A stretch of 64,000 bases of DNA, from the NCBI GenBank assembly GCA_028716845.1, contig JAQUPF010000001.1, positions 1 to 64,000 on the forward strand, in the 5' to 3' direction. A program made the translations under genes and the position numbers. The stretch comes from a bacterium. Its GTDB lineage: Bacteria; Auribacterota; Tritonobacteria; UBA1439. Positions 1 through 64,000 of the stretch are shown here, piece by piece (position 1 is the stretch's first letter; every line of letters begins with the position of its first letter). Below the pieces are notes generated by a model. The model did no database searches. It saw only the letters and a program-made list of their open reading frames with translations, and was not told where the DNA came from.

Positions 1-99
1 ATGACGCCTCCTTGATGTGGTGTTGCGGTGCTCGTGCACCGCTCCGATGGTGTTCTGACCACTCCATCTTACCGCATCATGGAGGTCTTTTGTCTCAGG
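1..99. other. left-edge stretch, no gene seen
   Basis: No open frame, tRNA or clear hairpin is visible here. It lies downstream of the leftward AT-rich gene pair and may hold that pair's terminator. Confidence 0.4.
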
Positions 100-816
100 C
101 TATTTGACTCCTATTTTGGACAAGACTGTTCTTTTATCTTTTCTTTGCGTTATAACTGCTATCTCATTTTCGAATTTGCGCATGAGTTGATCATTGGTAC
201 TAACTAAAACGTTAAGATCTTTATTGTCGAAAGTATTTCCACCGTGTTCGAAACTAGCTATCTGATCTTTGAGCATTTGTTGAGCAGTCTCTATAATTTT
301 CCTTAGATTTGCAACACGACCCTCGAATTCTATAGCAGAGATCCGAGGAGAAATGCCCCAGAAGGCACACGCATCATAAAAGGTGATATCTTCAAATCGA
401 TTATTTCTAAATTTCTCGACTGCTTTGCTCTTAAATAGTTTTATAAGTTGCCCTTTTAGCTCTCTCGCAAGCGCGACCTTTTTAACCGGCTCTCCGAATT
501 CGCTTTCTAAATATATCCTTGCTTGCGCACGTCCTGATTCTGTCAATTGATACATCTTGCTTCCAACTTTTTCAAGGAATCCTTTCTTGCGTATAGGTTT
601 TGAGCCCATTACCTCGGCAAAAACCCTGTTTGAGTCAGGATACATCAATTGACTATGTTCATTTTGATGCCCGGCTAATCCAAAAGTATCTGGAAATTTC
701 TTCCATGCTGACACGACTAAGTCCTCAGCTGAAAATGGCCGATTGCCATGTTGTTCCAATTCGAAAGCCGCTAGTAGCAGTTTATCAGAAACGCTTAATT
801 GCATGATTTCTATCAC
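100..816 (-). CDS. hypothetical protein partnered with the GHKL ATPase
   Basis: A 238-residue protein I do not recognise. The first ~110 residues look like a winged-helix or wHTH fold (a KLLLAAFELEQ helix, then 'FLEKVGSKMYQLTESGRAQA', which resembles a wing next to a recognition helix). The remainder is helical and charged, with a possible coiled coil around 160-230. Its start (GTG at 816, or ATG at 804) lies 3 bases after the stop of the upstream ATPase gene, so the two are almost certainly co-transcribed and probably act together. Base composition is AT-rich, unlike the rest of the window, which suggests transfer. A regulator or DNA-binding partner of the ATPase is inference only. Confidence 0.7.
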   Translation of the reverse strand: MIEIMQLSVSDKLLLAAFELEQHGNRPFSAEDLVVSAWKKFPDTFGLAGHQNEHSQLMYPDSNRVFAEVMGSKPIRKKGFLEKVGSKMYQLTESGRAQARIYLESEFGEPVKKVALARELKGQLIKLFKSKAVEKFRNNRFEDITFYDACAFWGISPRISAIEFEGRVANLRKIIETAQQMLKDQIASFEHGGNTFDNKDLNVLVSTNDQLMRKFENEIAVITQRKDKRTVLSKIGVK

Positions 817-819
817 TCT

Positions 820-3099
820 TTATTCTTTTGGCAATTCACCAGTTGCCAAAAAATCAAAAAGATCAGCAGATGCCGCTTCTTGTATTTCTGCCGCTTGTGC
901 TCCCCATTCCATTATCCAATCATTTACAGATAGCGACTCCTTTTCCTTCGGCCCATGAGTAAGTGCGATTTGAACAATTATATCGATGTAGCGTTCGAGG
1001 TGATACATTCTCCATTCTCGAGTTTGATATCCATATCCCTTATTATTATCGAGATATAAACGTGCCAAAGGAGATGCACTATTAATCCACCAAATATTTC
1101 TATCAACATCTTGAGGCCTTTGTGCAACCGGAGGATCTTCCCTGCTAAAATTAACCGCCTCCTTGTTTTCCGGATCTGAATGAATTCCAGAAACCAAGAC
1201 TAATGGTAAACTTTTACCGCGTTGATCTCCTTGACCACGACCTGTGCTAGGAGTAACTCTTACAATTGCCGGTCGTCGCGCGATACATTTGTCGTCGCCT
1301 GCGATTACTTCTGTATTTCCTTGCGAAAAGGCAAAAAGCAACCCGCTAGAGCTTACCCTCGCTATATTTGGATTGCTTTCTGTCCAAACGACGGATACCC
1401 CGCTAGATTGTCCTCCACCCGCCAATTGGCAGATGGCCTCAAGCTTGGAACGGCTACCAGCTGGCAACTGGACCTCTTCAGGAGAAATGACAATATCCTG
1501 GATACAAACTACCTCTAACGGCACCTTATTAGATCTAAGTCTCCCATCTAAGGTTTCTGCATATATAGATGTTCTGCCAATAGCGAAGGTGTTGACTATC
1601 ATTAAATCATCATCAACCATAGCTACATTAGTATCTTCACTAATCCAGCGGTAAGGTATAGGTCGAATATGACGTCCTGACGCATCATAGAATTTCAATG
1701 TCGGACGGAATGAAACGCCTATACCGGCTCTTTGATTAGATAATGTTAACTCAAGTTTTGCCGGCCTTCCGGTTGGCAAGGGCGCTGGTGCGGGCTTCTT
1801 AGTAGTTCCATCCCCTCTTCCCCATAGGCCTTGCATCAGTTCATTAATGAACCTATTCTTCCAGCGATCTAGAGCTTCGTTTATTTTACTAATAGCATCT
1901 TGTTCCTTTTGATCATAGCTCCTTCGATCTCGCGCCTCAAATTCCTTAGCATATGCCTGAATTTGCTTTGAAATAAAACTCTCAACAGCGCGAGACAACG
2001 GATTATTAGCCAATCTCGCTCTTTCGTTCTGCTTTAGTGGCTCAAGTGCATCGAGGGAGCATTCGCCATAGATACGATCACGATATGGCGACTGGATATC
2101 AAGTTCGCACACAGGAACGTATCCAATATAACCTGATTGAGCCTTATATATGACATTATGCCTTCCTTTCTTGCTCCATCGCATACTGACGTCTGAGGTT
2201 CTTAATGTTAATGTTCCAGAAGGCAATGCCCCGGATTGGGTAGTCGATATCTCTTGTTCTGTAAGCGGATCTTTTAGAGCATTTGGAATTTGTATAGTTC
2301 GTGGTTTCTCAGCTCCTGCTATTGGTTTGATCTCGGCTAATGAAAGGGACTTGCCACCATTGGCTGGTTCCCCGTTCACCATTACAAATACTTTGCACAT
2401 TTGAATAGTCTGGATCATTTGTGGGTGTTCTTGGAGATTGAGAATCAATGGAATCGGCGCAATGCGATTTTCGTAGCCTCGTGGGCTTGAGCCCGTGAGC
2501 AATGTAAAGCCATCGGCCATTGCTAGCCCCTTCAGAACCTCTTCTGGCAGATTTCGAATACTACAACCGACGCCTGCAAGAACCTTACTCAGTTCCTCTC
2601 GTAAATCACTAATAGGAAGATCACGACCTTTTTCCCGATCCGGGATATAGCCAAATCTGATTGAGCCGCCAGTCACACCATAACAACATTCCATGCCATT
2701 CTTTACAGTACGTAGCATCGAATAATCTTCAAACATCTGAACCATATAACATTTGCCACCATTGCCATGTCCCCCCTGAACAGATGCATTACGTACGCCG
2801 CATTGAGCAGCCTCCGGATCAGCCCATCTTCTAAAATATTGTTCGATCATAGCGCTTGTCATTCCTGAAAAATCTAAACAAGAAATCGACGCTTTTTGCT
2901 GCCTACGCCCAGAATCCAAAATAACTACGATAACTCTTTTGGCCTCAGGGGCATTTTCGCGAGAGTAAGCATCTGCGGAATTTTTTAGCCATTCTGGTAA
3001 ACCGTTTTCGTGAGACTGAAAAGCTCTGCAAATAAGTCGGATGGCGCCCTCTTCATGCATTTTTATGTCAACATCTGGTGTGTAAATTAGCTGAGTCAC
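820..3099 (-). CDS. GHKL (Hsp90/MutL/MORC-type) ATPase with Ig-like repeats
   Basis: I place the start at GTG 3099 (759 residues) because GGGAGG lies 5 bases upstream; a TTG at 3150 would add 17 residues with no such site. An N-terminal GHKL ATPase is indicated by the N-box EWLKNSADA (~36-44, matching ExxxNxxDA), a D-x-x-G-M box in 'LDFSGMT' (~75-81) and a glycine-rich lid 'GGHGNGGK' (~109-116). Helical region ~360-430 follows, then two Big_2-like immunoglobulin domains (~450-545 and ~547-630, with 'WISEDTNVA' and 'WTESNPNIARV'), and a conserved-looking tail with 'WWINSASPLA' and 'YHLERYIDIIV'. GHKL plus bacterial Ig repeats in a cytosolic-looking protein is unusual. No signal peptide is seen. 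AT-rich; beside a toxin-antitoxin module. A role in defence or DNA transactions is inference. Confidence 0.75.
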   Translation of the reverse strand: MTQLIYTPDVDIKMHEEGAIRLICRAFQSHENGLPEWLKNSADAYSRENAPEAKRVIVVILDSGRRQQKASISCLDFSGMTSAMIEQYFRRWADPEAAQCGVRNASVQGGHGNGGKCYMVQMFEDYSMLRTVKNGMECCYGVTGGSIRFGYIPDREKGRDLPISDLREELSKVLAGVGCSIRNLPEEVLKGLAMADGFTLLTGSSPRGYENRIAPIPLILNLQEHPQMIQTIQMCKVFVMVNGEPANGGKSLSLAEIKPIAGAEKPRTIQIPNALKDPLTEQEISTTQSGALPSGTLTLRTSDVSMRWSKKGRHNVIYKAQSGYIGYVPVCELDIQSPYRDRIYGECSLDALEPLKQNERARLANNPLSRAVESFISKQIQAYAKEFEARDRRSYDQKEQDAISKINEALDRWKNRFINELMQGLWGRGDGTTKKPAPAPLPTGRPAKLELTLSNQRAGIGVSFRPTLKFYDASGRHIRPIPYRWISEDTNVAMVDDDLMIVNTFAIGRTSIYAETLDGRLRSNKVPLEVVCIQDIVISPEEVQLPAGSRSKLEAICQLAGGGQSSGVSVVWTESNPNIARVSSSGLLFAFSQGNTEVIAGDDKCIARRPAIVRVTPSTGRGQGDQRGKSLPLVLVSGIHSDPENKEAVNFSREDPPVAQRPQDVDRNIWWINSASPLARLYLDNNKGYGYQTREWRMYHLERYIDIIVQIALTHGPKEKESLSVNDWIMEWGAQAAEIQEAASADLFDFLATGELPKE

Positions 3100-3167
3100 A
3101 ATTTCCTCCCAAGTTTTAGATGCGGCCTGTATTTCATGACCTGCACCCAATTGTATCTATTGGCATG

Positions 3168-3569
3168 TCAAAGCCAAAATACTCGTACCTCTTTTTCGAT
3201 TTGGTTAAAATCCGGATCTCCCGTTATCAATTCTACTCTCTTAATTTTTGCAAGAGCGGCGGCAAAGCAGTCAGTATAGGTCAGCTTAAGTTTGGATTTA
3301 AGCTCAGCCGCAACGCGGGCAAGGCCACAATCTACAGGGACTATTTCAATAGGCAGAGTGTCTATATCTTGCAGCGCTTGGTCAGCAGCCTTCTTGCCGG
3401 CGGTCTTATAAAGAATGTAATATATTTCGCCCCAACTCACTACGCTTAATAAAAGGCGATCCTCAGTATCCCGAGCATGCCTTATTAGATCAAATACTTT
3501 ATCAGATCCTGTTCCGTTCTCTAAAAAAGCAATTAAGGCGTATGAATCCAGTACCTTGCGCCTGCTCAC
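3168..3569 (-). CDS. vapC: PIN-domain toxin, VapC-like
   Basis: 133 residues, the usual VapC length. The PIN acidic set is present: D8 (LDSYAL), E48 (SWGEIYY), D100 (YTDCFAAA) and D118/D120 (TGDPDF). PIN toxins are Mg-dependent ribonucleases that cut specific RNAs when freed from their antitoxin. The start overlaps the end of the upstream antitoxin gene by 4 bases (ATGA type), the normal arrangement for co-expression. Its RNA target cannot be read from sequence. It sits in the AT-rich island directly upstream of the GHKL gene, which starts about 70 bases after this stop. Confidence 0.9.
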   Translation of the reverse strand: MSRRKVLDSYALIAFLENGTGSDKVFDLIRHARDTEDRLLLSVVSWGEIYYILYKTAGKKAADQALQDIDTLPIEIVPVDCGLARVAAELKSKLKLTYTDCFAAALAKIKRVELITGDPDFNQIEKEVRVFWL

Positions 3570-3796
3570 AGTTCGCGCTCCTTTTTCTTTTCCTCAAGAA
3601 GTACTTTCAGTGCTCTACCGCTTGTGCCAGTAGATCCCTTTAGGGATTCGATATAATCATCAGTCACAGGCCGGATAATAATATCGTTATCGCGTTCCAG
3701 AAAGCATACATGTGTTCCCCTCTTGATCTTATAGTGTTTCCTGATTCTCGATGGGATCACAATCTGGCCCTTTGTAGTTACTATGGCTGTCTTCAT
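3566..3796 (-). CDS. vapB: AbrB/MazE-type antitoxin, VapB-like
   Basis: 76 residues with the SpoVT/AbrB swapped-hairpin signature near the N-terminus ('VTTKGQIVIPSRIRK', then 'GTHVCFLERDNDIII'). The charged C-terminal helix (residues ~50-76) is the expected toxin-binding segment. Such proteins dimerise, bind their own promoter and neutralise the PIN partner encoded immediately downstream with a 4-base overlap. GGAGGACAAGATC upstream of the ATG gives a good ribosome binding site. Autoregulation is expected for the family; I see no clear operator in the short upstream region. Confidence 0.88.
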   Translation of the reverse strand: MKTAIVTTKGQIVIPSRIRKHYKIKRGTHVCFLERDNDIIIRPVTDDYIESLKGSTGTSGRALKVLLEEKKKEREL

Positions 3797-3883
3797 AGAT
3801 CTTGTCCTCCATTGTTCAGTTAAGTATAATTTATCTAAGAAAGTAAGTCAATATCTATTTGTCTTACTGTCATAGCGAAGTGA

Positions 3884-3922
3884 TAATGTCCCCTTTCGAG
3901 CGAAATAGAAATGTCCCCTATA
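3884..3922. repeat. probable terminal sequence of a dead insertion sequence
   Basis: Two closely spaced 'AATGTCCCC' units (around 3885-3893 and 3910-3918) precede the transposase remnant. Tandem short AATGTCC-type motifs are typical of ISNCY-type ends. No matching right end is visible. Confidence 0.5.
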
Positions 3923-3967
3923 ATGGCACCCGCGAAGGGGGTGCCAATGAGCGCGGGGACGCTGCGA

Positions 3968-4060
3968 ATGAGCCTCAAAGAGCGGGAGCGAATGCGGGTA
4001 ATGTCGCGGGTGAAGGAGAGGGGGATGAAGCTCACCGAGGCGAAGATGCTGCTTGAAATC
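3968..4060 (+). pseudogene. N-terminal remnant of an ISNCY-like transposase
   Basis: The frame from ATG 3968 reads 'MSLKERERMRVMSRVKERG' and then 'MKLTEAKMLLEI', resembling the N-terminal helix-turn-helix of ISNCY-family transposases (MSxKERERLxVLxxVxxGxLTxxEAAxLL). The homology stops near 4060, where unrelated sequence ('GGGGTCAGAACTCTACTATT') takes over. The catalytic part is absent, so the element is dead. It marks the right edge of the AT-rich island. Confidence 0.6.
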
Positions 4061-4227
4061 ATCGGGGTCAGAACTCTACTATTGACTAACATTGACGGGA
4101 AGGGATTTCGGCGCGACATCGCCCGGTTTCTGTAGGGATTTCGGCGCTTGCGCTTAGCGGGATCGCTCAATCCCAAAATAGATGAGCCCCCATAGTGGCG
4201 ACGGCTTGCGGCTGGGAGCGGCCGCTT

Positions 4228-4269
4228 CATCGCTTTCAACTTTCGGCTTTGAACTTTCGGCTGTAGTTG
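4228..4269 (-). repeat. R1 repeat abutting the tRNA-Glu 3' end
   Basis: AT-rich heptamer-like units (TTTCAACTTTCGG, TTTGAACTTTCGG) ending in CTGTAGTTG at 4261-4269, directly against the encoded CCA of tRNA-Glu. The last nine bases are the exact complement of 4347-4355 on the other side of the tRNA. Confidence 0.75.
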
Positions 4270-4345
4270 TGGCGACCCCACGGGGATTCGAACCCCGGTT
4301 GCCAGATCGAAAGTCTGGAGTCCTGGGCCTCTGGACGATGGGGTC
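4270..4345 (-). tRNA. tRNA-Glu (anticodon TTC)
   Basis: 76 bases with encoded CCA. Read on the minus strand: acceptor GACCCCA pairs with TGGGGTC, discriminator G, anticodon loop CTTTCGA on stem CCAGA/TCTGG, T arm GGTTCGAATCC. Flanked on both sides by R1 repeat ends in inverted orientation. Confidence 0.95.
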
Positions 4346-4346
4346 G

Positions 4347-4402
4347 CAACTACAGTTCAAAGTTCAAAGTTGAAAGTTCAAAGTATAAAGTATGAAGTAG
4401 AA
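4347..4402 (+). repeat. R1 repeat, left inverted end of the S23 unit
   Basis: Starts CAACTACAG immediately 5' of tRNA-Glu and continues as GTTCAAA/GTTGAAA units. It is the inverted counterpart of 5027-5064, so the four-helix-bundle gene at 4421-4825 lies between inverted R1 ends. Confidence 0.75.
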
Positions 4403-4420
4403 AGTGAGGAGAGTAAAGGG

Positions 4421-4825
4421 CTAAGCGAGGGGGGCATTCTTCCTGAGTTCCTCGTTCTCCACCGACTGGATGAGCTTGGCGAGCATCCGGCAGATCGCGG
4501 TGCAGTCCTCGCGCGCCCGCGCCCCCTCTCCCTCGCTCAACTGCCCCTGGCGGCACGCGAGCGTGATGCAGGGGATGCACTCCTTCGCCGAATCCAATGC
4601 GTAGGAGAAGTATTTGATCTTCTCCCTCCTCGATGCCTTCCCCGCTCCCTCCGCGATGTTCGTGCTTATGGAGAGCGCCGCCCGCTGGAGCTGGTCGACC
4701 AGTGAATTCCTGTACGCCGCGTCGAACGTCCTGCATCGATCGAAGACGAAATGCGCGAACTCAAGGGCGCGCTGGTAAACCTTCAATCGCTCGAAATCGA
4801 AATAGACCTTTCCCTCCTCCCGCAC
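4421..4825 (-). CDS. four-helix-bundle protein, S23 / 23S rRNA intervening-sequence family
   Basis: 134 residues. It matches the S23/IVS protein pattern: N-terminal 'FERLKVYQRALEFA', central 'QLQRAALSISTNIAEGAGK' (the hallmark SIxxNIAEG segment, ~50-66) and 'KYFSYALDSAKE' (~71-82). These small helical proteins were first found in insertions within 23S rRNA genes; their biochemical role is poorly known. Here the gene stands alone, with R1 repeats in inverted orientation on both sides (4347-4402 and 5027-5064), so gene plus repeats could be one mobile unit. No rRNA gene is present in the window. Confidence 0.9.
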   Translation of the reverse strand: MREEGKVYFDFERLKVYQRALEFAHFVFDRCRTFDAAYRNSLVDQLQRAALSISTNIAEGAGKASRREKIKYFSYALDSAKECIPCITLACRQGQLSEGEGARAREDCTAICRMLAKLIQSVENEELRKNAPLA

Positions 4826-5026
4826 CAGGCCCGCCCGCTCAGGTTCCGCGCCGCCGCCCCTCTCCTGCGCCCCGGCCCCTCGCCCCCGACTCCTCGTCTT
4901 CCCCGCTCTTTCACCACGAACTTATTACTCTCAACACTTTGAACTGTCCTTATTGCCTTCTCCGGCCCCGTGCCTCCGGTTCCGTACCTGGAACCCTGAA
5001 CCGATTGTTCGCTTCCGACCTTATTC
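4826..5026. other. non-coding part of the S23 unit
   Basis: No gene seen. Around 4967-5010 (GTGCCTCCGG ... GGAACCCTGAACCGAT) the sequence is clearly related to 7329-7360 inside the short R1-bounded unit, in the same position relative to the right R1 end. Confidence 0.5.
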
Positions 5027-5064
5027 ACTTTGAACTTTAGACTTTCAACTTTCAACTGTAGTGC
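5027..5064 (-). repeat. R1 repeat, right inverted end of the S23 unit
   Basis: CACTTTGAACTTTAGAC... ending CAACTGTAGTG. Its reverse complement aligns with 4347-4385 over nearly the whole length. Confidence 0.7.
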
Positions 5065-5078
5065 TGGTGAGGGCGGGA
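5046..5078. repeat. 33-bp direct repeat including the last 14 bases of tRNA-Lys
   Basis: Identical to 7151-7183 except for one base (5063 G versus 7168 A). Bases 5065-5078 copy the tRNA-Lys 3' end, CCA included; beyond that the two loci diverge. The 2.1 kb in between holds the protease gene. It looks like an attachment-site-type duplication, but no integrase is present. Confidence 0.65.
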
Positions 5079-5141
5079 CGAGCCGATCCAACTCTTTTCA
5101 ACAGAAAGTGAAAACCAAACAAGTTCGGCGACGGGGCATCA

Positions 5142-6866
5142 TTATACAGGGCACTGCTGCCGCACCACAGTCCCTTTTAAGCACGTATCGATGCGCGAGC
5201 GAGGGGAGGCGGCGGCCGCCGAGCCGGCAGCCCTCACCGCGATGGCCTTCCGGTCGATCGTGATGAGGTCCGGCGTGTCGAAGCGGAGATCCTCCAGGCG
5301 CCCCACCGTCGGCAACCTGCCGGCGGACGTCGTGACGAGGTAGAGCGTCGTCGTCCCCCGGATGGAGGCGGGACAGGGCAGTTCCCGCAGCACCGTCATC
5401 TCGAACGGCGCGTCGAGCCGTTTGACATCCCGCGCCGCGGGGCGGATCCCGGAAACGATACGGCCATCCAGCATGATGCTGAAGATTCCGGCAGGCGTGT
5501 CCGCCATGATGTAGGCATCGAACGCCGCCCAGATCGGGATCGCGGCACGAACGCCCACCGTGATCCGGTCGCCCGGACTGAACGCCTCGCCGCTCACGAC
5601 AAGTTCCACGCTGGGGAAGGAAGTCGGCGTGATGGTTGGGGAAGGGGTCAGTGTGGGCGTCGGAATGCTCGTCGGGGTCTCCGTGGGCGTCGGCGAGGGC
5701 GTCGGCGAGGGCGTCGGCGTATAAGTCGCCGTTGCCGTTGGTGTCGGCGTCGGCGTCCCCGTCGGCGTGATGGTCGGAACCACTGTCTGAATGGCGACCA
5801 TTGATTGATGGCAATCCATCATCGCGCTGCTGTTACTCACCCGCAGCGACACCTCATAATCTCCGACTTGGGTGTAACTGTATACCGGATTCAACTCAAA
5901 ACCCACATTTCCGTCTCCAAACGTCCAGTAGTTGCGCACATTATCATTCGAACTGTTGGTAAAGGTTGCCGTTTGATGCTCTATCGATACGGAGAAATTC
6001 GCATCGGGCTGGGACCCAGCTGGCGGTAAATTCACTACGTCACAATCGGGATAATGCTGGAAAAGGCCAACCCCCTCGCACATGAATTGGTTGGAACATA
6101 TGGATTGGAGTTCGGTCGTCAGGAATCCCCATGGCGAATCCGAAAGAGGGGCATGGTCGGGAAAATTCCAGTGCGTGGCCATGATGCTGTGGTTGCCGTA
6201 TGGGTCGGAGGGATGCGGCAATTGCAGGATGTGCCCAATCTCATGCGCATACGCTCCCTCCGGTGTGCAGGGCCAGGCGGCCACCCCTACGCCTCCGGGG
6301 CACTCACCATCAGAGTATTCGGGATTGTTCAACTCGGGAAACAGCTCTATGCCGAGGAGCGCTATCCCGCAGTTCCCCTCGCATCCCCAAGCGGCACCCG
6401 CCCACCAGCCAGCACCGTGCACCCATAGTACCGTGGCGATTCCCGGCGCCCAAATGGGGAGCCCTTTGCTGCTCATCTCGCCGAGAAGAGAACCCCACCA
6501 ACTTCCGTTCTCCACATAGTACTCCCGGGTCTGATCCGCATAATAGACGTCCACGACTTCGGGATACTCAAGGTCCCACGTCATCCCGCCCGTCGCACAC
6601 TGGTACCAGGCCCGGACATGCATCGTGGCCTGGATCACACGCTGATATGCATTTTCATCGTATGGGACATCGGTGGGAAGCACATAGAACACGGCCAGCG
6701 TGTAATTCAACGTCTCATGAGATGAAAAGGGGGAAGCGAGATCGTCGGGAACCGGCAAGCTGCCGTACCGGCACCATGCCCCAGGATACTCCTGTATATT
6801 CGCCGGCCCCGAAACACCGTAGGCGGGAATCGCGATTGCAGCCCCCAACGCCAGCACGATTCGCAT
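5142..6866 (-). CDS. secreted metzincin-like protease with PKD domain and Thr/Pro linker
   Basis: Start at ATG 6866, preceded by AGGAG at 7-base spacing; it opens directly with a signal peptide ('MRIVLALGAAIAIPAYG'), while the upstream ATG at 6953 adds 29 residues with no signal. About 574 residues. Zinc site 'HEIGHILQLPH' (HExxHxxxxxH) near residue 210 marks a metzincin-type metalloprotease. A PKD domain follows ('YWTFGDGNVG' ... 'VSLRVSN', ~310-355), then a long TPTPTPT-rich linker (~370-420) and a C-terminal domain of ~150 residues that I cannot name. Family knowledge predicts an exported, possibly cell-surface, protease. Its GC content is lower than the neighbouring operon. It lies between two copies of the tRNA-Lys 3' end, which suggests acquisition. 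Confidence 0.8.
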   Translation of the reverse strand: MRIVLALGAAIAIPAYGVSGPANIQEYPGAWCRYGSLPVPDDLASPFSSHETLNYTLAVFYVLPTDVPYDENAYQRVIQATMHVRAWYQCATGGMTWDLEYPEVVDVYYADQTREYYVENGSWWGSLLGEMSSKGLPIWAPGIATVLWVHGAGWWAGAAWGCEGNCGIALLGIELFPELNNPEYSDGECPGGVGVAAWPCTPEGAYAHEIGHILQLPHPSDPYGNHSIMATHWNFPDHAPLSDSPWGFLTTELQSICSNQFMCEGVGLFQHYPDCDVVNLPPAGSQPDANFSVSIEHQTATFTNSSNDNVRNYWTFGDGNVGFELNPVYSYTQVGDYEVSLRVSNSSAMMDCHQSMVAIQTVVPTITPTGTPTPTPTATATYTPTPSPTPSPTPTETPTSIPTPTLTPSPTITPTSFPSVELVVSGEAFSPGDRITVGVRAAIPIWAAFDAYIMADTPAGIFSIMLDGRIVSGIRPAARDVKRLDAPFEMTVLRELPCPASIRGTTTLYLVTTSAGRLPTVGRLEDLRFDTPDLITIDRKAIAVRAAGSAAAASPRSRIDTCLKGTVVRQQCPV

Positions 6867-6977
6867 GGGCTTCTCCTGCCAGGGGAAAGTGCGAGCCTTC
6901 CCTCTGCGCCCGATGTCTTCGGGAACTACGTATGCTGCTTCCTTCTGCATCAATGATGCATGATTTGGGTAATTTAA

Positions 6978-7121
6978 CTAGAATTTAATTCCCTTCCTCT
7001 CGCGGAGTTTCCGCCCCTCCCTTGTGTGGATGAGAGCCCATACGAACTCGTCCATTTTCTCGTCGAACTTCCGACGGGACTTTTGAGCGAGGGCCTCTTT
7101 TACCAACTCCAACGGGTGCAT
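6978..7121 (-). CDS. small hypothetical protein
   Basis: 47 residues from ATG 7121: basic and helical ('KSRRKFDEKMDEFVWALIH', ending 'RKLRERKGIKF'). The longer reading from 7160 only translates R1 repeat sequence and should be ignored. No clear ribosome binding site and no recognised family; it may be a remnant. Confidence 0.3.
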   Translation of the reverse strand: MHPLELVKEALAQKSRRKFDEKMDEFVWALIHTREGRKLRERKGIKF

Positions 7122-7128
7122 ATGCCAT

Positions 7129-7169
7129 TCTACTTTCAACTTTTCACCTTCAACTTTCAACTGTAGTAC
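7129..7169 (-). repeat. R1 repeat abutting the tRNA-Lys 3' end
   Basis: CTACTTTCAACTTTTCACC... ending CTGTAGTAC two bases before the CCA of tRNA-Lys. CTGTAGT (7161-7167) is complementary to ACTACAG (7245-7251) on the 5' side of the tRNA. Confidence 0.7.
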
Positions 7170-7244
7170 TGGTGAGGGCGGGAGGATTCGAACCTCCGAC
7201 CGACTGCTTAAAAGGCAGCTGCTCTACCACTGAGCTACGCCCCC
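7170..7244 (-). tRNA. tRNA-Lys (anticodon TTT)
   Basis: 75 bases with encoded CCA. Minus strand: acceptor GGGGGCG with CGCCCTC (one G-T pair), D arm GCTCAGTGGTAGAGC, anticodon loop CTTTTAA on stem GCTGC/GCAGT, T arm GGTTCGAATCC. Confidence 0.95.
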
Positions 7245-7443
7245 ACTACAGTTCAAAGTTAAAAGTTGATAGTCGAAAGTCAAAAGACGCGTGAAGCACG
7301 ATCGCGGCTTGCTTCCCCTGCCCGGTGCTTCCGACTACGCACCCGGAACTATGAACTGATCGCCCCGCCTCCGGCTGTTTCCACTGGCTGTTTTCACTGG
7401 CTGTTTTCACTTTAAACTTTGAACTTTCAACTTTGAACTGTAG
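7245..7443. mobile_element. R1-bounded miniature element, no gene
   Basis: About 199 bases between inverted R1 ends: ACTACAGTTCAAAGTT at the left and the complement of AACTACAGTTCAAAGTTG at the right. The interior shares TGCxTCCGxxTxCGxACCxGGAAC and TGAACxGATxG spacing with the interior of the S23 unit (4967-5010), as a deletion derivative would. It lies between tRNA-Lys and frr. Confidence 0.55.
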
Positions 7444-7444
7444 T

Positions 7445-8005
7445 TCAGATCTCCATGATCTCTTTTTCCTTCCTCGCGAGGTGCGCGTCGATCTGCTTGA
7501 TGTAGGCGTCCGTCTTCTCCTGCACCGTCTTCTCGGCGCGCGTCATCTCGTCCTCGGTGATCTTCCCGTCCTTCTGGATCCTCTTGATGTGCTCGTTCGC
7601 CTCGCGGCGCACGTTCCGGACCGCGACGCGCCCCTCCTCCGCCATCCCCTTGACCACCTTGTCGAGGTCCCGGCGCCGCTCCTCGCTGAGCTCCGGGATC
7701 GGGACCCGGATGATCCGCCCGTCCCGGAGGGGGGTGACGCCGAGCTTCGACTTCATGACCGCCTTCTCGACGGCGTCCGCCGCCGACGGGTCCCACGGCT
7801 GGATGACGATGAGGCGCGGCTCGGGCGTCGAGATGCTCGCGAGCTGCCGGAGGCGCGTCTGGGCGCCGTAGTAGTCCACCACGATGTTCTCCACGAGCGC
7901 CGGCGAGGCCTTGCCCGTGCGGATGGCGGCGAACTCGTGCTCGACCACCTCGAGCGACTTCATCATCTTGAGTTCCATCTCGTCCAGAATATCCGCCAGT
8001 TCCAT
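7445..8005 (-). CDS. frr: ribosome recycling factor
   Basis: 186 residues, the normal length. With EF-G, it splits post-termination 70S ribosomes. Diagnostic segments are 'IRTGKASPALVENIVVDYYG' (~28-47) and 'RRRDLDKVVKGMAEEGRVAV' (~110-129), with the two long coiled-coil helices at either end. Start chosen at ATG 8005, 9 bases after GGAGG; a GTG three codons earlier sits too close to the same site. Last gene of rpsB-tsf-pyrH-frr, five bases after pyrH. Its stop falls right at the edge of an R1 repeat. Confidence 0.97.
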   Translation of the reverse strand: MELADILDEMELKMMKSLEVVEHEFAAIRTGKASPALVENIVVDYYGAQTRLRQLASISTPEPRLIVIQPWDPSAADAVEKAVMKSKLGVTPLRDGRIIRVPIPELSEERRRDLDKVVKGMAEEGRVAVRNVRREANEHIKRIQKDGKITEDEMTRAEKTVQEKTDAYIKQIDAHLARKEKEIMEI

Positions 8006-8010
8006 CGCGA

Positions 8011-8784
8011 TCACCCTCCCCCGTCCCGCGGCCGCCAGCTCTTCTTCCGGGCGCGCGGGTCGGCGCTCACGAGCGTCCCGATCCTCGATCCCCTGACGAC
8101 CTTCATGATGTTGCCGCGCGCGGCCAGGTTGAAGACGACGACCGGCAGGCCGTTGTCCATGCAGAGCGAGACGGCCGTCGAGTCCATGACCCTGAGCCGC
8201 TTCCGGAGCACGTCCATGTAGTCGAGGTACGGGTAGAGCCGCGCCCGGGGGTCCTTCACCGGGTCGCTCGAATAGACGCCGTCGACCTTCGTGGCCTTCA
8301 GGAGCGCCTCCGCCTCGATCTCCGCCGCCCGCAGCGCCGCCGCCGTGTCGGTGGAGAAGTAGGGGTTCCCCGTCCCGCCGACGAATATGATAACACGCCC
8401 CTTCTCGAGGTGGCGGACCGCCCGCCGCCGTATGTACGGTTCGGCGAGCTGCTGGACCTCGACGGCGGTCATCACGCGGGTGGGGACGCCCGCCTTCTCG
8501 AGGGCGTCCTGCAGGGCGAGGCCGTTGATGACGGTGCCGAGCATCCCCATGTAGTCGCCCGTGATCCGGTGGAGGCCGCGGGCGGCCGCCTGGGAGCCCC
8601 GGAAGATGTTCCCGCCGCCGATGATGAGGCCGACCTCGACGCCGATCCGGTGGACGTCCCTGACCTCGCGGGCGAGGCCGTGGACGACGCCGGGGTCGAT
8701 CCCGAGGTCGCCGCCGCCGAGGAACTCGCCGCTCATCTTGAGGACGACGCGCCGGTAGAAGGTCCGCTTCCGCCGATCGGGCAT
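8011..8784 (-). CDS. pyrH: UMP kinase
   Basis: 257 residues of the amino-acid-kinase fold, phosphorylating UMP to UDP with ATP in pyrimidine nucleotide synthesis. Visible: '[12 protein letters not shown]' (ATP loop, ~13-24), '[12 protein letters not shown]' (~52-63), '[20 protein letters not shown]' (~76-95), '[19 protein letters not shown]' (~135-153) and '[10 protein letters not shown]' (~165-174). Third gene in the rpsB-tsf-pyrH-frr order conserved in many bacteria. The tail [14 protein letters not shown] is slightly longer than usual and basic. Confidence 0.97.
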
Positions 8785-8841
8785 GGCCGCCTCCAGGTTC
8801 CGGACGAGCGCCGGGCCGCGCGGGGGGCGCGGGACGGGCGC

Positions 8842-9435
8842 TCAGCCCCCCAGCTGGTATCGCGTGAAGCGCCTGATGACGATGTTCTCGCCGAGCCGGG
8901 CGACGAGGTCGGTGAGGAGGTCCTTGATCTTCCTCCCGTCGTGCTCCGGCCGCACCGACGGCTGCTCGAGGAGGCAGCAGGTCTCGTGGAACTTGCCGAG
9001 CTTGCCCTGGACGATCTTCTCGACGACCCCCTCCGGCTTCCCCTTCACCTGCGCGCGGATGATCTCCTTCTCCCGCTCGAGGACGTCCGCGGGCACCTCC
9101 TCGGGGGAGAGGAAGGCGGGCGTGGCGGAGGCGATCTGGAGCGTCACCGTCTTGACGAACTCCCTGAAATCGGCGTTCCGGGCGACGAAATCGGTCTCGC
9201 AGTTCACCTCGACGAGGACGCCGACCTTGTCCCCGTGGTGGATGTAGGAGGCGATGACGCCCTCGGCCGCCCGCCGGCCGGCCTTGCTCGCCGCGATGGC
9301 GAGCCCCTTCTTCCGGAGCATGTCGATCGCCCGCTGCATGTCGCCGCCCGACTCGGCGAGCGCCTTCTTGCAGTCCATGATGCCGGCGTTCGTTCGCTCC
9401 CTCAGTTCGCGCACCATTTCCGGTGTGACCTGCAC
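8842..9435 (-). CDS. tsf: translation elongation factor Ts
   Basis: Guanine-nucleotide exchange factor for EF-Tu. Start at GTG 9435 (197 residues), because GGGAGG lies 7 bases upstream and the protein then opens with the family start '[18 protein letters not shown]'; an ATG at 9465 would add 10 atypical residues. Features: UBA-like N-terminal domain with 'GIMDCKKAL', core '[10 protein letters not shown]' (TDFV binds EF-Tu) and C-terminal 'LLEQPSV'. It is the short form with a single core domain, like Thermus EF-Ts, rather than the ~280-residue E. coli form. Between rpsB and pyrH. Confidence 0.96.
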
Positions 9436-9504
9436 GGCTGAACCTCCCTCTCTTGTATCGGTCATGAGACAGTGCCCGCGGCGGGCGTGCGGCGGGGGGG
9501 CGGG

Positions 9505-10305
9505 CTACTCGCTCGCGCCCGGCGCCCCGGCCGTCCCGGCGGATTCGGCGGGCGCCTCCGGCGGGGCCGCCCCCTGCCCGACGGGCGGCGGCGCCTGCTC
9601 CTCGGCGCCCTCGTCGCCGGCGTGGCGCCGCATCCCCTCGGCGCAGGCGCGGGCGACCGCCTCCGTCAGGAGCCTGATCGCGCGGATGGCGTCGTCGTTG
9701 CTGACGATCGGGTGGGTGATCTCGTCGGGGTCGCAGTTCGTGTCGACGAGCGCGACGATCGGGATCCGGAGCCGGTTCGCCTCCGCGACGGCGATCCGCT
9801 CGCGCTTCGGGTCGATGACGAAGAGCGCGCCGGGGACGTCGTCCATCCCGATGATCCCCGCGAGGTTCCGCTCCAGCTTCGCCATCTCGCGGCGGATGGA
9901 GGCGACCTCCTTCTTCGGGAGCTTCTCGACGGTGCCGTCCTCGACGACCTGCTGGAGCGCGCGGAGCCGGCCGATGCTCTTCCGCACCGTCCGCATGTTC
10001 GTCAGGAGACCGCCGAGCCAGCGATCCGCGACGAACGGCATGCCGGTCTTCAGCGCCGCCTCCCGGATGAAGTCGGCCGCCTGTCGCTTCGTGCCGACGA
10101 AGAGGACCTGCCTGCCCGAGGCGACGGTGTCCCTGACGAAGGCGTACGCCCGGTCGACCTGCTCCTGCGTCTGGTGGAGGTCGATGATGTGAATGCCGTT
10201 CCGCTCCTCGAAGATGAACCGCTTCATCTTCGGGTTCCACCGCCTGGACTCGTGGCCGAAGTGGACCCCCGCGTCGAGGAGCTCCCTGACCGACACGACT
10301 GCCAT
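9505..10305 (-). CDS. rpsB: 30S ribosomal protein S2
   Basis: 266 residues. Family landmarks: 'LLDAGVHFGHESRRWNPKM' (~9-27), 'GIHIIDLHQT' (~37-46), 'FVGTKRQA' (~69-76), 'RWLGGLLTN' (~94-102) and 'IPIVALVDTNCDPD' (~180-193). The last ~40 residues are a low-complexity Ala/Pro/Glu/Gly tail beyond the usual core. First gene of the translation operon; a probable promoter is at 10437-10466. Confidence 0.97.
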   Translation of the reverse strand: MAVVSVRELLDAGVHFGHESRRWNPKMKRFIFEERNGIHIIDLHQTQEQVDRAYAFVRDTVASGRQVLFVGTKRQAADFIREAALKTGMPFVADRWLGGLLTNMRTVRKSIGRLRALQQVVEDGTVEKLPKKEVASIRREMAKLERNLAGIIGMDDVPGALFVIDPKRERIAVAEANRLRIPIVALVDTNCDPDEITHPIVSNDDAIRAIRLLTEAVARACAEGMRRHAGDEGAEEQAPPPVGQGAAPPEAPAESAGTAGAPGASE

Positions 10306-10436
10306 GCCGCATCCTCCCTTCAGGCCTCGCCCGATTCGCCGGCGCCGGGTTGACGGTCGGCGCCGGTCCCTTCCCCGTCCATCCCGACGCGGGATGCGAC
10401 GGACATCGGGTTCCGCCTTGGTGCCGTTGCGGTGCG

Positions 10437-10466
10437 TTTATAGCACAGGGAGGGGGCAATTGTGAA
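10437..10466 (-). promoter_or_regulatory. probable rpsB operon promoter
   Basis: Minus strand: TTCACA, 18-base spacer, TATAAA, with an extended -10 element TGTGC just upstream of TATAAA. The leader to rpsB is about 120 bases, long enough for autogenous control by S2. Confidence 0.6.
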
Positions 10467-10496
10467 GCGGTTTCGCCCCCGGCCCATGCAACGCCA

Positions 10497-10552
10497 TTGT
10501 CGCCACAGAGATCACAGAGACCACGGAGAATGCGGAGGAGGGTTCAGCACAT
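10497..10552 (+). repeat. R2 repeat (CACAGAG/CACGGAG units)
   Basis: TGTCGCCACAGAGATCACAGAG followed by CCACGGAG units, in the gap between the rpsB promoter and the FMN oxidoreductase gene. The rest of 10306-10646 shows only promoter sequence and no gene. Confidence 0.6.
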
Positions 10553-10646
10553 TCAATCGCACATTCCTGGTGCAACGGATGATCGGGCGCGGTAAAATGG
10601 ATGTCGCCGCAACCGGTCGGGGCGGCGGAAGGGAGGGCGCGACGCC

Positions 10647-11276
10647 ATGAAGAGGATCCTCCACGTCATCGCGAGCCCCCGGGGGGATGCATCCCGGACG
10701 CTCCGGGTCTCCCGGGCGTTTCTCGGCGCGCTGCGGGAGCGGCACCCCGCCTGCGACATCGACGAGCTCAATGTCTGGACGGACGAGATTCCCGCGCTCA
10801 CCGTCCCCGTCGTCCGCGGGAAGTACGTCCTCATGGGCGGGGGGGACCTCGACGGGCCGCTCGGGGAGCTGTGGGCCGGCGTCATCCGGCATATCGAGCG
10901 CTTCCTCTCGGCCGACGCCTGGCTCGTCAGCACGCCGATGTGGAACTTCAACATCCCGTACCGGCTCAAGCAGTACATCGACGTCATCGTCCAGCCGAAG
11001 TACCTTTTCAGGTACACGGCGACGGGCGTCGAGGGATTGGCGGGCGGCAGAAGGATGGTCGTCGTCGCGAGCAGGGGCGGCGACTACCGTCCCGGGACGC
11101 CGTTCCATCCCTTCGACATGCAGGAGCCGTACCTCAGGACGGTCTTCGGCTTCGTCGGCGTGACCGACATCACCTTCATCGTCGCCCAGCCGATGGACGC
11201 GTCCGGCCCCGAGGTCGCGGAGGAGGAGATCCGGAAGGCGCAGGCGCTCGCCCGGGAGACGGCCCTCTCCTTTTGA
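10647..11276 (+). CDS. azoR: FMN-dependent NADH-azoreductase family oxidoreductase
   Basis: 209 residues of the flavodoxin-like quinone reductase/AzoR family, which reduces quinones or azo compounds with NADH using FMN. Visible: N-terminal phosphate-binding loop 'HVIASPRGDASRTLRVSRAF' (~6-25), 'STPMWNFNIPYRLKQYID' (~95-112, FMN site) and 'VASRGGDY' (~138-145). Usual AzoR is about 200 residues. Monocistronic; the tRNA-Leu promoter overlaps its stop codon. The natural substrate is unknown; a role in quinone or oxidant defence is typical for the family. Confidence 0.88.
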   Translation: MKRILHVIASPRGDASRTLRVSRAFLGALRERHPACDIDELNVWTDEIPALTVPVVRGKYVLMGGGDLDGPLGELWAGVIRHIERFLSADAWLVSTPMWNFNIPYRLKQYIDVIVQPKYLFRYTATGVEGLAGGRRMVVVASRGGDYRPGTPFHPFDMQEPYLRTVFGFVGVTDITFIVAQPMDASGPEVAEEEIRKAQALARETALSF

Positions 11277-11301
11277 CAGCCGGGCGGCGATGCCGTAGAA
11301 T
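11273..11301 (+). promoter_or_regulatory. promoter of tRNA-Leu
   Basis: TTGACA (11273-11278), 17-base spacer, TAGAAT (11296-11301), predicting a start about 6 bases before the mature tRNA. The -35 box overlaps the stop codon of the preceding gene. Confidence 0.8.
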
Positions 11302-11313
11302 CGCGCCGATCGT

Positions 11314-11401
11314 GCGGAAGTGGCGGAACAGGCAGACGCGCTGCGTTCAGGGCGCAGTCCCGGTACACGGGGTGGGGGTTCGAATCCCCCCTTCCGCACC
11401 A
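11314..11401 (+). tRNA. tRNA-Leu (anticodon CAG)
   Basis: 88 bases with encoded CCA and a long variable arm (class II). Acceptor GCGGAAG/CTTCCGC, anticodon loop TTCAGGG on stem CTGCG/CGCAG, T arm GGTTCGAATCC. Followed within 3 bases by an R1 repeat. Confidence 0.95.
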
Positions 11402-11470
11402 GAGCTACAGTTCAAAGTTGAACGTTCAAAGTTGAAAGCATCAAACAGTGTAACGTTGAAAGGCGGAAAG
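11402..11470 (+). repeat. R1 repeat after tRNA-Leu
   Basis: CTACAGTTCAAAGTTGAACG starting 3 bases after the CCA and continuing as GTTCAAA/GTTGAAA units to about 11465. No inverted partner is visible nearby. Confidence 0.7.
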
Positions 11471-11480
11471 GGTCCCGGGT

Positions 11481-11891
11481 TCAGGGCCGAGGAGCGCGGG
11501 GCGGCAGCTCCACCGTCGTCAGGCGGATGCCGGCCCGGCGGCATGCCCGCCGGATGGCCGCGAGGTACGGCCGGAGCCGCGGGTTCGCGCGCGCGGACTC
11601 GTGGAAGAAGCGGACGGAGCGGAACCCCCTCCTCCGCAGAGAGTCGGTGATCCGCGGCACCAGCGCCGGGACCTCCTCCGCCCGGAGGAGGTGGTCGTAG
11701 TACGGGATCCTCCTCCACGGGCCGATGAGGCCGAACTCCCCCGAGAGGATGGCGAAGGCCGCCCCCGCGCGCCTGCTCTCCCGGTGGACGGCGCGTATCC
11801 TCGGCGACGCGTACCGCCGGACCGCCGGCAGCATGGCCGGCCGCCGCCGCTTCCGCGCCGAGCAGTACGTGCAGAACAGCACCCTCTTCAC
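11481..11891 (-). CDS. hypothetical protein, DUF6884-like
   Basis: 136 residues, basic. The N-terminus 'VLFCTYCSARKRRRPAMLPA' followed by 'YASPRIRAVH' and 'FAILSGEFGLIGPW' resembles small proteins (DUF6884-like) with a pattern of S/C-x-x-K near the start, a YxS motif and 'ILSAKYGLV'. Function unknown; a link to nucleoside or base chemistry has been suggested for relatives but cannot be shown here. It lies about 10 bases after the preceding minus-strand gene's stop. Runs of Arg/Pro may reflect high GC. Confidence 0.6.
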   Translation of the reverse strand: MKRVLFCTYCSARKRRRPAMLPAVRRYASPRIRAVHRESRRAGAAFAILSGEFGLIGPWRRIPYYDHLLRAEEVPALVPRITDSLRRRGFRSVRFFHESARANPRLRPYLAAIRRACRRAGIRLTTVELPPRAPRP

Positions 11892-11901
11892 GGCGACCCC
11901 C

Positions 11902-12276
11902 TCACGCCTCCCCGATGACGATCTCCACCCGGCGGGCGGCGGCGTCCGCCGCGCCGCGCTCGAGGTCCCAGAGCGCCTCGCGGCAGAGGGTGAGCTGCTG
12001 CCGGAGCGCGCGGCTGCCGGGGCGCGACTCGAGCGCCGCCTCGAGGTGCCTGATCGCCCGCCCGAGGTGCGCCGCCTTCTCCGGCACGACGGGGATCCTG
12101 TTCGCGACGCCGATCGCCTTCAGCGCCCCGTCGATCCTGGCGCGCAGCCGGCGACGGAGCTCGGCCTTCGTGACGCTCTTCCGCCTGCGCCGGCGGTCGC
12201 TCCTCTCGGCGCGCCATCCCTCCCCCCGCCCGCGACGGGACCTCCGGGCGCGGAGGGGGCGCTCAATCACCGCCAT
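11902..12276 (-). CDS. hypothetical Arg-rich helical protein
   Basis: 124 residues from ATG 12276, preceded by GGGGGAGG at 4-base spacing; overlaps the end of the M23-like gene by 10 bases, so translation is probably coupled. The first ~33 residues are very arginine-rich; the rest is helical ('RRLRARIDGALKAIG', 'AIRHLEAALESRPGSRALR', 'ALWDLERGAADAAARRVE'), with a TPR-like look in the middle. No recognised family. Confidence 0.6.
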   Translation of the reverse strand: MAVIERPLRARRSRRGRGEGWRAERSDRRRRRKSVTKAELRRRLRARIDGALKAIGVANRIPVVPEKAAHLGRAIRHLEAALESRPGSRALRQQLTLCREALWDLERGAADAAARRVEIVIGEA

Positions 12277-13235
12277 TCGTCCTCCCCCGCGCGCCCCTCG
12301 AAGAACTCCCACGGGTTCAGGGGGACGGAATCCTTGTCGCTCAGCGGGTTCCCCCAGCGCACCTCCAGGTGGACCCCCTCCACCCCGCCCGCCCCGATCG
12401 CCGTTCCCGGCAGCACCCCCTGGCCCGCCTCCACGTCGATCCTCTCGAGGCGGCCGTACCGCACGCTGTAGCCGTCCGGGTGGGCCACGTAGACGCATCC
12501 CCCCAGCTCGGCCGTGTCCGTGCCCGGCGGGACGCCCTCCCGCACCGCCCCGGTCGCGGGATCGACCGCCGCCGCCCTCCCGCCGCCCGACACGAGGACG
12601 ACCCTGCCGAGCGCGATCGCCGCGGCCGGCGTCTCCGCGCCGCCCGTGGAGACCCTGACGCCGAGGAGGACCTTCCGGAAGCCGTGCGGATCGACGAGGA
12701 TCGTCCCGAAATCGCCGTCCCTGCCGGGCCTCGCGGGATCGGAATCCGTCACGAGCTCCGGCGAGAATCCGTCGACCGGCGGGACGGTGCGGAGCCGGAC
12801 CCGCGGGCGTTCCCCCGGCCACCGGACGACCTCCATCACGGGGCGGTAGTCGGGCGCGAGGCGGGCCGGGATGCAGGTGGGGATGTCGCGGACGAGGCCG
12901 GCGTCGCGGAACGCCGCCGCGGCGCGCTCCTCCCCGCCCGCCGCCTGCCGCTCCAGGACGGAGACGCCGGCCTGGGCGAAGCGGAAGGCCCCGCCGTCCG
13001 CCGTCCGGTACCCGCTCCAGCGCGCGTCATCGGGATCGGTCGCCTCCCGCCAGTTCTCCCCCGATTTCACGTAGACGAGCAGCCTGAGCGCGCCGCCGCC
13101 GCGCGCCGCCCATCCCCCGAGCGCCGCCGCCGAGAGGCCGTCCACCGGGAAGAGGAAATGCCGCGTGGCCCCCGCGACGGCGAGCTCCCCCGCGGCGAGC
13201 TGGAAGAATATGAGGAACGGCACGGAAAACGGCAT
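12267..13235 (-). CDS. M23-like peptidase-fold protein, degenerate, exported
   Basis: 322 residues with an N-terminal hydrophobic segment ('VPFLIFFQLAAGELAVAGA') suggesting export. The C-terminal ~75 residues look like the LytM/M23 core: 'YSVRYGRLERIDVEAGQGVLPG' followed by 'GVHLEVRWGNPLSDKDSVPLNPWEFFEG'. In active M23 enzymes the latter motif is HLHFE with a metal-binding first His; here that position is Gly, so zinc binding is probably lost, as in EnvC/NlpD activators. Role inferred: envelope factor regulating peptidoglycan hydrolases. Co-directional with the Skp-like gene upstream. Confidence 0.65.
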   Translation of the reverse strand: MPFSVPFLIFFQLAAGELAVAGATRHFLFPVDGLSAAALGGWAARGGGALRLLVYVKSGENWREATDPDDARWSGYRTADGGAFRFAQAGVSVLERQAAGGEERAAAAFRDAGLVRDIPTCIPARLAPDYRPVMEVVRWPGERPRVRLRTVPPVDGFSPELVTDSDPARPGRDGDFGTILVDPHGFRKVLLGVRVSTGGAETPAAAIALGRVVLVSGGGRAAAVDPATGAVREGVPPGTDTAELGGCVYVAHPDGYSVRYGRLERIDVEAGQGVLPGTAIGAGGVEGVHLEVRWGNPLSDKDSVPLNPWEFFEGRAGEDEWR

Positions 13236-13250
13236 CGGTCGCGGGGCCCC

Positions 13251-13808
13251 TCAGCGCGGGGACGCCGCCGGCTCGGCGACGAGGCGCCTGTTGAGCTCGG
13301 CGGCGACCTCGCCGGTCAGATCGAGCCGCCGGTCGCTGTACGCGGCCGAGGAGGCGTCGAGGACGAGGTCGAGCCGGCGCCGTCGCGCGACGGCGGCGGC
13401 CGCCTCCCGGACCTCGACCATGATCTTCCGGTATTCGTCGCCGCTCTTCTCCATGAGATTCCTCGTCGCGCCGAGCCGGAACGCCTCGAGGGCGGCGCTC
13501 TTCTCCCTGATCCGGGCCTCGCGCTCCTTCCGGGCCTCCTCGCTCAGGATCTCGCTCTCCCTGACGAGACGGCTGATCTCATCGACCATCTCCTGCCCCT
13601 TCGCCTCGAGGTCCCGCTTCTCCTTCTCGAGGCCGTCCTGCACCTCGCGCGATCTCCGGTAATCCTTCAGGACCTCGTCGACGTCGATCACGCCGACGGC
13701 CGGCCCGCCGCGGCCGCAGCCGACGCAGGCGAGGCAGAGGAGCAGCGCCGCCCGGCGCGCCGCGCGCGCCTCACGCCCGCGGCCGGTGGAACGTCCTTCC
13801 GCTCTCAC
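13251..13808 (-). CDS. OmpH/Skp-family periplasmic chaperone, lipoprotein form
   Basis: 185 residues. After a basic N-terminus a lipobox-like 'LLLCLACVGC' predicts a lipoprotein. The rest is the Skp pattern: 'AVGVIDVDEVLKDYRRSREVQ' (strand then helix), a long charged coiled coil (~60-130) and C-terminal 'VARRRRLDLVLDASSAAYSDRRLDLTGEVAAELNRRL'. Skp holds unfolded outer-membrane proteins in the periplasm, so a diderm envelope is implied. Next to the M23-like protein, which fits an envelope operon. Confidence 0.8.
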   Translation of the reverse strand: MRAEGRSTGRGREARAARRAALLLCLACVGCGRGGPAVGVIDVDEVLKDYRRSREVQDGLEKEKRDLEAKGQEMVDEISRLVRESEILSEEARKEREARIREKSAALEAFRLGATRNLMEKSGDEYRKIMVEVREAAAAVARRRRLDLVLDASSAAYSDRRLDLTGEVAAELNRRLVAEPAASPR

Positions 13809-13826
13809 GGGTGCGCCTCCATCGGG

Positions 13827-15743
13827 TCACGCCTTCCGCCCGCCCCTGATGAGGTTGAGCAGCCCCCCGGCGAGGAGGATCCGCCGCTCCCGCCCGCTCA
13901 GCCGGAGAGCGGCGGCGAACTCCTCCCCGCGCGTCACGTTGCGGACGACGACCGACTCGGCCGAGGAGACCGCCTCCCTGACGCCGCGGATGCGCAGCCG
14001 GTCGCCCTTCCGCACGGGGGCGTCGGCGGTGAGGGGGAGGATGCCGAAGTTCACGAGGTTCGCCATGTGGATCCGGGCGAACGACCGCGCGACGACCGCC
14101 GCGACGCCGAGGAAGCGCGGGACGAGGGCGGCGTGCTCCCTGCTCGATCCCTGTCCGTAGTTCCCGCCGGCGACGACGATGCCCGTCCCGGCGCCGGCGG
14201 CGCGGCGGGCGAACGTCGGATCGATCCGCGCGAAGGCGTGCGCGGAGAGGGCGGGGATGTTCGACCTGAGCGGCAGGATCCCCGCCCCCGCCGGCATGAT
14301 ATCGTCCGTCGTCACGTCGTCGCCGCAGACGAGGAGGACCTCCCCCTCGATCCGGTCGGGGAGCGCGCGGAAGCGCGGCAGGGGCCTGATGTTCGGCCCC
14401 TTGACGACGCGGATGCGGGCGCGGCGGCGCGGGGGCGGGACGACCAGGCGGTCATCGACCAGGAAGCGGCGGGGGAGCCGCACCCGGGGCGGCCGGCCGA
14501 GGCGGCGCGGGTCCGTGATCCTGCCCGCGAGCGCCGACGCGACGGCGACGGCGGGGCTCGCCAGGTACACCCGCGCGTCGGGCGTCCCCGCGCGGCCGGG
14601 AAAATTCCTATTGAAGGTCCTGAGCGACACGCCGCCCGAGGGGGGCGCCTGCCCCATCCCGATGCACGGTCCGCACGCGGTCTCGAGGATCCTCGCCCCG
14701 GCGGCGATCATCGCCTCCAGGGCGCCGCGGGCCGCCAGCATCCGGAGGACCTGCCGCGAGCCGGGGGAGACCGTGAGGCTCACGCCCGCCGGCACGGCGC
14801 GCCCCTCGAGCATCGCCGCCGCCTCGAGCATGTCCCCGAGCGACGAATTGGTGCACGAGCCGATGCAGACCTGGTCCACGCGCGTCCCCTCGATCTCGCG
14901 GACGGTCCTGACGCTGCCCGGGCTGTGGGGGACGGCGGCGAGCGGCTCGACGCGGCCGAGATCGAGCTCGATGACCTCGTCGAAGCGCGCGCCCGCCGCG
15001 GCGGCGAGCGGTCGCCACGAGCGGCCCCTTCCCTGGGCGGCGAGGAACTCCCGCGTCCGGGCGTCGGAGGGGAAGACCGAGCTGGTGAGCCCCATCTCGG
15101 TCCCCATGTTCGCGATGGTCGCGCGCTCGGGGACGGAGAGCGCGGCGACCCCCGGGCCCCCGTACTCGAGCACCTTCCCCCTCCCCCACGTCACGCCGTG
15201 CCGGCGGAGGAGCTCGAGGATCACGTCCTTGGCGGAGACCCAGGGGGCGAGCCGCCCCGACAGCCGCACGAGGACGACCGCCGGGCAGACGAGGGGGAAC
15301 GGCTCCCCCGCCATCGCCGCGGCGACGTCGAGCCCCCCCGCCCCGACGGCGAGCATCCCGAGGCCGCCGCAGGTGGGCGTGTGGCTGTCGGCGCCGAGGA
15401 GCGTCCGGCCCGGGACGGCGAAGCGCTCCAGGTGCACCTGGTGGCAGATGCCGTTCCCCGGCCGGGAGAAGAAGGCGCCGTAGCGCGCGGCGGCCGTCTC
15501 GAGGTAGCGGTGGTCGTCCGCGTTCTCGAATCCCGTCTGGAGCGTGTTGTGGTCGACGTAGGAGACGGAGAGGGAGGCGCGCGTCCGGTCGAGCCCCAGC
15601 GCCTCGAACTGCAGGAACGCGAGCGTGCCGGTGGCGTCCTGGGTGAGCGTCTGGTCGATGCGGAGGGCGATCTCCTCCCCCGGGACGGGGCGGCCGGAGA
15701 CGAGGTGGTCCCCGATGATCCGCGCGGTGAGCGAGGTGCCCAT
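13827..15743 (-). CDS. aconitate hydratase
   Basis: 638 residues, single-chain aconitase of the short/mitochondrial-like type; interconverts citrate and isocitrate using a [4Fe-4S] cluster. Cluster ligands: C in 'IGSCTNSSLGDM' and both C in 'ACGPCIGMGQ'. Substrate residues: 'GADSHTPTCGGLGML' and, in the swivel domain, 'GGNYGQGSSREHAAL'. Start at ATG 15743, which overlaps nothing and lies 5 bases after the stop of the small winged-helix gene. The family also includes homoaconitase and isopropylmalate isomerase; overall length and the single-chain architecture favour aconitase. Oxygen-labile cluster, consistent with an anaerobe. Confidence 0.93.
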   Translation of the reverse strand: MGTSLTARIIGDHLVSGRPVPGEEIALRIDQTLTQDATGTLAFLQFEALGLDRTRASLSVSYVDHNTLQTGFENADDHRYLETAAARYGAFFSRPGNGICHQVHLERFAVPGRTLLGADSHTPTCGGLGMLAVGAGGLDVAAAMAGEPFPLVCPAVVLVRLSGRLAPWVSAKDVILELLRRHGVTWGRGKVLEYGGPGVAALSVPERATIANMGTEMGLTSSVFPSDARTREFLAAQGRGRSWRPLAAAAGARFDEVIELDLGRVEPLAAVPHSPGSVRTVREIEGTRVDQVCIGSCTNSSLGDMLEAAAMLEGRAVPAGVSLTVSPGSRQVLRMLAARGALEAMIAAGARILETACGPCIGMGQAPPSGGVSLRTFNRNFPGRAGTPDARVYLASPAVAVASALAGRITDPRRLGRPPRVRLPRRFLVDDRLVVPPPRRRARIRVVKGPNIRPLPRFRALPDRIEGEVLLVCGDDVTTDDIMPAGAGILPLRSNIPALSAHAFARIDPTFARRAAGAGTGIVVAGGNYGQGSSREHAALVPRFLGVAAVVARSFARIHMANLVNFGILPLTADAPVRKGDRLRIRGVREAVSSAESVVVRNVTRGEEFAAALRLSGRERRILLAGGLLNLIRGGRKA

Positions 15744-15748
15744 TCGCT

Positions 15749-15949
15749 CTACTTGAGGGACAGCTTGTACGTCCCCTTCGCCTTCTCGAACTTCACCTTC
15801 CCCTCGCGGGCGAGCCAGCCGAGCGCCATCTGGATGATGTCGTACGGCGCCTTCACGTCCTTCATGAGCTCCTTCGGCGTGACCGACTTCTTCTTCTGGA
15901 GCACCTGGTACACCTGTCCCGACGTCTCGCCGATCTTTCCCCACAGCAT
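15749..15949 (-). CDS. winged-helix domain protein (DUF2582 type)
   Basis: 66 residues, essentially one winged helix: 'MLWGKIGETSGQVYQVLQKK' then 'TPKELMKDVKAPYDIIQMALGWLAREGKVKFEK' and 'GTYKLSL'. Matches the DUF2582/PF10771 pattern common in anaerobes. Probable DNA- or RNA-binding regulator; target unknown. First gene of the unit, followed 5 bases later by aconitase, so it may control it. A candidate -10 lies around 16001-16009. Confidence 0.85.
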   Translation of the reverse strand: MLWGKIGETSGQVYQVLQKKKSVTPKELMKDVKAPYDIIQMALGWLAREGKVKFEKAKGTYKLSLK

Positions 15950-16034
15950 GGCGATGCCTCCTTTCGCGCGCCGGTCTTCTCCCGGCCTGCGCGACGCGAT
16001 GTTATCACAGCGGGGCGGAAAACGAAAGCGATTG

Positions 16035-16190
16035 CCGCGGACGTATATGTTTTCGCCGCGGATTCACGCGGATTATCGCGGATCTTCTTAGGTGGAAGAT
16101 AGTGCCTTTTGCCACGGAGATCACAGAGAACAACTACAGTTCAAATGTAGTTCAATCCGTGAAGATCCGCGGTGGGTGGTGCATAGAGCC
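16035..16190. repeat. composite R3-R2-R1 repeat cluster
   Basis: R3 units (GCCGCGGATTCACGCGGATT, ~16056-16084), the linker AGGTGGAAGATAGTGCCTTT, R2 (GCCACGGAGATCACAGAGAA, ~16109-16129) and a short R1 (AACTACAGTTC, ~16133-16143). The same order and linker recur at 36603-36655 and, inverted, at 44540-44620. Confidence 0.75.
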
Positions 16191-16201
16191 ATCCGGCGGG
16201 G

Positions 16202-16780
16202 TCAGACGGGGGGGCGGGCGGGGAACTCCCTGCGGATGAGCGGGAGGAGCTCCTCGTTCGCCATGACGCGCGCCGCGTAGCGGGAGAGGTAGTCGAGGGT
16301 GATCTTCTCGTGGGCGGCGTCGTAGGTGTCGATGCAGTCGCGGGCGATGATGACGCCGTAGTCGCGCTGGTAGGCGTCGAGCGCCGTCACGCGGATGCAG
16401 GCGTGCGAGAGGAAGCCGGCGAGGATGAGGGTGTCGTATCCCCGCTCCCGGAGGAAGCGGTCGAGGTCCGTCCCGAAGAAGGCGCTCCAGCGGGTCTTGT
16501 GGAAGACCGGCTCGCCGGGGCGCCGGGCGATCGCCCCGATCTCCCGGATCCCCTCCGTCCCCTCGATGCAGATCCGGAAGTCGTCCCGCTTCATGTGGAG
16601 CGTCCAGGTGCTCCGGTCGCGCCGGTGGAGCGTGAGGACGTGGATGACCGGTACGCCCCCCTCCCGGCAGGCGGCGGCGAGCGCCCCCACGTCCGCCTCG
16701 AACCGCGCGCGCGGCTTGAGGAGGGCGAAGAGCCTCGGGAAATCACTCTGGAGATCGATCGCGAGCAGGACCGGTTTCAT
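16202..16780 (-). CDS. isochorismatase-family cysteine hydrolase
   Basis: 192 residues from ATG 16780 (GGGAG upstream; the longer frame adds 37 Arg-rich residues). Triad of the family: D in 'LLAIDLQSDF' (~9), K in 'PVFHKTRWSAFFG' (~92) and nucleophile C in 'LAGFLSHACIRVTALDAY' (~126). The group covers isochorismatases, nicotinamidases and N-carbamoyl hydrolases; the substrate is not determined by what is visible. Stands alone between two repeat clusters, with a TGTGGTATAT promoter element at 16809-16818. Confidence 0.85.
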   Translation of the reverse strand: MKPVLLAIDLQSDFPRLFALLKPRARFEADVGALAAACREGGVPVIHVLTLHRRDRSTWTLHMKRDDFRICIEGTEGIREIGAIARRPGEPVFHKTRWSAFFGTDLDRFLRERGYDTLILAGFLSHACIRVTALDAYQRDYGVIIARDCIDTYDAAHEKITLDYLSRYAARVMANEELLPLIRREFPARPPV

Positions 16781-17224
16781 CCGTCTCCCAGCGGCGTCAG
16801 GGCCCCGTATATACCACACGCGCCGCCGCCGGACAAGCGCGGTCTCCCGCCGCGCATGGAGTACAATGCACTCCGAGCCACGGATATTCACGGATTATGG
16901 ACGGATATTCACGGATTCAACTACAGTCAAAGTTGAACGTTCAAAGTTGAAAGTCGAGAGGGGGATGAATTGGAGTTTCTGCCGCGGATTCACGCGGATC
17001 GAACGAAGTGGAAGAAGGAAGAGACGATGCATCCTGCGGCGGGGACACCGCCGCTTTCCGCTTTGAACTTCTGACTTTCGTCGGCAGTTGCATCCGCGAT
17101 AATCCGCGTGAATCCGCGGCGAAGACTCAATAGCTGCGTGAATCCGTGGTGGATTTGTTCTTGAATGATCGTTCCCGATCCGGTCGGGGATTTCGCTTCA
17201 TCCGCCCCCGCCGGCGCGGGTAGA
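16781..17224. repeat. R3/R1 repeat cluster, no gene
   Basis: No gene here. From ~16876: CACGGATATTCACGGATT units; R1 (CAACTACAGTCAAAGTTGAA) from 16919; R3 at 16981-17001 and its inverted partner at 17088-17120 (GATAATCCGCGTGAATCCGC); then CGTGAATCCGTGGTGGATTTG. The inverted R3 arms enclose about 85 bases. Confidence 0.7.
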
Positions 17225-18382
17225 ATGGCGGCGGTGAGCGCGCACGAGTTCTTCGTTCCGGCGGGCATCTTCTACGGCGCGGGTGCGCTCGGCCGTCTCG
17301 GCGGGGAGGCGGCGGCGCTCGGCCGCCGGGCGCTCCTCGTCTCCGGGAGGGGGGCGCTCGAGCGCGCCGGCCTCCTCGGCGAAATAGCGAAGGCGCTCCG
17401 GGGGGCCGGCGTCGAGACGGTTCCGTTCCCCGGCGTCGAGCCCGACCCGTCGATCGAGACCGTGGACGCGGGCGGCCGGGCGGCCGTCGATGGTCGTTGC
17501 GACCTGGTGGTCGCCGCCGGCGGCGGGAGCGCCCTCGACGCCGGCAAGGCGATCGCCGCGATGGCGACCAACCCCGGCTCCGTCCGGGACTTCCTGGAGG
17601 GGAGGGAGCTCTCAGAGCGGCCGCTCCCCTTCATCGCCGTTCCGACGACCGCCGGGACCGGCTCCGAGGCGACGCGGAACGCGGTCATCACGAACCGGCA
17701 GGCGGGCTCCAAGCGGAGCATCCGCCACCGGATGCTCGTCCCGAGGGTCGCCATCGTCGATCCCGCGCTCACCCTCCCCCTCCCGCCCGACATCACCGCC
17801 TTCACCGGCATGGACGCCCTCGCCCAGCTCCTCGAGCCGTACGTCTCGAGGAGGTGCACGCCGCTCACCGACGCGCTCGCCCTCGACGGCATGGCGCTCG
17901 TCGGGAGGAGCCTCGCGCGGGCGGTCGCAAACGGGGGCGACATCGGGGCGCGGGCCGACATGTCGCTCGCGAGCCTCCTCGGGGGCATGGCGCTCGCGAA
18001 CGCCGGCCTCGGCGCCGCCCACGCCCTCTCCCACCCCCTCGGCGCGCGCTTCGGCATCCCGCACGGCCGCGCCTGCGCGATCCTCCTCCCGCACGTGATG
18101 GCGTTCAACCTCCCCGCGGCGCGGGAGAAATACGGGCGGGCGGCGGCGGCGCTCGGCGCCGACACGGCGGGCCTCTCCCCCGACGATGCCGCGCGGGCGG
18201 CGGTCGAGCGCGTGCGGCGGCTGGCGGAAGGGATCGGCATCACCGGCGGCCTCTCGCGGTTCGGCGTGCGGGACGGGGACCTCCCCGGGATCGCGCGGGA
18301 GGCGCGCGGCTCCAGCCTCGACGCCAACCCGATCGCCGCGGCGGAGCGCGACCTCACGGCGCTGCTCGAGAAGGCGCTCTGA
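17225..18382 (+). CDS. iron-containing alcohol dehydrogenase
   Basis: About 385 residues, group III NAD(P)-dependent alcohol dehydrogenase fold: 'DLVVAAGGGSALDAGKAIA' (nucleotide site), 'PTTAGTGSEATRNAVI', and metal ligands D in 'VDPALTLPLPPDITAFTGMDALAQLLE' plus H in 'GAAHALSHPLGARFGIPHG'. Reduces aldehydes or oxidises alcohols; substrate not determined. In an acetogen-like host it may handle ethanol or propanediol, which is inference. Start uncertain: ATG 17225 lies inside a TAGAAT box (17221-17226); GTG 17234 is an alternative. Convergent with the MFS gene, 14 bases away. Confidence 0.9.
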   Translation: MAAVSAHEFFVPAGIFYGAGALGRLGGEAAALGRRALLVSGRGALERAGLLGEIAKALRGAGVETVPFPGVEPDPSIETVDAGGRAAVDGRCDLVVAAGGGSALDAGKAIAAMATNPGSVRDFLEGRELSERPLPFIAVPTTAGTGSEATRNAVITNRQAGSKRSIRHRMLVPRVAIVDPALTLPLPPDITAFTGMDALAQLLEPYVSRRCTPLTDALALDGMALVGRSLARAVANGGDIGARADMSLASLLGGMALANAGLGAAHALSHPLGARFGIPHGRACAILLPHVMAFNLPAAREKYGRAAAALGADTAGLSPDDAARAAVERVRRLAEGIGITGGLSRFGVRDGDLPGIAREARGSSLDANPIAAAERDLTALLEKAL

Positions 18383-18396
18383 GGGGGCGGCGCGCT

Positions 18397-19575
18397 TCAG
18401 CCGCGGGCGGATCCGCCCCTTTCCGACCTGCCCCCGATGGCCGCCTCGGCGGCGGCCGTCCCCGCGAGGAGCAGCGCGCACGCCGCGAACGGCGCGCGGA
18501 GTCCCGCCAGGTGGGCGATCGTCCCGCCGATGATCGGCCCCATGAGGAATCCCGAGCCGACGATGAACTCGTGGATGCCGGTCCGCCTCCCCGCCGCCGC
18601 GAGGCCGCAGACGCTGTAGTAGATGCTCGAGTAGTAGGAGAGGCCGAGCCCCAGGCCGAGGAGCGGGAAGGCGACGGCGAGGAGCGCGGCCGATCCGCTG
18701 CAGGCGATGACGGCCATCCCGGCGGCGGCGGCGGCGTGGACCGCCACGAGCGGCCAGTACCTGAACTGCCAGAACGAATGGCGCATCAGCACGAAGAAGA
18801 AGAGGGACTGGGCGGCGCCGACGAGGAAGAGGAGGACGCCGATGCTCTGCGGGGAGAAACCGCGGGCGAGGGCGAGTTTCGGGTAGATGGACTGCGCGTT
18901 CGCGAGCGAGAACCAGCAGACGAAGTTCGCCCAGAGGGCGAGGCGGAAGAACGCCGCGGGGACCGGCGCGGGGGGGCTCTCCGCCGGGACGGGAGGGGCA
19001 TCCCCGCCGGCGGGGCCCGGCCGCGTCGCGAGGAGGACGGCGAGGATGACGGCGTTGACCGCCAGGCCGTACAGCCAGGGGAAGCGGTAATCCGCCACGA
19101 AGAGGAAGCCTCCCGCAATCGGCCCCGCCATGATCCCCAGGCTCCAGGAGAGGTTGAAGACGCCGAGCCTGCCGGAGAGCCCCTCCCGCCTCCCCGCCTC
19201 CGCGATCCATGCCTGGACCGTCGGCCAGAACAGCGCCGCGCAGACCGAGCCGCAGGCGCTCAGGATGAAGACGTCCCGTATCCCGCGCACGAGGAGGATG
19301 GACAGGTCGACGACGATGAAGAGGCCCGCGGAGAGGATGAGCGCCCGGCGCCGTCCGGCGGCCGGGGGGCCGGCCGCGGCGAGCTCGTCCGACAGGCGGC
19401 CGGCGAAGGGGCAGGCGGCGGCGTAGACGAGCGCGCCGGCCGATCCGAGCAGGCCGAGGAGCAGCGGGCCCGCGCCGAACCGGATGGCGAGGAGGGGCTG
19501 CGCCACGACGAGGACGCCCGTCGCGCTGTTGAGGAGGAAGGCGAAGAGGCAGAGGAGCCGCGGCCGGATGGTCAC
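18397..19575 (-). CDS. major facilitator superfamily transporter
   Basis: 392 residues with about 12 hydrophobic segments, e.g. 'LLGLLGSAGALVYAAACPFAG' and 'LLAVAFPLLGLGLGLSYYSS'. MFS-like loop motifs include 'GRLSDELA' after TM2 and 'GRLGVFNLSWSLGIMAGPIAGG' around TM5, as in drug or sugar efflux proteins. Substrate cannot be assigned. Inner-membrane. A small lipoprotein gene precedes it by 24 bases on the same strand. Confidence 0.85.
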   Translation of the reverse strand: MTIRPRLLCLFAFLLNSATGVLVVAQPLLAIRFGAGPLLLGLLGSAGALVYAAACPFAGRLSDELAAAGPPAAGRRRALILSAGLFIVVDLSILLVRGIRDVFILSACGSVCAALFWPTVQAWIAEAGRREGLSGRLGVFNLSWSLGIMAGPIAGGFLFVADYRFPWLYGLAVNAVILAVLLATRPGPAGGDAPPVPAESPPAPVPAAFFRLALWANFVCWFSLANAQSIYPKLALARGFSPQSIGVLLFLVGAAQSLFFFVLMRHSFWQFRYWPLVAVHAAAAAGMAVIACSGSAALLAVAFPLLGLGLGLSYYSSIYYSVCGLAAAGRRTGIHEFIVGSGFLMGPIIGGTIAHLAGLRAPFAACALLLAGTAAAEAAIGGRSERGGSARG

Positions 19576-19599
19576 GACCGCCCGCCCGACGCGGCGGCG

Positions 19600-19812
19600 T
19601 CAGAAGTTGATCCGTATCTTCTTGTCCGCCTCGGGCTCGATGACGACATCCTTGCCGAGGAGCTGCACATCCCGCTCGCGCCCGAACTCGTCGCTGTACT
19701 TCTCATACGTCTTCACCCCCTTGCCGAGGGGGGATTCGTCCAGGGTGGTGCAGCCGGCGAGGAGCGCGGAGAGGACGACGAGGACCGCCGCGATACCGGA
19801 GCCGCGTTTCAC
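19600..19812 (-). CDS. small lipoprotein
   Basis: 70 residues. Signal peptide and lipobox 'VVLSALLAGC' with Cys at ~21, followed by a short charged region ('TYEKYSDEFGRERDVQLLGKDVVIEPEADKK'). No recognised family. Probably anchored in the envelope. Same strand as the HNH gene upstream and the MFS gene downstream. Confidence 0.7.
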   Translation of the reverse strand: MKRGSGIAAVLVVLSALLAGCTTLDESPLGKGVKTYEKYSDEFGRERDVQLLGKDVVIEPEADKKIRINF

Positions 19813-19828
19813 CGCATGCCTCCCGACC

Positions 19829-20389
19829 TCAGGCGGGCTTCTCCGTGGAGGCGAGCCGGAGATTGCTCGGGTCCACGTTCGACTTGTCGCCGTCGATATG
19901 GTACACCTTCTCGCGCCGCCGGAGCGGACGGCCGAGCACCTTCTCCATGACGAGCCGGTGGAGGTACTTCCCCTTGTCCTTGCCGGCCGTGATGACGATC
20001 GAGCCGTCCGGCCGCCTGAAGCGGCCCCCCTTCCACCGGTGGTGCCGCTCGCCCGAGGGCACGCCGCGCAGGGGGATCCTGCATTTCTTCAGGTGGACGT
20101 AGATGGTGCCGGGGTCGACGCCGCACTCCTCGGCGATCTCCGCGAGCGTCCTGTTCTCCGCGACGTACCGACGGCGGAGCCATTCCGTGTCGTGGTACCG
20201 CTTCGGCGGCGGGGTGAGGCCGAACTCGATCTTCTTCAGGGACGCGTACTGCCTGGTGAACCCGAACACCTTCCCGATCGCGTCGAGCGTTTTCCCCTCC
20301 GCGATGAGGGCCTTGAAGCGCTCGTAGCCGCCGACTTCCTTGTACCGCCTGTTGAACCGCCTGATCGCCTTCTCCATGTTGACGGGCAT
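19829..20389 (-). CDS. HNH-type endonuclease-like protein with helix-turn-helix
   Basis: 186 residues from ATG 20389 (AGGAG about 11 bases upstream). The N-terminal half has two helix-turn-helix-like units ('TLDAIGKVFGFTRQYASLKK' and 'TLAEIAEECGVDPGTIYVHLKK'). The C-terminus has an HNH_3-like pattern 'KYLHRLVMEKVLG' ... 'VYHIDGDKSNVDPSNLRLAS'. Similar proteins occur in homing endonucleases and phage genes. Stand-alone here, with no intron or phage context; a domesticated nuclease or a regulator is possible. Confidence 0.75.
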   Translation of the reverse strand: MPVNMEKAIRRFNRRYKEVGGYERFKALIAEGKTLDAIGKVFGFTRQYASLKKIEFGLTPPPKRYHDTEWLRRRYVAENRTLAEIAEECGVDPGTIYVHLKKCRIPLRGVPSGERHHRWKGGRFRRPDGSIVITAGKDKGKYLHRLVMEKVLGRPLRRREKVYHIDGDKSNVDPSNLRLASTEKPA

Positions 20390-20546
20390 CGAACTCACGC
20401 TCCTCTCGGTCCGCGGCCGGACGCTTGCGGCTTGCGTGCCATATCGTTTTTCAAGCTTCAAGTTATCATATAGTGCATGTCCTGTCAATGCCCCCTGAAG
20501 ATAAAATAGAGAATAGGTCTGATTCCTGTGAATCGCGATTGCCCCG

Positions 20547-20578
20547 TTGACCGGCGGCCGCCCCTCCCCTACCATAAT
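20547..20578 (+). promoter_or_regulatory. promoter of the secreted protein gene at 20618
   Basis: TTGACC (20547-20552) with TACCAT at 17 bases (20570-20575), overlapping CATAAT (20573-20578). Confidence 0.5.
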
Positions 20579-20617
20579 GTCCGCGGCCGGGCGCGCGCCC
20601 GGCCCGCGACGGAGACC

Positions 20618-21274
20618 ATGCCGATGAGCACCATGATGGCGCGATGCGCGGTCCTCTGCGCCGCATTCTCCGCGGCGATCCCGGCGGGCGCCGGGCAGCG
20701 GGGGCGGTACCCGTTCAGGAGCGCCGTTGTCACCTACCGGATCACCGGCTCGATCCAGGAGGGCAGCGAGACGGTCACCATCGATGAACACGGTCTGAAG
20801 CGCCGCGTCGAACGGGAGACGACGATGGATCTTCCGGGGGGGAAGCGGCGGGATTCGACGCTCCAGATCGACGACGGCGAGAACGTCTACACGATCGACC
20901 TCATCCGGCGGAGGGGGACGAGGGCGCCGAGCTACGCCCGGCGGGCGCGCGAGATGGTCGAGGCGATGGACCCCGGGCAGCGGGAGGCGATGGAGGAGAT
21001 CGGCAGGGACCTCGCGCGCGGGCTCGGCGGCATCGACGAGATCAGGATGGAAGGGGCCGGCACCGTCCTCGGCAGGGAGTGCGCCATCTACGAGGTGATG
21101 GGCGTCCGGACGTGGAAGTGGAACGGCCTCCCCCTCCGGACCGAGAACCCCGCCCTCGGGAACATGGTCCAGGAGGCGGTGGAGATCAGCGTGGACGTCC
21201 CCGTCCCCCCGGATCGGTTCAGGCCGCCGCCGGGGATCGAGTTCACCGACCCCCGCCCCGGCGCGGAGGGATGA
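20618..21274 (+). CDS. exported protein of unknown function
   Basis: 218 residues from ATG 20618 (ATG 20624 is also possible; GGAG lies just upstream). Signal peptide 'MARCAVLCAAFSAAIPAGAG'. The mature part is beta-rich with 'VTYRITGSIQEGSETVTIDEHGLKRRVE' and 'GTVLGRECAIYEV', resembling DUF4412-like or LolA/RseB-like periplasmic folds in which a substrate-loaded sheet is followed by 'GxECxxYEVMGVRTWKWNGLPLRTE'. Function unknown. Its 3' end overlaps the convergent ATPase gene by 32 bases. Confidence 0.75.
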   Translation: MPMSTMMARCAVLCAAFSAAIPAGAGQRGRYPFRSAVVTYRITGSIQEGSETVTIDEHGLKRRVERETTMDLPGGKRRDSTLQIDDGENVYTIDLIRRRGTRAPSYARRAREMVEAMDPGQREAMEEIGRDLARGLGGIDEIRMEGAGTVLGRECAIYEVMGVRTWKWNGLPLRTENPALGNMVQEAVEISVDVPVPPDRFRPPPGIEFTDPRPGAEG

Positions 21275-22022
21275 CGCCGGCGGCGGCGAGGACCCGGCGG
21301 ACGGAGGCCGCGAACGGCGACCCGGCGGGCAGCCCCGCGAGCGTCCCCCCCTCGAGCGCGCGGCGGGCGACCTCTCCGTCGCGCTCGAGCCGGCCCGCCG
21401 TCCCGAACCCCTCGACCGACGGCGGGACGCCCGCGGCCGGGTAATCGTACCCCGCCACCAGGTGGAACCTCCCCACCCGCATGCCGATCTCCCCGATGAT
21501 CCGCCGGGCGCGCCGCGCGCTGTCGAGCGCCTTCTTCGACGCGCCGATGATGGCGAAGACGTCGTCCAGCGAGGGGGTGATCCTCCGGTTCAGGTGCTCG
21601 AGCCCGGCGGGAGAATCGATGAGGACATGGGCGTAGTTCCGCTCGAGCCGCGCCATGAGCCCCCGGAGGATGTTGTTCGGCTGGCAGTAGCAGCCCTCGG
21701 TCCACTTCGTGCCGACGGCGAGGAAGTCGAACCGCTCGCCCTCGTGGAGGCCGTGCCGCCCGACGAGGATCTCCACCTTCTCGGCGAGGGCGGAGGAGCC
21801 GAGCCGCTCGTCGATGCGGCCAGCCCTGATGTCGAACAGGATGTCGGAGATCGTCCGCAGGCCGTCCCGCTCCGGCTCGATCCCGACCATCTCGCCGAGG
21901 CTCTGGTCGGGGTCGGCGTCGATGAGGAGGAGCGGCCCCTCCCCGGCGAGGATCTCCGCCGCGGCGGCGATGAAGCTGGTCTTGCCGACCCCCCCCCTCC
22001 CGATCGCCGCGATCTTCCGCAT
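21243..22022 (-). CDS. CooC/MinD-type P-loop ATPase, second CooC paralogue
   Basis: 259 residues. Deviant Walker A 'GRGGVGKTSF' (~8-17), 'LLLIDADPDQSLG' (~33-45) and a CxC pair in 'TEGCYCQPNNILRGLM' at the place where CooC has its nickel-binding CxC. CooC-type ATPases insert nickel into CO dehydrogenase. This copy lies 23 kb from the CODH cluster and overlaps a TIM-barrel gene by an ATGA junction, so it may serve another metalloenzyme or a distinct step. The expected partner is not in this neighbourhood. Confidence 0.8.
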   Translation of the reverse strand: MRKIAAIGRGGVGKTSFIAAAAEILAGEGPLLLIDADPDQSLGEMVGIEPERDGLRTISDILFDIRAGRIDERLGSSALAEKVEILVGRHGLHEGERFDFLAVGTKWTEGCYCQPNNILRGLMARLERNYAHVLIDSPAGLEHLNRRITPSLDDVFAIIGASKKALDSARRARRIIGEIGMRVGRFHLVAGYDYPAAGVPPSVEGFGTAGRLERDGEVARRALEGGTLAGLPAGSPFAASVRRVLAAAGVIPPRRGGGR

Positions 22023-22924
22023 CACCGCCCCGCCGTCTCCGCGGCCCGCGGCCGGGCGTCCGCCGCCGGCGCGCCCCCCCCGCCGAGGCAGGCGCGGCAG
22101 AGGGCGAGGTCGGCGGCGAGGACCGCCCGCGCGGTGGGCTCGGTCCTGTCCGGGAAGTAGTCGGGCATGAGCTCGATCGTGACGTGCCCGCGGTAGCCGT
22201 CCCCCGCCACGTGCGAGAGGAAGCGCCGCAGGTCCATCTCCCCGCGGCCGAGCGGCTGGTGCTCCCGCCCGTTGAAGTTCGACACGTGGATGAGGGCGAG
22301 GCGGGACTTGATCCGCTCGTACGCCTCCACCGGGTCGCCGCCGCCCGTCGCGAGGTGGGTGGTGTCGAGGACGAGGTGACGGAACCGCGAGAGGCCGTCG
22401 AAGTCGTTCCCGACGAAGCAGGGCCTGCTGAAGGGGCCGAGGAGCCTGTTCCGCGCCCTCCCCCGGTCCCGCTCGTAGAATATCCCCGTGCCGAGGAGGA
22501 CGCCGAGGCGGCCGAGGATCTTCCGGGCGTGCGGCATGTTCTCGACGGCCAGCCTGACGGGCGTTTGCTCCTGCCACCGGGGCAGGTCCTCGGCGAGCCA
22601 TCGGGCGTAGCGCCGCTCCGCGAAGAACGGCAGGTGGAAGACCGCGACCTCGCTGCCCAGCTCCTCGGCGAGCCGCACCGCCCCGCGCATCCGCTCGACC
22701 GGGTCGTCGCCCCACGCCGGCGTCGGGACGAACGAGAACGGCGAGTGGACCGCCGTCACCGGGAGGCGGTAGCGCGCGGAGAGGCGGCCGAGGTAGAGCG
22801 GGTCGGTCGTGTCCCAGCGGTCGTCGACGATCGTCTCGATCCCGTCGAAGCCGAGGTCGCTCGCGATGGCGAAGACCCTGTCGAGGCCGTAGAACCTGAG
22901 CGAGCCGATCGAGAGGAGTATCAT
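22022..22924 (-). CDS. sugar phosphate isomerase/epimerase-like TIM barrel
   Basis: 300 residues from M at 22924. AP-endonuclease-2/xylose-isomerase-like fold with the metal-site pattern 'GFDGIETIVDD' (~25-35), 'VAVFHLPFF' , 'LAVENMPHA' (E ligand), 'VLDTTHLA' (D and H), 'LIHVSNFNG' (H) and 'VTIELMPD' (E). Substrate not predictable; family members isomerise or epimerise sugars or hydroxypyruvate. Start codon of the CooC-like ATPase overlaps its stop (ATGA), so the two are co-translated. Confidence 0.82.
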   Translation of the reverse strand: MILLSIGSLRFYGLDRVFAIASDLGFDGIETIVDDRWDTTDPLYLGRLSARYRLPVTAVHSPFSFVPTPAWGDDPVERMRGAVRLAEELGSEVAVFHLPFFAERRYARWLAEDLPRWQEQTPVRLAVENMPHARKILGRLGVLLGTGIFYERDRGRARNRLLGPFSRPCFVGNDFDGLSRFRHLVLDTTHLATGGGDPVEAYERIKSRLALIHVSNFNGREHQPLGRGEMDLRRFLSHVAGDGYRGHVTIELMPDYFPDRTEPTARAVLAADLALCRACLGGGGAPAADARPRAAETAGR

Positions 22925-22954
22925 GCCGTCCGTCCCGTCATGCGAAGCACCCAT

Positions 22955-23330
22955 CCGCCGCGGATCCGACTACAGCCGCAGGCACAATGCACAAATCCAC
23001 CGCGGATCCCCGCGGATTATGACGGATTCACGCGGATCCTGCAAACGCAGTTCGTCCTTCGTCCATCGCATGAGCCGCAGCGAAGTGCGCCTTTTGCCAC
23101 GGAGATCACAGAGAACAACTACAGTTCATAGTTGAACGTTCAAAGTCGAAAGCAGCACTATCCGCTGCGTTCTCTGTACACTCTGTGGCAACACACGATC
23201 CAGGCCTGTCCGCCTTCAATTATTCGATCCGCGTTGATCCGCGGAAATCCGCGGCAAATGACTTATTCCCGCTTTAAACTTTCGGCTTTGAACTTTCGAC
23301 TGTAGTTTGATCCGTGGCGCGCAGTTCATC
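22955..23330. repeat. composite R3-R2-R1-R3-R1 repeat cluster, no gene
   Basis: Contains R3 at ~22959-22968 and ~23000-23038, R2 at 23090-23115, R1 (AACTACAGTTCATAGTTGAA) from 23116, then 23169-23254, which is the inverse of 44387-44472 with 6 mismatches in 86 bases, and an R1 end (TTTCGGCTTTGAACTTTCGA to CTGTAG) at ~23277-23305. No coding region between 22925 and 23356. Confidence 0.8.
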
Positions 23331-23356
23331 ATGTCCGCGGCGCGGGGGGGGCGGCC

Positions 23357-24829
23357 CTACCGGTGGGCCCCGGTGCCCCGCACCTCGGGCGCCCGCCGGG
23401 CGTAGTCGGCGAACAGCTCCGCGAGGCGCCCGACGTCCGAGAGCACGCGGCCGGCGTCCACCCGCGTGAACCGGTAGTCGTCGACGAGCACCTCGCCGGC
23501 GGCCACCACCCAGCGCGCCTCGTCGCCGTTCGACGCCCAGATGAGGTTCTCCACAACGGTCTCGATCCGGGTGGGGACGAGGTTCGGCCGGCGGAGGTCG
23601 ATCAGCACGAGATCGGCGTCCCGCCCCGGCTCGAGCGACCCCGCGTTCAGCCGGAGCATCCGCGCCGGCTCCACCGTGATGAGCTCGAGCAGTTGCTGCG
23701 CGGGCAGGAGGGAGGCGTCGGCGTGGAGCGCCTTCTGGTACTGGGAGGCGAGCCGGGCGGCGTTCAGGATGTTCTGGTTGTCCGCGCTCCCGGAGCCGTC
23801 GGTCGAGATCGCCACCGGGATCCCCATCCCGAGCATCCTGACGAGCGGCGGCATCCCCGAGCCCAGGATGGTGTTCGCCAGCGGGTTGTGGACGACGGCG
23901 GCGCCGGTCTCCCGGATGATCTCGAGGTCCCGGTCGGTGCAGTTGACCTGGTGGGCGAGGATCGTGTCGCGGTCGAGGAAGCCGACCGAGCGTGCGTACT
24001 CGACCTCCGTCATCCCGTACGTCTCGACGAACCAGCGCGTCGTCTTCGGCTCCTCCGAGGAGTGGGTGTGGATGAGCGTCCCGTTCTCCCGGGCCCACGC
24101 CTTCAGCCCCGCCAGCATCTCGGGGCCGTTGGAGAAGAACTGGTCGGGGCCCGGGATGACGTCCGCGCGCGGCTCCCCGGCGACGAGGGCGGCGGCGCGG
24201 CGCATCCGCTCCACCGCCTCCGCCGGCGTGTCGAGGGCGCGCGGGTCGTAGTTGCGGTCCTGGCCGCCGACGGCGATGACGAGGCGCGTCCCGGCCTCCC
24301 TGTTCGCCTCGACGAGCTCGGCGACGTGGCGCTTGTTGAAGTTGCAGTGGTGGGTGAGGGCGGCGGTGATGCCGTACGAGACGTCGTCGAGCCGCGCCTT
24401 CCGGTAGGCGACGAGCTGGGGCGGGGAGCCGAGCGCGGCGGCGAGCCGGTCCCGCTCCTCCTCGAGAAAGCCGGAGAAGGGGTTGACGGCGTGGTCGAGC
24501 CAGTGGGTGAGCGGCTGGTCCTTCGCCACGCCGATGATCGGCGACTCGTGGTCGTGGCCGTGCGCCTTCACGAAGGCCGGCAGGAGCACGCCGTCGAGGC
24601 GGGGGACGCCGGCGGGCGCCGGCGCGGCGGGGGCGCCGACGACGAGGAGATCGCCCCCCCGCTCCCGGAGGATCCGCTCCCCGACCTCCTCCGTGTACCG
24701 CCCCGCCTCGGCGATCCGGTCCCCGACGGTCAGGACGTAGCCGTCCTCGATGCGCGTCGAACGGCCGAGCGCGTCGCTCATCGGGAGCATGAAGCGCGCC
24801 CGGATCAGGATGCAGCGTGGCTGCCGCAT
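23357..24829 (-). CDS. amidohydrolase, MTA/SAH-deaminase-like
   Basis: 490 residues of the amidohydrolase superfamily (chlorohydrolase/TrzN/SsnA branch). Metal and catalytic pattern: 'AFVKAHGHDHES' (HxH, ~87), 'IHTHSSEEPKT' (H, E ~ 265), 'ILAHQVN' (H), 'NPLANTILGSG' and 'VAISTDGSGSADN' (D ~ 350). Nearest named activities are 5'-methylthioadenosine/S-adenosylhomocysteine deaminase and related aminohydrolases. Same strand as metX-metW and the nucleotidyltransferase, 63 bases after the latter, which favours a role in S-adenosyl metabolite recycling; that is inference. Confidence 0.8.
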   Translation of the reverse strand: MRQPRCILIRARFMLPMSDALGRSTRIEDGYVLTVGDRIAEAGRYTEEVGERILRERGGDLLVVGAPAAPAPAGVPRLDGVLLPAFVKAHGHDHESPIIGVAKDQPLTHWLDHAVNPFSGFLEEERDRLAAALGSPPQLVAYRKARLDDVSYGITAALTHHCNFNKRHVAELVEANREAGTRLVIAVGGQDRNYDPRALDTPAEAVERMRRAAALVAGEPRADVIPGPDQFFSNGPEMLAGLKAWARENGTLIHTHSSEEPKTTRWFVETYGMTEVEYARSVGFLDRDTILAHQVNCTDRDLEIIRETGAAVVHNPLANTILGSGMPPLVRMLGMGIPVAISTDGSGSADNQNILNAARLASQYQKALHADASLLPAQQLLELITVEPARMLRLNAGSLEPGRDADLVLIDLRRPNLVPTRIETVVENLIWASNGDEARWVVAAGEVLVDDYRFTRVDAGRVLSDVGRLAELFADYARRAPEVRGTGAHR

Positions 24830-24892
24830 GCGATCACCCCCGGTGTACCGACAGTGTACCCGAAACCCGGCGCCCGGTGAAGGACCCGCCCC

Positions 24893-25963
24893 TCACCCCT
24901 TCGGCCGGTAGCGGCAGCGCCGGAGCTCCCCGTCCAGCACGGGGACCCCCTTCGCGAACCGCTCGCGCTCGATGTCGCCCGCGTCGAACGCGGTCAGGGC
25001 GAGCGACTCGCCGGCCCCCTCCCGGACCCGGATGAGCCGGCCGCGGACATGGAGCCGCTCCCCCAGGTAGAACTCGCCGCGGACCGAGCCGTCGTACACG
25101 ACGAGGGGGAGGTCGTCCGCCGGCTTCCCGTCCAGGTAGACGTCGGCGAGCGACATGACGGGGGGCATGTAGATCGCGTGCGTGTTGTCGGCGACGGTCC
25201 CGTAGGCGTCCACGCCGTCCCGCACGGGCTCGACGGCGCAGTTCCTGAACGGCGCCTCGTCGAGATCGATGTAGACGTAGGCGGGGCAGATCTCGATCCC
25301 CTGGTGGATGAACCGGAGCGGCCAGAACTTGCCGAACTCGACCACCCGGCAGTCGGGATTGCCGTGGATGTAGCGGCAGATGCGGTCGGCCGTCTCCCTG
25401 TTCTGCTCGACCGTGCCGAAGATGACGAGGTCGATGTCCGAGTGCTCGCCGCGGCGGCCGAGGGCGGTCGACCCGGTGATGCCGAGGCGGCTGATCGGGA
25501 TCTCCAGGAAGCGGCTCACGTTCTCCACCGCCCGCCCCACGAGCGGGAACTTCCCCATGGCGTAGAAGAGGGAGAGCCGGTCGTTGAAGTAGCCGCGGAA
25601 GCCCGAGAGCGGGAAGCCGACGTGGAACCGGGTGATGACGAGGTCCTCCCGGTCGAGCGTCGGGTCGAGCAGGTAGTGCATGCGGATCTGCTCGTCGTGG
25701 GGGATGTAGACGGCCTCGCCGTCCCGCTCCGCCTTCACCATGCTCTCGTACGCCCTGCCGTGGATGTCGATCTTCCCGTCCGGCTTCGGGTAGTAGATGA
25801 TCTTGCCGATGACCTTCCCCGGCGGCCCGTAGTATCCCTCGACGTAGACGAAGCTGCCGTCGTGCCGCATGAGGTAGGTCGTGTCGAGAACGCCGCGGAT
25901 CAGGTCCGACATCGGGCAGAGGATCTGCCCGATCTGGCTCTCGAAGTAATCCCTCTCTTCCAT
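24893..25963 (-). CDS. nucleotidyltransferase-domain protein
   Basis: 356 residues. Central minimal nucleotidyltransferase signature 'GITGSTALGRRGEHSDIDLVIFG' (~163-185, GSxxxGxxxxxSDxD) flanked by unfamiliar regions; a second acidic residue may be in 'GIEICPAYVYIDLDE' (~220). The N-terminal 'GSFVYVEGYYGPPGKVIGKIIYYP' region (~36-59) is beta-rich and recurs in archaeal-type NTase proteins that I cannot name. Substrate unknown. Starts 4 bases before metW ends, so part of the metX-metW unit. Confidence 0.65.
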   Translation of the reverse strand: MEERDYFESQIGQILCPMSDLIRGVLDTTYLMRHDGSFVYVEGYYGPPGKVIGKIIYYPKPDGKIDIHGRAYESMVKAERDGEAVYIPHDEQIRMHYLLDPTLDREDLVITRFHVGFPLSGFRGYFNDRLSLFYAMGKFPLVGRAVENVSRFLEIPISRLGITGSTALGRRGEHSDIDLVIFGTVEQNRETADRICRYIHGNPDCRVVEFGKFWPLRFIHQGIEICPAYVYIDLDEAPFRNCAVEPVRDGVDAYGTVADNTHAIYMPPVMSLADVYLDGKPADDLPLVVYDGSVRGEFYLGERLHVRGRLIRVREGAGESLALTAFDAGDIERERFAKGVPVLDGELRRCRYRPKG

Positions 25964-25967
25964 CGGA

Positions 25968-26615
25968 TCAATCCTCCGGTGCGCCGGCCTCCGCCTGCCT
26001 GCCGATCTCGAAGATGCCGAGCGGCGCGAGCATGTTCGGCCAGATCGGCATGAGCGAGGTGAGGGGGCCCTCCTTGAAGCTGACCGTCCACTCGTTGCGG
26101 ACCCGGATCCCGATCTCCGCGCAGAGCCGCCGGAAGTCGTGGATGCTCAGGAGGTGGATGTTGGGCGTGTCGTACCAGTCGTACGGGATGTAGGTCGTCT
26201 TCGGCATCGTTCCCTTCAGGAGCAGCTGGAGCCGGATCCACCAGTGGCCGAAGTTCGGGATGCTCACGACCCCGATCCGGCCCACCCGGACGATCTCCTG
26301 GAGGATGAACTTCGGCTTGTGCACCTGCTGGAGGGTCTGGCTCAGGATGACGTAGTCGAACGACTGGTCGGCGTAGTCCTCGAGGCCCTCGTCGAGGTTG
26401 CTCTGGTAGACGGGGATCCCCTTGGCGATGCACTCCATGATCCCCTCCGCGGAGATCTCCACGCCCCGCACGAGCGCCCCCTTGTGGCGCTCGAGCGCCT
26501 TGAGGAGGTCGCCGCTCCCCGCCCCCAGGTCGAAGACCCTGCTGCCGGGGGCGATGATCTCGAAGATCTTCATGAGGTCCGGCCGGAGCCGGAGCGTCTC
26601 CAGTTCGGGACTCAT
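25968..26615 (-). CDS. metW: MetW, methionine biosynthesis methyltransferase-like protein
   Basis: 215 residues. SAM-dependent methyltransferase fold: '[18 protein letters not shown]' (~24-41), '[29 protein letters not shown]' (~50-78), '[16 protein letters not shown]' (~86-101), and family-specific '[21 protein letters not shown]' and '[14 protein letters not shown]'. MetW accompanies MetX in bacteria that acylate homoserine and is needed for full MetX activity. ATG overlaps the metX stop by 4 bases. Confidence 0.93.
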
Positions 26616-27772
26616 CGGTGCGCCCCCCCGGGCGCGTGATCCTCGTGGACGTGCCGCAGGAAATGCGAGATGAGGCGGGTCTGCTGCTCCGCCTCGAGGA
26701 GGAACGCGTCGTGGCCGTAGCTCGAGTCGAGGACGACGAAACTCACCTCGGCGCCGCCGACGCGGAGGGCGTCGGCGATCTCCTTGTTCTGGTACGGCGG
26801 GTAGAGCCAGTCCGAGGAGAAGGAGATGATGAGGAAACTCGCCCGCACCCCCGCGCAGGCCCGGACGAGCGACCCGCCGCCCTTCTCGGAGAGGTCGAAG
26901 TAGTCGATCGCCTTGGTGATGTAGAGGTAGGCGTTCGCGTCGAAGCGCTGGGTGAAGGCGTCGCCCTGGTGGTGGAGGTAGCTCTCGACCTGGAAATCGG
27001 TGAGGAACTCGTAGCTGAGCTCCTTCCGGTCGTGGAGCCGGCGGCCGAATTTCCTGTGCATCGCCTCGTCGCTCAAATAGGTGATGTGGCCGATCATGCG
27101 GGCGAGGGCGAGCCCGTTCCGCGGCGGCTCCCCGCCGTAGTAGTTCCCCCCCTTCCAGGCCGGGTCCGACATGATCGCCCGGCGGCCGACCTCGTTGAAG
27201 GCGATCCCCTGCGCCGAGAGGTGGCTCGTCGTGGCGATCGGGATGGCCGCCCGGACCATCTCCGGGTAGGCGGTCGCCCACTCGAGCACCTGCATCCCGC
27301 CCATGGAGCCGCCGGCCACGGCCAGCAGCTCCCGGATACCGAGATGGTCGATGAGCGCCTTCTGCGCCCGCACCATGTCGGCGATGGTGATGAAGGGGAA
27401 GTCGAGGGCGTACGGCCCGCCCGTGGCCGGGTTGACCGACGAGGGGCCGGTCGACCCCATGCAGCCGCCGAGGACGTTCGAGCAGATGACGAAATAGCGG
27501 TCGGTGTCGAACGCCTTGCCGGGGCCGATCATGTTGTCCCACCAGCCGGGCCGCGCCCCGCCATCGGCGTGCAGGCCGGCCGCGTGCGCGTCCCCGGAGA
27601 GCGCGTGGAGGATGAGGACGGCGTTGCCCCGCGCCGCGTCCAGGCTCCCGTAGGTCTCGTAGGCGATCGTCACCGGGCCGAGCCGCTCGCCGCTCTCGAG
27701 GACGAGCTCGCCCGGCGGCTCGGCGAAGCTGTAATATTCTGTTCGGACGGTGCCGACGGAACCGGTGCCCAT
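26612..27772 (-). CDS. metX: homoserine O-acetyltransferase (MetX)
   Basis: 386 residues of the alpha/beta-hydrolase MetX family, which acylates homoserine with acetyl- or succinyl-CoA before sulfide is added to make homocysteine. Triad: nucleophile S in '[10 protein letters not shown]' (~156), D in '[12 protein letters not shown]' (~312) and H in 'SSYGHDAFL' (~355). Also '[11 protein letters not shown]' (~56-66) and '[17 protein letters not shown]'. First gene of the leftward metX-metW-NTase unit, divergent from cysH. An extended -10 TGTGCTATCAT lies at 27798-27808 on the minus strand. Confidence 0.95.
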
Positions 27773-27876
27773 GGCGCGCGATCCCCCTCGGAGGGAGATG
27801 ATAGCACAGCGCGGGGGGGGCTTCGACGCCTTTTCCTCCCCCGCGCCCGCCGCGTGCGGGGCGCTGCAATTTCCCC

Positions 27877-27904
27877 TTGCATTCGCCGCGGCATCCGCTA
27901 TTAT
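27877..27904 (+). promoter_or_regulatory. cysH promoter
   Basis: TTGCAT (27877-27882), 16-base spacer, TATTAT (27899-27904). Predicted start near 27911, at the edge of the palindrome. Confidence 0.65.
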
Positions 27905-27912
27905 AGACTATG

Positions 27913-27929
27913 ACTAGTATATTACTAGT
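27913..27929. promoter_or_regulatory. palindromic operator candidate for the sulfur operon
   Basis: ACTAGTATATTACTAGT: perfect 7-base inverted repeat with a 3-base spacer, placed just after the -10 box and before the GGAGG site of cysH. AT-rich in a GC-rich region. The position suits a repressor; the regulator is not in the window. Confidence 0.6.
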
Positions 27930-27947
27930 GTATAGGAGGTGAGTGCG

Positions 27948-28673
27948 ATGCTCGCGACCACACGGGCGGAGGATCTGAAGGCGCTCGTCGAGACGCTCAA
28001 TTTCAGGCAGAAGGTCGATCGGTCCCTCGAGCTCATCCGGGAGGCGCACCGGCTGCACGGGGACGGCCTCGTGGTGGCCAACAGCCTCGGGAAGGACTCG
28101 GTCGCGGTCTGGGACCTCGCGAAGCGGGTGAGCCGGTCGATCCGGGGCTTCATCGTCACCACCCGCTTCAAGCCGCCGGAGACGGTCGCCTTCATGGAGG
28201 AGACCGTCCGCCGCTACCCGGAGCTGTCGGTCTTCAGGAACGACGCCCCGATCCCCGACCTGCTGCACGAGACCGACCCGGACAGGTGCTGCGAACTGCT
28301 GAAGGTCGAGCCGACGCGGCGGGCGATCGAGGAGATGGGCGTCACCTGCTGGGTCACGGGGCTCCGCTGCACCGAGGGGCGCACCCGCACGGACTTCAGG
28401 GAGATCGAGGAGCGGGACGAGGGGCTCGTCAAGCTCAACCCGATCCTCATCTGGAAGGAGCGGGAGGTGTGGCAGTACCTCGCGCTCCGAGGCGTCCCGG
28501 TCAACCCCCTCTACGCCCTCGGCTACCGCTCGCTCGGCTGCTCGCCGTGCACGAGGATCACCACCGATGACGACGAGCGCGCCGGCCGCTGGATCGGCAC
28601 GAGCAAGTGCGGCGGCGAGTGCGGCATCCACACCCGCCCGCTCCGGCTCAATGTCGACGGGGACGGCATCTGA
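27948..28673 (+). CDS. cysH: APS/PAPS reductase
   Basis: 241 residues from ATG 27948, 8 bases after GGAGG. Reduces activated sulfate (APS or PAPS) to sulfite. PP-loop 'VVANSLGKDSVAVWDL' (~43-58); [4Fe-4S] cysteines in 'DRCCELLK' and 'GCSPCTR', the signature of the APS-type (assimilatory, cluster-bearing) enzyme; C-terminal 'KCGGECGIH' carries the catalytic ECGIH cysteine. The CC...CxxC set argues for APS rather than PAPS as substrate. First gene of the rightward sulfur unit. Confidence 0.93.
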   Translation: MLATTRAEDLKALVETLNFRQKVDRSLELIREAHRLHGDGLVVANSLGKDSVAVWDLAKRVSRSIRGFIVTTRFKPPETVAFMEETVRRYPELSVFRNDAPIPDLLHETDPDRCCELLKVEPTRRAIEEMGVTCWVTGLRCTEGRTRTDFREIEERDEGLVKLNPILIWKEREVWQYLALRGVPVNPLYALGYRSLGCSPCTRITTDDDERAGRWIGTSKCGGECGIHTRPLRLNVDGDGI

Positions 28674-28785
28674 CGTCATGGCCCCGCCGGACGGGCCGCG
28701 TGCCCCATCGCGCCCCTTCCCTCCCGCCCCGCGGGCGGGGTACAATGGGGCCCCGGGCGGCACGCCCCGCGGGCGGGAGGGACCG

Positions 28786-29751
28786 ATGCCGATTCTCCTC
28801 GTCGCGCTCGTCGTCTTCTTCGCCCTCAACATGGGGGCGAGCGGCATCGCCCCCTCCTTCGCCGCCCCGGTCGGCGCCTCATTCATGCGGAAGCGGGAGG
28901 CCGTCGCCCTCTTCTCGCTCTTCGTCGTCCTCGGCGCCATCCTGCTCGGCAGGCGCGTGAGCCTCACCCTCGGCCGCGACCTCCTCGAGGGGGAGCACCT
29001 CACCCACGCCGCGGCCGCCGTCATCATCGCCGCGGCCGCCGCGGGACTCCTCATCGCGAACCTCGCCGGCATCCCCCAGTCGACGAGCCAGGTCACGGTC
29101 GGCGCGATCGCGGGCGTCGGCCTCGGCGTGCGGCATTTCTCCTTCCGGATGCTCGCCTTCAGGCTCCTCCCCGCCTGGATCCTCCTGCCGGTCGCCTCGT
29201 TCGTCCTCACCTACTCCCTCTACCGGGCGGTCTACCCGCCCCGCGACGGGAATCTCCGGCTCCACGAGCGGATCCTCGTCCTCGAGCGGCGCCTGCGGGC
29301 GGCGGCCGTCGTCGCCGGCTGCTACGTCGCCTTCGCCATCGGCACGAACAACGTCGCCAACGCCGCCGGCCCGCTCTCCGGCGCCGGCCTGCTGGGCGTC
29401 TTCCCCGCCCTCGCCGCCGTCTCCCCCCTCTTCGGCGCCGGGGCGTGGCTCCTGGGCGGGAGGCCGCTCGAGACGGCCGGCACCGAGATCGTCCCCCTCG
29501 GCCTCCTCTCCGCCACGCTCGTGGCGGTCGTGACGGCGACGCTCCTCATCGCCGCCTCCCTCCTCGGGATCCCCCAGTCGCTCGTCCAGCTCAACATGGG
29601 GTCGCTCTTCGCCGTCGCCTGCATCAAGAACGGCGGCCGGCACACCTTCCGGCGGTGGGTCACGCGGAAGACGGCGGCCGTCTGGCTCGTCACCCCGGTC
29701 GTGGCGGCGTGCATCTCCTACGCCCTCACGCGGCTCCTGCTCGTCTCATGA
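28786..29751 (+). CDS. PiT-family anion permease, probable sulfate transporter
   Basis: 321 residues with ~9 hydrophobic segments and the two PiT half-repeats: 'NMGASGIAPSFAAPVGA' (~14-30) and 'AIGTNNVANAAGPLSG' (~184-199), each with the family G-(A/T)-N-(N/D) core, plus paired 'IPQSTSQVT' and 'IPQSLVQLN'. PiT proteins move phosphate, but the CysP branch moves sulfate; its place between cysH and cysK favours sulfate. TACAAT at 28740-28745 may provide an internal promoter. ATG 28786 is preceded by GGGAGG. Confidence 0.85.
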   Translation: MPILLVALVVFFALNMGASGIAPSFAAPVGASFMRKREAVALFSLFVVLGAILLGRRVSLTLGRDLLEGEHLTHAAAAVIIAAAAAGLLIANLAGIPQSTSQVTVGAIAGVGLGVRHFSFRMLAFRLLPAWILLPVASFVLTYSLYRAVYPPRDGNLRLHERILVLERRLRAAAVVAGCYVAFAIGTNNVANAAGPLSGAGLLGVFPALAAVSPLFGAGAWLLGGRPLETAGTEIVPLGLLSATLVAVVTATLLIAASLLGIPQSLVQLNMGSLFAVACIKNGGRHTFRRWVTRKTAAVWLVTPVVAACISYALTRLLLVS

Positions 29752-29766
29752 AGGGGACGGTGCGCG

Positions 29767-30702
29767 ATGGCGGGCCGTGACCGGATCGTGGAGAGCGTCG
29801 CCGACCTCATCGGGGGGACACCCCTCGTCCGCCTGCGCCGCGTCGCGGGGCGCGGGGCGGCGGCGATCCTCGCGAAGCTGGAGGGGCTCAACCCGGGCGG
29901 GAGCGTCAAGGACCGGATCTGCCGCTCGATGATCGAAGAGGCCGAGCGATCGGGCGCGCTCTCACCCGGCACCACCATCGTCGAGCCGACGAGCGGCAAC
30001 ACCGGGATCGGCCTCGCGATGATCGCCGCGGTCAGGGGATACCGGTGCGTCCTCGTCATGCCCGAGACGATGAGCCTCGAGCGGCTCTACATCCTCCGCT
30101 CCTACGGCGCGGAGGTCGTCCTCACCCCCGGCGACGAGGGGATGGCCGGCGCGGTGCGGCGGGCCGAGGAGATCCACGGGGAGATCCGGTCGAGCTTCAT
30201 GCCGCAGCAGTTCAGGAACCCCGCGAACCCGGCGGTCCACCGGCGGACGACGGCGCGGGAGATCGTGGAGGCGACCGGCGGCCGGATCGACGCCTTCGTC
30301 GCCGGCGTCGGCACGGGGGGGACGATCACGGGCGTGGGCGAGGTCCTGAAACGCCTCCGCCGCGCCGTCAGGATCGTCGCCGTGGAGCCGGCGGCGAGCG
30401 GCGTCCTCGGCGGCGGGGCGGCGGGGCCGCATCGTATCCAGGGGATCGGGCCGGGCTTCGTCCCGGAGATCCTCAACCGCGCCGTCATCGACGAGGTCGT
30501 CGGCGTGACGGACGAGGACGCATACCGCACCGCGAGGCGGCTCGCCCGGGAGGAGGGGCTGTTCGTCGGGATCTCGTCGGGGGCGGCCGCCTGGGCGGCG
30601 ATCGGCGTCGCCCGGCGCCTGGGGGACGGGAAGACCGTCGTCACGGTCTTCCCCGACACGGGCGAGCGGTATTTTTCCACCCGGCAGTATTTCGAGGCGT
30701 GA
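29767..30702 (+). CDS. cysK: cysteine synthase (O-acetylserine sulfhydrylase)
   Basis: 311 residues, PLP fold-type II. Lysine in '[10 protein letters not shown]' (~44), '[11 protein letters not shown]' (~76-86), '[18 protein letters not shown]' (phosphate loop, ~178-195) and 'GISSGAAAW' (~262-270). Makes cysteine from O-acetylserine and sulfide. 'TREGL' replaced by 'AREEGLFVG'; the 'PTSGNTG' Asn loop is intact, so OAS sulfhydrylase is preferred over cystathionine beta-synthase. Immediately followed (next base) by the sulfite reductase gene. Confidence 0.95.
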
Positions 30703-33000
30703 ATGTCCCTGCTCCCTGAAGAGATACGGCGGGCGGAGCCCTTCCGCCGCGCGCTCGCGGAGTTCCTCGCCGGCGGCATGGACGGCGGCCGCTTCACCGG
30801 CATCCGCGTCCCGTGGGGGTTCTACAGCCATCGGGGGCACCGCCTCTACATGGGGCGCGTCCGCGTCGCCGCGGGGCGCCTCTCCCCCCGCCAGGCCCGG
30901 GCGATCGCCCTCGCCGCGGCCGCGCACGGCGCCGGGACGCACCTCACGACGCGGCAGGACATCCAGATCCACGGCCTCCGGATCGAGGAGACGGCGGCGG
31001 TCGTCGCCCGTCTCGCCGAGGACGACCTGTCGACCCGCGGCGGCGGCGGCAACACCGTCCGGAACGTCACCGCCTGCCCGCTGGCGGGGATATGCCCCGA
31101 GGAGGCGTTCGACGTCGGCGGCTACGCGGTCGCCCTCACCGGCCTGCTCCTGCGCCGGGAGGGCTCGTTCGACCTGCCGAGGAAGTTCAAGGTCGCCCTC
31201 TCCGGCTGCGCGAGGGACTGCGCGGCGTGCGGCGTCAACGACGTCGGCCTCATCGCCGCCCTCCGCGGCGGTGAGCGCGGCTTCACGGTCCTCGCCGGCG
31301 GCGGGATGGGACGGGAATCGAGGGTGGGAGGCGTCCTGGAGGATTTCATCCCCGCGGAGGAGGCGGGCGCCTGCGTCGAGGCCGTCAAGAACGTCTTCGC
31401 GCGACACGGCGACCGGAAGAACCGGCGCCGGAACCGGCTGCGGTTCCTCATCGAGGCGATCGGATTCGACCGCTTCGCCCGCCTCTGCCGGGAGGAGCGC
31501 GCGGCGCTCAGGCCCGACGGATCGCTCCGCCTCCGGCCCGAACCGCCGCGGGGAGACGCCCCGCCGGCGGGAGCGGGCGGAATTCCCGCACCCGCCCGAT
31601 CGGACGTCAGGCCCCAGCGGCAGCCGGGCTTCTCCGTCGCCGAGCTCCGCGTCCCCCGCGGCGACATCCCCGCCGACGCCCTCCTCCGGCTGGCGGACCT
31701 CGAGGCGGATTATCCCGGGATCGAGTTCCGCACGACGCAGGGGCAGAACCTCGCCGTCGCCTGGGTGCGGAACGAGTCGGTCCCGGAACTCCTCGGCCGG
31801 GCCGGGGCGATCCTCGGCGACCCGGCGCACGCGGGGACGCTCCTGGACATCGTCGCCTGCAAGGGGTCGCTCACCTGCAACCTCGGCCTCTGCAACGCCC
31901 CCGGCCTCGCGGCGGTCCTCGAGGAGGGGGTGCGACGGGAGTTCATGCGGTCGCCGCTCTTCCCGCGCGTCCGGATACGGGTCAACGGCTGCCCGAACAA
32001 CTGCGCGGGGGCGCCGGTCGGGATGCTGTCGTTCTCCGGGCTCGTGCGGCGGGCGGAAGGACGTCCCGTCCCGTTCTACTCGTGTCTCGTCGGCGGGAGG
32101 CCCGCCGGGGCGGCGACGCGGCTCGCCCGCGAGGCGGGCGTCCTCCCCGCGAAGGCGGTGCCCGAATTCCTCCGCCGGTTCCTCCGGCGGATCGAGGAGG
32201 CGGCGGCGGGCGGCGACGCGGCGGAGGTCATCGAGGCGGGGGGAGAGGCGATCGCCCGCGGCATCATCGCCGACCTCGGCGCCGTGCCGCCGCACGCGGC
32301 CAATCCGGACTTCTACCGGGACTGGGGCAGCGACGAGGAGTTCTCGCTCAGGGGGATCGGGCCCGGCGAGTGCGGCGCGGGGATCATCGACATGATCGAA
32401 TCCGATCTCCGCGAGGCGGGGAAGGCCCTCGAGGAGGCGGAGCGGGGGGATTTCAGGGCGGACGGGATCCGGCGGGCGCTCTTCCTCTCGAGCCGCGCGC
32501 TCCTCGTCGTCCGCGGGAAGGACCCGCGCGACGAGGAGGCGGCGTTCGCGGCGTTCGCCGGGGAGTTTATCGAGACCGGCATCGCCTCGCGCGATTTCGC
32601 CCGCACCGCCGAGGTCTTCCGTCGGACGACGGACGATCTCCCGCGTGGCGGCCGCCGGGCGGCGTACATCCACGCGCGCGATCTCCTCGCGCACGTGCGG
32701 GGGATATACGGGGGCATGGATTCGTCGTTCCGGTTCCCCGGCCGGGGAGGGGCGGCGCCGGGGGCCGCCGGCGGCCCCCTCGACGTGCGCGGCGTCCCCT
32801 GCCCGCTCAATTTCGCGAAGATCCTCCTCGCCCTCGAGAAGGTCCCGCCGGGCGGGGTGCTCGAGATCATCCTCGACGGCGGCGCCGGGAGCGCCGCCAC
32901 CAGGCGGAGCATCGAGGCGGAGGGCTGCGCGATACTCGCCGAGGAGGAGCGCGACGGCCGGCTCCTCCTGCGCGTGCGGAGGGGAGAACGGAGGGAATGA
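30703..33000 (+). CDS. sulfite/nitrite reductase fused to a helical domain and TusA
   Basis: 765 residues. Two ferredoxin-like + NIR_SIR half-repeats: '[20 protein letters not shown]' with '[14 protein letters not shown]' (~49-92) and '[14 protein letters not shown]' with '[11 protein letters not shown]' (~310-352). Both halves have the complete siroheme-[4Fe-4S] cysteine set: C125, C131, C169, C173 and C386, C392, C430, C434 (CX5C ... CX3C). Normally only the second half of a fused sulfite or nitrite reductase keeps them. A helical, HEPN-like region (~520-680) follows, then a TusA-like sulfur-carrier domain ('[16 protein letters not shown]', ~692-707). Reduces sulfite to sulfide and may hand sulfur to the TusA part; the latter is inference. 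Directly after cysK. Confidence 0.85.
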
Positions 33001-33014
33001 TGTCCGGAGGTGCG

Positions 33015-33812
33015 ATGAAGCGGAAGAAGCGGATATTCAGCGGCGTCGGGGAGAAGGAGGTCACGAGGGCCATCGTCGAGGAGTTCGCCCGGCAGTTCAC
33101 GGCATACGTCGAGTCGGACGTCATCATCGTCGGCGGGGGCCCGTCGGGCCTCATGGCGGGGAGGGACCTCGCGGGGCGCGGCGCAAGGGTCCTCATCATC
33201 GAGCGGAACAACTACCTCGGCGGCGGCTTCTGGATCGGCGGCTACCTGATGAACAAGCTCACGGTGCGCGCGCCGGGGGAGGCCGTCCTGAAGGAGCTGG
33301 GGGTCCCGCACGCGCGGCGCGCCCCCGGCCTCTTCGTCGCCGACGGCCCGCACGCCTGCTCGAAGCTCATCGCCGCCACCTGCGACGCGGGCGCGGTCTT
33401 CGCCACCATGACGTCGTTCGACGATCTCGTCCTGCGCGAGGAGAACAGGATCGGGGGGGCGGTGGTGAACTGGACGCCGGTGCGCGCCCTCCCCCGGGAG
33501 ATCACCTGCGTGGACCCGGTGGCGCTCGAGGCGAAGGTCGTCGTGGACGCGACGGGGCACGACGCCTGCGTCGCCCGGAGGCTCGAGGAGCGCGGCCTCC
33601 TGCGGATGCCGGGCTTCGGCCCGATGTGGGTGGAGCGCTCGGAGGACCTCGTCCTCGAGCACACCGGGGAGGTCCACCCCGGCCTCGTCGTCTGCGGCAT
33701 GAGCGTCGCGACCGTCTACGGCCTCCCCCGGATGGGCCCGACCTTCGGTGCCATGCTCCTCTCGGGGAGGAAGGCGGCGCGGGTCGCGGCGGAGATCCTG
33801 AAGCGGGGGTGA
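33015..33812 (+). CDS. thi4: Thi4-family thiazole synthase
   Basis: 265 residues from ATG 33015 (GGAGG at 4-5 bases); ATG 32997/33000, overlapping the previous stop, are alternatives. FAD/NAD-binding motif '[19 protein letters not shown]' (~35-53), '[12 protein letters not shown]' (~69-80), '[33 protein letters not shown]' region (~152-184) and 'MRMG'-like '[16 protein letters not shown]'. Thi4 makes the thiazole of thiamine from NAD, glycine and a sulfur source. Cys165 sits right before the VDP motif, at the sulfur-donor position of yeast Thi4; methanogen sulfide-dependent enzymes have His there. Next to sulfide-generating genes. Confidence 0.85.
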
Positions 33813-33855
33813 CCGCATCAACCTCCCCGAGCGGGTATTCCTCCATGACGAGGGC

Positions 33856-34470
33856 GTGCAATCGGTCGATTTCGCCGCCCTCGCCCGGTTCGTGCGGGGC
33901 CATTTCCCCCGCCTCGTCCCCGTCACGGCGCGGCTGCGGGAGCCGGTCGTCGCCGCGACCGGTCTCATCTACGATTTCGCGGCCACGAGGGAGCGTTTCG
34001 AGTCGCTCCCCGGAGCGGACGACGCCGCCGCCTGCCACATCATCTACACCGGACGACTCATCGCGACGCGCGACCCCCTCCGGGGCGTCCACGTCCGCGC
34101 CGCCGTCTACGCCTTCCCCTCCGTCATCTCCACCGCCGGGATCGTCGAGGGGCCTGCCAGGCCGAGGGAGTACCACATCGCGAGGACGCGGTACGCCGCC
34201 CTCGGCCTCTGGGAGCGCGAGGAGCCGACGGTGCGGGAACTGTTCCGGGGCCGCTTCATCGACTACGGGGACCCGCGGATGACCGAGGTCCTCAAGGGGT
34301 ACACCGCCCAGGCCCTCTTCTACCGCATATGCGGCGATCCGTTCTGCCCGCGCCGGAACTGCCGGCTGTACGACGCCCACCGGCAGGAGGACCTGATCCG
34401 GGCCCAGCTCGTCCGCGGGACGTTCTGCGCCGCCCATAAAAAGATGTTAGAGAAGTTCCGGCGACTGTGA
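33856..34470 (+). CDS. uncharacterised protein, possible DUF6775-like metalloprotein
   Basis: 204 residues from GTG 33856, but the coding pattern continues 13 codons upstream (to about ATC 33817: 'INLPERVFLHDEG') with GGGGGTG in ribosome-binding position. An in-frame stop at 33799 and no ATG/GTG/TTG in between suggest an ATC start or the annotated GTG. C-terminal Cys/His pattern 'CGDPFCPRRNCRLYDAHRQEDL' and 'TFCAAHKKM' could bind metal. Resembles proteins annotated as DUF6775 putative metallopeptidases, but no HExxH is present. Function unknown; last gene of the sulfur unit. Confidence 0.55.
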   Translation: MQSVDFAALARFVRGHFPRLVPVTARLREPVVAATGLIYDFAATRERFESLPGADDAAACHIIYTGRLIATRDPLRGVHVRAAVYAFPSVISTAGIVEGPARPREYHIARTRYAALGLWEREEPTVRELFRGRFIDYGDPRMTEVLKGYTAQALFYRICGDPFCPRRNCRLYDAHRQEDLIRAQLVRGTFCAAHKKMLEKFRRL

Positions 34471-35499
<1,029 letters not shown>

Positions 35500-35530
35500 C
35501 CGCCCCGGCACCGCCCACAGGAGCGCCCGG

Positions 35531-36499
35531 ATGCGCGCGTTCATCACCGGCATCGCCGGGTTCGCCGGCGCCCATCTCGCCGAGCACCTCGCCCGGAGCG
35601 GATGGGAGGTGGCGGGGATCGAGCGGCCGGGGGCGCCGCTCGACGCCCTCGCGGACGCCGGACCCGTCGCCGTCACCGCCTGCGACATCCTCGACGCCGA
35701 CCCGCTCGGCCGCCTCCTCGCGAACGCCTCCCCCGACGCCGTCTTCCACCTCGCCGCCGTCTCCTTCGTCCCCGCGGCTGAACGCGCGCCGCGTATCGCC
35801 CTCGACGTCAACGTCCGGGGCAGCCAGGTCGTGCTCGAGGCATGCGGGAGGGTTTCGCCCCCGCCCCGCGTCATCCTCGTGAGCACGGCGGAGGTGTACG
35901 GGAAGGTCCCGCCGGAGGAGATGCCGCTGACGGAGGACCGCCCCCCGGCGCCCGCGAACCTCTACGCCATGACGAAGCGCTGCGCCGAGGAGGTCGGGTC
36001 CTACTACCGCCGCGTCCATGCGCTGCCGGTGGTGATCCTCCGGCCGTTCAACCACATCGGCCCGCGGCAGAACCCCGACTTCGTCACCTCGTCGTTCGCC
36101 CGCCAGATCGCCGAGATCGAGGCGGGGGCGCGGCCGCCGGTGCTCGAGGTCGGCAACATCGAGGCCGCCCGCGACTTCACGGACGTCCGCGACATGGTCG
36201 CCGCCTACCGGCTCGCCGCCGAACGGGACGTCGGGGGCGGCCCGTACAACATCTGCACGGGCACCCCCCGCCGCATCAGGGACGTCCTCGACCGGCTCCT
36301 CGCCCTGAGCGCGGTCCGGATCGAGGTCCGGCCCGACCCCTCAAGGATGCGGCGCTCCGAAATCCCGCTCCTCTCCGGCGACGCGTCCCGCTTCCGCCGC
36401 GCGACCGGCTGGGCGCCGTCGCGCGACCTCGATGCGACCCTCCGGGACATCCTGGACGCCTGGCGGGCGGCGATCCCGCCGGCACGCCCGGCCCGCTGA
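35531..36499 (+). CDS. NAD-dependent epimerase/reductase, GDP-4-keto-6-deoxy-D-mannose reductase-like
   Basis: 322 residues, extended SDR: 'AFITGIAGFAGAHLAEHLA' (~3-21), 'ILVSTAEVYGKVPPEEMPLTE' (~117-137), 'YAMTKRCAEE' (YxxxK, ~147-156), 'ILRPFNHIGPRQNPDFVTSSFARQI'. The 'RPFNHIGPxQ' segment and adjacency to gmd indicate RMD, making GDP-D-rhamnose for surface polysaccharide; fucose synthase is less likely because its diagnostic residues are not seen. 31 bases after gmd, probably the same transcript. Confidence 0.82.
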   Translation: MRAFITGIAGFAGAHLAEHLARSGWEVAGIERPGAPLDALADAGPVAVTACDILDADPLGRLLANASPDAVFHLAAVSFVPAAERAPRIALDVNVRGSQVVLEACGRVSPPPRVILVSTAEVYGKVPPEEMPLTEDRPPAPANLYAMTKRCAEEVGSYYRRVHALPVVILRPFNHIGPRQNPDFVTSSFARQIAEIEAGARPPVLEVGNIEAARDFTDVRDMVAAYRLAAERDVGGGPYNICTGTPRRIRDVLDRLLALSAVRIEVRPDPSRMRRSEIPLLSGDASRFRRATGWAPSRDLDATLRDILDAWRAAIPPARPAR

Positions 36500-36665
36500 C
36501 CCTCCCCGAATGAGCACAAGGAACTCCTCACCAGGGATTCTCACGGATTCCGCCACAGCCGAAAGTTGAAGGTCAAAAGTTGAAAGTGACAGAGTGTAAC
36601 CGCGGATTCGCGCGGATTTTCTCAGGTGGAAGATAGTGCCTTTTGCCACGGGAGTTGCGGGGCGC
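36500..36665. repeat. R1-R3-R2 composite repeat, no gene
   Basis: R1-like GCCGAAAGTTGAAGG units (36555-36590), R3 (CCGCGGATTCGCGCGGATTT, 36600-36619), linker CAGGTGGAAGATAGTGCC and a truncated R2 (TTTTGCCACGGG). Same order as 16056-16125. Confidence 0.7.
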
Positions 36666-36672
36666 GCGTCTC

Positions 36673-36701
36673 TTGCCTCTCACCACCTGCTTTGGTACAA
36701 A
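36673..36701 (+). promoter_or_regulatory. promoter before the tandem-motif protein
   Basis: TTGCCT (36673-36678), 17-base spacer, TACAAA (36696-36701). A start near 36708 would leave a leader of ~20 bases to GTG 36730, or almost none to ATG 36712. Confidence 0.6.
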
Positions 36702-36729
36702 TAGCCTCGTGATGAGAGGGTGCCGTCCC

Positions 36730-37074
36730 GTGGACATTCTCACGCCGGCCCAGTTGCGGAAGGTTCGCCGGATCCAGCGGAATCTCCTCCCCGGAGAGAT
36801 GGACGCCATCCTCACCCACAAGTACCTCCTCTCGCGGCAGTCCGGCCGCGACGTCGGACTGGAGTACGCCATCCTCGACTGGGACAGGCACCACGCGAAG
36901 GAGTGGCGCGCGGCGCGGATGCGCGAGGACGTCGCCTGCCAGTTCCAGGAGATGCTGCGGCACAAGTGGATCGAATCGGAGAAGGCCGGCCGCGACATCG
37001 GCAAGGAGGCGTTCCTCGACTGGATCTGGCACCACGCGAAGGAGTGGCGCGACCTCCGGGAGCGGAAGGGGTAG
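36730..37074 (+). CDS. small protein of two tandem DUF4032-tail-like repeats
   Basis: 114 residues from GTG 36730 (GAGAGGG 9 bases upstream); ATG 36712 would add 6 residues. It is two copies of one unit: 'ILTHKYLLSRQSGRDVGLEYAILDWDRHHAKEW' (~26-58) and 'MLRHKWIESEKAGRDIGKEAFLDWIWHHAKEW' (~74-105). The unit (HKxxxSxxxGRDxGxExAxxDWxxHHAKEW) resembles the C-terminal motif of DUF4032 proteins. Function unknown. Not clearly in an operon: convergent with glgM, 9 bases away. Confidence 0.65.
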   Translation: MDILTPAQLRKVRRIQRNLLPGEMDAILTHKYLLSRQSGRDVGLEYAILDWDRHHAKEWRAARMREDVACQFQEMLRHKWIESEKAGRDIGKEAFLDWIWHHAKEWRDLRERKG

Positions 37075-37083
37075 GGGCCCCCG

Positions 37084-38235
37084 TCACCCCGCCGGGCGGA
37101 CGAGGCGCTCGTAGAGCCCCTTCGTCCGGGCGGCGATGGCGTCCCAGCCGAAGCGCTCCTCGACGCGCCGCCTGCCGTTCTCGCCGAACCGCCGGCGCAT
37201 TTCGGGGTCCTTCAGGAGCCGGTTGACCGCCTCCGCGATCGCGCCGGAATCGGCGGGGTTCACGAGGAGGCCCGTCTCACCGTCGACCACCACCTCGAGG
37301 ATGCCTCCCGTCGCGCTCGCCACGACCGGCGTCCTGCACGACATCGCCTCGAGGTTGATGATGCCGAACGGCTCGTAGATGGACGGGCAGACGAAGACGC
37401 GCGCGCCCGAGTAGAGCTGGATATACTCCTCCTCCTTCAGGAGCTCGTGGATCCAGACGATGTTCGGCTTCGCCCTGACCTTCTCCGTCATCCGGTCCTC
37501 GTACTCCCTCGTGTCGGCGCCGACCGCCCCCATGACGAGCTGGCACGGGATCCGGTCCATGGCGTCCACGAGGTACTCCATCCCCTTCTGCGGCGTGGGG
37601 CGACCGACGAAGAGGATGTACTCGTCGGCGATCCCGAAGCGCTCCCTGAGGTCGTCCGAGAGGGGGGCGTGCCGCCACGTGTCGAGATCGACGCCGTTGT
37701 GGATGACCTCGACCCGCTCGGCGGGGACGTCGAAGTGCCGCAGGATGTCCTCCTTCATCAGGCCGGAGACCGCGATGACCCTGTCGGCCCCCTCGATCCC
37801 GATCTTCTCCATCCAGGCGCTCACGGCGTAGCCCTGCCCGAGCTGCTGCACCTTCCAGGGGCGGAGCGGCTCGAGACTGTGGCAGGTGGCGACGAACGGC
37901 ACCCGGTAGAGGATCTTCGCGAGGAGGCCGGCGAAGTGGCCATACCAGGTGTGGGTGTGGACGACCTGCGAGTCGATCCCGTCGCAGAGCATCGCGAGGT
38001 TCGTGGAGAGCGTCTTGAAGACGGCGTCGAACTTCGGCTCGGCGGCGCAGCGGAGCGCCTCCCAGGGGGTGAAGCCCTTCACGCGGAGATGGGGGGCCGC
38101 GCTCCCCTCGCCGCCGAAATACCGGACCTCGACATCCATGATCCTCGAGAGGCACCGGGCGAGCTCGCGCAGGTGCACCCCCGCGCCGCCGTAGACGTTC
38201 GGCGGGTACTCGCGGGCCATCATCGTCACCTTCAT
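37084..38235 (-). CDS. glgM: glycogen synthase / maltose-1-phosphate synthase (GlgM type)
   Basis: 383 residues, GT-B retaining glycosyltransferase (GT4). 'MMAREYPPNVYGGAGVHLRELA' (~4-25), 'HTHTWYGHFAGL' (~94-105), 'FVGRPTPQKGMEYLVDAM' (~209-226) and 'FVCPSIYEPFGIINLEAMSCRTPVVAS' (E-x7-E region). This matches the actinobacterial glgA/GlgM type, which joins ADP-glucose and glucose-1-phosphate to maltose-1-phosphate, the substrate of the adjacent GlgE. One base separates the two genes. Confidence 0.9.
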   Translation of the reverse strand: MKVTMMAREYPPNVYGGAGVHLRELARCLSRIMDVEVRYFGGEGSAAPHLRVKGFTPWEALRCAAEPKFDAVFKTLSTNLAMLCDGIDSQVVHTHTWYGHFAGLLAKILYRVPFVATCHSLEPLRPWKVQQLGQGYAVSAWMEKIGIEGADRVIAVSGLMKEDILRHFDVPAERVEVIHNGVDLDTWRHAPLSDDLRERFGIADEYILFVGRPTPQKGMEYLVDAMDRIPCQLVMGAVGADTREYEDRMTEKVRAKPNIVWIHELLKEEEYIQLYSGARVFVCPSIYEPFGIINLEAMSCRTPVVASATGGILEVVVDGETGLLVNPADSGAIAEAVNRLLKDPEMRRRFGENGRRRVEERFGWDAIAARTKGLYERLVRPAG

Positions 38236-38236
38236 C

Positions 38237-39985
38237 TCATTCCTCCCCTCTCCGCCGCGGCGGGCCCGGGCAATCCCGCCGCTCGACCCGGAAGATCGCC
38301 GCCGGCTCGACCGCCGGGTCGAGGGTGAGATAGTTCTCCCTCCCCCGCCAGGTCCGCACCGCGCCGGTGATGAGCTCCCGGAGCTCGTACTCCTCGTCCG
38401 AGGCGATGCCGAGCCGCTCGATCGGGACGGTGAGGCGCGCGGTCGCGGCGGCGTGCGGGTCGAAGCTGATTGCCGTGAGGATCGTGTTGCCGCCGTCCGG
38501 CGAGGTCTTCTCGAAGAAGAGGACGCCGTCGTGCGTCGAGTTGCAGATGCGGAGGTTGTCGAGGTAGTGGAGGGCCGGGTTCTCGTTCCGGATCCGGTTG
38601 AGCCGGCCGATGTACTCCTTGATGTTGCCCGGGGCGTCCCAGTCGCGCACCTTGTACTCGTACTTCTCCGAGCCCCTGAGCTCGTCCTTGTGCGGGAGCT
38701 TGTCGTTCTCGATCAGCTCGTAGCCGTTGTACATGCCGTAGAGCGGGGAGGCGGTCGCCGCGAGCGCGATCCGGAGCTTGAACATCGGCCGGCCGCCGGT
38801 GACGAGGTAGGGGGGGTGGATGTCGGGGGTGTTCACGAAGAAGTTCGGGCGGAGGAACTCCGTGAGGGAGCTCCCCGTGAGCTTGAGGAGGTACTCGATG
38901 AACTCGTTCTTCGTGTACCGCCAGGTGAAGTAGGTGTACGACTGCGAGAAGCCGAGCATCGAGAGTCCCTCGAGCCGGTCGTAGTCGGTGAACGCCTCGG
39001 AGAGAAAGATCGTGCCCGGGTGCTCCCTCGTCACCTCGCGGATGATCCACTCCCAGAAGGCGTCCGGCTTCGTGTGCGGGTTGTCGATCCGGAACATCGT
39101 CACGCCCTGGTCGATCCAGAAGGTGAACATCCGCCTGAGCTCGTTCCACTGCTCCTCCCGGTCCTCGGGCATGAGGTTCATCGGGCAGACGTCCTCGTAC
39201 TTCTTCGGCGGGTTCTCGGCGTACCGGAGCGTCCCGTCCGGGTTGTAGAAGAACCAGTTCGGGTGCTCCCATATCCAGGGGTGGTCGGGCGAGCAGTTCG
39301 TCGTGATGTCGAGGGCGACCTCCATCCCCCGCTTCCGGCAGGCCCGGACGAACCGCCTGAAGTCGTCGAGCGTCCCGAGCTCCGGGTTGACCGCCGTGTG
39401 GCCGCCGTGCTCGTTCCCCACCGACCAGGGGCTCCCCGGGTCGTTCGGCCCGGCGACGAGGCTGTTGTTCGGCCCCTTCCGGTTCGTCCTGCCGATCGGG
39501 TGGACGGGAGGCAGGTAGATGACGTCGAAGCCCATCCGCTCGATGTCGGGGAGGCGGGCGATCATGTCGTCGAAGGTGGCGCTCCGCCCCGGCACCTTTC
39601 CCTGGGAGCGGTGGAACATCTCGTACCACGCCGCGAACCGCGCCCGCACCGGCTCCACCATCAGCTCGAGGGCGCGCCGGTACCTGACCGCCTCTCCCCG
39701 CCCCGATTTCGGCGCCGCCTCGACCGTGTAGAGGCACCAGCCGAGCAGGCCGGCGAGCGGGAAGCTCCCCCTCCACCGGCCCTCGCCCTCCCGCTCCATG
39801 GGCACGCTCTTCCAGGCGGCGGAGCGGGCGTGCCTCGGCCGGTAGAGGAGCCTGACATCGACCGGGACGCTGCCGGAGACGTCCGCGCGAACGGTGAAGG
39901 TCCCGTCCACCTCCCGCTTGACCGGGAAGCGGCCGCCCTCGATCTCCGGATGGACGCCCCTGATGACGATGTCGCCCTTTTTCAT
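38237..39985 (-). CDS. glgE: alpha-1,4-glucan:maltose-1-phosphate maltosyltransferase
   Basis: 582 residues from ATG 39985 (GGAGGAG ~10 bases upstream; the longer frame adds 21 residues). GH13_3 family. N-terminal domain with 'HPEIEGGRFPVKREVDG', catalytic barrel with 'DVIYLPPVHPIGRTNRKG', nucleophile D in 'GVTMFRIDNPHTKPDAFW' and acid/base E in 'IFLSEAFTDYD'. Extends linear alpha-glucan by maltosyl units from maltose-1-phosphate. Somewhat shorter than the ~650-700-residue actinobacterial enzyme. Paired with glgM, with which it makes a two-gene glucan pathway; no branching enzyme in the window. Confidence 0.95.
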   Translation of the reverse strand: MKKGDIVIRGVHPEIEGGRFPVKREVDGTFTVRADVSGSVPVDVRLLYRPRHARSAAWKSVPMEREGEGRWRGSFPLAGLLGWCLYTVEAAPKSGRGEAVRYRRALELMVEPVRARFAAWYEMFHRSQGKVPGRSATFDDMIARLPDIERMGFDVIYLPPVHPIGRTNRKGPNNSLVAGPNDPGSPWSVGNEHGGHTAVNPELGTLDDFRRFVRACRKRGMEVALDITTNCSPDHPWIWEHPNWFFYNPDGTLRYAENPPKKYEDVCPMNLMPEDREEQWNELRRMFTFWIDQGVTMFRIDNPHTKPDAFWEWIIREVTREHPGTIFLSEAFTDYDRLEGLSMLGFSQSYTYFTWRYTKNEFIEYLLKLTGSSLTEFLRPNFFVNTPDIHPPYLVTGGRPMFKLRIALAATASPLYGMYNGYELIENDKLPHKDELRGSEKYEYKVRDWDAPGNIKEYIGRLNRIRNENPALHYLDNLRICNSTHDGVLFFEKTSPDGGNTILTAISFDPHAAATARLTVPIERLGIASDEEYELRELITGAVRTWRGRENYLTLDPAVEPAAIFRVERRDCPGPPRRRGEE

Positions 39986-40099
39986 GCGTCGTGCGCTCCT
40001 CCCGTGCAACGCCCGCGAGACTATACCCGAATCGGCACCCGCGCACAACTGATTCCCAAACGACAGCCCAAAGTTGAAGGTTCAAAGAACGGAGGTCGA

Positions 40100-40128
40100 T
40101 TGAAGGGCCGAGGATAGCATGGTATAAT
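40100..40128 (+). promoter_or_regulatory. promoter of the PAS histidine kinase
   Basis: TTGAAG (40100-40105), 17-base spacer, TATAAT (40123-40128) with TGG just before the -10. Lies right after a short R1 fragment (40068-40088). Confidence 0.8.
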
Positions 40129-40157
40129 CTTTTTATAAGGGTTCTGGAGATCCGGCC

Positions 40158-41369
40158 ATGGGCATCCCGCCGGGAGGGGAGCGCCGTTCCGACGGCAGGA
40201 GCGTCGAGGACCGGCTCCGGGAGAGCGAGGACCGGTACAGGACCCTCCTCAGGAACCTCCCCCAGAAGATCTTCTACAAGGACCGGGACTCCGCCTACGT
40301 TCTCTGCAACGAGAGCTACGCCGCCGACCTCGGGATCACCCCCGACGCGATCAAGGGGATGACCGACGCCGAATTCTTCCCGCCCGAGCTCGCCGCGAAG
40401 TACAGGGCGGACGACGTGCGGGTCATGCAATCGGGGGCGGCGGAGGAATTCGAGGAGGAGTACGTGCGCGGCGGCGAGCCGCGGGCCGTCCGGACGTTCA
40501 AGGCCCCCGTCAGGGACAAGGGCGGCGCCGTCATCGGCGTCTTCGGCGTCTTCTGGGACATCACCGAGCGGAAGCGCATGGAGGACGAGCGGCGGCGGCT
40601 CGAGGCGCGGCTCGAGCAGGCGCGGAAGGCCGAGAGCCTGGGCGTCATGGCGGGCGGCATCGCCCACGATTTCAACAACATCCTTTCGGCGATCAAGGGG
40701 CACGTCGACGTCGCGCTGATGCGGCTCGCGAAGTCCTCCCGGATCCGCGGCAACCTCGAGGAGATCGCGAGGGCCGCCGACAGGGCGGCGCGTCTCTGCC
40801 GCCAGATGTTCGCCTCCGCCGGCGATGGATCGGCCCGCCGCCTGCCGGTCGATCTCGGGGAGGCGGTGCGGGAGACGGCCCGGCTGGTGAAGGGATCGAT
40901 CTCCCCGCGCGCGGCGGTCACCTACCGCCTCGCGAGCGGGCTCCCCCCGATCGAGGCCGACCCCTCCCGCGTGGTCCAGGTCGTCATGAACCTCATCCTC
41001 AACGCGGCCGAGGCGGTCGGGGGTGAGGGGGGGACGATCCTCGTCTCCACGGGGCTCGCGGAGTACGACCGCGGGCGCCTCGACGCCGCCCTGCTCGGCG
41101 ACCGCCTCCCGGAGGGTCCGTACGTGCACCTCGAGGTGGCCGACACCGGCTGCGGGATGGACGAGGAGACGCGCCGGAGGATATTCGACCCGTTCTTCAC
41201 GACGAAGTTCGTCGGGAGGGGGCTCGGCCTCGCCGCCGTCCTCGGCATCGTGCGCGCCCACGGCTGGGCGATCATGGCGGAGAGCGCGCCGGGGAGGGGG
41301 ACGAAGATGCGGGTGCTCTTCCCCGTCCGGCGTCCGCCCCCCCCCGGGGCCGCCGCCGAGCCGGCCTGA
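40158..41369 (+). CDS. PAS-domain histidine kinase, soluble
   Basis: 403 residues, no membrane segment. N-terminal PAS (~22-135; 'YRTLLRNLPQKIFYKDRDSAYVLCNESYA' ending with the PAC 'GVFWDITERKR'), then HisKA with phospho-acceptor H170 ('GGIAHDFNNIL'), and HATPase with 'NLILNAAEAVGG' (N box), 'VADTGCGMDEE' (G1), 'DPFFTTKFVGRGLGLAAVLGIV' (F/G2). NtrB-like HDFNN form. No receiver or response regulator adjacent, so it is an orphan; signal unknown. Confidence 0.9.
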   Translation: MGIPPGGERRSDGRSVEDRLRESEDRYRTLLRNLPQKIFYKDRDSAYVLCNESYAADLGITPDAIKGMTDAEFFPPELAAKYRADDVRVMQSGAAEEFEEEYVRGGEPRAVRTFKAPVRDKGGAVIGVFGVFWDITERKRMEDERRRLEARLEQARKAESLGVMAGGIAHDFNNILSAIKGHVDVALMRLAKSSRIRGNLEEIARAADRAARLCRQMFASAGDGSARRLPVDLGEAVRETARLVKGSISPRAAVTYRLASGLPPIEADPSRVVQVVMNLILNAAEAVGGEGGTILVSTGLAEYDRGRLDAALLGDRLPEGPYVHLEVADTGCGMDEETRRRIFDPFFTTKFVGRGLGLAAVLGIVRAHGWAIMAESAPGRGTKMRVLFPVRRPPPPGAAAEPA

Positions 41370-41384
41370 CGCTCCCGCCGGCTC
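41358..41384. terminator. hairpin between convergent genes
   Basis: GAGCCGGC (41358-41365) pairs with GCCGGCTC (41377-41384) across the stops of the kinase and antiporter genes; an alternative stem GGCCTGA/TCAGGCC overlaps it. No U-run, so intrinsic termination is only possible. Confidence 0.35.
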
Positions 41385-43113
41385 AGGCCGCCCGTCCGGT
41401 CCGGCGCGCCTCCGCAGCGGCGAAACCGGCGGCGAGCGCCTCCCAGAGTCCCGCCGCGTCCCGCGCCTCCTCGAGCGCCTCCCTGCCCTCCCGCCGCTGG
41501 GCCATCGCGGCGATCCCTGACAGGATTTGGACGTGGACGTCCTCGAGGGCCTCCGGCATGACGAGGAGGAAGATGAGGTGCGCCGCCCTCCCGTCGGGGG
41601 CGTCCCAGTCGATGCCGGCCAGCGAGCGGCCGAAGACGATGACCGGCTCCCGCACCCCCGCGACGCGCGCGTGCGGGACGGCGACGCCGTCGCCGATGGC
41701 GGTGCCGTACTCGCGCTCGCGGGCGAGGACGGCGCGGACGATCTCGCCGGCAGGTGCGGCGGTCGTCCGCCCGGCGGCGATTCCCGCGAGCGCGGCGATG
41801 GCGCCGTCGCGGTCGTGCGGGGCGAGGGCGGGCACGACCGACTCCGGCGGGAGGTAGTCCATCACGCGGACGGCCGCCCGGCGGTTCAGGGCGAAGCGCA
41901 GCCAGGGGCCCATGATGACGGAGGAGAAGACCGCGCTGAAGACGACGGCCACGAACACCGTGCCGATGATGAGGCCGGCCTCGAAGGCGACGAGGGCCAC
42001 GACGATTTCCATCATGCCGCCGGGCGTGTGGGCGATCGCGATGGCGTTCCGGTTGATCCGCGGCACGCGGGTGCAGGTCACCCCCACCCACGCCCCGAGG
42101 TACCTGCCGAGGACGCCGATGAGGCAGACGAAGGCGACGAGCGGCAGGTCGAATTTCGCCCCGAAGTCGATCTTGAGTCCGATGTTCGCGAAGAAGAGGG
42201 GGACGAAGATCGCGTGCACCATCTGCGTGATGACCGACCGCGTCTCCTCGGAGAGCGTCCGCGCCTCCCCCATGATGACGCCCGCGATGAAGAAGCCGAA
42301 GAGGGCGTGGATGCCGAGCCACTGCGTGAAGGCGCCGAAGAGGAGGCCGAGGAGGCAGGCGAAGGTGAGCGAGGTCGCCGGCTCCGGCAGCCGGCTGCGC
42401 TGCATCGAGAGGAGGGCGGCGTTCGACAGCCGCCTGCCGACCGTCAGGGCGAGGGCGGCGAAGCCGATCGTCCCGGCGAAGACGAGGCCGACGGCGCCCA
42501 GGTCGACCGCCGTCCGCGTGAAGAGGCCGAGCACGATCGTGAACAGCACCCACCCGACGATGTCGTTGACGGCGAGGGCGGACATGATGAGGAAGCCGAG
42601 GTCCGCCTTCAGGATGTTCAGGTCGTGGAGGACGCGGGCGGCGATCGGCATGGCGCTGATGGTCATGACGGTCGCCATGAAGAGCGAGAAGATGATCCGC
42701 TGGCCCGGCTGCGCGAAGTAGCGGTCCGGCAGGAGGAGGCAGGGAAGGAAGGCCACCGCCATCGGGATGACGATGTCGAGGAGCGCGATCGTGAGGGCGG
42801 AGCCGCGCTGGCGCCAGGCGATGGAGAAATCGATCTCGATGCCGGTCTGGAGGAGGAGGAAGAGGACGCCGATCCAGGCGACCGTCTCGAGCATGTTCTG
42901 CTGGACGGCGTCCGCGGGGAAGAGCGCGCCGTGGAGCGCCGGGAGGAGGCGGCCGAGGATCGTCGGCCCGAGCGCGATGCCGACGAGGAGCTCCGCCGTC
43001 AGCGGCGGCTGGTTCCACCGCCTGAACAGCTCGCCGAGGCCGCGGGTGCAGAGGAGCAGGATGAACACCTGCACGAGGAACAGCAGGATGTGGCTCTCGT
43101 CGAGGTAATGCAT
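41383..43113 (-). CDS. CPA2 cation:proton antiporter with C-terminal PTS-EIIA-like domain
   Basis: 576 residues. Residues ~1-400: ~12 transmembrane segments of a CPA2 (KefB/NhaS-like) exchanger with 'LLQTGIEIDF' and 'ALAVNDIVGWVLFTIVLG' (ND pair of the ion-binding site). Residues ~425-570: a fructose/nitrogen-type EIIA fold with 'EYGTAIGDGVAVPHARVAGV', keeping the phospho-acceptor His, and 'HLIFLLVMPEALEDVHVQIL'. Such fusions are thought to couple ion exchange to a PTS-type signal. A probable TATAAT lies at 43128-43133 on the minus strand, giving a leader of only a few bases. Confidence 0.85.
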   Translation of the reverse strand: MHYLDESHILLFLVQVFILLLCTRGLGELFRRWNQPPLTAELLVGIALGPTILGRLLPALHGALFPADAVQQNMLETVAWIGVLFLLLQTGIEIDFSIAWRQRGSALTIALLDIVIPMAVAFLPCLLLPDRYFAQPGQRIIFSLFMATVMTISAMPIAARVLHDLNILKADLGFLIMSALAVNDIVGWVLFTIVLGLFTRTAVDLGAVGLVFAGTIGFAALALTVGRRLSNAALLSMQRSRLPEPATSLTFACLLGLLFGAFTQWLGIHALFGFFIAGVIMGEARTLSEETRSVITQMVHAIFVPLFFANIGLKIDFGAKFDLPLVAFVCLIGVLGRYLGAWVGVTCTRVPRINRNAIAIAHTPGGMMEIVVALVAFEAGLIIGTVFVAVVFSAVFSSVIMGPWLRFALNRRAAVRVMDYLPPESVVPALAPHDRDGAIAALAGIAAGRTTAAPAGEIVRAVLAREREYGTAIGDGVAVPHARVAGVREPVIVFGRSLAGIDWDAPDGRAAHLIFLLVMPEALEDVHVQILSGIAAMAQRREGREALEEARDAAGLWEALAAGFAAAEARRTGRAA

Positions 43114-43202
43114 GACCGCGCATGCGGATTATAGCGGAGCGCGGCGCCGCGGACAATCCCCGCCGCAGAAAAGGGTTGCGGCGCGCCGGGCGCCGGAGGA
43201 TA

Positions 43203-44309
43203 ATGCCTCTCCGGCTCGCCGCCGCCGACACCATGACGATCTTCGCCCCCTCTTGCCGCGCCACCGTCGTGGGGAGCATGCCCCATCGAGACCCGGGCGA
43301 GGCGGTCCGCGAGGTCCTCCGGGCGTGTCCCGAGATCCCCGCGTGGCCGCAGCTCCCGAACCGCTCCTTCCTCGAGAACATGTACGTGCAGTACAGCGAG
43401 GGGCTCCCCTGCCTCGTCGTGGACCGGGAGCGGGAGCGCGTCTACTTCGACACGGGGCGGGACGTCCTCGCCGAGGTCGAGGCGTGCTACGGGAAGGTCA
43501 TCGCCGGGAACCTCGACGATTTCGCCCTCGGCGAGGAGTACGCCCCGGGGTTCCACCGGCTCCTCGGGGAGCTCGCCGGCGGCGCGGCCGGGGAGGTCGC
43601 GTGCGTGAAGGGGCAGATCGTGGGCCCCGTGAGCCTGGGCCTCACCGTCACCGATCAGAACAAGCGGGCGATCCTCTACCACGACGAGTTGATGGACGCG
43701 GTCCTCAAGTCGATCGCCCTGAAGGCGGCCTGGCAGGCCAGGGAGCTGAGGCGGGTCTGCCCGACCGTGATGGTCTGGCTCGACGAGCCGTACCTCGCCT
43801 CCTTCGGCTCCGCCTACGTGAGCCTCTCGGCGGAGCAGGTGCTCTCCATGGTCGGCGAGGTTGTCGGGGCGATCCACGGGGCGGGGGCGCTCGCGGGGAT
43901 CCACTGCTGCGGCAACACCGACTGGTCGCTCCTCATGAAGACGGAGCTCGACGTCATCGACTTCGACGCCTACGACTACTTCACGGGGATGACGCTCTAC
44001 CCCGAGGCGCTGCGGGCGTTCCTCGAGGCGGGGAGGATCCTCGCGATCGGCATCGTCCCCACCTCCGAGAAGATCAGGGGGGAGACGGCGGAGGGGCTCG
44101 CCGGGAAGCTCGAGGAGCGGCTCCGCGTCCTCTGCGGGAAGGCCGGGGTGGCCGCGGACGCCCTCCGCCGGCAGTGCCTCCTCACGCCGAGCTGCGGGAC
44201 GGGGACACTCCCCGTGGAGACGGCCGGGATGGTCCTCGACGCCCTCCGCCGCCTCTCCGCCCGCTTCACCGGCCCGCGATTTTCCGCTCCGCCTCCGTTT
44301 CAAGGCTGA
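43203..44309 (+). CDS. UroD/MetE-like methyltransferase-fold protein
   Basis: 368 residues from ATG 43203 (GGAGG 3 bases upstream); ATG 43233 is an alternative and an upstream frame is Arg-rich and unlikely. TIM barrel of the uroporphyrinogen-decarboxylase/cobalamin-independent methionine synthase group: 'SCRATVVGSMPHRDP' at the start, 'VWLDEPYLASFGSAYVSLS', zinc-type 'IHCCGNTDWSLLM' and 'LTPSCGTGTLP' near the end. The H-C-C and late C suggest Zn-thiol methyl transfer rather than UroD decarboxylation. Lies upstream of the CODH/ACS cluster, so it might handle methyl groups; unproven. Confidence 0.75.
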   Translation: MPLRLAAADTMTIFAPSCRATVVGSMPHRDPGEAVREVLRACPEIPAWPQLPNRSFLENMYVQYSEGLPCLVVDRERERVYFDTGRDVLAEVEACYGKVIAGNLDDFALGEEYAPGFHRLLGELAGGAAGEVACVKGQIVGPVSLGLTVTDQNKRAILYHDELMDAVLKSIALKAAWQARELRRVCPTVMVWLDEPYLASFGSAYVSLSAEQVLSMVGEVVGAIHGAGALAGIHCCGNTDWSLLMKTELDVIDFDAYDYFTGMTLYPEALRAFLEAGRILAIGIVPTSEKIRGETAEGLAGKLEERLRVLCGKAGVAADALRRQCLLTPSCGTGTLPVETAGMVLDALRRLSARFTGPRFSAPPPFQG

Positions 44310-44696
44310 ACGCTCAAAGGGGAACGTCGAAACAGGGATGCGGTGGAGTTTCGGCCGCGGATGTGCGCGGCTCCGCAACGTTCCTGCCGCGGATTTCCGC
44401 GGATAAACGCGGATCGAATAATTGAAGGCAGACAGGATTGGATCGTGTGTTGCCACAGAGTGCACGGAGAACACGGAGGATGTTCGTCCTGCTGCACGTT
44501 CGCGCGGATTCAACGGGGAGGACTCTCCGGATTCTCTGTGATCTCTGTGATCTCCGTGGCAAAAGGCACTATCCTCCACCTAAGAATATCCGCGAAAATC
44601 CGCGCGAATCCGCGGCGAATACTCAATAGCCGCATGCATCCGCGGCGGGAGTTCCCTGTTTCCGGCCGGGGGCGGGTCGCGGCGGCGCGTTTCCGG
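44310..44696. repeat. composite repeat cluster, no gene
   Basis: R1 remnant (44300-44330), R3 (44356-44420), the 86-base segment 44387-44472 shared with 23169-23254 in inverse orientation, R2 in both directions (CACAGAGTGCACGGAGAACA at 44454-44473; CTCTGTGATCTCTGTGATCT at 44534-44553), linker AAGGCACTATCCTCCACC and inverted R3 (44585-44615). Confidence 0.8.
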
Positions 44697-44725
44697 TTTA
44701 CGCCGGCCGGCATCCGGAATATAAT
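44697..44725 (+). promoter_or_regulatory. promoter of cooC and the CODH/ACS region
   Basis: TTTACG (44697-44702), 17-base spacer, TATAAT (44720-44725). The leader is AT-rich (AATTATCATT), with no clear Shine-Dalgarno before ATG 44752. Confidence 0.7.
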
Positions 44726-44751
44726 AATTAGGGAATAATTATCATTCACTC

Positions 44752-45597
44752 ATGAAAATCGCTGTGGCGGGGAAGGGGGGCGTCGGGAAGACCACCGTGG
44801 CGGCCCTCCTCGCGAGGGAGTTCGCCCGGCGGGGGCTGCCCGTGCTCGCCGTGGACGCCGACCCGGACGCCAACCTCGCCGCCGCGCTCGGTTTCCCGGA
44901 GGCCGGCCGGATCCGGCCGGTCTCGGAGCTGAAGGAGCTCATCAGGGAGCGGGCGGGCGGGGGGGGCGGCCTCGTGCGGCTCAACCCCCGCGTCGAGGAC
45001 ATCCCCGCCACCCACTGCGTCGCGCACGGGGGGGTCCGGCTCATCGTCATGGGCGGCGTCTCCAGGGCCGGCGGCGGCTGCGCCTGCCCGGCGAACGTCT
45101 TCCTGAAGGAGCTCCTCGGCCACATCCTCCTCCGCTCCGACGAGGTCGTCGTCGCGGACATGGAGGCCGGCGTCGAGCACCTGGGGAGGGCCACCGCACG
45201 CGGCGTGGACGCCCTCCTCGTCGTCGCGGAGCCGTCGGCGACGAGCGCCGCCTCCGCGGGAAGGATCGCCGGCCTCGCGGCCGAGATGGGCGTCGGCAGG
45301 GTCGCCGCAGTCGCCAACAAGACCGCCTCGGCGGCAGAGGCGGACGCAGTCATGCGGGCCCTCCGCCCCCTCGAGTTCCTCGGGGCGGTCCCGTTCAGCC
45401 CCTCCCTCAGGGAGGAGGCGATCCGGACCGGCGCGGTCGCGACGGATCCGGCCGCGGAGTCGGCCGTCGCCCTCCTCGCCGACGCCCTCTTCCGCCCGAT
45501 GGATGGTGCGGAACCGCGGGGATCCGTAATGATCCGTGGGAATCCGTGGTCGAGGAGTTCTTTGGAGCGGAAATCGGGGCGCGGGGATGTACAATAG
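44752..45597 (+). CDS. cooC: CooC-type nickel-insertion ATPase for CO dehydrogenase
   Basis: 281 residues. Deviant Walker A 'GKGGVGKTTVAALLA' (~7-21), 'VLAVDADPDANLAAAL' (~35-50), nickel-site CxC in 'GGGCACPANVFLKELL' (~108-123) and 'VVADMEAGVEHLGR'. Uses ATP to mature the Ni-Fe-S C cluster of CooS. Its last ~30 residues ('DGAEPRGSVMIRGNPWSR' onwards) translate R3-type repeat DNA (GGATCCGTAATGATCCGTGG), i.e. the repeat has replaced the native C-terminus. cooS follows 43 bases later. Confidence 0.93.
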   Translation: MKIAVAGKGGVGKTTVAALLAREFARRGLPVLAVDADPDANLAAALGFPEAGRIRPVSELKELIRERAGGGGGLVRLNPRVEDIPATHCVAHGGVRLIVMGGVSRAGGGCACPANVFLKELLGHILLRSDEVVVADMEAGVEHLGRATARGVDALLVVAEPSATSAASAGRIAGLAAEMGVGRVAAVANKTASAAEADAVMRALRPLEFLGAVPFSPSLREEAIRTGAVATDPAAESAVALLADALFRPMDGAEPRGSVMIRGNPWSRSSLERKSGRGDVQ

Positions 45598-45640
45598 GAA
45601 TCCGCGCGCGGGCGGGGCGCGGATTGACGGGGGAAATACG

Positions 45641-47563
45641 ATGAGACGGACGGTCGACAGGGCGGCGGAAAAGGTGCTGGACGCGGCGGCGGGGCATGCC
45701 CCCGCGACGGTGTGGGACCGGAGCGACGCCATGGAGCCGCGCTGCGGCTTCGGCGACCTGGGGATCTGCTGCACCATCTGCCTGCAGGGCCCCTGCCGCA
45801 TCGACCCGTTCGGCCCGCCGGGCCAGAAGGGGTGCTGCGGCGCCGACGTCGACACGATCGCCGCCCGCAACTTCCTCCGCGCCGTCGCCGCGGGCGCCGC
45901 GGCCCATTCCGATCACGGCAGGGACATCGCCGGCACCCTCCTCCACGCGGCGAAGGGCGAGGCGGGGGGGTTCCGGATCGCCGACCCGGTCAAGCTCGCG
46001 GCGATCGCGAAGGAGCTCGGGGTCGACGCGGGGGGGCTCGCCCCGGAGCCGCTCGCCGAGAAGGTCGCCCTCGCCTGCCTCGATCAGTTTCCGCGCGCCC
46101 CGCTCCCCTTCATGAACCGCGCGCCGGAGGCGCTCAGGAAGAAGTGGACGAAGGCGGGCCTCCGGCCCAAGGGCATCGACCGGGAGATCGTGGAGGCCCT
46201 CCATCGGACCCACGAGGGCGTGGACGTGGACTACCGGAACATCCTTCTCTCCGGGATGCGCGTCGCCCTCGCCGACGGCTGGGGCGGCTCGATGCTCGCC
46301 ACCGAGCTGAGCGACGTCCTCTTCGGCTCCCCCTCCCCCATCCGGTCGAAGGCCAACCTCGGCGTGCTCAAGGCGGACGAGGTGAACATCGTCGTCCACG
46401 GCCACGAGCCGGCCCTCTCCGACATGGTCGCGCGCGCCGCCCGCGAAGGCGAGCTCCTGGAGTACGCCCGGCAGCGGGGCGCGAGGGGGATCAACGTCTG
46501 CGGTCTCTGCTGCACCTCCATCGAGCTCCTGATGCGGCAGGGGTACCCGGTCGCCGGGAACTTCCTGAGCCAGGAGCTCTCGCTCCTCACCGGCTCCGTC
46601 GAGCTCATGGTGGTGGACGTCCAGTGCGTCATGCCCGGCCTCGCCGACATCGCGAACTGCTTCCACACCGAGCTCGTCACCACCTCGCCGAAGGCGAGGA
46701 TGCCCGGCGTCACGCACATCGAGTTCGACGAGTCGAAGGCGCGCCTCACGGCGCACCAGATCGTGCGGCGGGCGGTCGACCGCTTCCCACAGAGGAGGAG
46801 GGACCGCGTCAACATCCCCGACGAGACGATGGACCTCGTCGCCGGCTTCACCGTGGAGAACATCTTCTCCAACCTCGGCGGCACCTTCCGCTCGACCTTC
46901 CGCCCGCTCAACGACGCCATCATCTCCGGGAGGCTGCGGGGGGTCGCGGCGGTCATCGGCTGCAACAACGCGCGGGTGACGCATGACGAGGGCCACCTCG
47001 CCATGACGAGGGAGCTCCTCGCCCGCGACGTCCTCGTCATCCAGACGGGCTGCTCCGCCACCGCCTGCGCCAAGGAGGGGTTCCTGAGGCCCGAGGCCGC
47101 GATCGGCATTGCCGGGAGGGGGCTGCGCGAGATCTGCGAGGCGGTCGGCATCCCGCCCGTCATCCACATGGGATCGTGCGTGGACAACTCCCGCATCCTG
47201 AGGGCGCTCTGTGAGGTGGTGCGGGAGGGCGGCCTCGGGGAGGACATCAGCGACCTGCCCGTCGCCGCCGCCGCCCCCGAGGCGATGAGCGAGAAGGCGG
47301 TCTCCATCGGCTGCTACGCGGTCGCCTCGGGCATCTTCACCGTCTTCTCGCCCCCCCCGCGCGTGGAGGGGAGCCGCAACGTCTGCGAGTTCCTCACCTC
47401 GGGCATGGAGGAGATCACCGGCGGCAGGTTCAGCTTCGAGCGCGACCCGCTGAAGGGGGCCGCCGAGATGGTCGCCCACATGGACGCCAAGCGCACGGCG
47501 CTCGGCCTCCCGCCGGCGATGTACGGGGCGGAAACGGCCGCGGCCGCCCCGGTGGAGGGATGA
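45641..47563 (+). CDS. cooS: Ni,Fe carbon monoxide dehydrogenase, catalytic subunit
   Basis: 640 residues. Oxidises CO to CO2 or, within the ACS complex, makes CO from CO2. N-terminal clusters B/D: 'PRCGFGDLGICCTICLQGPCR' region (~27-47) and 'KGCCGAD'. C-cluster ligands: H in 'VVHGHEPALSD', C in 'VCGLCCTSIELL', 'VDVQCVMPGL', 'VIGCNN', 'QTGCSATACAKEGFL' and 'MGSCVDNSRI'. All canonical positions present. TACAAT lies at 45590-45595 in the leader. Downstream: cooF, an NAD/FAD oxidoreductase and acsB, so it can supply ACS with CO or export electrons to NAD. Confidence 0.96.
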   Translation: MRRTVDRAAEKVLDAAAGHAPATVWDRSDAMEPRCGFGDLGICCTICLQGPCRIDPFGPPGQKGCCGADVDTIAARNFLRAVAAGAAAHSDHGRDIAGTLLHAAKGEAGGFRIADPVKLAAIAKELGVDAGGLAPEPLAEKVALACLDQFPRAPLPFMNRAPEALRKKWTKAGLRPKGIDREIVEALHRTHEGVDVDYRNILLSGMRVALADGWGGSMLATELSDVLFGSPSPIRSKANLGVLKADEVNIVVHGHEPALSDMVARAAREGELLEYARQRGARGINVCGLCCTSIELLMRQGYPVAGNFLSQELSLLTGSVELMVVDVQCVMPGLADIANCFHTELVTTSPKARMPGVTHIEFDESKARLTAHQIVRRAVDRFPQRRRDRVNIPDETMDLVAGFTVENIFSNLGGTFRSTFRPLNDAIISGRLRGVAAVIGCNNARVTHDEGHLAMTRELLARDVLVIQTGCSATACAKEGFLRPEAAIGIAGRGLREICEAVGIPPVIHMGSCVDNSRILRALCEVVREGGLGEDISDLPVAAAAPEAMSEKAVSIGCYAVASGIFTVFSPPPRVEGSRNVCEFLTSGMEEITGGRFSFERDPLKGAAEMVAHMDAKRTALGLPPAMYGAETAAAAPVEG

Positions 47564-47564
47564 G

Positions 47565-48029
47565 ATGAAGCGGATCTACGTCGCCGCCGCCCGATGCACC
47601 GCCTGTCGCACGTGCGAAATCGCCTGCGCGGTCGAACACTCGCTCTCCAGGAATCTCTCCCTCGCCATCGCCGAGGAGCCGCGTCCGGTGGCGCGCGTGC
47701 GCGTGGGGAACGCCGGCGGGAGGCCGCTGGCGCTCCAGTGCCGGTTCTGCGAGGATTCGCCGTGCGTGGACGCCTGCAAGAGCGGCGCGATGCACAGGGA
47801 CGACGCGGGCGCGCCGCAGATAGACAGGGAGCGGTGCGTCGGCTGCTGGATGTGCATCATGGTATGCCCCTTCGGCGCCATCGAGGCCGACAGGAGCCGG
47901 AAGGTCGCGCTGAAGTGCGACCTCTGCGCCGCCGCGGGCACGCCGGTCTGCGTGGAGGCCTGCCCGACCGGCGCTCTCCTGTACGGCGAACGCGAGGAGT
48001 TCGTGACGGCGCTCGAGGAGATCCGATGA
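47565..48029 (+). CDS. cooF: 4Fe-4S ferredoxin, CooF type
   Basis: 154 residues with four cysteine clusters of a CooF/HycB-like polyferredoxin: 'CTACRTCEIAC' (~11-21), 'CRFCEDSPCVDAC' (~57-69), 'CVGCWMCIMVC' (~89-99) and 'CDLCAAAGTPVCVEAC' (~116-131). Carries electrons from CooS. Starts 2 bases after cooS; its stop overlaps the next start by 4 bases. Confidence 0.93.
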   Translation: MKRIYVAAARCTACRTCEIACAVEHSLSRNLSLAIAEEPRPVARVRVGNAGGRPLALQCRFCEDSPCVDACKSGAMHRDDAGAPQIDRERCVGCWMCIMVCPFGAIEADRSRKVALKCDLCAAAGTPVCVEACPTGALLYGEREEFVTALEEIR

Positions 48030-49309
48030 ACCACGTCATCGTCGGGTGCGGAGCGGCGGGGATCGCCGCCGCGGAGACGCTGCGGCGCATCTCGCCCTCC
48101 GACGCCATCACGATCATCTCCGACGAGGCCGAGCCGCTCTACTCGCGCTGCCTCATCCCCTACCGCCTCGCCGGCCCCTCCGGTCCGGACCTCGCCTACA
48201 GGGATGAGCGGTTCTTCGAGCGGAACGGCATCGCGGCCCTTCTCGGGAGGCGCGCCGTGTCGCTCGCGCGCGGATCGGTCCGGCTCGACGACGGGACCTC
48301 GATCGGATGCGACCGGATTCTCATCGCCACCGGCGGCAGGCCGACACTGCCGGCGATCCCCGGGATCGAGAAGCAGGGAGTGGCGGGATTCAGGACGCGC
48401 GCGGACCTCGCCCGCATCCTCGCCCTCCTCCCCACCACCCGGCGGGCCGCGGTGCTGGGGGGCGGATGCATCGGCCTCCAGGTTGCAGCCGGGCTCATGG
48501 AGGCGGGGGTGACGACGTCCATCGTCATCGCCTCCCCCTCCCTCCTCTCCCAGGTGGCCGACGAGACGGCCGGCTCCCTGTACCGCTCCCTCTTCTCCGA
48601 CCGCGGGGCGAGGATCATCACGGGCGTCGAGGCGACCGCCATCGAGGGGGACGACCGCGCCGCGCGCGTGCGCCTCGGCGACGGCGGAGAGGTCGACTGC
48701 GACCTGGTGGTCGTCGCCAAGGGGGTGACGCCGAATACCGAATGCGCCCGGGAGGCGGGAATCAGGTGCCGCAGGGGCATCGTGGTGGACGGGACGATGA
48801 TGACCTCCCTGGAGGGCGTCTACGCCGCGGGGGATGTGGCGGAGACGCGGGATGCCGCGACCGGCGAGCGCACGGTGAACGCCCTCTGGCCCTGCGCCTC
48901 GGAGCAGGGGAGGGTCGCCGGCTCGAACATGGCGGGCGTTCCGAGGGATTATGATTTCTCGCTGCGGATGAACGCCGTCGAGTTTTTCGGCCTGCCGATG
49001 ATATCGGTCGGCGTCGTGAGCCCGCGTGACGGCGGGTACGAAGTCCACGCCCGTCATGATCCGTCGCGCCCGTTCTACCGCAAGCTGGTCTTCCGGGAGG
49101 ACCGCCTCGTCGGTCTCATCATGGCGGGGGAGATCGCCCATGCGGGGGTTCTCACCGCGCTGATCAGGAAGCGCCTCCCGCTCGGGCCCGCCAAGGGGGA
49201 GATCATCGCCGGGAGGATCGCCTTCCCCTCCGTTCTGGACGTCGTCAGGTCGAATCGGGAGGGACTCGGCGGGGAGTACGCCGACGCGCTCCTCGCGCTC
49301 GGGGGCTGA
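48026..49309 (+). CDS. CooF-linked NAD/FAD-dependent oxidoreductase
   Basis: 427 residues, pyridine-nucleotide-disulfide-reductase fold: FAD motif 'HVIVGCGAAGIAAAETLRR' (~3-21), 'LIATGGRP', NAD motif 'AAVLGGGCIGLQVAAGLMEAG' (~144-164) and 'VYAAGDVAETRD' (~269-280). The CooS-CooF-FNOR trio is known in several CO-using bacteria, where it is proposed to pass electrons from CO to NAD(P). Membership here next to acsB suggests redox balancing of the Wood-Ljungdahl branch. Overlaps cooF by ATGA. Confidence 0.88.
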   Translation: MNHVIVGCGAAGIAAAETLRRISPSDAITIISDEAEPLYSRCLIPYRLAGPSGPDLAYRDERFFERNGIAALLGRRAVSLARGSVRLDDGTSIGCDRILIATGGRPTLPAIPGIEKQGVAGFRTRADLARILALLPTTRRAAVLGGGCIGLQVAAGLMEAGVTTSIVIASPSLLSQVADETAGSLYRSLFSDRGARIITGVEATAIEGDDRAARVRLGDGGEVDCDLVVVAKGVTPNTECAREAGIRCRRGIVVDGTMMTSLEGVYAAGDVAETRDAATGERTVNALWPCASEQGRVAGSNMAGVPRDYDFSLRMNAVEFFGLPMISVGVVSPRDGGYEVHARHDPSRPFYRKLVFREDRLVGLIMAGEIAHAGVLTALIRKRLPLGPAKGEIIAGRIAFPSVLDVVRSNREGLGGEYADALLALGG

Positions 49310-49326
49310 GGAAAGGGAACCGACGC

Positions 49327-51516
49327 ATGTCTCGATCAGTCGCAACGGCGGCAATCCGCGGGGCGCACGCGATCCACCGGCGGGCGGAGGAGGCGTTGCG
49401 CGAGGCGGTCTCCTCGCACGGGGAGGCGGCCAGGGTCTCGCTCCCCGACACCGCCTACTACCTGCCGGTCATCTACTCGATGCTCGGCCTGAAGGTCCAG
49501 ACGCTCGGCGACATGAAGAAGGCGCTCGCCCGGGCGAAGGAACTCCTGCCGGAGGTGCCCACGGACCGGCTGTGGCTCCCCTACCTCGGCGACGCGCTCG
49601 ACGCGGGGATGGCGACGCTCTTCGCCGAGGAGGTCATCGAGGCGCTGAAATACCTCGACGGGGGAACGCCGGCGGAGGGGATATGGCTCGGGGCGACCTC
49701 GGACGGCATCCTCCGGACGCAGGGGATCAAGCTCGTGGACGGCAGGATGCCCGGCTTCGCCGCGTGCGTGGGGGCGCTCCCGTCGACGGAGGAGGCGGTG
49801 CGGCTCGCCCGCGACCTCCAGGAGCGGAACATCCTCGTCTTCATGGCCGGCGGCACGGACGGCACAAGCATGGCCGAGCAGCTCGCCGAGGCCGGCGTCG
49901 AGATGAACTGGGACACCTTCCTCGTCCCCTACGGCAAGGACATCACCGCCGCGGTCCTCGCCCTCGGCTTCGCCGCCCGCTCCGCCATGACCTTCGGCGG
50001 GATCCAGCCCGGCGGCCTGGAGGAGGCGAGGCGGATCCTCCTCTACAACAAGGAGCGGGTGATGGCGTTCGTCCTCGCCCTCGGCGAGGTCGACGACGAG
50101 AAGTTCGCCACCGCGGCCGGGGCGCTCAACTTCGGCTTCCCGGTCATCGCCGACACCGCGATCCCGCAGATCCTCCCGAGCGGCATCTGCACCTTCGAAC
50201 ACGTCGTCTCGAACGTCCCCCGCGAGGGGATCGCCCAGAAGGCGATCGACGTGCGCGGCCTCAAGATCAAGGTCGCGAAGATCCCGATCCCCGTCATGTA
50301 CGGCCCCGCCTTCGAGGGGGAGCGCGTGCGGAAGGGGCAGGTGGCGGTCGAGTTCGGCGGCAAGCACGCCCCCGCCTTCGAGTACCTGCGGAGCAGGAAG
50401 ATCGAGGAGGTGGAGGACGGCGGGATCGAGGTCGAAGGCCCCGACGTCGGCGACGTGGAGGAGGCCTCCGCCCTCCCGCTCGCCATCGTCGTGGACGTGG
50501 CCGGCCGCAAGATGCAGAAGGACTTCGAGTCGATCCTCGAGCGGCACATCCACACCTTCCTCTCGGAGGCGATGGGGGTGATGCACATCGGCCAGCGCGA
50601 CATCATCTGGATCCGGATCAGCAGGGACGCCGCCGCGGCCGGCCTCAGGCTCCGCCACCTCGGCGTCATCCTCCGGAGCAAGCTGCTCAACGACTTCCCC
50701 GCCATCGTGGACAAGGTCCAGGTCACCCTCCACACCGTCCGGGAGCGGGTGGAGGCCCTCCTGCCGGAGGCGAAGGCCGCCTACGCGGAGCGCGACGAGC
50801 GGATGGGGGCGATGACCGACGAGTCCGTCGACACCTTCTACTCCTGCCAGCTCTGCCAGTCGTACGCGCCGAACCACATCTGCATCATCACCCCGGAGCG
50901 GCTCGGCCTCTGCGGCGCCTACAACTGGCTCGACGGGAAGGCGGCGCACCAGATCAACCCGACCGGGGCGAACCAGCCCGTCGAGAAGGGTGAGTGCATC
51001 GACCCCGTGAAGGGGAAGTGGGTGGAGATCAACCGGTTCGTGCACGAGAAGTCGAACCGGACGATCGAGAGCTTCAGCGCCTACTCCGCGATGGACGACC
51101 CGATGACCTCCTGCGGCTGTTTCGAATGCATCCTCGCCATCCTCCCCGACGCGAACGGCTTCATGATCGTCAACCGGGAGTACCTGGGGCAGACGCCGTC
51201 CGGGATGACCTTCTCGGCGCTCGCCGAGGCCGTCGGCGGCGGCCAGCAGACGCCCGGCTTCATCGGGATCGGCACCCGCTACATCCTGAGCAGGAAATTC
51301 ATCTCGGCCGACGGGGGCCTCCGGCGGATCGTCTGGATGACGCGGGAGATCAGGGAGCGCCTCGGCGAGGCCCTCCGGCGGCGCTGCGAGGAGAGCGGGG
51401 GCGCCGGCCTGTACGACATGATCGCCGACGAGTCCGTCACGACCGACCCCGCCGAGCTCGTCGAGCACCTCCGGAAGATCGGCCATCCCGCCCTCGGGAT
51501 GGAGCCGCTCCTCTGA
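49327..51516 (+). CDS. acsB: acetyl-CoA synthase (ACS beta subunit)
   Basis: 729 residues. Joins CO, a methyl group from the corrinoid protein and CoA to acetyl-CoA. N-terminal CODH-binding domain ('TAYYLPVIYSMLGLKVQTLGDMKKAL'), middle 'MGVMHIGQRDIIWIRISRDA'-like region, and A-cluster cysteines in 'FYSCQLCQSYAPNHICIITPERLGLCGAYNW' (two pieces, ~504-535) and 'TSCGCFECIL' (~594-603, C-G-C nickel-bridging pair). Full-length bacterial type with N-terminal domain, unlike the shorter archaeal CdhC. 17 bases after the oxidoreductase. Confidence 0.96.
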   Translation: MSRSVATAAIRGAHAIHRRAEEALREAVSSHGEAARVSLPDTAYYLPVIYSMLGLKVQTLGDMKKALARAKELLPEVPTDRLWLPYLGDALDAGMATLFAEEVIEALKYLDGGTPAEGIWLGATSDGILRTQGIKLVDGRMPGFAACVGALPSTEEAVRLARDLQERNILVFMAGGTDGTSMAEQLAEAGVEMNWDTFLVPYGKDITAAVLALGFAARSAMTFGGIQPGGLEEARRILLYNKERVMAFVLALGEVDDEKFATAAGALNFGFPVIADTAIPQILPSGICTFEHVVSNVPREGIAQKAIDVRGLKIKVAKIPIPVMYGPAFEGERVRKGQVAVEFGGKHAPAFEYLRSRKIEEVEDGGIEVEGPDVGDVEEASALPLAIVVDVAGRKMQKDFESILERHIHTFLSEAMGVMHIGQRDIIWIRISRDAAAAGLRLRHLGVILRSKLLNDFPAIVDKVQVTLHTVRERVEALLPEAKAAYAERDERMGAMTDESVDTFYSCQLCQSYAPNHICIITPERLGLCGAYNWLDGKAAHQINPTGANQPVEKGECIDPVKGKWVEINRFVHEKSNRTIESFSAYSAMDDPMTSCGCFECILAILPDANGFMIVNREYLGQTPSGMTFSALAEAVGGGQQTPGFIGIGTRYILSRKFISADGGLRRIVWMTREIRERLGEALRRRCEESGGAGLYDMIADESVTTDPAELVEHLRKIGHPALGMEPLL

Positions 51517-51825
51517 CCGGCGGCCCGGTGCGCCCCGCCGCGGACGGCAACAAGGCACCCCGCACCGCGGATGACCACGGATTCTCAACGGATATTCACG
51601 GATTGAACTACAGCCGAAAGTTCAAAGTGCAAAGACGAAGCCTGGATGAGGTGAAGTATCCGCCGCGGATGTGCGCAGTTCCACAACGTTATTGCCGCGG
51701 ATTCACGCGGATTATCGCGGATTCTCGCCAGCCACAGATCGCTTCTGACGTCTTACTTCTCACGTCTCATTTCTCACAACTGCTCACTTCCCGCGGAATT
51801 CTGTTCTCCCCCTCCCCGATCGCGC
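51517..51825. repeat. R1/R3 repeat cluster between acsB and acsD, no gene
   Basis: CACGGATTCTCAACGGATAT units (51579-51604), R1 (AACTACAGCCGAAAGTTCAA, 51607-51630), R3 copies at 51662-51680 and 51694-51723 ('CCGCGGATGTGCGCAGTTCC' is shared with 44355-44375), then TCTCA/CTCACTTC-type low-complexity to 51790. No gene. Confidence 0.75.
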
Positions 51826-51865
51826 TATAATGTGGGCCCCGCGCGCGCGCCGGCCGACGCCGGCG
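51826..51865 (+). promoter_or_regulatory. acsD promoter -10 and leader hairpin
   Basis: TATAAT at 51826-51831 in context GCGCTATAAT; no convincing -35. Leader contains a perfect 7-base stem CGCCGGC (51848-51854)/GCCGGCG (51859-51865), just before the start region. Confidence 0.5.
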
Positions 51866-51878
51866 TCTTCGCGGGGGG

Positions 51879-52886
51879 ATGGATCACCTTATGACGGCGC
51901 CTTCATTCCGGGCATCGGGCAGGATACGCACGGTCCGCATCGGCGGCACGCCGGCTGACGGCGGCAGCCGCGGCGAGGCCGTCGAGGTCGGCGGGGAGAC
52001 CTGCCTCCCGTTCCACCGCTTCGAGGGGGAGATGCCCCTCCGGCCGGTTGTCGCCTGGGAAATCCCGGACAGCACGCCCGTCGACTGGTGCGAGACGCTC
52101 CGGGAGCCGTACGCAGGCGTTTTCGACGACCCGGTGGCCTGGGCGCGGTTCGCCGTCGAGCGGGGCGCCCGCCTCCTCTGCCTCGACCTCCGCGGCGCGG
52201 CCGCCGACAAGGGGAACCGGAGCGCCGCCGAATCCGCCGACCTCCTCCGGCGCCTCCTCGGCGCGGTGAAGGTCCCCCTCATCGTGAAGGGCCCCGGCCC
52301 CGGCGAGCGGCAGAACGAGGTGCTCACCGCCTGCGCGGAGGCGGCGCAGGGGGAGCGGCTGCTCCTCGCCTCCGCCGTCGAGGAGGAGTACAAGACCCTC
52401 GTCGCCGCAGGCGTCGCCTTCGGCCACGCCGTCACGGCAGAGACGCCGATCGACGTCAATCTCTGCAAGCAGCTCAACATCCTCATGACCGACCTCCACT
52501 TCCCGCCCGATTCGATCGTCATCGATCCGCTCACCGGCGGCCTCGGCTACGGCCTCGAGTACACCTACTCGGTGATGGAGCGGATCCGGCTCCAGGCGCT
52601 CGGCGGCGACGAGATGCTCCAGATGCCGTTCATCTGCTTCGTCGGGGCGGAGTCATGGAAGGTCAAGGAGGTGAAGGTGCCGGAGGAGCGGGAGCCGTCC
52701 TGGGGCGACCGGGCCAGGCGCGGCGTCCTCTGGGAAATCACGACCGCCGTCTCGCTCCTCCACGCCGGCGCCGCGGTCCTCGTCATGCGGCACCCGGCGG
52801 CGATCGCCGCCGTCGAGAAGGCGATCGACGGGCTGATGGAAGGAACAGAGCCACAGAGGGCACAGAGAACATTGAGGATGGGATGA
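51879..52886 (+). CDS. acsD: corrinoid iron-sulfur protein, small subunit
   Basis: 335 residues (or 331 from ATG 51891; neither start has a well-spaced ribosome site). TIM-barrel CFeSP small subunit that, with AcsC, carries the methyl group on cobalamin. Seen: 'PVVAWEIPDSTP', 'LLCLDLRGAAADKGNRSA', 'VPLIVKGPGPGERQNEVL', 'DSIVIDPLTGGLGYGLEYTYSVMERIRLQAL' and 'MPFICFVGAESWKVKE'. The C-terminal 14 residues ('GTEPQRAQRTLRMG') translate R2 repeat DNA (CACAGAGGGCACAGAGAACA). Stop overlaps acsC start (ATGA). Confidence 0.94.
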   Translation: MDHLMTAPSFRASGRIRTVRIGGTPADGGSRGEAVEVGGETCLPFHRFEGEMPLRPVVAWEIPDSTPVDWCETLREPYAGVFDDPVAWARFAVERGARLLCLDLRGAAADKGNRSAAESADLLRRLLGAVKVPLIVKGPGPGERQNEVLTACAEAAQGERLLLASAVEEEYKTLVAAGVAFGHAVTAETPIDVNLCKQLNILMTDLHFPPDSIVIDPLTGGLGYGLEYTYSVMERIRLQALGGDEMLQMPFICFVGAESWKVKEVKVPEEREPSWGDRARRGVLWEITTAVSLLHAGAAVLVMRHPAAIAAVEKAIDGLMEGTEPQRAQRTLRMG

Positions 52887-54232
52887 AGCTGACCGGCCTC
52901 CAGATATTCAAGCTGCTCCCGAACACGAACTGCAGGGAGTGCGGCTTCCAGACCTGCCTCGCCTTCGCCATGAAGCTCGCGGCCAGGCAGGTGAGCCTCG
53001 ACGCCTGCCCCCACGCCTCCGACGAGGCCCGCGAGAAGCTCGGCGCGGCGGCCGCCCCCCCGATCCGCCTCGTGAAGATCGGCGGCGGGGAGCGCGAGGT
53101 CGCCGTCGGCGAGGAGCTCGTCCTGTTCCGTCACGAGAAGACCTTCTACCGGAAGACCGCCGTCGCGGCGCAGGTGGACGACCGGATGGCGCCCGAGGCC
53201 CTCCTCGCGCGGGTGCGGGAGGCCTCCTCCTTCTCCGTCGAGCGCGCCGGCGAGACGCTGCGCCTCGACCTGATCGCGGTGAAGGAGACGGCGGGCGACG
53301 CCGCCCGGTTCGCCGCGGCCGTCCGCGCCGCGCGCGAGGCATGCACGCTCCCGCTCATTCTCGTCTCGCGGGATCCCGGCTGCCTCCGGGCGGGGATCGA
53401 GGCCGCCGCCGGCTCCCGCCCGCTCCTCTGGGGCGCCGGCGACGGCAACGCCGGGGAGGCGATCGCCCTCGCGAAGGAGTTCTCCGTCCCGCTGGTCGTC
53501 GAGGGGAGCGGCGTCGAGGAGACCGCGCGGCTCGCCGCCTCGGCCGTCGAGGCGGGGGTCCACGACCTCGTCCTCTCGCCCGCCGCCGGCGGCGCCGCCG
53601 CCCGCCTGCGGGATTTCACGCTGCTCCGGCGGCACGCCCTCGCCCGCTCGCTCCCGGGGGCGGGCTTTCCGCTCATCATGGCGGCGGGCGGCGACGGCTA
53701 CGACGGGGCCGTGGCGGCCGCGGCCGGCATCTGCAAGTACGCGTCCATCGTCGTCCTCGAGAACCCCGAGCCGTGGCAGTACCTCCCGCTCCTCACCCTC
53801 CGGCAGAACATCTACACCGACCCGCAGAAGCCGCTCCAGGTCGAGCCGGGCGTCTACCCGATCGGCGACGCCGGCGAGGGATCGCCGCTCCTCGTCACGA
53901 CCAACTTCTCCCTCACCTACTTCATGGTCTCGACCGAGATCGAGGCCTCCGAGATCCCCTCGAAGCTCCTCATCATCGACGCGGAGGGGCAGTCGGTCCT
54001 CACGGCATGGGCGGCGGGGAAGTTCAACGCGGAGATCATCGCCCGCGCGGTCACGGATCGGGATCTCGAGAAGAGCGTCCCCCACCGGCGGATCATCATC
54101 CCCGGCTACGTCGCGATGCTGAGCGGCGATCTCGAGGACAAGCTCCCGGGCTGGAACGTGATGGTCGGCCCGCAGGAATCCGCCGACATCCCCTCCTATA
54201 TGAAGGATGTGTGGGCGAAGGCGGCCTCCTGA
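52883..54232 (+). CDS. acsC: corrinoid iron-sulfur protein, large subunit
   Basis: 449 residues. N-terminal [4Fe-4S] domain 'NCRECGFQTCLAFAMKLAARQVSLDAC' (~16-42; C-x2-C-x4-C-x16-C; the low-potential cluster for reductive activation), a TIM-barrel middle and a C-terminal cobalamin-binding part ('GQSVLTAWAAGKFNAEII', 'IIIPGYVAMLSGDLEDKLPGWNVMVGPQES'). Heterodimer with AcsD; accepts methyl from a methyltransferase and delivers it to AcsB. Overlaps acsD by 4 bases. Confidence 0.95.
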   Translation: MKLTGLQIFKLLPNTNCRECGFQTCLAFAMKLAARQVSLDACPHASDEAREKLGAAAAPPIRLVKIGGGEREVAVGEELVLFRHEKTFYRKTAVAAQVDDRMAPEALLARVREASSFSVERAGETLRLDLIAVKETAGDAARFAAAVRAAREACTLPLILVSRDPGCLRAGIEAAAGSRPLLWGAGDGNAGEAIALAKEFSVPLVVEGSGVEETARLAASAVEAGVHDLVLSPAAGGAAARLRDFTLLRRHALARSLPGAGFPLIMAAGGDGYDGAVAAAAGICKYASIVVLENPEPWQYLPLLTLRQNIYTDPQKPLQVEPGVYPIGDAGEGSPLLVTTNFSLTYFMVSTEIEASEIPSKLLIIDAEGQSVLTAWAAGKFNAEIIARAVTDRDLEKSVPHRRIIIPGYVAMLSGDLEDKLPGWNVMVGPQESADIPSYMKDVWAKAAS

Positions 54233-54267
54233 GCGCCCGGGCGCCGGCGGGGGCGGCGGACAGGACG

Positions 54268-56151
54268 GTGAAGGCGCACAGGGTCAAATTCCTCCCCTCG
54301 GGCGGCGAGATCGCCGTCCGCGACGGGTCGACGGTCCATGAGGCCGCCGCCGCCCTCGGCATCCCGATCAGGGCCGAGTGCGGGGCGCAGGGCCGGTGCG
54401 GCCGCTGCGTGGTGAAGGTCGAATCGGGGGACGCGCCGCCGACCCCCCACCCCGCCCTCCCCGACGAGCGCCAGGCGAGGGGATACCGGCTCGCGTGCCT
54501 GCTCCGCGTCGCCGGGGACCTCGTCGTCTCCGTCCCGGACGAATCGCTCCTGCCCGCGGCGGGCGTGGATTTCGAGACGGTCATCCTCGCCGAGGATGAC
54601 GCGAAGCGGCGCGACGCGCTCGCGGGGCTCGTCCCGTCATCCCCCCTCAGGCGGATACCGCTCGAGCTGCCCCCCCCGACGCTCGACGACAACATCGACG
54701 ACCGCGAGCGGGTCTGCCGGGCGCTCCGGGCGGCGGGCGTCCGGGGCGAGCCGCGCGTCGGCCTCAGCTCCCTCCGCCGGATGCCCGCCGTCCTCCGCGG
54801 GAGCGGCTGGAAGGCGGCGGCCGACGTCTTCGCGGGGAGGCACGGCCCGGAGATCGTGTCGATCCGCCCCGTGGACGCCCCCGGCCCCTGGGGCCTCGCG
54901 GTCGACCTCGGCACCACCACGGTCGTCGCCGAGATCGTCGACCTCGCGACCGGCGCCTGCCTGCGCCGCGCCGCCGCCTACAACCGGCAGCTCTCCTGCG
55001 GCGCGGACATCATCAGCAGGATCGTCGCCGCCTCCCGCGAGGGCGGCGCCGGGCGCCTCCGGGAGCTCGCCCTCGAGACGATCCACGCGATCCTCGACCG
55101 CCTCTGCCGGCACGCGGGCATCGGCCCCGACGACATCTCCGCGGCCGCGGTCGCCGGCAACACCACGATGGTCCACCTCCTCCTCGGCCTCCCCGCCGAG
55201 CAGATCAGGATCGAGCCGTACATCCCGGTCGTCAACCGCTATCCCGTCCTCGCGGCGGCGGAGGTCGGCCTCGGGATCGACCCGTCCGCCCCGGTCCTCC
55301 TCGCCCCGGGCATCGGGAGCTACGTCGGCGGCGACGTCCTCGCGGGCATCATCGCCTGCGGGATGCACCGCGCCGGGGAGACCATCCTCTTCATCGACGC
55401 GGGGACGAACGGCGAGATCGTCCTCGGCAACAGGGATTGGATGATGGGCTGCGCCTGCTCCACCGGCCCCGCCTTCGAGGGGGTGGGGATCGCGAGCGGC
55501 ATGATGGCCTCGCCGGGCGCGGTGGAGGCGGTCGCCATCCCCTCGCGGGACGCCGCCCCGTCGATCGTCACCATCGCCGGCGGGCCGGCGCGCGGGCTCT
55601 GCGGCTCCGGGATGATCGACCTCATGGCGCAGCTCTTCCTCCGCGGCCTCGTCGACCGGCGGGGGACGCTCGATCCCGGGAGCGGGTGCCCGCGCATCGC
55701 GGACCGCGGCGGACACCGCGCCTACCTCGTGCGGGAGGAGGGGGAGGAGGGAGCCGCCCGCGACATCCACCTCACGGACGTCGATCTGAAAAAGCTCCTC
55801 CGGACGAAGGCGGCGATCCAGTCGGCCATCCGGACGCTGCTCCGGTGCGCCGATCTGGAGGAGGGGGAGATCGCGCGGATCGTCATCGCGGGCCGGCTCG
55901 GCGAGGCGATCGACGCGGCGAACGCCGCGGCGATCGGGATGCTCCCGCCCCTCCCGCTCGAGCGGTTCTCGTACGTCGGGAACGGCTCGCTCTGGGGGGC
56001 GAACATGCTCCTCCTGTCGGGGGAGAAAGGGGGGGAGATCCTCTCCCTCGCCGACCGGATCACCTATATCGACCTCAGCACCCACCCCCGCTACATGGAC
56101 GAGTTCATCGCCTCGCTCTTCATCCCGCACACCGACGCCGTCGGGAAATGA
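54268..56151 (+). CDS. reductive activator of the corrinoid protein (RACo, DUF4445)
   Basis: 627 residues from GTG 54268, where the ferredoxin-like domain begins ('MKAHRVKFLPSGGEIAV'); an in-frame GTG at 54211 would add 19 residues and overlap acsC. N-terminal [2Fe-2S] domain 'ECGAQGRCGRCVVKV' (~36-50) with a later C, linker, then an ASKHA-type ATPase: 'AVDLGTTTVVAEIVDLATG' (~210-228), 'DAGTNGEIVLGN' and 'GGPARGLCGSGMIDL'. RACo uses ATP to drive reduction of inactive Co(II) corrinoid. Follows acsC by 35 bases and ends the cluster. Confidence 0.92.
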   Translation: MKAHRVKFLPSGGEIAVRDGSTVHEAAAALGIPIRAECGAQGRCGRCVVKVESGDAPPTPHPALPDERQARGYRLACLLRVAGDLVVSVPDESLLPAAGVDFETVILAEDDAKRRDALAGLVPSSPLRRIPLELPPPTLDDNIDDRERVCRALRAAGVRGEPRVGLSSLRRMPAVLRGSGWKAAADVFAGRHGPEIVSIRPVDAPGPWGLAVDLGTTTVVAEIVDLATGACLRRAAAYNRQLSCGADIISRIVAASREGGAGRLRELALETIHAILDRLCRHAGIGPDDISAAAVAGNTTMVHLLLGLPAEQIRIEPYIPVVNRYPVLAAAEVGLGIDPSAPVLLAPGIGSYVGGDVLAGIIACGMHRAGETILFIDAGTNGEIVLGNRDWMMGCACSTGPAFEGVGIASGMMASPGAVEAVAIPSRDAAPSIVTIAGGPARGLCGSGMIDLMAQLFLRGLVDRRGTLDPGSGCPRIADRGGHRAYLVREEGEEGAARDIHLTDVDLKKLLRTKAAIQSAIRTLLRCADLEEGEIARIVIAGRLGEAIDAANAAAIGMLPPLPLERFSYVGNGSLWGANMLLLSGEKGGEILSLADRITYIDLSTHPRYMDEFIASLFIPHTDAVGK

Positions 56152-56345
56152 TCCGCGGCCCGACCTGCTCTCAGCGGTCGCGCACATGCACGAGCGGATG
56201 GAGGAACGGCCCTCGCAGGAGCTCCTCCGGACGGGCGGGGAAGAGCCGAGACCGATTCAGTCAATCCTCGAGGTTCGACCCCGATGCAGTGGGCGGAATG
56301 CCCCCGGTGTGTTGTTTCGCCTTCCCGCCGGGCTCCCGCCGGCAT
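56152..56345. other. gap between convergent RACo and GT2 genes
   Basis: No gene, repeat or convincing terminator seen in these 194 bases. Confidence 0.4.
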
Positions 56346-57995
56346 TCACGGCGGACCCTCCCTCCGGTATTTCGGCGTCACGAAGAACTGCATGTGCCTG
56401 CCCAGCATGAGGCGTGTCTGGGCGTCCAGCGCAGGGAGGCCGGTGAGGAATATGGTTATCGGCGGGAGAAGAAACCACTCCGGTATGTGCACGATCTTCC
56501 TCAGCCAGCCGTAGCGGGTGTTCTTCGGCGGCAGCAGGAAGAGACTCAGAAACACGCATATGAGGATACCGGTGAGCGCGAGTATGAACACCGTCCCCCG
56601 TATCCTCGGCAACGCGTAAAAGACCGGCATGCTGCTGAATTCGCGCGGGGCATAGAGAATCGGCAGCCATGATATCAGCGCGTAGAGGAATGGCCAACTG
56701 GACCAGGTGATCGTGCGATCGAAGAGCTTGAAGGCGTACCGGAACCTGTTGTAGGGGGATATCCCGTTCTTCCCCAGGAAGGCCCTCATCACGAGAGGAA
56801 AGTTCTCGACGCCCCACGCCCACCGCCTCCGCTGCCTGTAGATGTTCTTGAACGTTCTCCACAGCGTGCCACCCTCGTTCACGTCCATGGAGAGCGTCAC
56901 GTAGATCGGGACGACCCTGTAATCCCCGTCGAAGTGGATCAGCGACTTCCAGTAGATCGCCGAGTCGTCGGATATGATGTCGACCGGCCAGTAGCCGACC
57001 TCCACCAGCGCCTTGAAGCTCATGCTGTGGCTCGAGAAGGTGACCCGTTTCTCCGGGTCGGTGTCCTCGATGAGCTGGACGAACGAGGCTCCCACATCCA
57101 GCACGCGGGCGAAGCTGTGCGCCTCCCAGATGTTGTTGTGGTACACGGGCACGGGCTGGTAGCTCGCGCGGGTCCGCTGTGGGGTTACCATGAAGTTGAA
57201 GGTCAGGGAGGCGAAATACTCGGGCGATACCACGGTGTCGGAATCGAAGCACGACACGATGACGTTGTCCGGGGGGATGGCCTTCCGCTCGAAGTAGTCC
57301 CTCGCGGTCCGTGCCGCGCAGGTCACGTTCGCCCCCTTCACCTTCGCCTCCCCCTCGATGCCGTCCGGATGCGTCACCATGAAACAGGCCATGAAATCAC
57401 CGCGATACCGCTCCACCAGCCGCCTGCAGTCGTCCCTGACCGCGTCGTCCGCCCGTTCCTCCACCGCGAGGACCACCGCCATCCGGGTGGTCGGGTACAC
57501 CCCGTCCCGGAGGGCCCGTATTCCCGGCTCCACGACCGCAGCCGCCTCCGAGGCGACCGGGATTATCACGAGATGGTATATGGCGTCGCTCGGGGGGGGG
57601 AGCGAGCCGCTCTTCAGCACGTGCTTCACCTGCTCTCCGATAATGCGCCGGGCGATCCTCTCGCGGAGGCTCCCCGCCGGTGGGGCGGCGGGCGGCCGCT
57701 CCGGATCCTGGATGATCGCGTCGAGCTCCTCAATCCTCTCCATCCAGCCGGCCCTTCTCATGATGAAGAGCTTGCCGTAGGCGATGAGAAGAAAGATGTT
57801 CATGTAGAGGAGCCGCATGATCCAGTACACAAGAAAGGCTATGATAAAGGCGGAGCCGGCGAGCGGATGCACAAGATACAGCGCGGCACTGCCGATGATG
57901 ATCGCCCAGCTCGTCGCGCCGGGAACGATCTCGAGAATCCGCTGCAGACGCCTCTCCTTCCCGGAAAGGTTTTGTCGGGAATACGAAAAATCCAT
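56346..57995 (-). CDS. membrane glycosyltransferase, family 2
   Basis: 549 residues from M at 57995 (GGAGG 12 bases upstream; the longer frame overlaps the PEGA gene). Two N-terminal transmembrane segments (~25-90), a cytosolic GT2 domain with 'SCFDSDTVVSPEYF' (DxD), 'IISDDSAIYWKSL' (acceptor acid) and 'NIYRQRRRWAWGVENFP' (QxxRW), then ~4 transmembrane segments. The arrangement is that of processive cellulose/hyaluronan-synthase-like enzymes. Product unknown. Next to a PEGA-domain membrane protein on the same strand, so the two may form a surface-polysaccharide unit. Confidence 0.82.
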   Translation of the reverse strand: MDFSYSRQNLSGKERRLQRILEIVPGATSWAIIIGSAALYLVHPLAGSAFIIAFLVYWIMRLLYMNIFLLIAYGKLFIMRRAGWMERIEELDAIIQDPERPPAAPPAGSLRERIARRIIGEQVKHVLKSGSLPPPSDAIYHLVIIPVASEAAAVVEPGIRALRDGVYPTTRMAVVLAVEERADDAVRDDCRRLVERYRGDFMACFMVTHPDGIEGEAKVKGANVTCAARTARDYFERKAIPPDNVIVSCFDSDTVVSPEYFASLTFNFMVTPQRTRASYQPVPVYHNNIWEAHSFARVLDVGASFVQLIEDTDPEKRVTFSSHSMSFKALVEVGYWPVDIISDDSAIYWKSLIHFDGDYRVVPIYVTLSMDVNEGGTLWRTFKNIYRQRRRWAWGVENFPLVMRAFLGKNGISPYNRFRYAFKLFDRTITWSSWPFLYALISWLPILYAPREFSSMPVFYALPRIRGTVFILALTGILICVFLSLFLLPPKNTRYGWLRKIVHIPEWFLLPPITIFLTGLPALDAQTRLMLGRHMQFFVTPKYRREGPP

Positions 57996-58053
57996 GATTC
58001 GAGCCGGCCTCCATCCCCCGTCGCCCTCGCGGGGGGAAAGAACCCGATCATCC

Positions 58054-59451
58054 TTACCGCAGGAGCTCCAGTTCGACCACGGCACCGGTATCCGCGGAAA
58101 TGAAGTAGACCTTGCCCGTTGCCTCGGAATAGCACGCGCGCGAACGGTTCTTCACCCCGGCCACCCGATGAAGAGCGTACGAGCCCCCCGGTTCGGGATG
58201 CAGCAGCTCCAGCTCGTTCCCGTCCTGGAAAAGAACGTGGGATGCGTCGTATACCCAGAAGCAGCGGGAGATGGCTCTCCCCCCCTCATACACCCATTGC
58301 GGCAGGACCTCCTCCGGGGTCGGGCCTTCCCGGACCCGGCTCAGATCGAGGTACCCGATCTTCGTGCGGGTCCACAGGAGGAGCTTGCCGGTATCCCTCG
58401 AGAACCTGGTGCCCGCGATCTTCTCATCCCCGACCCTGTATGGCGCGGCGTTCAGGATCAGTTCGCCGCGATCCCCGGCAAACAGGACGATGTCGCCCGT
58501 CGGCACCTCGATGGAGAAGAATTCGGATTCCGCCCCTTCCAGCACGGTCCCCACGGACGACGCCATCGGGAGCGGGTACGCTTCGCACATTGCGTCATAC
58601 GTGCATTGCAGAACGGTGTTCTTCCCGCTGAGAATATACAGGTTTTTCTCATTCAGGCCGAATCCCCTGACCCCGGGGAAGAACCGCGGATAGTATGCGC
58701 CCCCGCCGGCGTCCATTTTCACGATCGTATCTCCATGGAGCCCGAAAAGGATGTCGGGAGACGCCCTGTTCCATGCGATCAGACGCGGCTTGTCCGGCAG
58801 GAGCGGGGTGATGTCCTTCCATGTTCCGGCGGTCAGATCCGCGAACAGATAACGCGTGCTCAACCAGGAGGCGATCTCGAAGAGCACCCGGTCTGTTCCG
58901 TATACGGACAGCGCCTCCCTCACGCTGTAGTCGGACCACGGCTCATCCCGGGGGAACAGCGCCGATGATTCCCCTCTTTCGAAATCGAGGAGCCTGACAT
59001 TCCCGACCGTCCTGCCGGAGAAGGCCACGGCGGCCGGGCGATCGGAGTACTGAAGCAGGTCGCTGAATCCGGCGTCGAACAGTTCCCGGCGATCGTACCG
59101 CGGCGGGAGGAGGACGACATGGTCAAGCGACACGAACCTGTTGGGCGGAATGGAGACCTTGTGGATCCACGGCAGGAATCCTTTCTTGACGAGGCGGATC
59201 TCGTATTCCCCGGCGATGACGGATCCGATGGCGGCGGGAGTGGTGCGCAGGTACCGTTTCCCGTCCATGAAGATAATCGCCCCCGGGGGCCTGGTCGAAA
59301 TGCTCAACCCGCCGATTCTGGCGAGCCCTCCCCTCACGGGATCATAGATATATCCGAACGCGAAGAGCATGAGCCAGGGGCAGATCCCGATGTAGGCGGC
59401 CACGAAAAGGTGGAACAGCAGCCTGCGGAGCAGCTCGATGTAGGATCTCAT
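58054..59451 (-). CDS. membrane-anchored PEGA-domain protein
   Basis: 465 residues from ATG 59451 (GGGGAGG 3-4 bases upstream). One N-terminal transmembrane helix ('LFHLFVAAYIGICPWLMLFAFG'), then a PEGA domain ('LSISTRPPGAIIFMDGKRY' and 'AGEYEIRLVKKGFLPW', ~55-110), followed by ~330 residues with beta-propeller-like repeats ('LFDFERGESSALF', 'LLWTRTKIGYLDLS', 'VLFQDGNELELLHPE'). PEGA domains are surface-exposed in bacteria. Function unknown; co-directional with the GT2 gene downstream. Confidence 0.75.
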   Translation of the reverse strand: MRSYIELLRRLLFHLFVAAYIGICPWLMLFAFGYIYDPVRGGLARIGGLSISTRPPGAIIFMDGKRYLRTTPAAIGSVIAGEYEIRLVKKGFLPWIHKVSIPPNRFVSLDHVVLLPPRYDRRELFDAGFSDLLQYSDRPAAVAFSGRTVGNVRLLDFERGESSALFPRDEPWSDYSVREALSVYGTDRVLFEIASWLSTRYLFADLTAGTWKDITPLLPDKPRLIAWNRASPDILFGLHGDTIVKMDAGGGAYYPRFFPGVRGFGLNEKNLYILSGKNTVLQCTYDAMCEAYPLPMASSVGTVLEGAESEFFSIEVPTGDIVLFAGDRGELILNAAPYRVGDEKIAGTRFSRDTGKLLLWTRTKIGYLDLSRVREGPTPEEVLPQWVYEGGRAISRCFWVYDASHVLFQDGNELELLHPEPGGSYALHRVAGVKNRSRACYSEATGKVYFISADTGAVVELELLR

Positions 59452-59884
59452 GCGCCTCCCCGGCGACATGGCACGGATCGTGGTGCGGCCGCACCTTCAG
59501 TGCATAGCATATATCATGCGCCATCGGTCGAGATAGAGACATTCATCCGGTGGAATCCCGCGGCGGGACGAGGGGGCACCTGTCCCGGGAATGACTGTGC
59601 GGATAACGGGCCATGGGCGCGTTCATCCAGCCTCGGTCCGACCTGCCCCCCCGCGGAGGAAACGGGTCAGCAGAAAGCGGCATCCGTCCATTGCGGTTTT
59701 CCCGCCGTCCTGCTTTAATTTCGAAGATACGCTGCGGAGAAGTGTCGTGACGGGGGATGAAGGATACGGCATGCACGTCATGGAAAGGAGGCATCCTTCT
59801 CCATGGGGTGGAGATGGCGTGGTGGAGCGGGGGCCGGAGAGTTTCCGGCCGATGTGACGCGTGCAGCGCGGCGGGAGGAAATGC
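59452..59884. other. intergenic stretch without recognised gene
   Basis: No convincing gene. Several short frames exist but lack recognisable content. GGGAGG at 59873-59878 is the ribosome site of the small gene that follows. Confidence 0.4.
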
Positions 59885-60022
59885 ATGAGAATAGGCATGA
59901 CGCTTCTGGCGGTCTGGCTGATCCTGATGGGGCTGCGCCCATTTATCGACCTGGGCGATCTCTGGAGGTTGAGCGATGTTCTGGCGCTGGTCGCCGGGGT
60001 ATTGCTGCTCCTCGGCCGATGA
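59885..60022 (+). CDS. 45-residue membrane protein
   Basis: ATG 59885, preceded by GGGAGG at 6 bases; reads 'MRIGMTLLAVWLILMGLRPF', a short loop 'IDLGDLWRLSD' and 'VLALVAGVLLLLGR'. Two hydrophobic helices joined by a turn. Similar tiny proteins ('LLAVWLILTGL ... ALAAGVLLLLGR') are widespread but uncharacterised. First of three small envelope genes. Confidence 0.7.
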   Translation: MRIGMTLLAVWLILMGLRPFIDLGDLWRLSDVLALVAGVLLLLGR

Positions 60023-60131
60023 TCGGCAGGGAACATTCCCGGTGCATGCGATCGTCTCCGGGAACGTCATCCCCCGGTGCGGGCGGGGAAGGTCAGGCGA
60101 TGCCGCGGCCCTTCAAGGGAGGGGATCGATC

Positions 60132-60284
60132 ATGCGTTCGAGAATTGCCGCGCTGTTCCTGTTGGGGACGACATTGATGGTGCTGGCGGGCTGTCACACG
60201 GTCAAAGGGCTGGGGAAGGACATCCGCTCGGGCGGCGGGAAGATCGAGGATGCCGCGGAGTTCGTCAAGGACAAAGTGGACTGA
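60132..60284 (+). CDS. entericidin-family small lipoprotein
   Basis: 50 residues: signal and lipobox 'LLGTTLMVLAGC' (Cys ~21), then 'HTVKGLGKDIRSGGGKIEDAAEF', the entericidin A/B pattern (GxGKDIxxGGxKI). Entericidins are small membrane lipoproteins; EcnB is a bacteriolytic toxin in E. coli, EcnA its antidote, but many homologues are just stress lipoproteins. GGGAGGGG lies upstream. Confidence 0.82.
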   Translation: MRSRIAALFLLGTTLMVLAGCHTVKGLGKDIRSGGGKIEDAAEFVKDKVD

Positions 60285-60357
60285 GCGGTGCATGCGCGAA
60301 AAACCGCATCGGGCGGGGCGAACAATGCGGAGCAGCGCGAACGGGAAAGGAGGATGT

Positions 60358-60642
60358 ATGAAGAGGGGCCTTGGAAGATCAGGAGGGGGTCGGCTCTTCA
60401 TTGCAGCCGGAGCCGCCTTGATCTGCGTGGCGCTCGTCATTGCAGGCTGCCGGTCCGGCGGCACCGTAAAAACCGAGACGTACTCCGCTCATGGCGGTGA
60501 GGAGCGGACCGTGGTGGTGAAGGAGAAAACCGTCATCAAGGATGATTCCGGCGGCATACTCGGAACCGCGTTCCGGCTGATCGGCAAGGTCGTCGCGTTC
60601 CCGTTCGAGGTGCTGGGACTCGCCTTCGACAAAGTGCTGTAG
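60358..60642 (+). CDS. small lipoprotein
   Basis: 94 residues from ATG 60358 with AAAGGAGG 5 bases upstream. Signal with lipobox 'ALICVALVIAGC' (Cys ~31), then a Thr/Lys/Val-rich region and a C-terminal amphipathic helix ('LGTAFRLIGKVVAFPFEVLGLAFDKVL'). Last of the small envelope trio; function unknown. Confidence 0.72.
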   Translation: MKRGLGRSGGGRLFIAAGAALICVALVIAGCRSGGTVKTETYSAHGGEERTVVVKEKTVIKDDSGGILGTAFRLIGKVVAFPFEVLGLAFDKVL

Positions 60643-60893
60643 ATCGGCATGCAGTTTCCCCTCGCGGGGCACGTCGATATGCGGTCACGCATCCGCCGGG
60701 CATCGAACGGATCGCGGATGCGGGCGGCCGTACTGCGGGACATCCCCGGGGCAGGTCATCATCCCGGCAGGGGGGACCCGGGACGGACCGCGCGCACCGT
60801 CGCGGGATCATGTCGATTCTGAAGGGTTGACACCGGCGCCGCCCGCTTCGGGCTGGCGGGCGCGCGGACGCCTGTGCTACCATCCGTGCCGCC
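60643..60893. other. gap before the permease, no gene
   Basis: 251 bases without a convincing gene or repeat. Confidence 0.35.
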
Positions 60894-62417
60894 ATGAGCG
60901 GACCCGCCCCCCGCTACCGGATCTTCTCCCGCGGCGACCTCTCGGCCTTCTGGGCGCTCTTCGCCGACAACCTCGCCAACATCGTCATCATCGCCGGCAC
61001 CTGCACGCTCGTCTTCAGGATGCCGGACCGGATCGTCTTCGGCAGGATCATGCCGGGGCTCGGCGTCGCCCTCCTCTTCGGCCTCGGCCTCTACGTGCTG
61101 CTCGCCTGCCGGCTGGCGCGGCGAGAGCGCCGGGACGACGTCACCGCCCTCCCCTACGGCATCTCCACCCCCGTCATGTTCGTCTACCTGTTCGGCGTCA
61201 TCGGGCCGGCCTACGGGAGGACCGGCGACGCGGTCCTCGCGTGGCAGGTGGGGATCGCGGCGGCGTTCATCGGCGGCGTCATCGAGGCGTGCGGATCGCT
61301 CGCCGGGCCGTTCGTCAAGCGGTGGACGCCCCGCGCCGGCATGCTCGGGACGCTCGCGGGGATCGCGATCGTCTGGATCGCCACGACGGCGGCGGTCGAG
61401 CTGTTCGAGAACCCGGTCGTCGGCTTCCCCGCCCTCGCCATCGTCCTCCTCGGCATGGTCGCCGGCGTCACCCTCCCGGGGCATTTCCCGCCGGGGCTCC
61501 TCGCCATCCTCGTGGGGACCGCCCTCTGGTTCGTCAGCGGGGAGGCCGCGCCCTCGCTCGCCGGATGCGGGCTCCGGCCGCCCGTCCCGGTCCTCGGCGA
61601 CCTCGTGACCGGGCTGCGCCACGCGGCGGGATTCCTCCACATCATCCTGCCGGTCGAGATCTACAACTTCCTCGAGACGATGAACAACGTCGAGTCCGCC
61701 GAGGCGGCGGGGGACGCGTACCCCGTCCGCGCCTGCCAGGCGATCGACGGGGCCGGGACGATGGTCGGCGCGCTCTTCGGCGCCCCCTTCCCCACCACCG
61801 TCTACATCGGCCACCCGGCCTACAAGCGGCTCGGCGGACGGTCCGGTTACGCCCTCGCCGCCGGCCTCCTCATCTTCGCCGCGGCGACGGGCGGCCTCGT
61901 CTCATTCCTCCACGGCCTGATCCCGGTGGCGGCCGTGGCCCCGATGCTCCTCTTCATCGGCCTCGTCATCACCGCGCAGGCGTTCACCGCCGTCCCGCCC
62001 CTCCACTCCATCGGCGTGGCCGCGGCGATCGTCCCGCACGTCGCGGCGTTCGTCCGCAGCAAGGGGGATGCGATCGCCTCGTGCCTGGACCCCGGACTTC
62101 GCGAGGGGCTCGTCGAGGCGCTGCACGCCGACGAATCGCTGGGATGGTTCGGTTGCGGCCGCCTCGCCCACGGGTCGATCATGACCGGTCTCCTGTGGGG
62201 AAGCATCCTCGTCTTCTGCGTCGAGCGCCGGTTCGGGCGGGCGGCGATGTTCACGTGCGCGGCCGGCGCGCTGACCGCGGTCGGCCTCATCCACCGGGAG
62301 CGGATCGGCCTGCAGCTCGATTCGCCCGTCCTCTGGGGCTACCTCATGATGGCGGGGGTGTTCCTCGCCGCGCTCGCCTGGTCGCGCGAAAGCGCGGCGC
62401 GACGGCCCCCGGAGTAG
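60894..62417 (+). CDS. NCS2/AzgA-like purine or anion permease
   Basis: 507 residues with ~12-14 hydrophobic segments. Pattern 'GRIMPGLGVALLFGLGLYV' , 'DDVTALPYGISTPVMFVYLF' (TALPYGI is typical of AzgA/xanthine permeases) and 'LETMNNVESAEAAGD' (the loop carrying the conserved E of the family). Likely an inner-membrane purine or related symporter; substrate not certain. Monocistronic. Confidence 0.82.
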   Translation: MSGPAPRYRIFSRGDLSAFWALFADNLANIVIIAGTCTLVFRMPDRIVFGRIMPGLGVALLFGLGLYVLLACRLARRERRDDVTALPYGISTPVMFVYLFGVIGPAYGRTGDAVLAWQVGIAAAFIGGVIEACGSLAGPFVKRWTPRAGMLGTLAGIAIVWIATTAAVELFENPVVGFPALAIVLLGMVAGVTLPGHFPPGLLAILVGTALWFVSGEAAPSLAGCGLRPPVPVLGDLVTGLRHAAGFLHIILPVEIYNFLETMNNVESAEAAGDAYPVRACQAIDGAGTMVGALFGAPFPTTVYIGHPAYKRLGGRSGYALAAGLLIFAAATGGLVSFLHGLIPVAAVAPMLLFIGLVITAQAFTAVPPLHSIGVAAAIVPHVAAFVRSKGDAIASCLDPGLREGLVEALHADESLGWFGCGRLAHGSIMTGLLWGSILVFCVERRFGRAAMFTCAAGALTAVGLIHRERIGLQLDSPVLWGYLMMAGVFLAALAWSRESAARRPPE

Positions 62418-62424
62418 GCGGCCG

Positions 62425-63576
62425 TCAGGCTTCGGCGCCGTCCGGGCCGCGCGGGGGTTCCTTCCGCCCGTTCTCGAGCGCCTCCTTCAGGCGCTTGAGG
62501 TCGTCGAGCTCGAGGTGGAGCTGTCGGTTGACGATCTGGCAGGCCCTCGCCGACACCATCGCCTCGTAGCTCTCCCGGTGCGACCGGAAGACGATGACGG
62601 CGAGCGCCGCGAAGGCGGCGAAGACCGCCGCCACGAGGGCGAGGTTGCGCCGGGCGTTCGCCGCGACCGGATCGGCTATGGCCCCGTACTCCATCGCCGC
62701 GGCGAGCGACCAGCCCTGCGCGCCGAGGCGGACGGGGGCGAAGGCGACGAGGGTGGGGACGACGCCCGGACCGGTGCCCCGGGCGACGAAGCGGACGACG
62801 AGGGAGCCCTCCTCGCCGCGCCGCATCCGCTCGGCGAGCTCGCCGATCGCCGCCTGGTCGCAGGCCGGGCACTCCTCCCGGAGCAGGTCAGGCACGGTCC
62901 GCCCGACCCCGACCCCCTCGGGCCCGCAGAGGATCGTGCCGTCCCCGTCGCACAGCATGGCGTAGACCCGCTCGCCGCGGTTGATGTGCTCGAGGAGCGC
63001 GCTGAGCCGCCCGATCGGGATGACCGCGCGGACGGCGCCCGCGAACCGGTCGCCGTCGAGGACGGGATGGTAGAGCGCCACCGCCGGAGGGACGGCGTCG
63101 CCGCCCCCGACGAGCGCGGCAACGGGCCGCCCGCCGCGCGCCGCCTCCCGGAACCCCTCCTCGCCCGAGAGGTCGCCGCCGGCCGACCCGCGCGGGTACG
63201 CCTCCCGCACGATGCCGCCCCCGTCCAGGAGCGCCACCGACTCGACGAGCGGCGAGGCGCTCCGGAACGCGACCCTGAGGGCGTCGCCGCCCCTCCGGAA
63301 CGGCAGGCGTCCGACGAGGAGCCGGCGGAGCGCCGGCTCCTCGGAGGCGAAGGCGATTTGCTCGCGGACGTCGTCGAGATGCTTCTCGATGCTCTGCGCC
63401 TCGGACTCCGCGACGAGGAGGAGCTGCGCGCGCACGTTGCCGGCGAGCGCGTCACGGAAACGGGCGTGGCTCAGCCAGGCGAGGGCGGCGGCGGCCGCGA
63501 CGACCGCCGCGAGGCCGGCGAGCGACAGGATCATCCGGTTCCGCGTCTCGCGCTGGCGGGCGAGGCGTGCCGACAT
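62425..63576 (-). CDS. membrane-anchored Cache-domain sensor without output domain
   Basis: 383 residues. TM helix ~16-36, periplasmic dCache-like region ~40-300 ('SVALLDGGGIVREAYPRG', 'YAMLCDGDGTILCG', 'PACDQAA' with two Cys), second TM ~310-330, then a short helical tail ending 'QLHLELDDLKRLKEALENGRKE'. dCache domains bind small ligands; normally a kinase, cyclase or MCP domain follows, but here the gene ends after a coiled-coil stub. It may act through a partner. Confidence 0.75.
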   Translation of the reverse strand: MSARLARQRETRNRMILSLAGLAAVVAAAAALAWLSHARFRDALAGNVRAQLLLVAESEAQSIEKHLDDVREQIAFASEEPALRRLLVGRLPFRRGGDALRVAFRSASPLVESVALLDGGGIVREAYPRGSAGGDLSGEEGFREAARGGRPVAALVGGGDAVPPAVALYHPVLDGDRFAGAVRAVIPIGRLSALLEHINRGERVYAMLCDGDGTILCGPEGVGVGRTVPDLLREECPACDQAAIGELAERMRRGEEGSLVVRFVARGTGPGVVPTLVAFAPVRLGAQGWSLAAAMEYGAIADPVAANARRNLALVAAVFAAFAALAVIVFRSHRESYEAMVSARACQIVNRQLHLELDDLKRLKEALENGRKEPPRGPDGAEA

Positions 63577-63610
63577 GGGGGGATCTCCTCCCGCGGTGAA
63601 CGGACGGGGC

Positions 63611-64000
63611 TCAGGTCGGGCCGAACGCTCGGGCGATCGCGGGGAGCTGCGCCTCGGCGAGCGCCCCCTTCGATGCGAGCGCGCGGATGCCGGCGAGGTC
63701 CGGCAGGACGCGCACGCCGCAGTCGCGGATCAGGATCTCCGCCGGCGGCCCGCCGCCGATGCAGATCATCTCCCCGGCCGTGATTCCGAGCTCCCGCGCG
63801 ACGGCATCGAGGAGCGCCCGCCGCGCGGCCGCGTCCGTCGGGAGCGGCTCCACCGCCCCGGTGAGGCGGCCCTTCTCGGTGACGAGGCGGCCCGCGACGA
63901 CGCGGTCCACGCAGGCGCAGGACGCGAGCGGGCGGAGGAGGAGATCGAGGCCGTCCGCCATGAGGACGGTCCGGCAGCCCATCATCCGGAGGGCGTGGAG
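63611..64000 (-). CDS. HAD-superfamily (SerB-like) protein, partial, degenerate motif
   Basis: Frame is open through the right edge, so the N-terminus lies outside the window. Visible: 'TVLMADGLDLLLRPLA', 'VVAGRLVTEKGRLTGAVEPLP' and 'GITAGEMICIGGGPPAEILIRDCGVRVLPD', which aligns with the C-terminal half of phosphoserine phosphatases. The motif usually reading GDGxND is GGGPPAE, so the Mg-binding aspartates are missing and phosphatase activity is doubtful. ATG 63985 would start mid-domain. Confidence 0.6.
   Translation of the reverse strand, partial: LHALRMMGCRTVLMADGLDLLLRPLASCACVDRVVAGRLVTEKGRLTGAVEPLPTDAAARRALLDAVARELGITAGEMICIGGGPPAEILIRDCGVRVLPDLAGIRALASKGALAEAQLPAIARAFGPT

Follow-up and report, generated by a model that had tools for sequence, protein, structure and literature searches.

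A widespread GHKL-S5 ATPase and its winged-helix partner, probably part of a mobile, methyltransferase-linked defence operon

A GHKL-S5 ATPase and a small winged-helix protein, encoded side by side at one end of the DNA analysed here, are a real and widespread module which has no existing name, and we consider it probable that their locus is part of a mobile multi-gene defence operon resembling restriction-modification. The ATPase is probably a working part of such an operon, because it is almost always accompanied by the small partner and usually by a DNA methyltransferase. The window, that is, the whole stretch of 64,000 nucleotides under study, is the start of one contig (C1) of a 2.68-Mb genome in 36 contigs. 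The initial annotation had described a two-gene module matching no named system; the near-constant small partner holds good, but the module is more than a pair, as a DNA methyltransferase belongs with the two genes. The absence of a name also holds: neither PADLOC nor NCBIfam has a model for the pair, Pfam has none either, the window proteins give no PADLOC match and their relatives give only weak scattered ones, and a literature search covering few subscription papers and no preprints found no paper that names an ATPase and winged-helix pair.

Both genes lie on the minus strand at the coordinates first annotated, and the partner gene indeed starts 3 bases past the ATPase stop (Table 1). Homologues share the start position of the 759-aa frame (L071 begins with MTQLNYTPDDDVK... 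and the window protein with VTQLIYTPDVDIK...), so a longer ORF reaching a TTG codon at 3150 is probably not the true start.

Table 1. Positions of the features in the window and of selected genes in related loci
Feature	Position	Strand	Remarks
Transposon left end	1..127	-	terminal repeat AGTCTTGTCCAAAATA
Putative target-site duplication	129..138	-	GATAAAAGAA (GATGAAAGAA on C24), 9/10 identical
Partner gene	100..816	-	238 aa as read; winged helix (about 1-111) and helical C-terminal part
GHKL-S5 ATPase gene	820..3099	-	759 aa, GTG start at 3099
Conserved C-terminal domain	832..1212	-	residues about 630-756; P632, D642-P643, W671-I672-N673
Second Ig-like domain, Big_2	1252..1491	-	residues about 537-616; Pfam PF02368 4e-8, AlphaFold
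First Ig-like domain	1492..1764	-	residues about 446-536; AlphaFold secondary structure
GHKL + S5 ATPase module	1921..3060	-	residues 14-393, takes in start of long helix; AlphaFold model, VIA alignment, invariant motifs
VapC-like PIN-domain toxin gene	3168..3569	-	68 bp upstream of ATPase gene; Pfam PIN 2.7e-19
VapB/AbrB-like antitoxin gene	3566..3796	-	overlaps vapC
tRNA-Glu(TTC)	4270..4345	-	adjoins edge of AT-rich stretch
Own-genome methyltransferase gene	C24:318-1256
75-aa gene, examples	L018:370-597, L053:9673-9900, L083:5828-6070
Clade II third gene, examples	L021:7409-9130, L037:11961-13502, L060:11866-12900		domains combined in one protein

The GHKL signatures read from the window protein are all present, namely the N-box EWLKNSADA (E36, N40), the G1 box LDFSGM (D76, G79) and the glycine-rich loop GGHGNGGK (109-116), and none of E36, N40, D76, G79, GHGNGGK and R360 varies among the 46 relatives aligned. 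Structure prediction, which had been proposed as a check, also gives a GHKL fold: the AlphaFold2 model (mean pLDDT 86.5, from an alignment of 46 sequences) consists of the GHKL+S5 module, a long helix, two Ig domains and a C-terminal domain, and in the fold search with VIA (Foldseek was run too) residues 14-393 matched MORC3 with Z 19.3 at 3.8 Å over 305 residues, Hsp90 with Z 19.6, MORC2 with Z 17.9 and SMCHD1 with Z 17.4. The N-box Asn and Glu, the G1 DxxG, the glycine-rich loop and the Bergerat fold place the protein in the GHKL superfamily, with a shape akin to MORC, MutL and Hsp90. The tie of Hsp90 with MORC3 in this comparison would suit an Hsp90-like chaperone with Ig domains and a role unrelated to DNA, but the constant association with a winged-helix protein and with DNA methyltransferases makes such a chaperone highly improbable.

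Pfam recognizes little of the family, HATPase_c_3 matching 5 of 47 ATPase members weakly and Big_2 matching 9 of 47, and the family profile matched no PDB sequence. The two Ig domains annotated at the outset are present in the window protein; by the alignment, in which their positions are occupied in roughly half of the relatives or fewer, they do not define the wider family but are an insert that its members may lack. The tail, which had looked conserved, is indeed so: positions of the C-terminal domain are occupied in about 95% of 65 relatives, and N673 is invariant in the 46 aligned ones. The family alignment has no conserved E-D-ExK in this domain, and no histidine after residue 225 is conserved in more than 50% of members, a level exceeded only by those at 30, 111 and 225.

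The model of the partner reached a mean pLDDT of 89.9. Its residues 1-111 form a winged helix that matches AF1382 (Z 10.4), with MukF and MarR types at about 9, and the VIA matches are generic winged helices, MukF and Wadjet JetB among them. Foldseek gave no confident match for the whole chain, and no catalytic motif was seen in the protein.

The first homologue was met on an Ensifer conjugative plasmid, where the ATPase is 24-25% and the partner 28-30% identical to those of the window. In total 73 homologous loci were collected, among them, with the Ensifer-derived alignment, 66 from GTDB contigs and 6 from IMG/VR, and they come from Planctomycetota, Patescibacteria, Pelagibacteraceae, Chloroflexota, Ignavibacteriota, Acidobacteriota, Myxococcota and other taxa. 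A partner homologue adjoins the ATPase on the same strand in 63 of the 73 loci; of the remaining 10, a contig end truncates eight, and two (L051 and L057) are truly without a partner. The linkage also holds when searched from the side of the partner, as every full-length partner match in 20 whole genomes is a known ATPase pair. When 287 genomes of one phylum were sampled irrespective of the presence of the ATPase, three new partner matches appeared, two of them next to a GHKL gene with a 75-aa gene upstream (G219 and G211) and the third (L084) a lone winged-helix match. In G211 and at a second site of G061 the partner type is paired with a different, distant GHKL protein. This second GHKL family, recognized by HATPase_c_3, occurs at L083:3277-5184 and L086:1580-3463, and the protein paired with it has the same winged helix (405 aa in L086).

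The tree splits the ATPase family into two clades (SH-aLRT 100), as built by a quick method with a midpoint root and some long branches. Clade I, to which the window belongs, has the order ATPase then partner, with Ig domains present; clade II has the order partner then ATPase, with Ig domains mostly absent. Each clade keeps its own kind of methyltransferase. In clade I it is a single N6_N4 subfamily (Pfam N6_N4 match 1.3e-35), found in 18 loci at no less than 230 bits, against no more than 63 bits in clade II; clade II has a C5 methyltransferase in 20 loci, Vsr in 15, and in 32 a third gene which, in the six representatives read, carries sigma-r4 and alphaCTD, HARE-HTH or DnaA_C domains. Since many contigs are short, these counts are lower bounds, and they are drawn from related loci which are not independent. 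The neighbour clusters CL5 and CL7, once taken as a candidate helicase or nuclease, were rejected as such, for their Pfam domains are sigma-r4, alphaCTD, HARE-HTH and DnaA_C. Two clade II copies (L064 and L065) lie about 14 kb apart on the actinomycetotal contig JADDQT010000001.1 with identical ATPases and equal partner scores, and are either a recent duplication or an assembly error.

Genes of the restriction type recur around the family. The fullest close relative, L008, carries VapB-VapC-ATPase-partner-methyltransferase-HNH-HNH_2 on one strand, McrB-like AAA_5 genes lie near L002 and L070, and Mrr_N is also found among the neighbours. The endonuclease candidates are thus the HNH genes of L008, the McrB-like genes and the Vsr of 15 clade II loci; none is constant in clade I, and no conserved nuclease was found among the clade I loci. 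In L004, which at 64% ranks among the closest cellular relatives, the 4 kb downstream contain no methyltransferase. Taken together, the homologues are linked to the small partner and to modification and restriction genes, which answers the check on co-occurrence proposed with the initial annotation.

In the window itself no methyltransferase follows the partner. The window begins at a contig end, so the sequence beyond base 1 lies on other contigs, and because the contig ends in a transposon the methyltransferase of this locus had been overlooked. The left end of the transposon is also present at contigs C11, C12 and C19, an exact right end was found on C24 only, and the two ends, seemingly of one element, carry the terminal inverted repeats AGTCTTGTCCAAAATA and AGTGCTGTCCAAAATA. 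On C24, 12 bases from the transposon end, lies a methyltransferase gene whose product shares 79% identity with the L071 methyltransferase. L071 is the closest relative (67%), and its order is ATPase-partner-methyltransferase with an ATGA overlap. Joining the C1 and C24 flanks restores a partner end ...ITQRKDERI with its stop and ATGA; the L071 counterpart reads ...SERRDERKI with its stop and ATGA. We therefore strongly infer that C1 and C24 were joined across one transposon, from the order of the genes, the ends of the transposon and one near-repeat (the putative target-site duplication); it is kept as an inference because the left end is shared with three other contigs. A methyltransferase in the operon, as a restriction-modification-like system requires, is usual in the family as described, and for the window it would be reached across the transposon. 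Downstream of this gene on C24 (L077:1276-4084), AT-rich DNA encodes a 137-aa protein of winged-helix-like appearance and a 243-aa protein with the motifs CxxC...SHxxP...CxxC, both judged by eye, and then a 152-aa protein with a weak HEPN match.

The transposon overwrites the end of the partner, whose last 8 residues as read, VLSKIGVK, are transposon-derived, and it stands between partner and methyltransferase, so the operon here may be impaired. The pair in this genome could also be a dead relic left by the insertion, which is compatible with a defence operon for the family as a whole. The swapped residues and the split operon speak for decay, but the ATPase gene keeps an uninterrupted full-length frame and all its motifs, no more than the last few partner residues are changed, and many relatives have a short partner tail or none; we regard a relic as possible but rather doubtful.

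The initial annotation had placed VapBC beside the pair, and the PIN-domain match confirms it; the acidic residues D-E-D-D of VapC are kept on inspection of the sequences, so that toxin and antitoxin genes qualify as VapBC. One family of VapBC stands directly upstream on the same strand in 11 loci (the window and 10 others), and no VapC of this family was found elsewhere in the 1.17 Mb of loci. In 34 other loci the slot is taken, never together with VapBC, by a 75-aa protein. Its conserved family, with members of about 75 aa, has no match in Pfam and also adjoins the different GHKL gene; a search of the window's own genome, run without a positive control, did not find the protein. VapBC is spread over three separate branches of the tree, and the VapC proteins of L008 and L048 are 70% identical while their ATPases are 30% identical, so the loci have acquired or swapped VapBC more than once. 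The idea that VapBC is an obligate part of the system was rejected, its similarity being independent of that of the ATPase and a VapC at 66% being found without the ATPase. The latter is at L085:5218-6888 in a genome of the same family (G021), where the VapC (66% to the window's) is followed by a partner-like fragment and an intact ATPase gene is missing; this may be the remnant of a related system.

The recurrence of VapBC in one slot, the lack of a conserved nuclease in clade I, and the resemblance of the clade II domains sigma-r4, alphaCTD, HARE-HTH and DnaA_C to binders of promoters or origins and not to nucleases could also be read in another way, namely as a module for maintenance of the element or for epigenetic control, where methyltransferase, MORC-like ATPase and DNA-binding partner would silence or organise their own element, VapBC makes it addictive, and defence is secondary or absent. 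The Vsr, HNH, McrB-like and Mrr_N neighbours and the patchy spread over many phyla suit conflict systems better, and we hold this maintenance role to be unlikely.

The island of AT-rich DNA noted earlier is borne out, with a GC content of 41-45% over bases 1-4000 versus about 70% across most of the remaining window. This DNA is possibly mobile, and the tRNA-Glu gene is a possible insertion site of the island; a search of C24 at word size 11 found no repeat of the tRNA end. Next to the tRNA gene, on the minus strand, a 134-aa ORF (4421-4825) shows likeness to the four-helix-bundle IVS protein family, and ORFs related to it are present in L041 and L060 (cluster 15). Further on, reading of a 603-aa ORF (5142-6953, minus strand) shows an AHEIGH zinc-protease motif and, ahead of a TP-rich linker, a PKD-like stretch. 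Intergenic stretches resembling TTTGAACTTTCAACTTTGAACT, again by reading, recur at 4350-4440, 5030-5090, 7246-7430 and 11590-11620 as putative dispersed repeats, in which ORFs end with, for example, LSTLNFEL or LKVESLKFKV.

Association with mobile elements raises the question of whether the module serves the phage or plasmid itself, as a weapon for superinfection exclusion or a shield of its carrier against host restriction, the bacterial copies being element remains. L071 adjoins a phage portal gene, L073 adjoins phage tail genes, a conjugative plasmid carries the Ensifer copy, and the AT-rich DNA lies beside a tRNA gene. Nevertheless, 66 of 72 loci are on bacterial genome contigs and 6 of 72 are viral, and a search of 50,697 phage records gave no match, which leaves such a weapon quite unlikely.

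For the preferred defence operon, the order would be VapBC or the 75-aa protein, the GHKL ATPase, the winged-helix partner and a DNA N4/N6 methyltransferase, together with variable extra nucleases. Judging from its adjacency, the methyltransferase would mark the cell's own DNA, and the partner, given the winged helix in its model, may bind DNA or read its state. ATP-driven dimerisation of the GHKL-S5 module would, by analogy, close a clamp of the MutL/MORC type on unmarked incoming DNA, which might then recruit a nuclease or block replication or transcription. The Ig domains and the conserved C-terminal domain may provide a spacer and a docking surface for the partner, and VapBC may be a recurrent add-on, either an addiction module or a back-up. 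Eukaryotic MORCs silence transposons, and a variant of methylation-guided defence free of nucleases can also be envisaged, in which a MORC-like clamp would trap or compact unmarked invader DNA, the clade II proteins with sigma-r4, alphaCTD and DnaA_C, as readers of promoters and origins resembling those of the host, would aim the clamp at promoters or origins of the invader, and VapC or the 75-aa protein would be a fail-safe; we think this variant fairly unlikely.

How MORC proteins act on DNA is still debated, and the family offers a testable bacterial relative with a small near-constant set of partners, in which the methyltransferase could supply self-recognition. It also adds a widespread candidate defence module undetected by the PADLOC version searched, which occurs in Patescibacteria and Pelagibacter too, groups whose defences are little known.

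Regarding known systems, the family resembles HEF_HK and Response_reg_2 (PF19191/PF19192, PMC8011034) in being a two-gene arrangement of GHKL protein and partner beside a C5 methyltransferase and Vsr, as in clade II, but here the partner is a winged helix and not a receiver domain, and neither Pfam model matched the ATPase or the partner. BREX and similar methylation-guided defence lacking an evident nuclease (PMC9122589) share with clade I a methyltransferase and an ATPase without conserved nuclease, whereas the proteins annotated among the recurrent neighbours of this family are different ones. Anti-phage defence by a GHKL ATPase has been established experimentally for VcSduA (Shedu type I-D, paraMORC3; PMC12137116), which differs in its C-terminal DUF4263 nuclease of the PD-(D/E)xK kind, absent from the Pfam matches of 47 members here. 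The initial annotation had suggested an ATPase of the MORC/MutL type. The fold of the module is indeed like that of prokaryotic and eukaryotic MORC, but the MORC S5 motif GhXhhpXXRhl is found in 0 of 65 family members, and among described ATPases the family comes closest to the paraMORC group associated with restriction-modification, paraMORC1-5, for which DNA looping was proposed as the mode of action (Iyer, Abhiman, Aravind 2008, PMC2292703). The family differs from these in that no SFII helicase was seen among its recurrent neighbour clusters and no nuclease or conserved HxH was found. The 47 ATPase members gave no Pfam match to TIR, which in paraMORC4 is a C-terminal domain or a gene beside the ATPase (neighbours were scanned in part), the HxH signature of paraMORC5 is absent from the C-terminal domain, and the ExxxH of paraMORC2 is not apparent, with conserved histidines confined to the three positions given above. 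It has instead a C-terminal domain of its own, the near-constant winged-helix partner and optional Ig domains. In common with paraMORC1-5 (PMC2292703), it consists of GHKL+S5 ATPases without the MORC S5 motif, distributed sporadically over phyla, whose genes adjoin DNA methyltransferases, Vsr and nucleases. In these neighbourhoods of modification and restriction, as in its motifs, the family shows the general features of paraMORCs and, compared by description and motifs, fits the loose paraMORC group.
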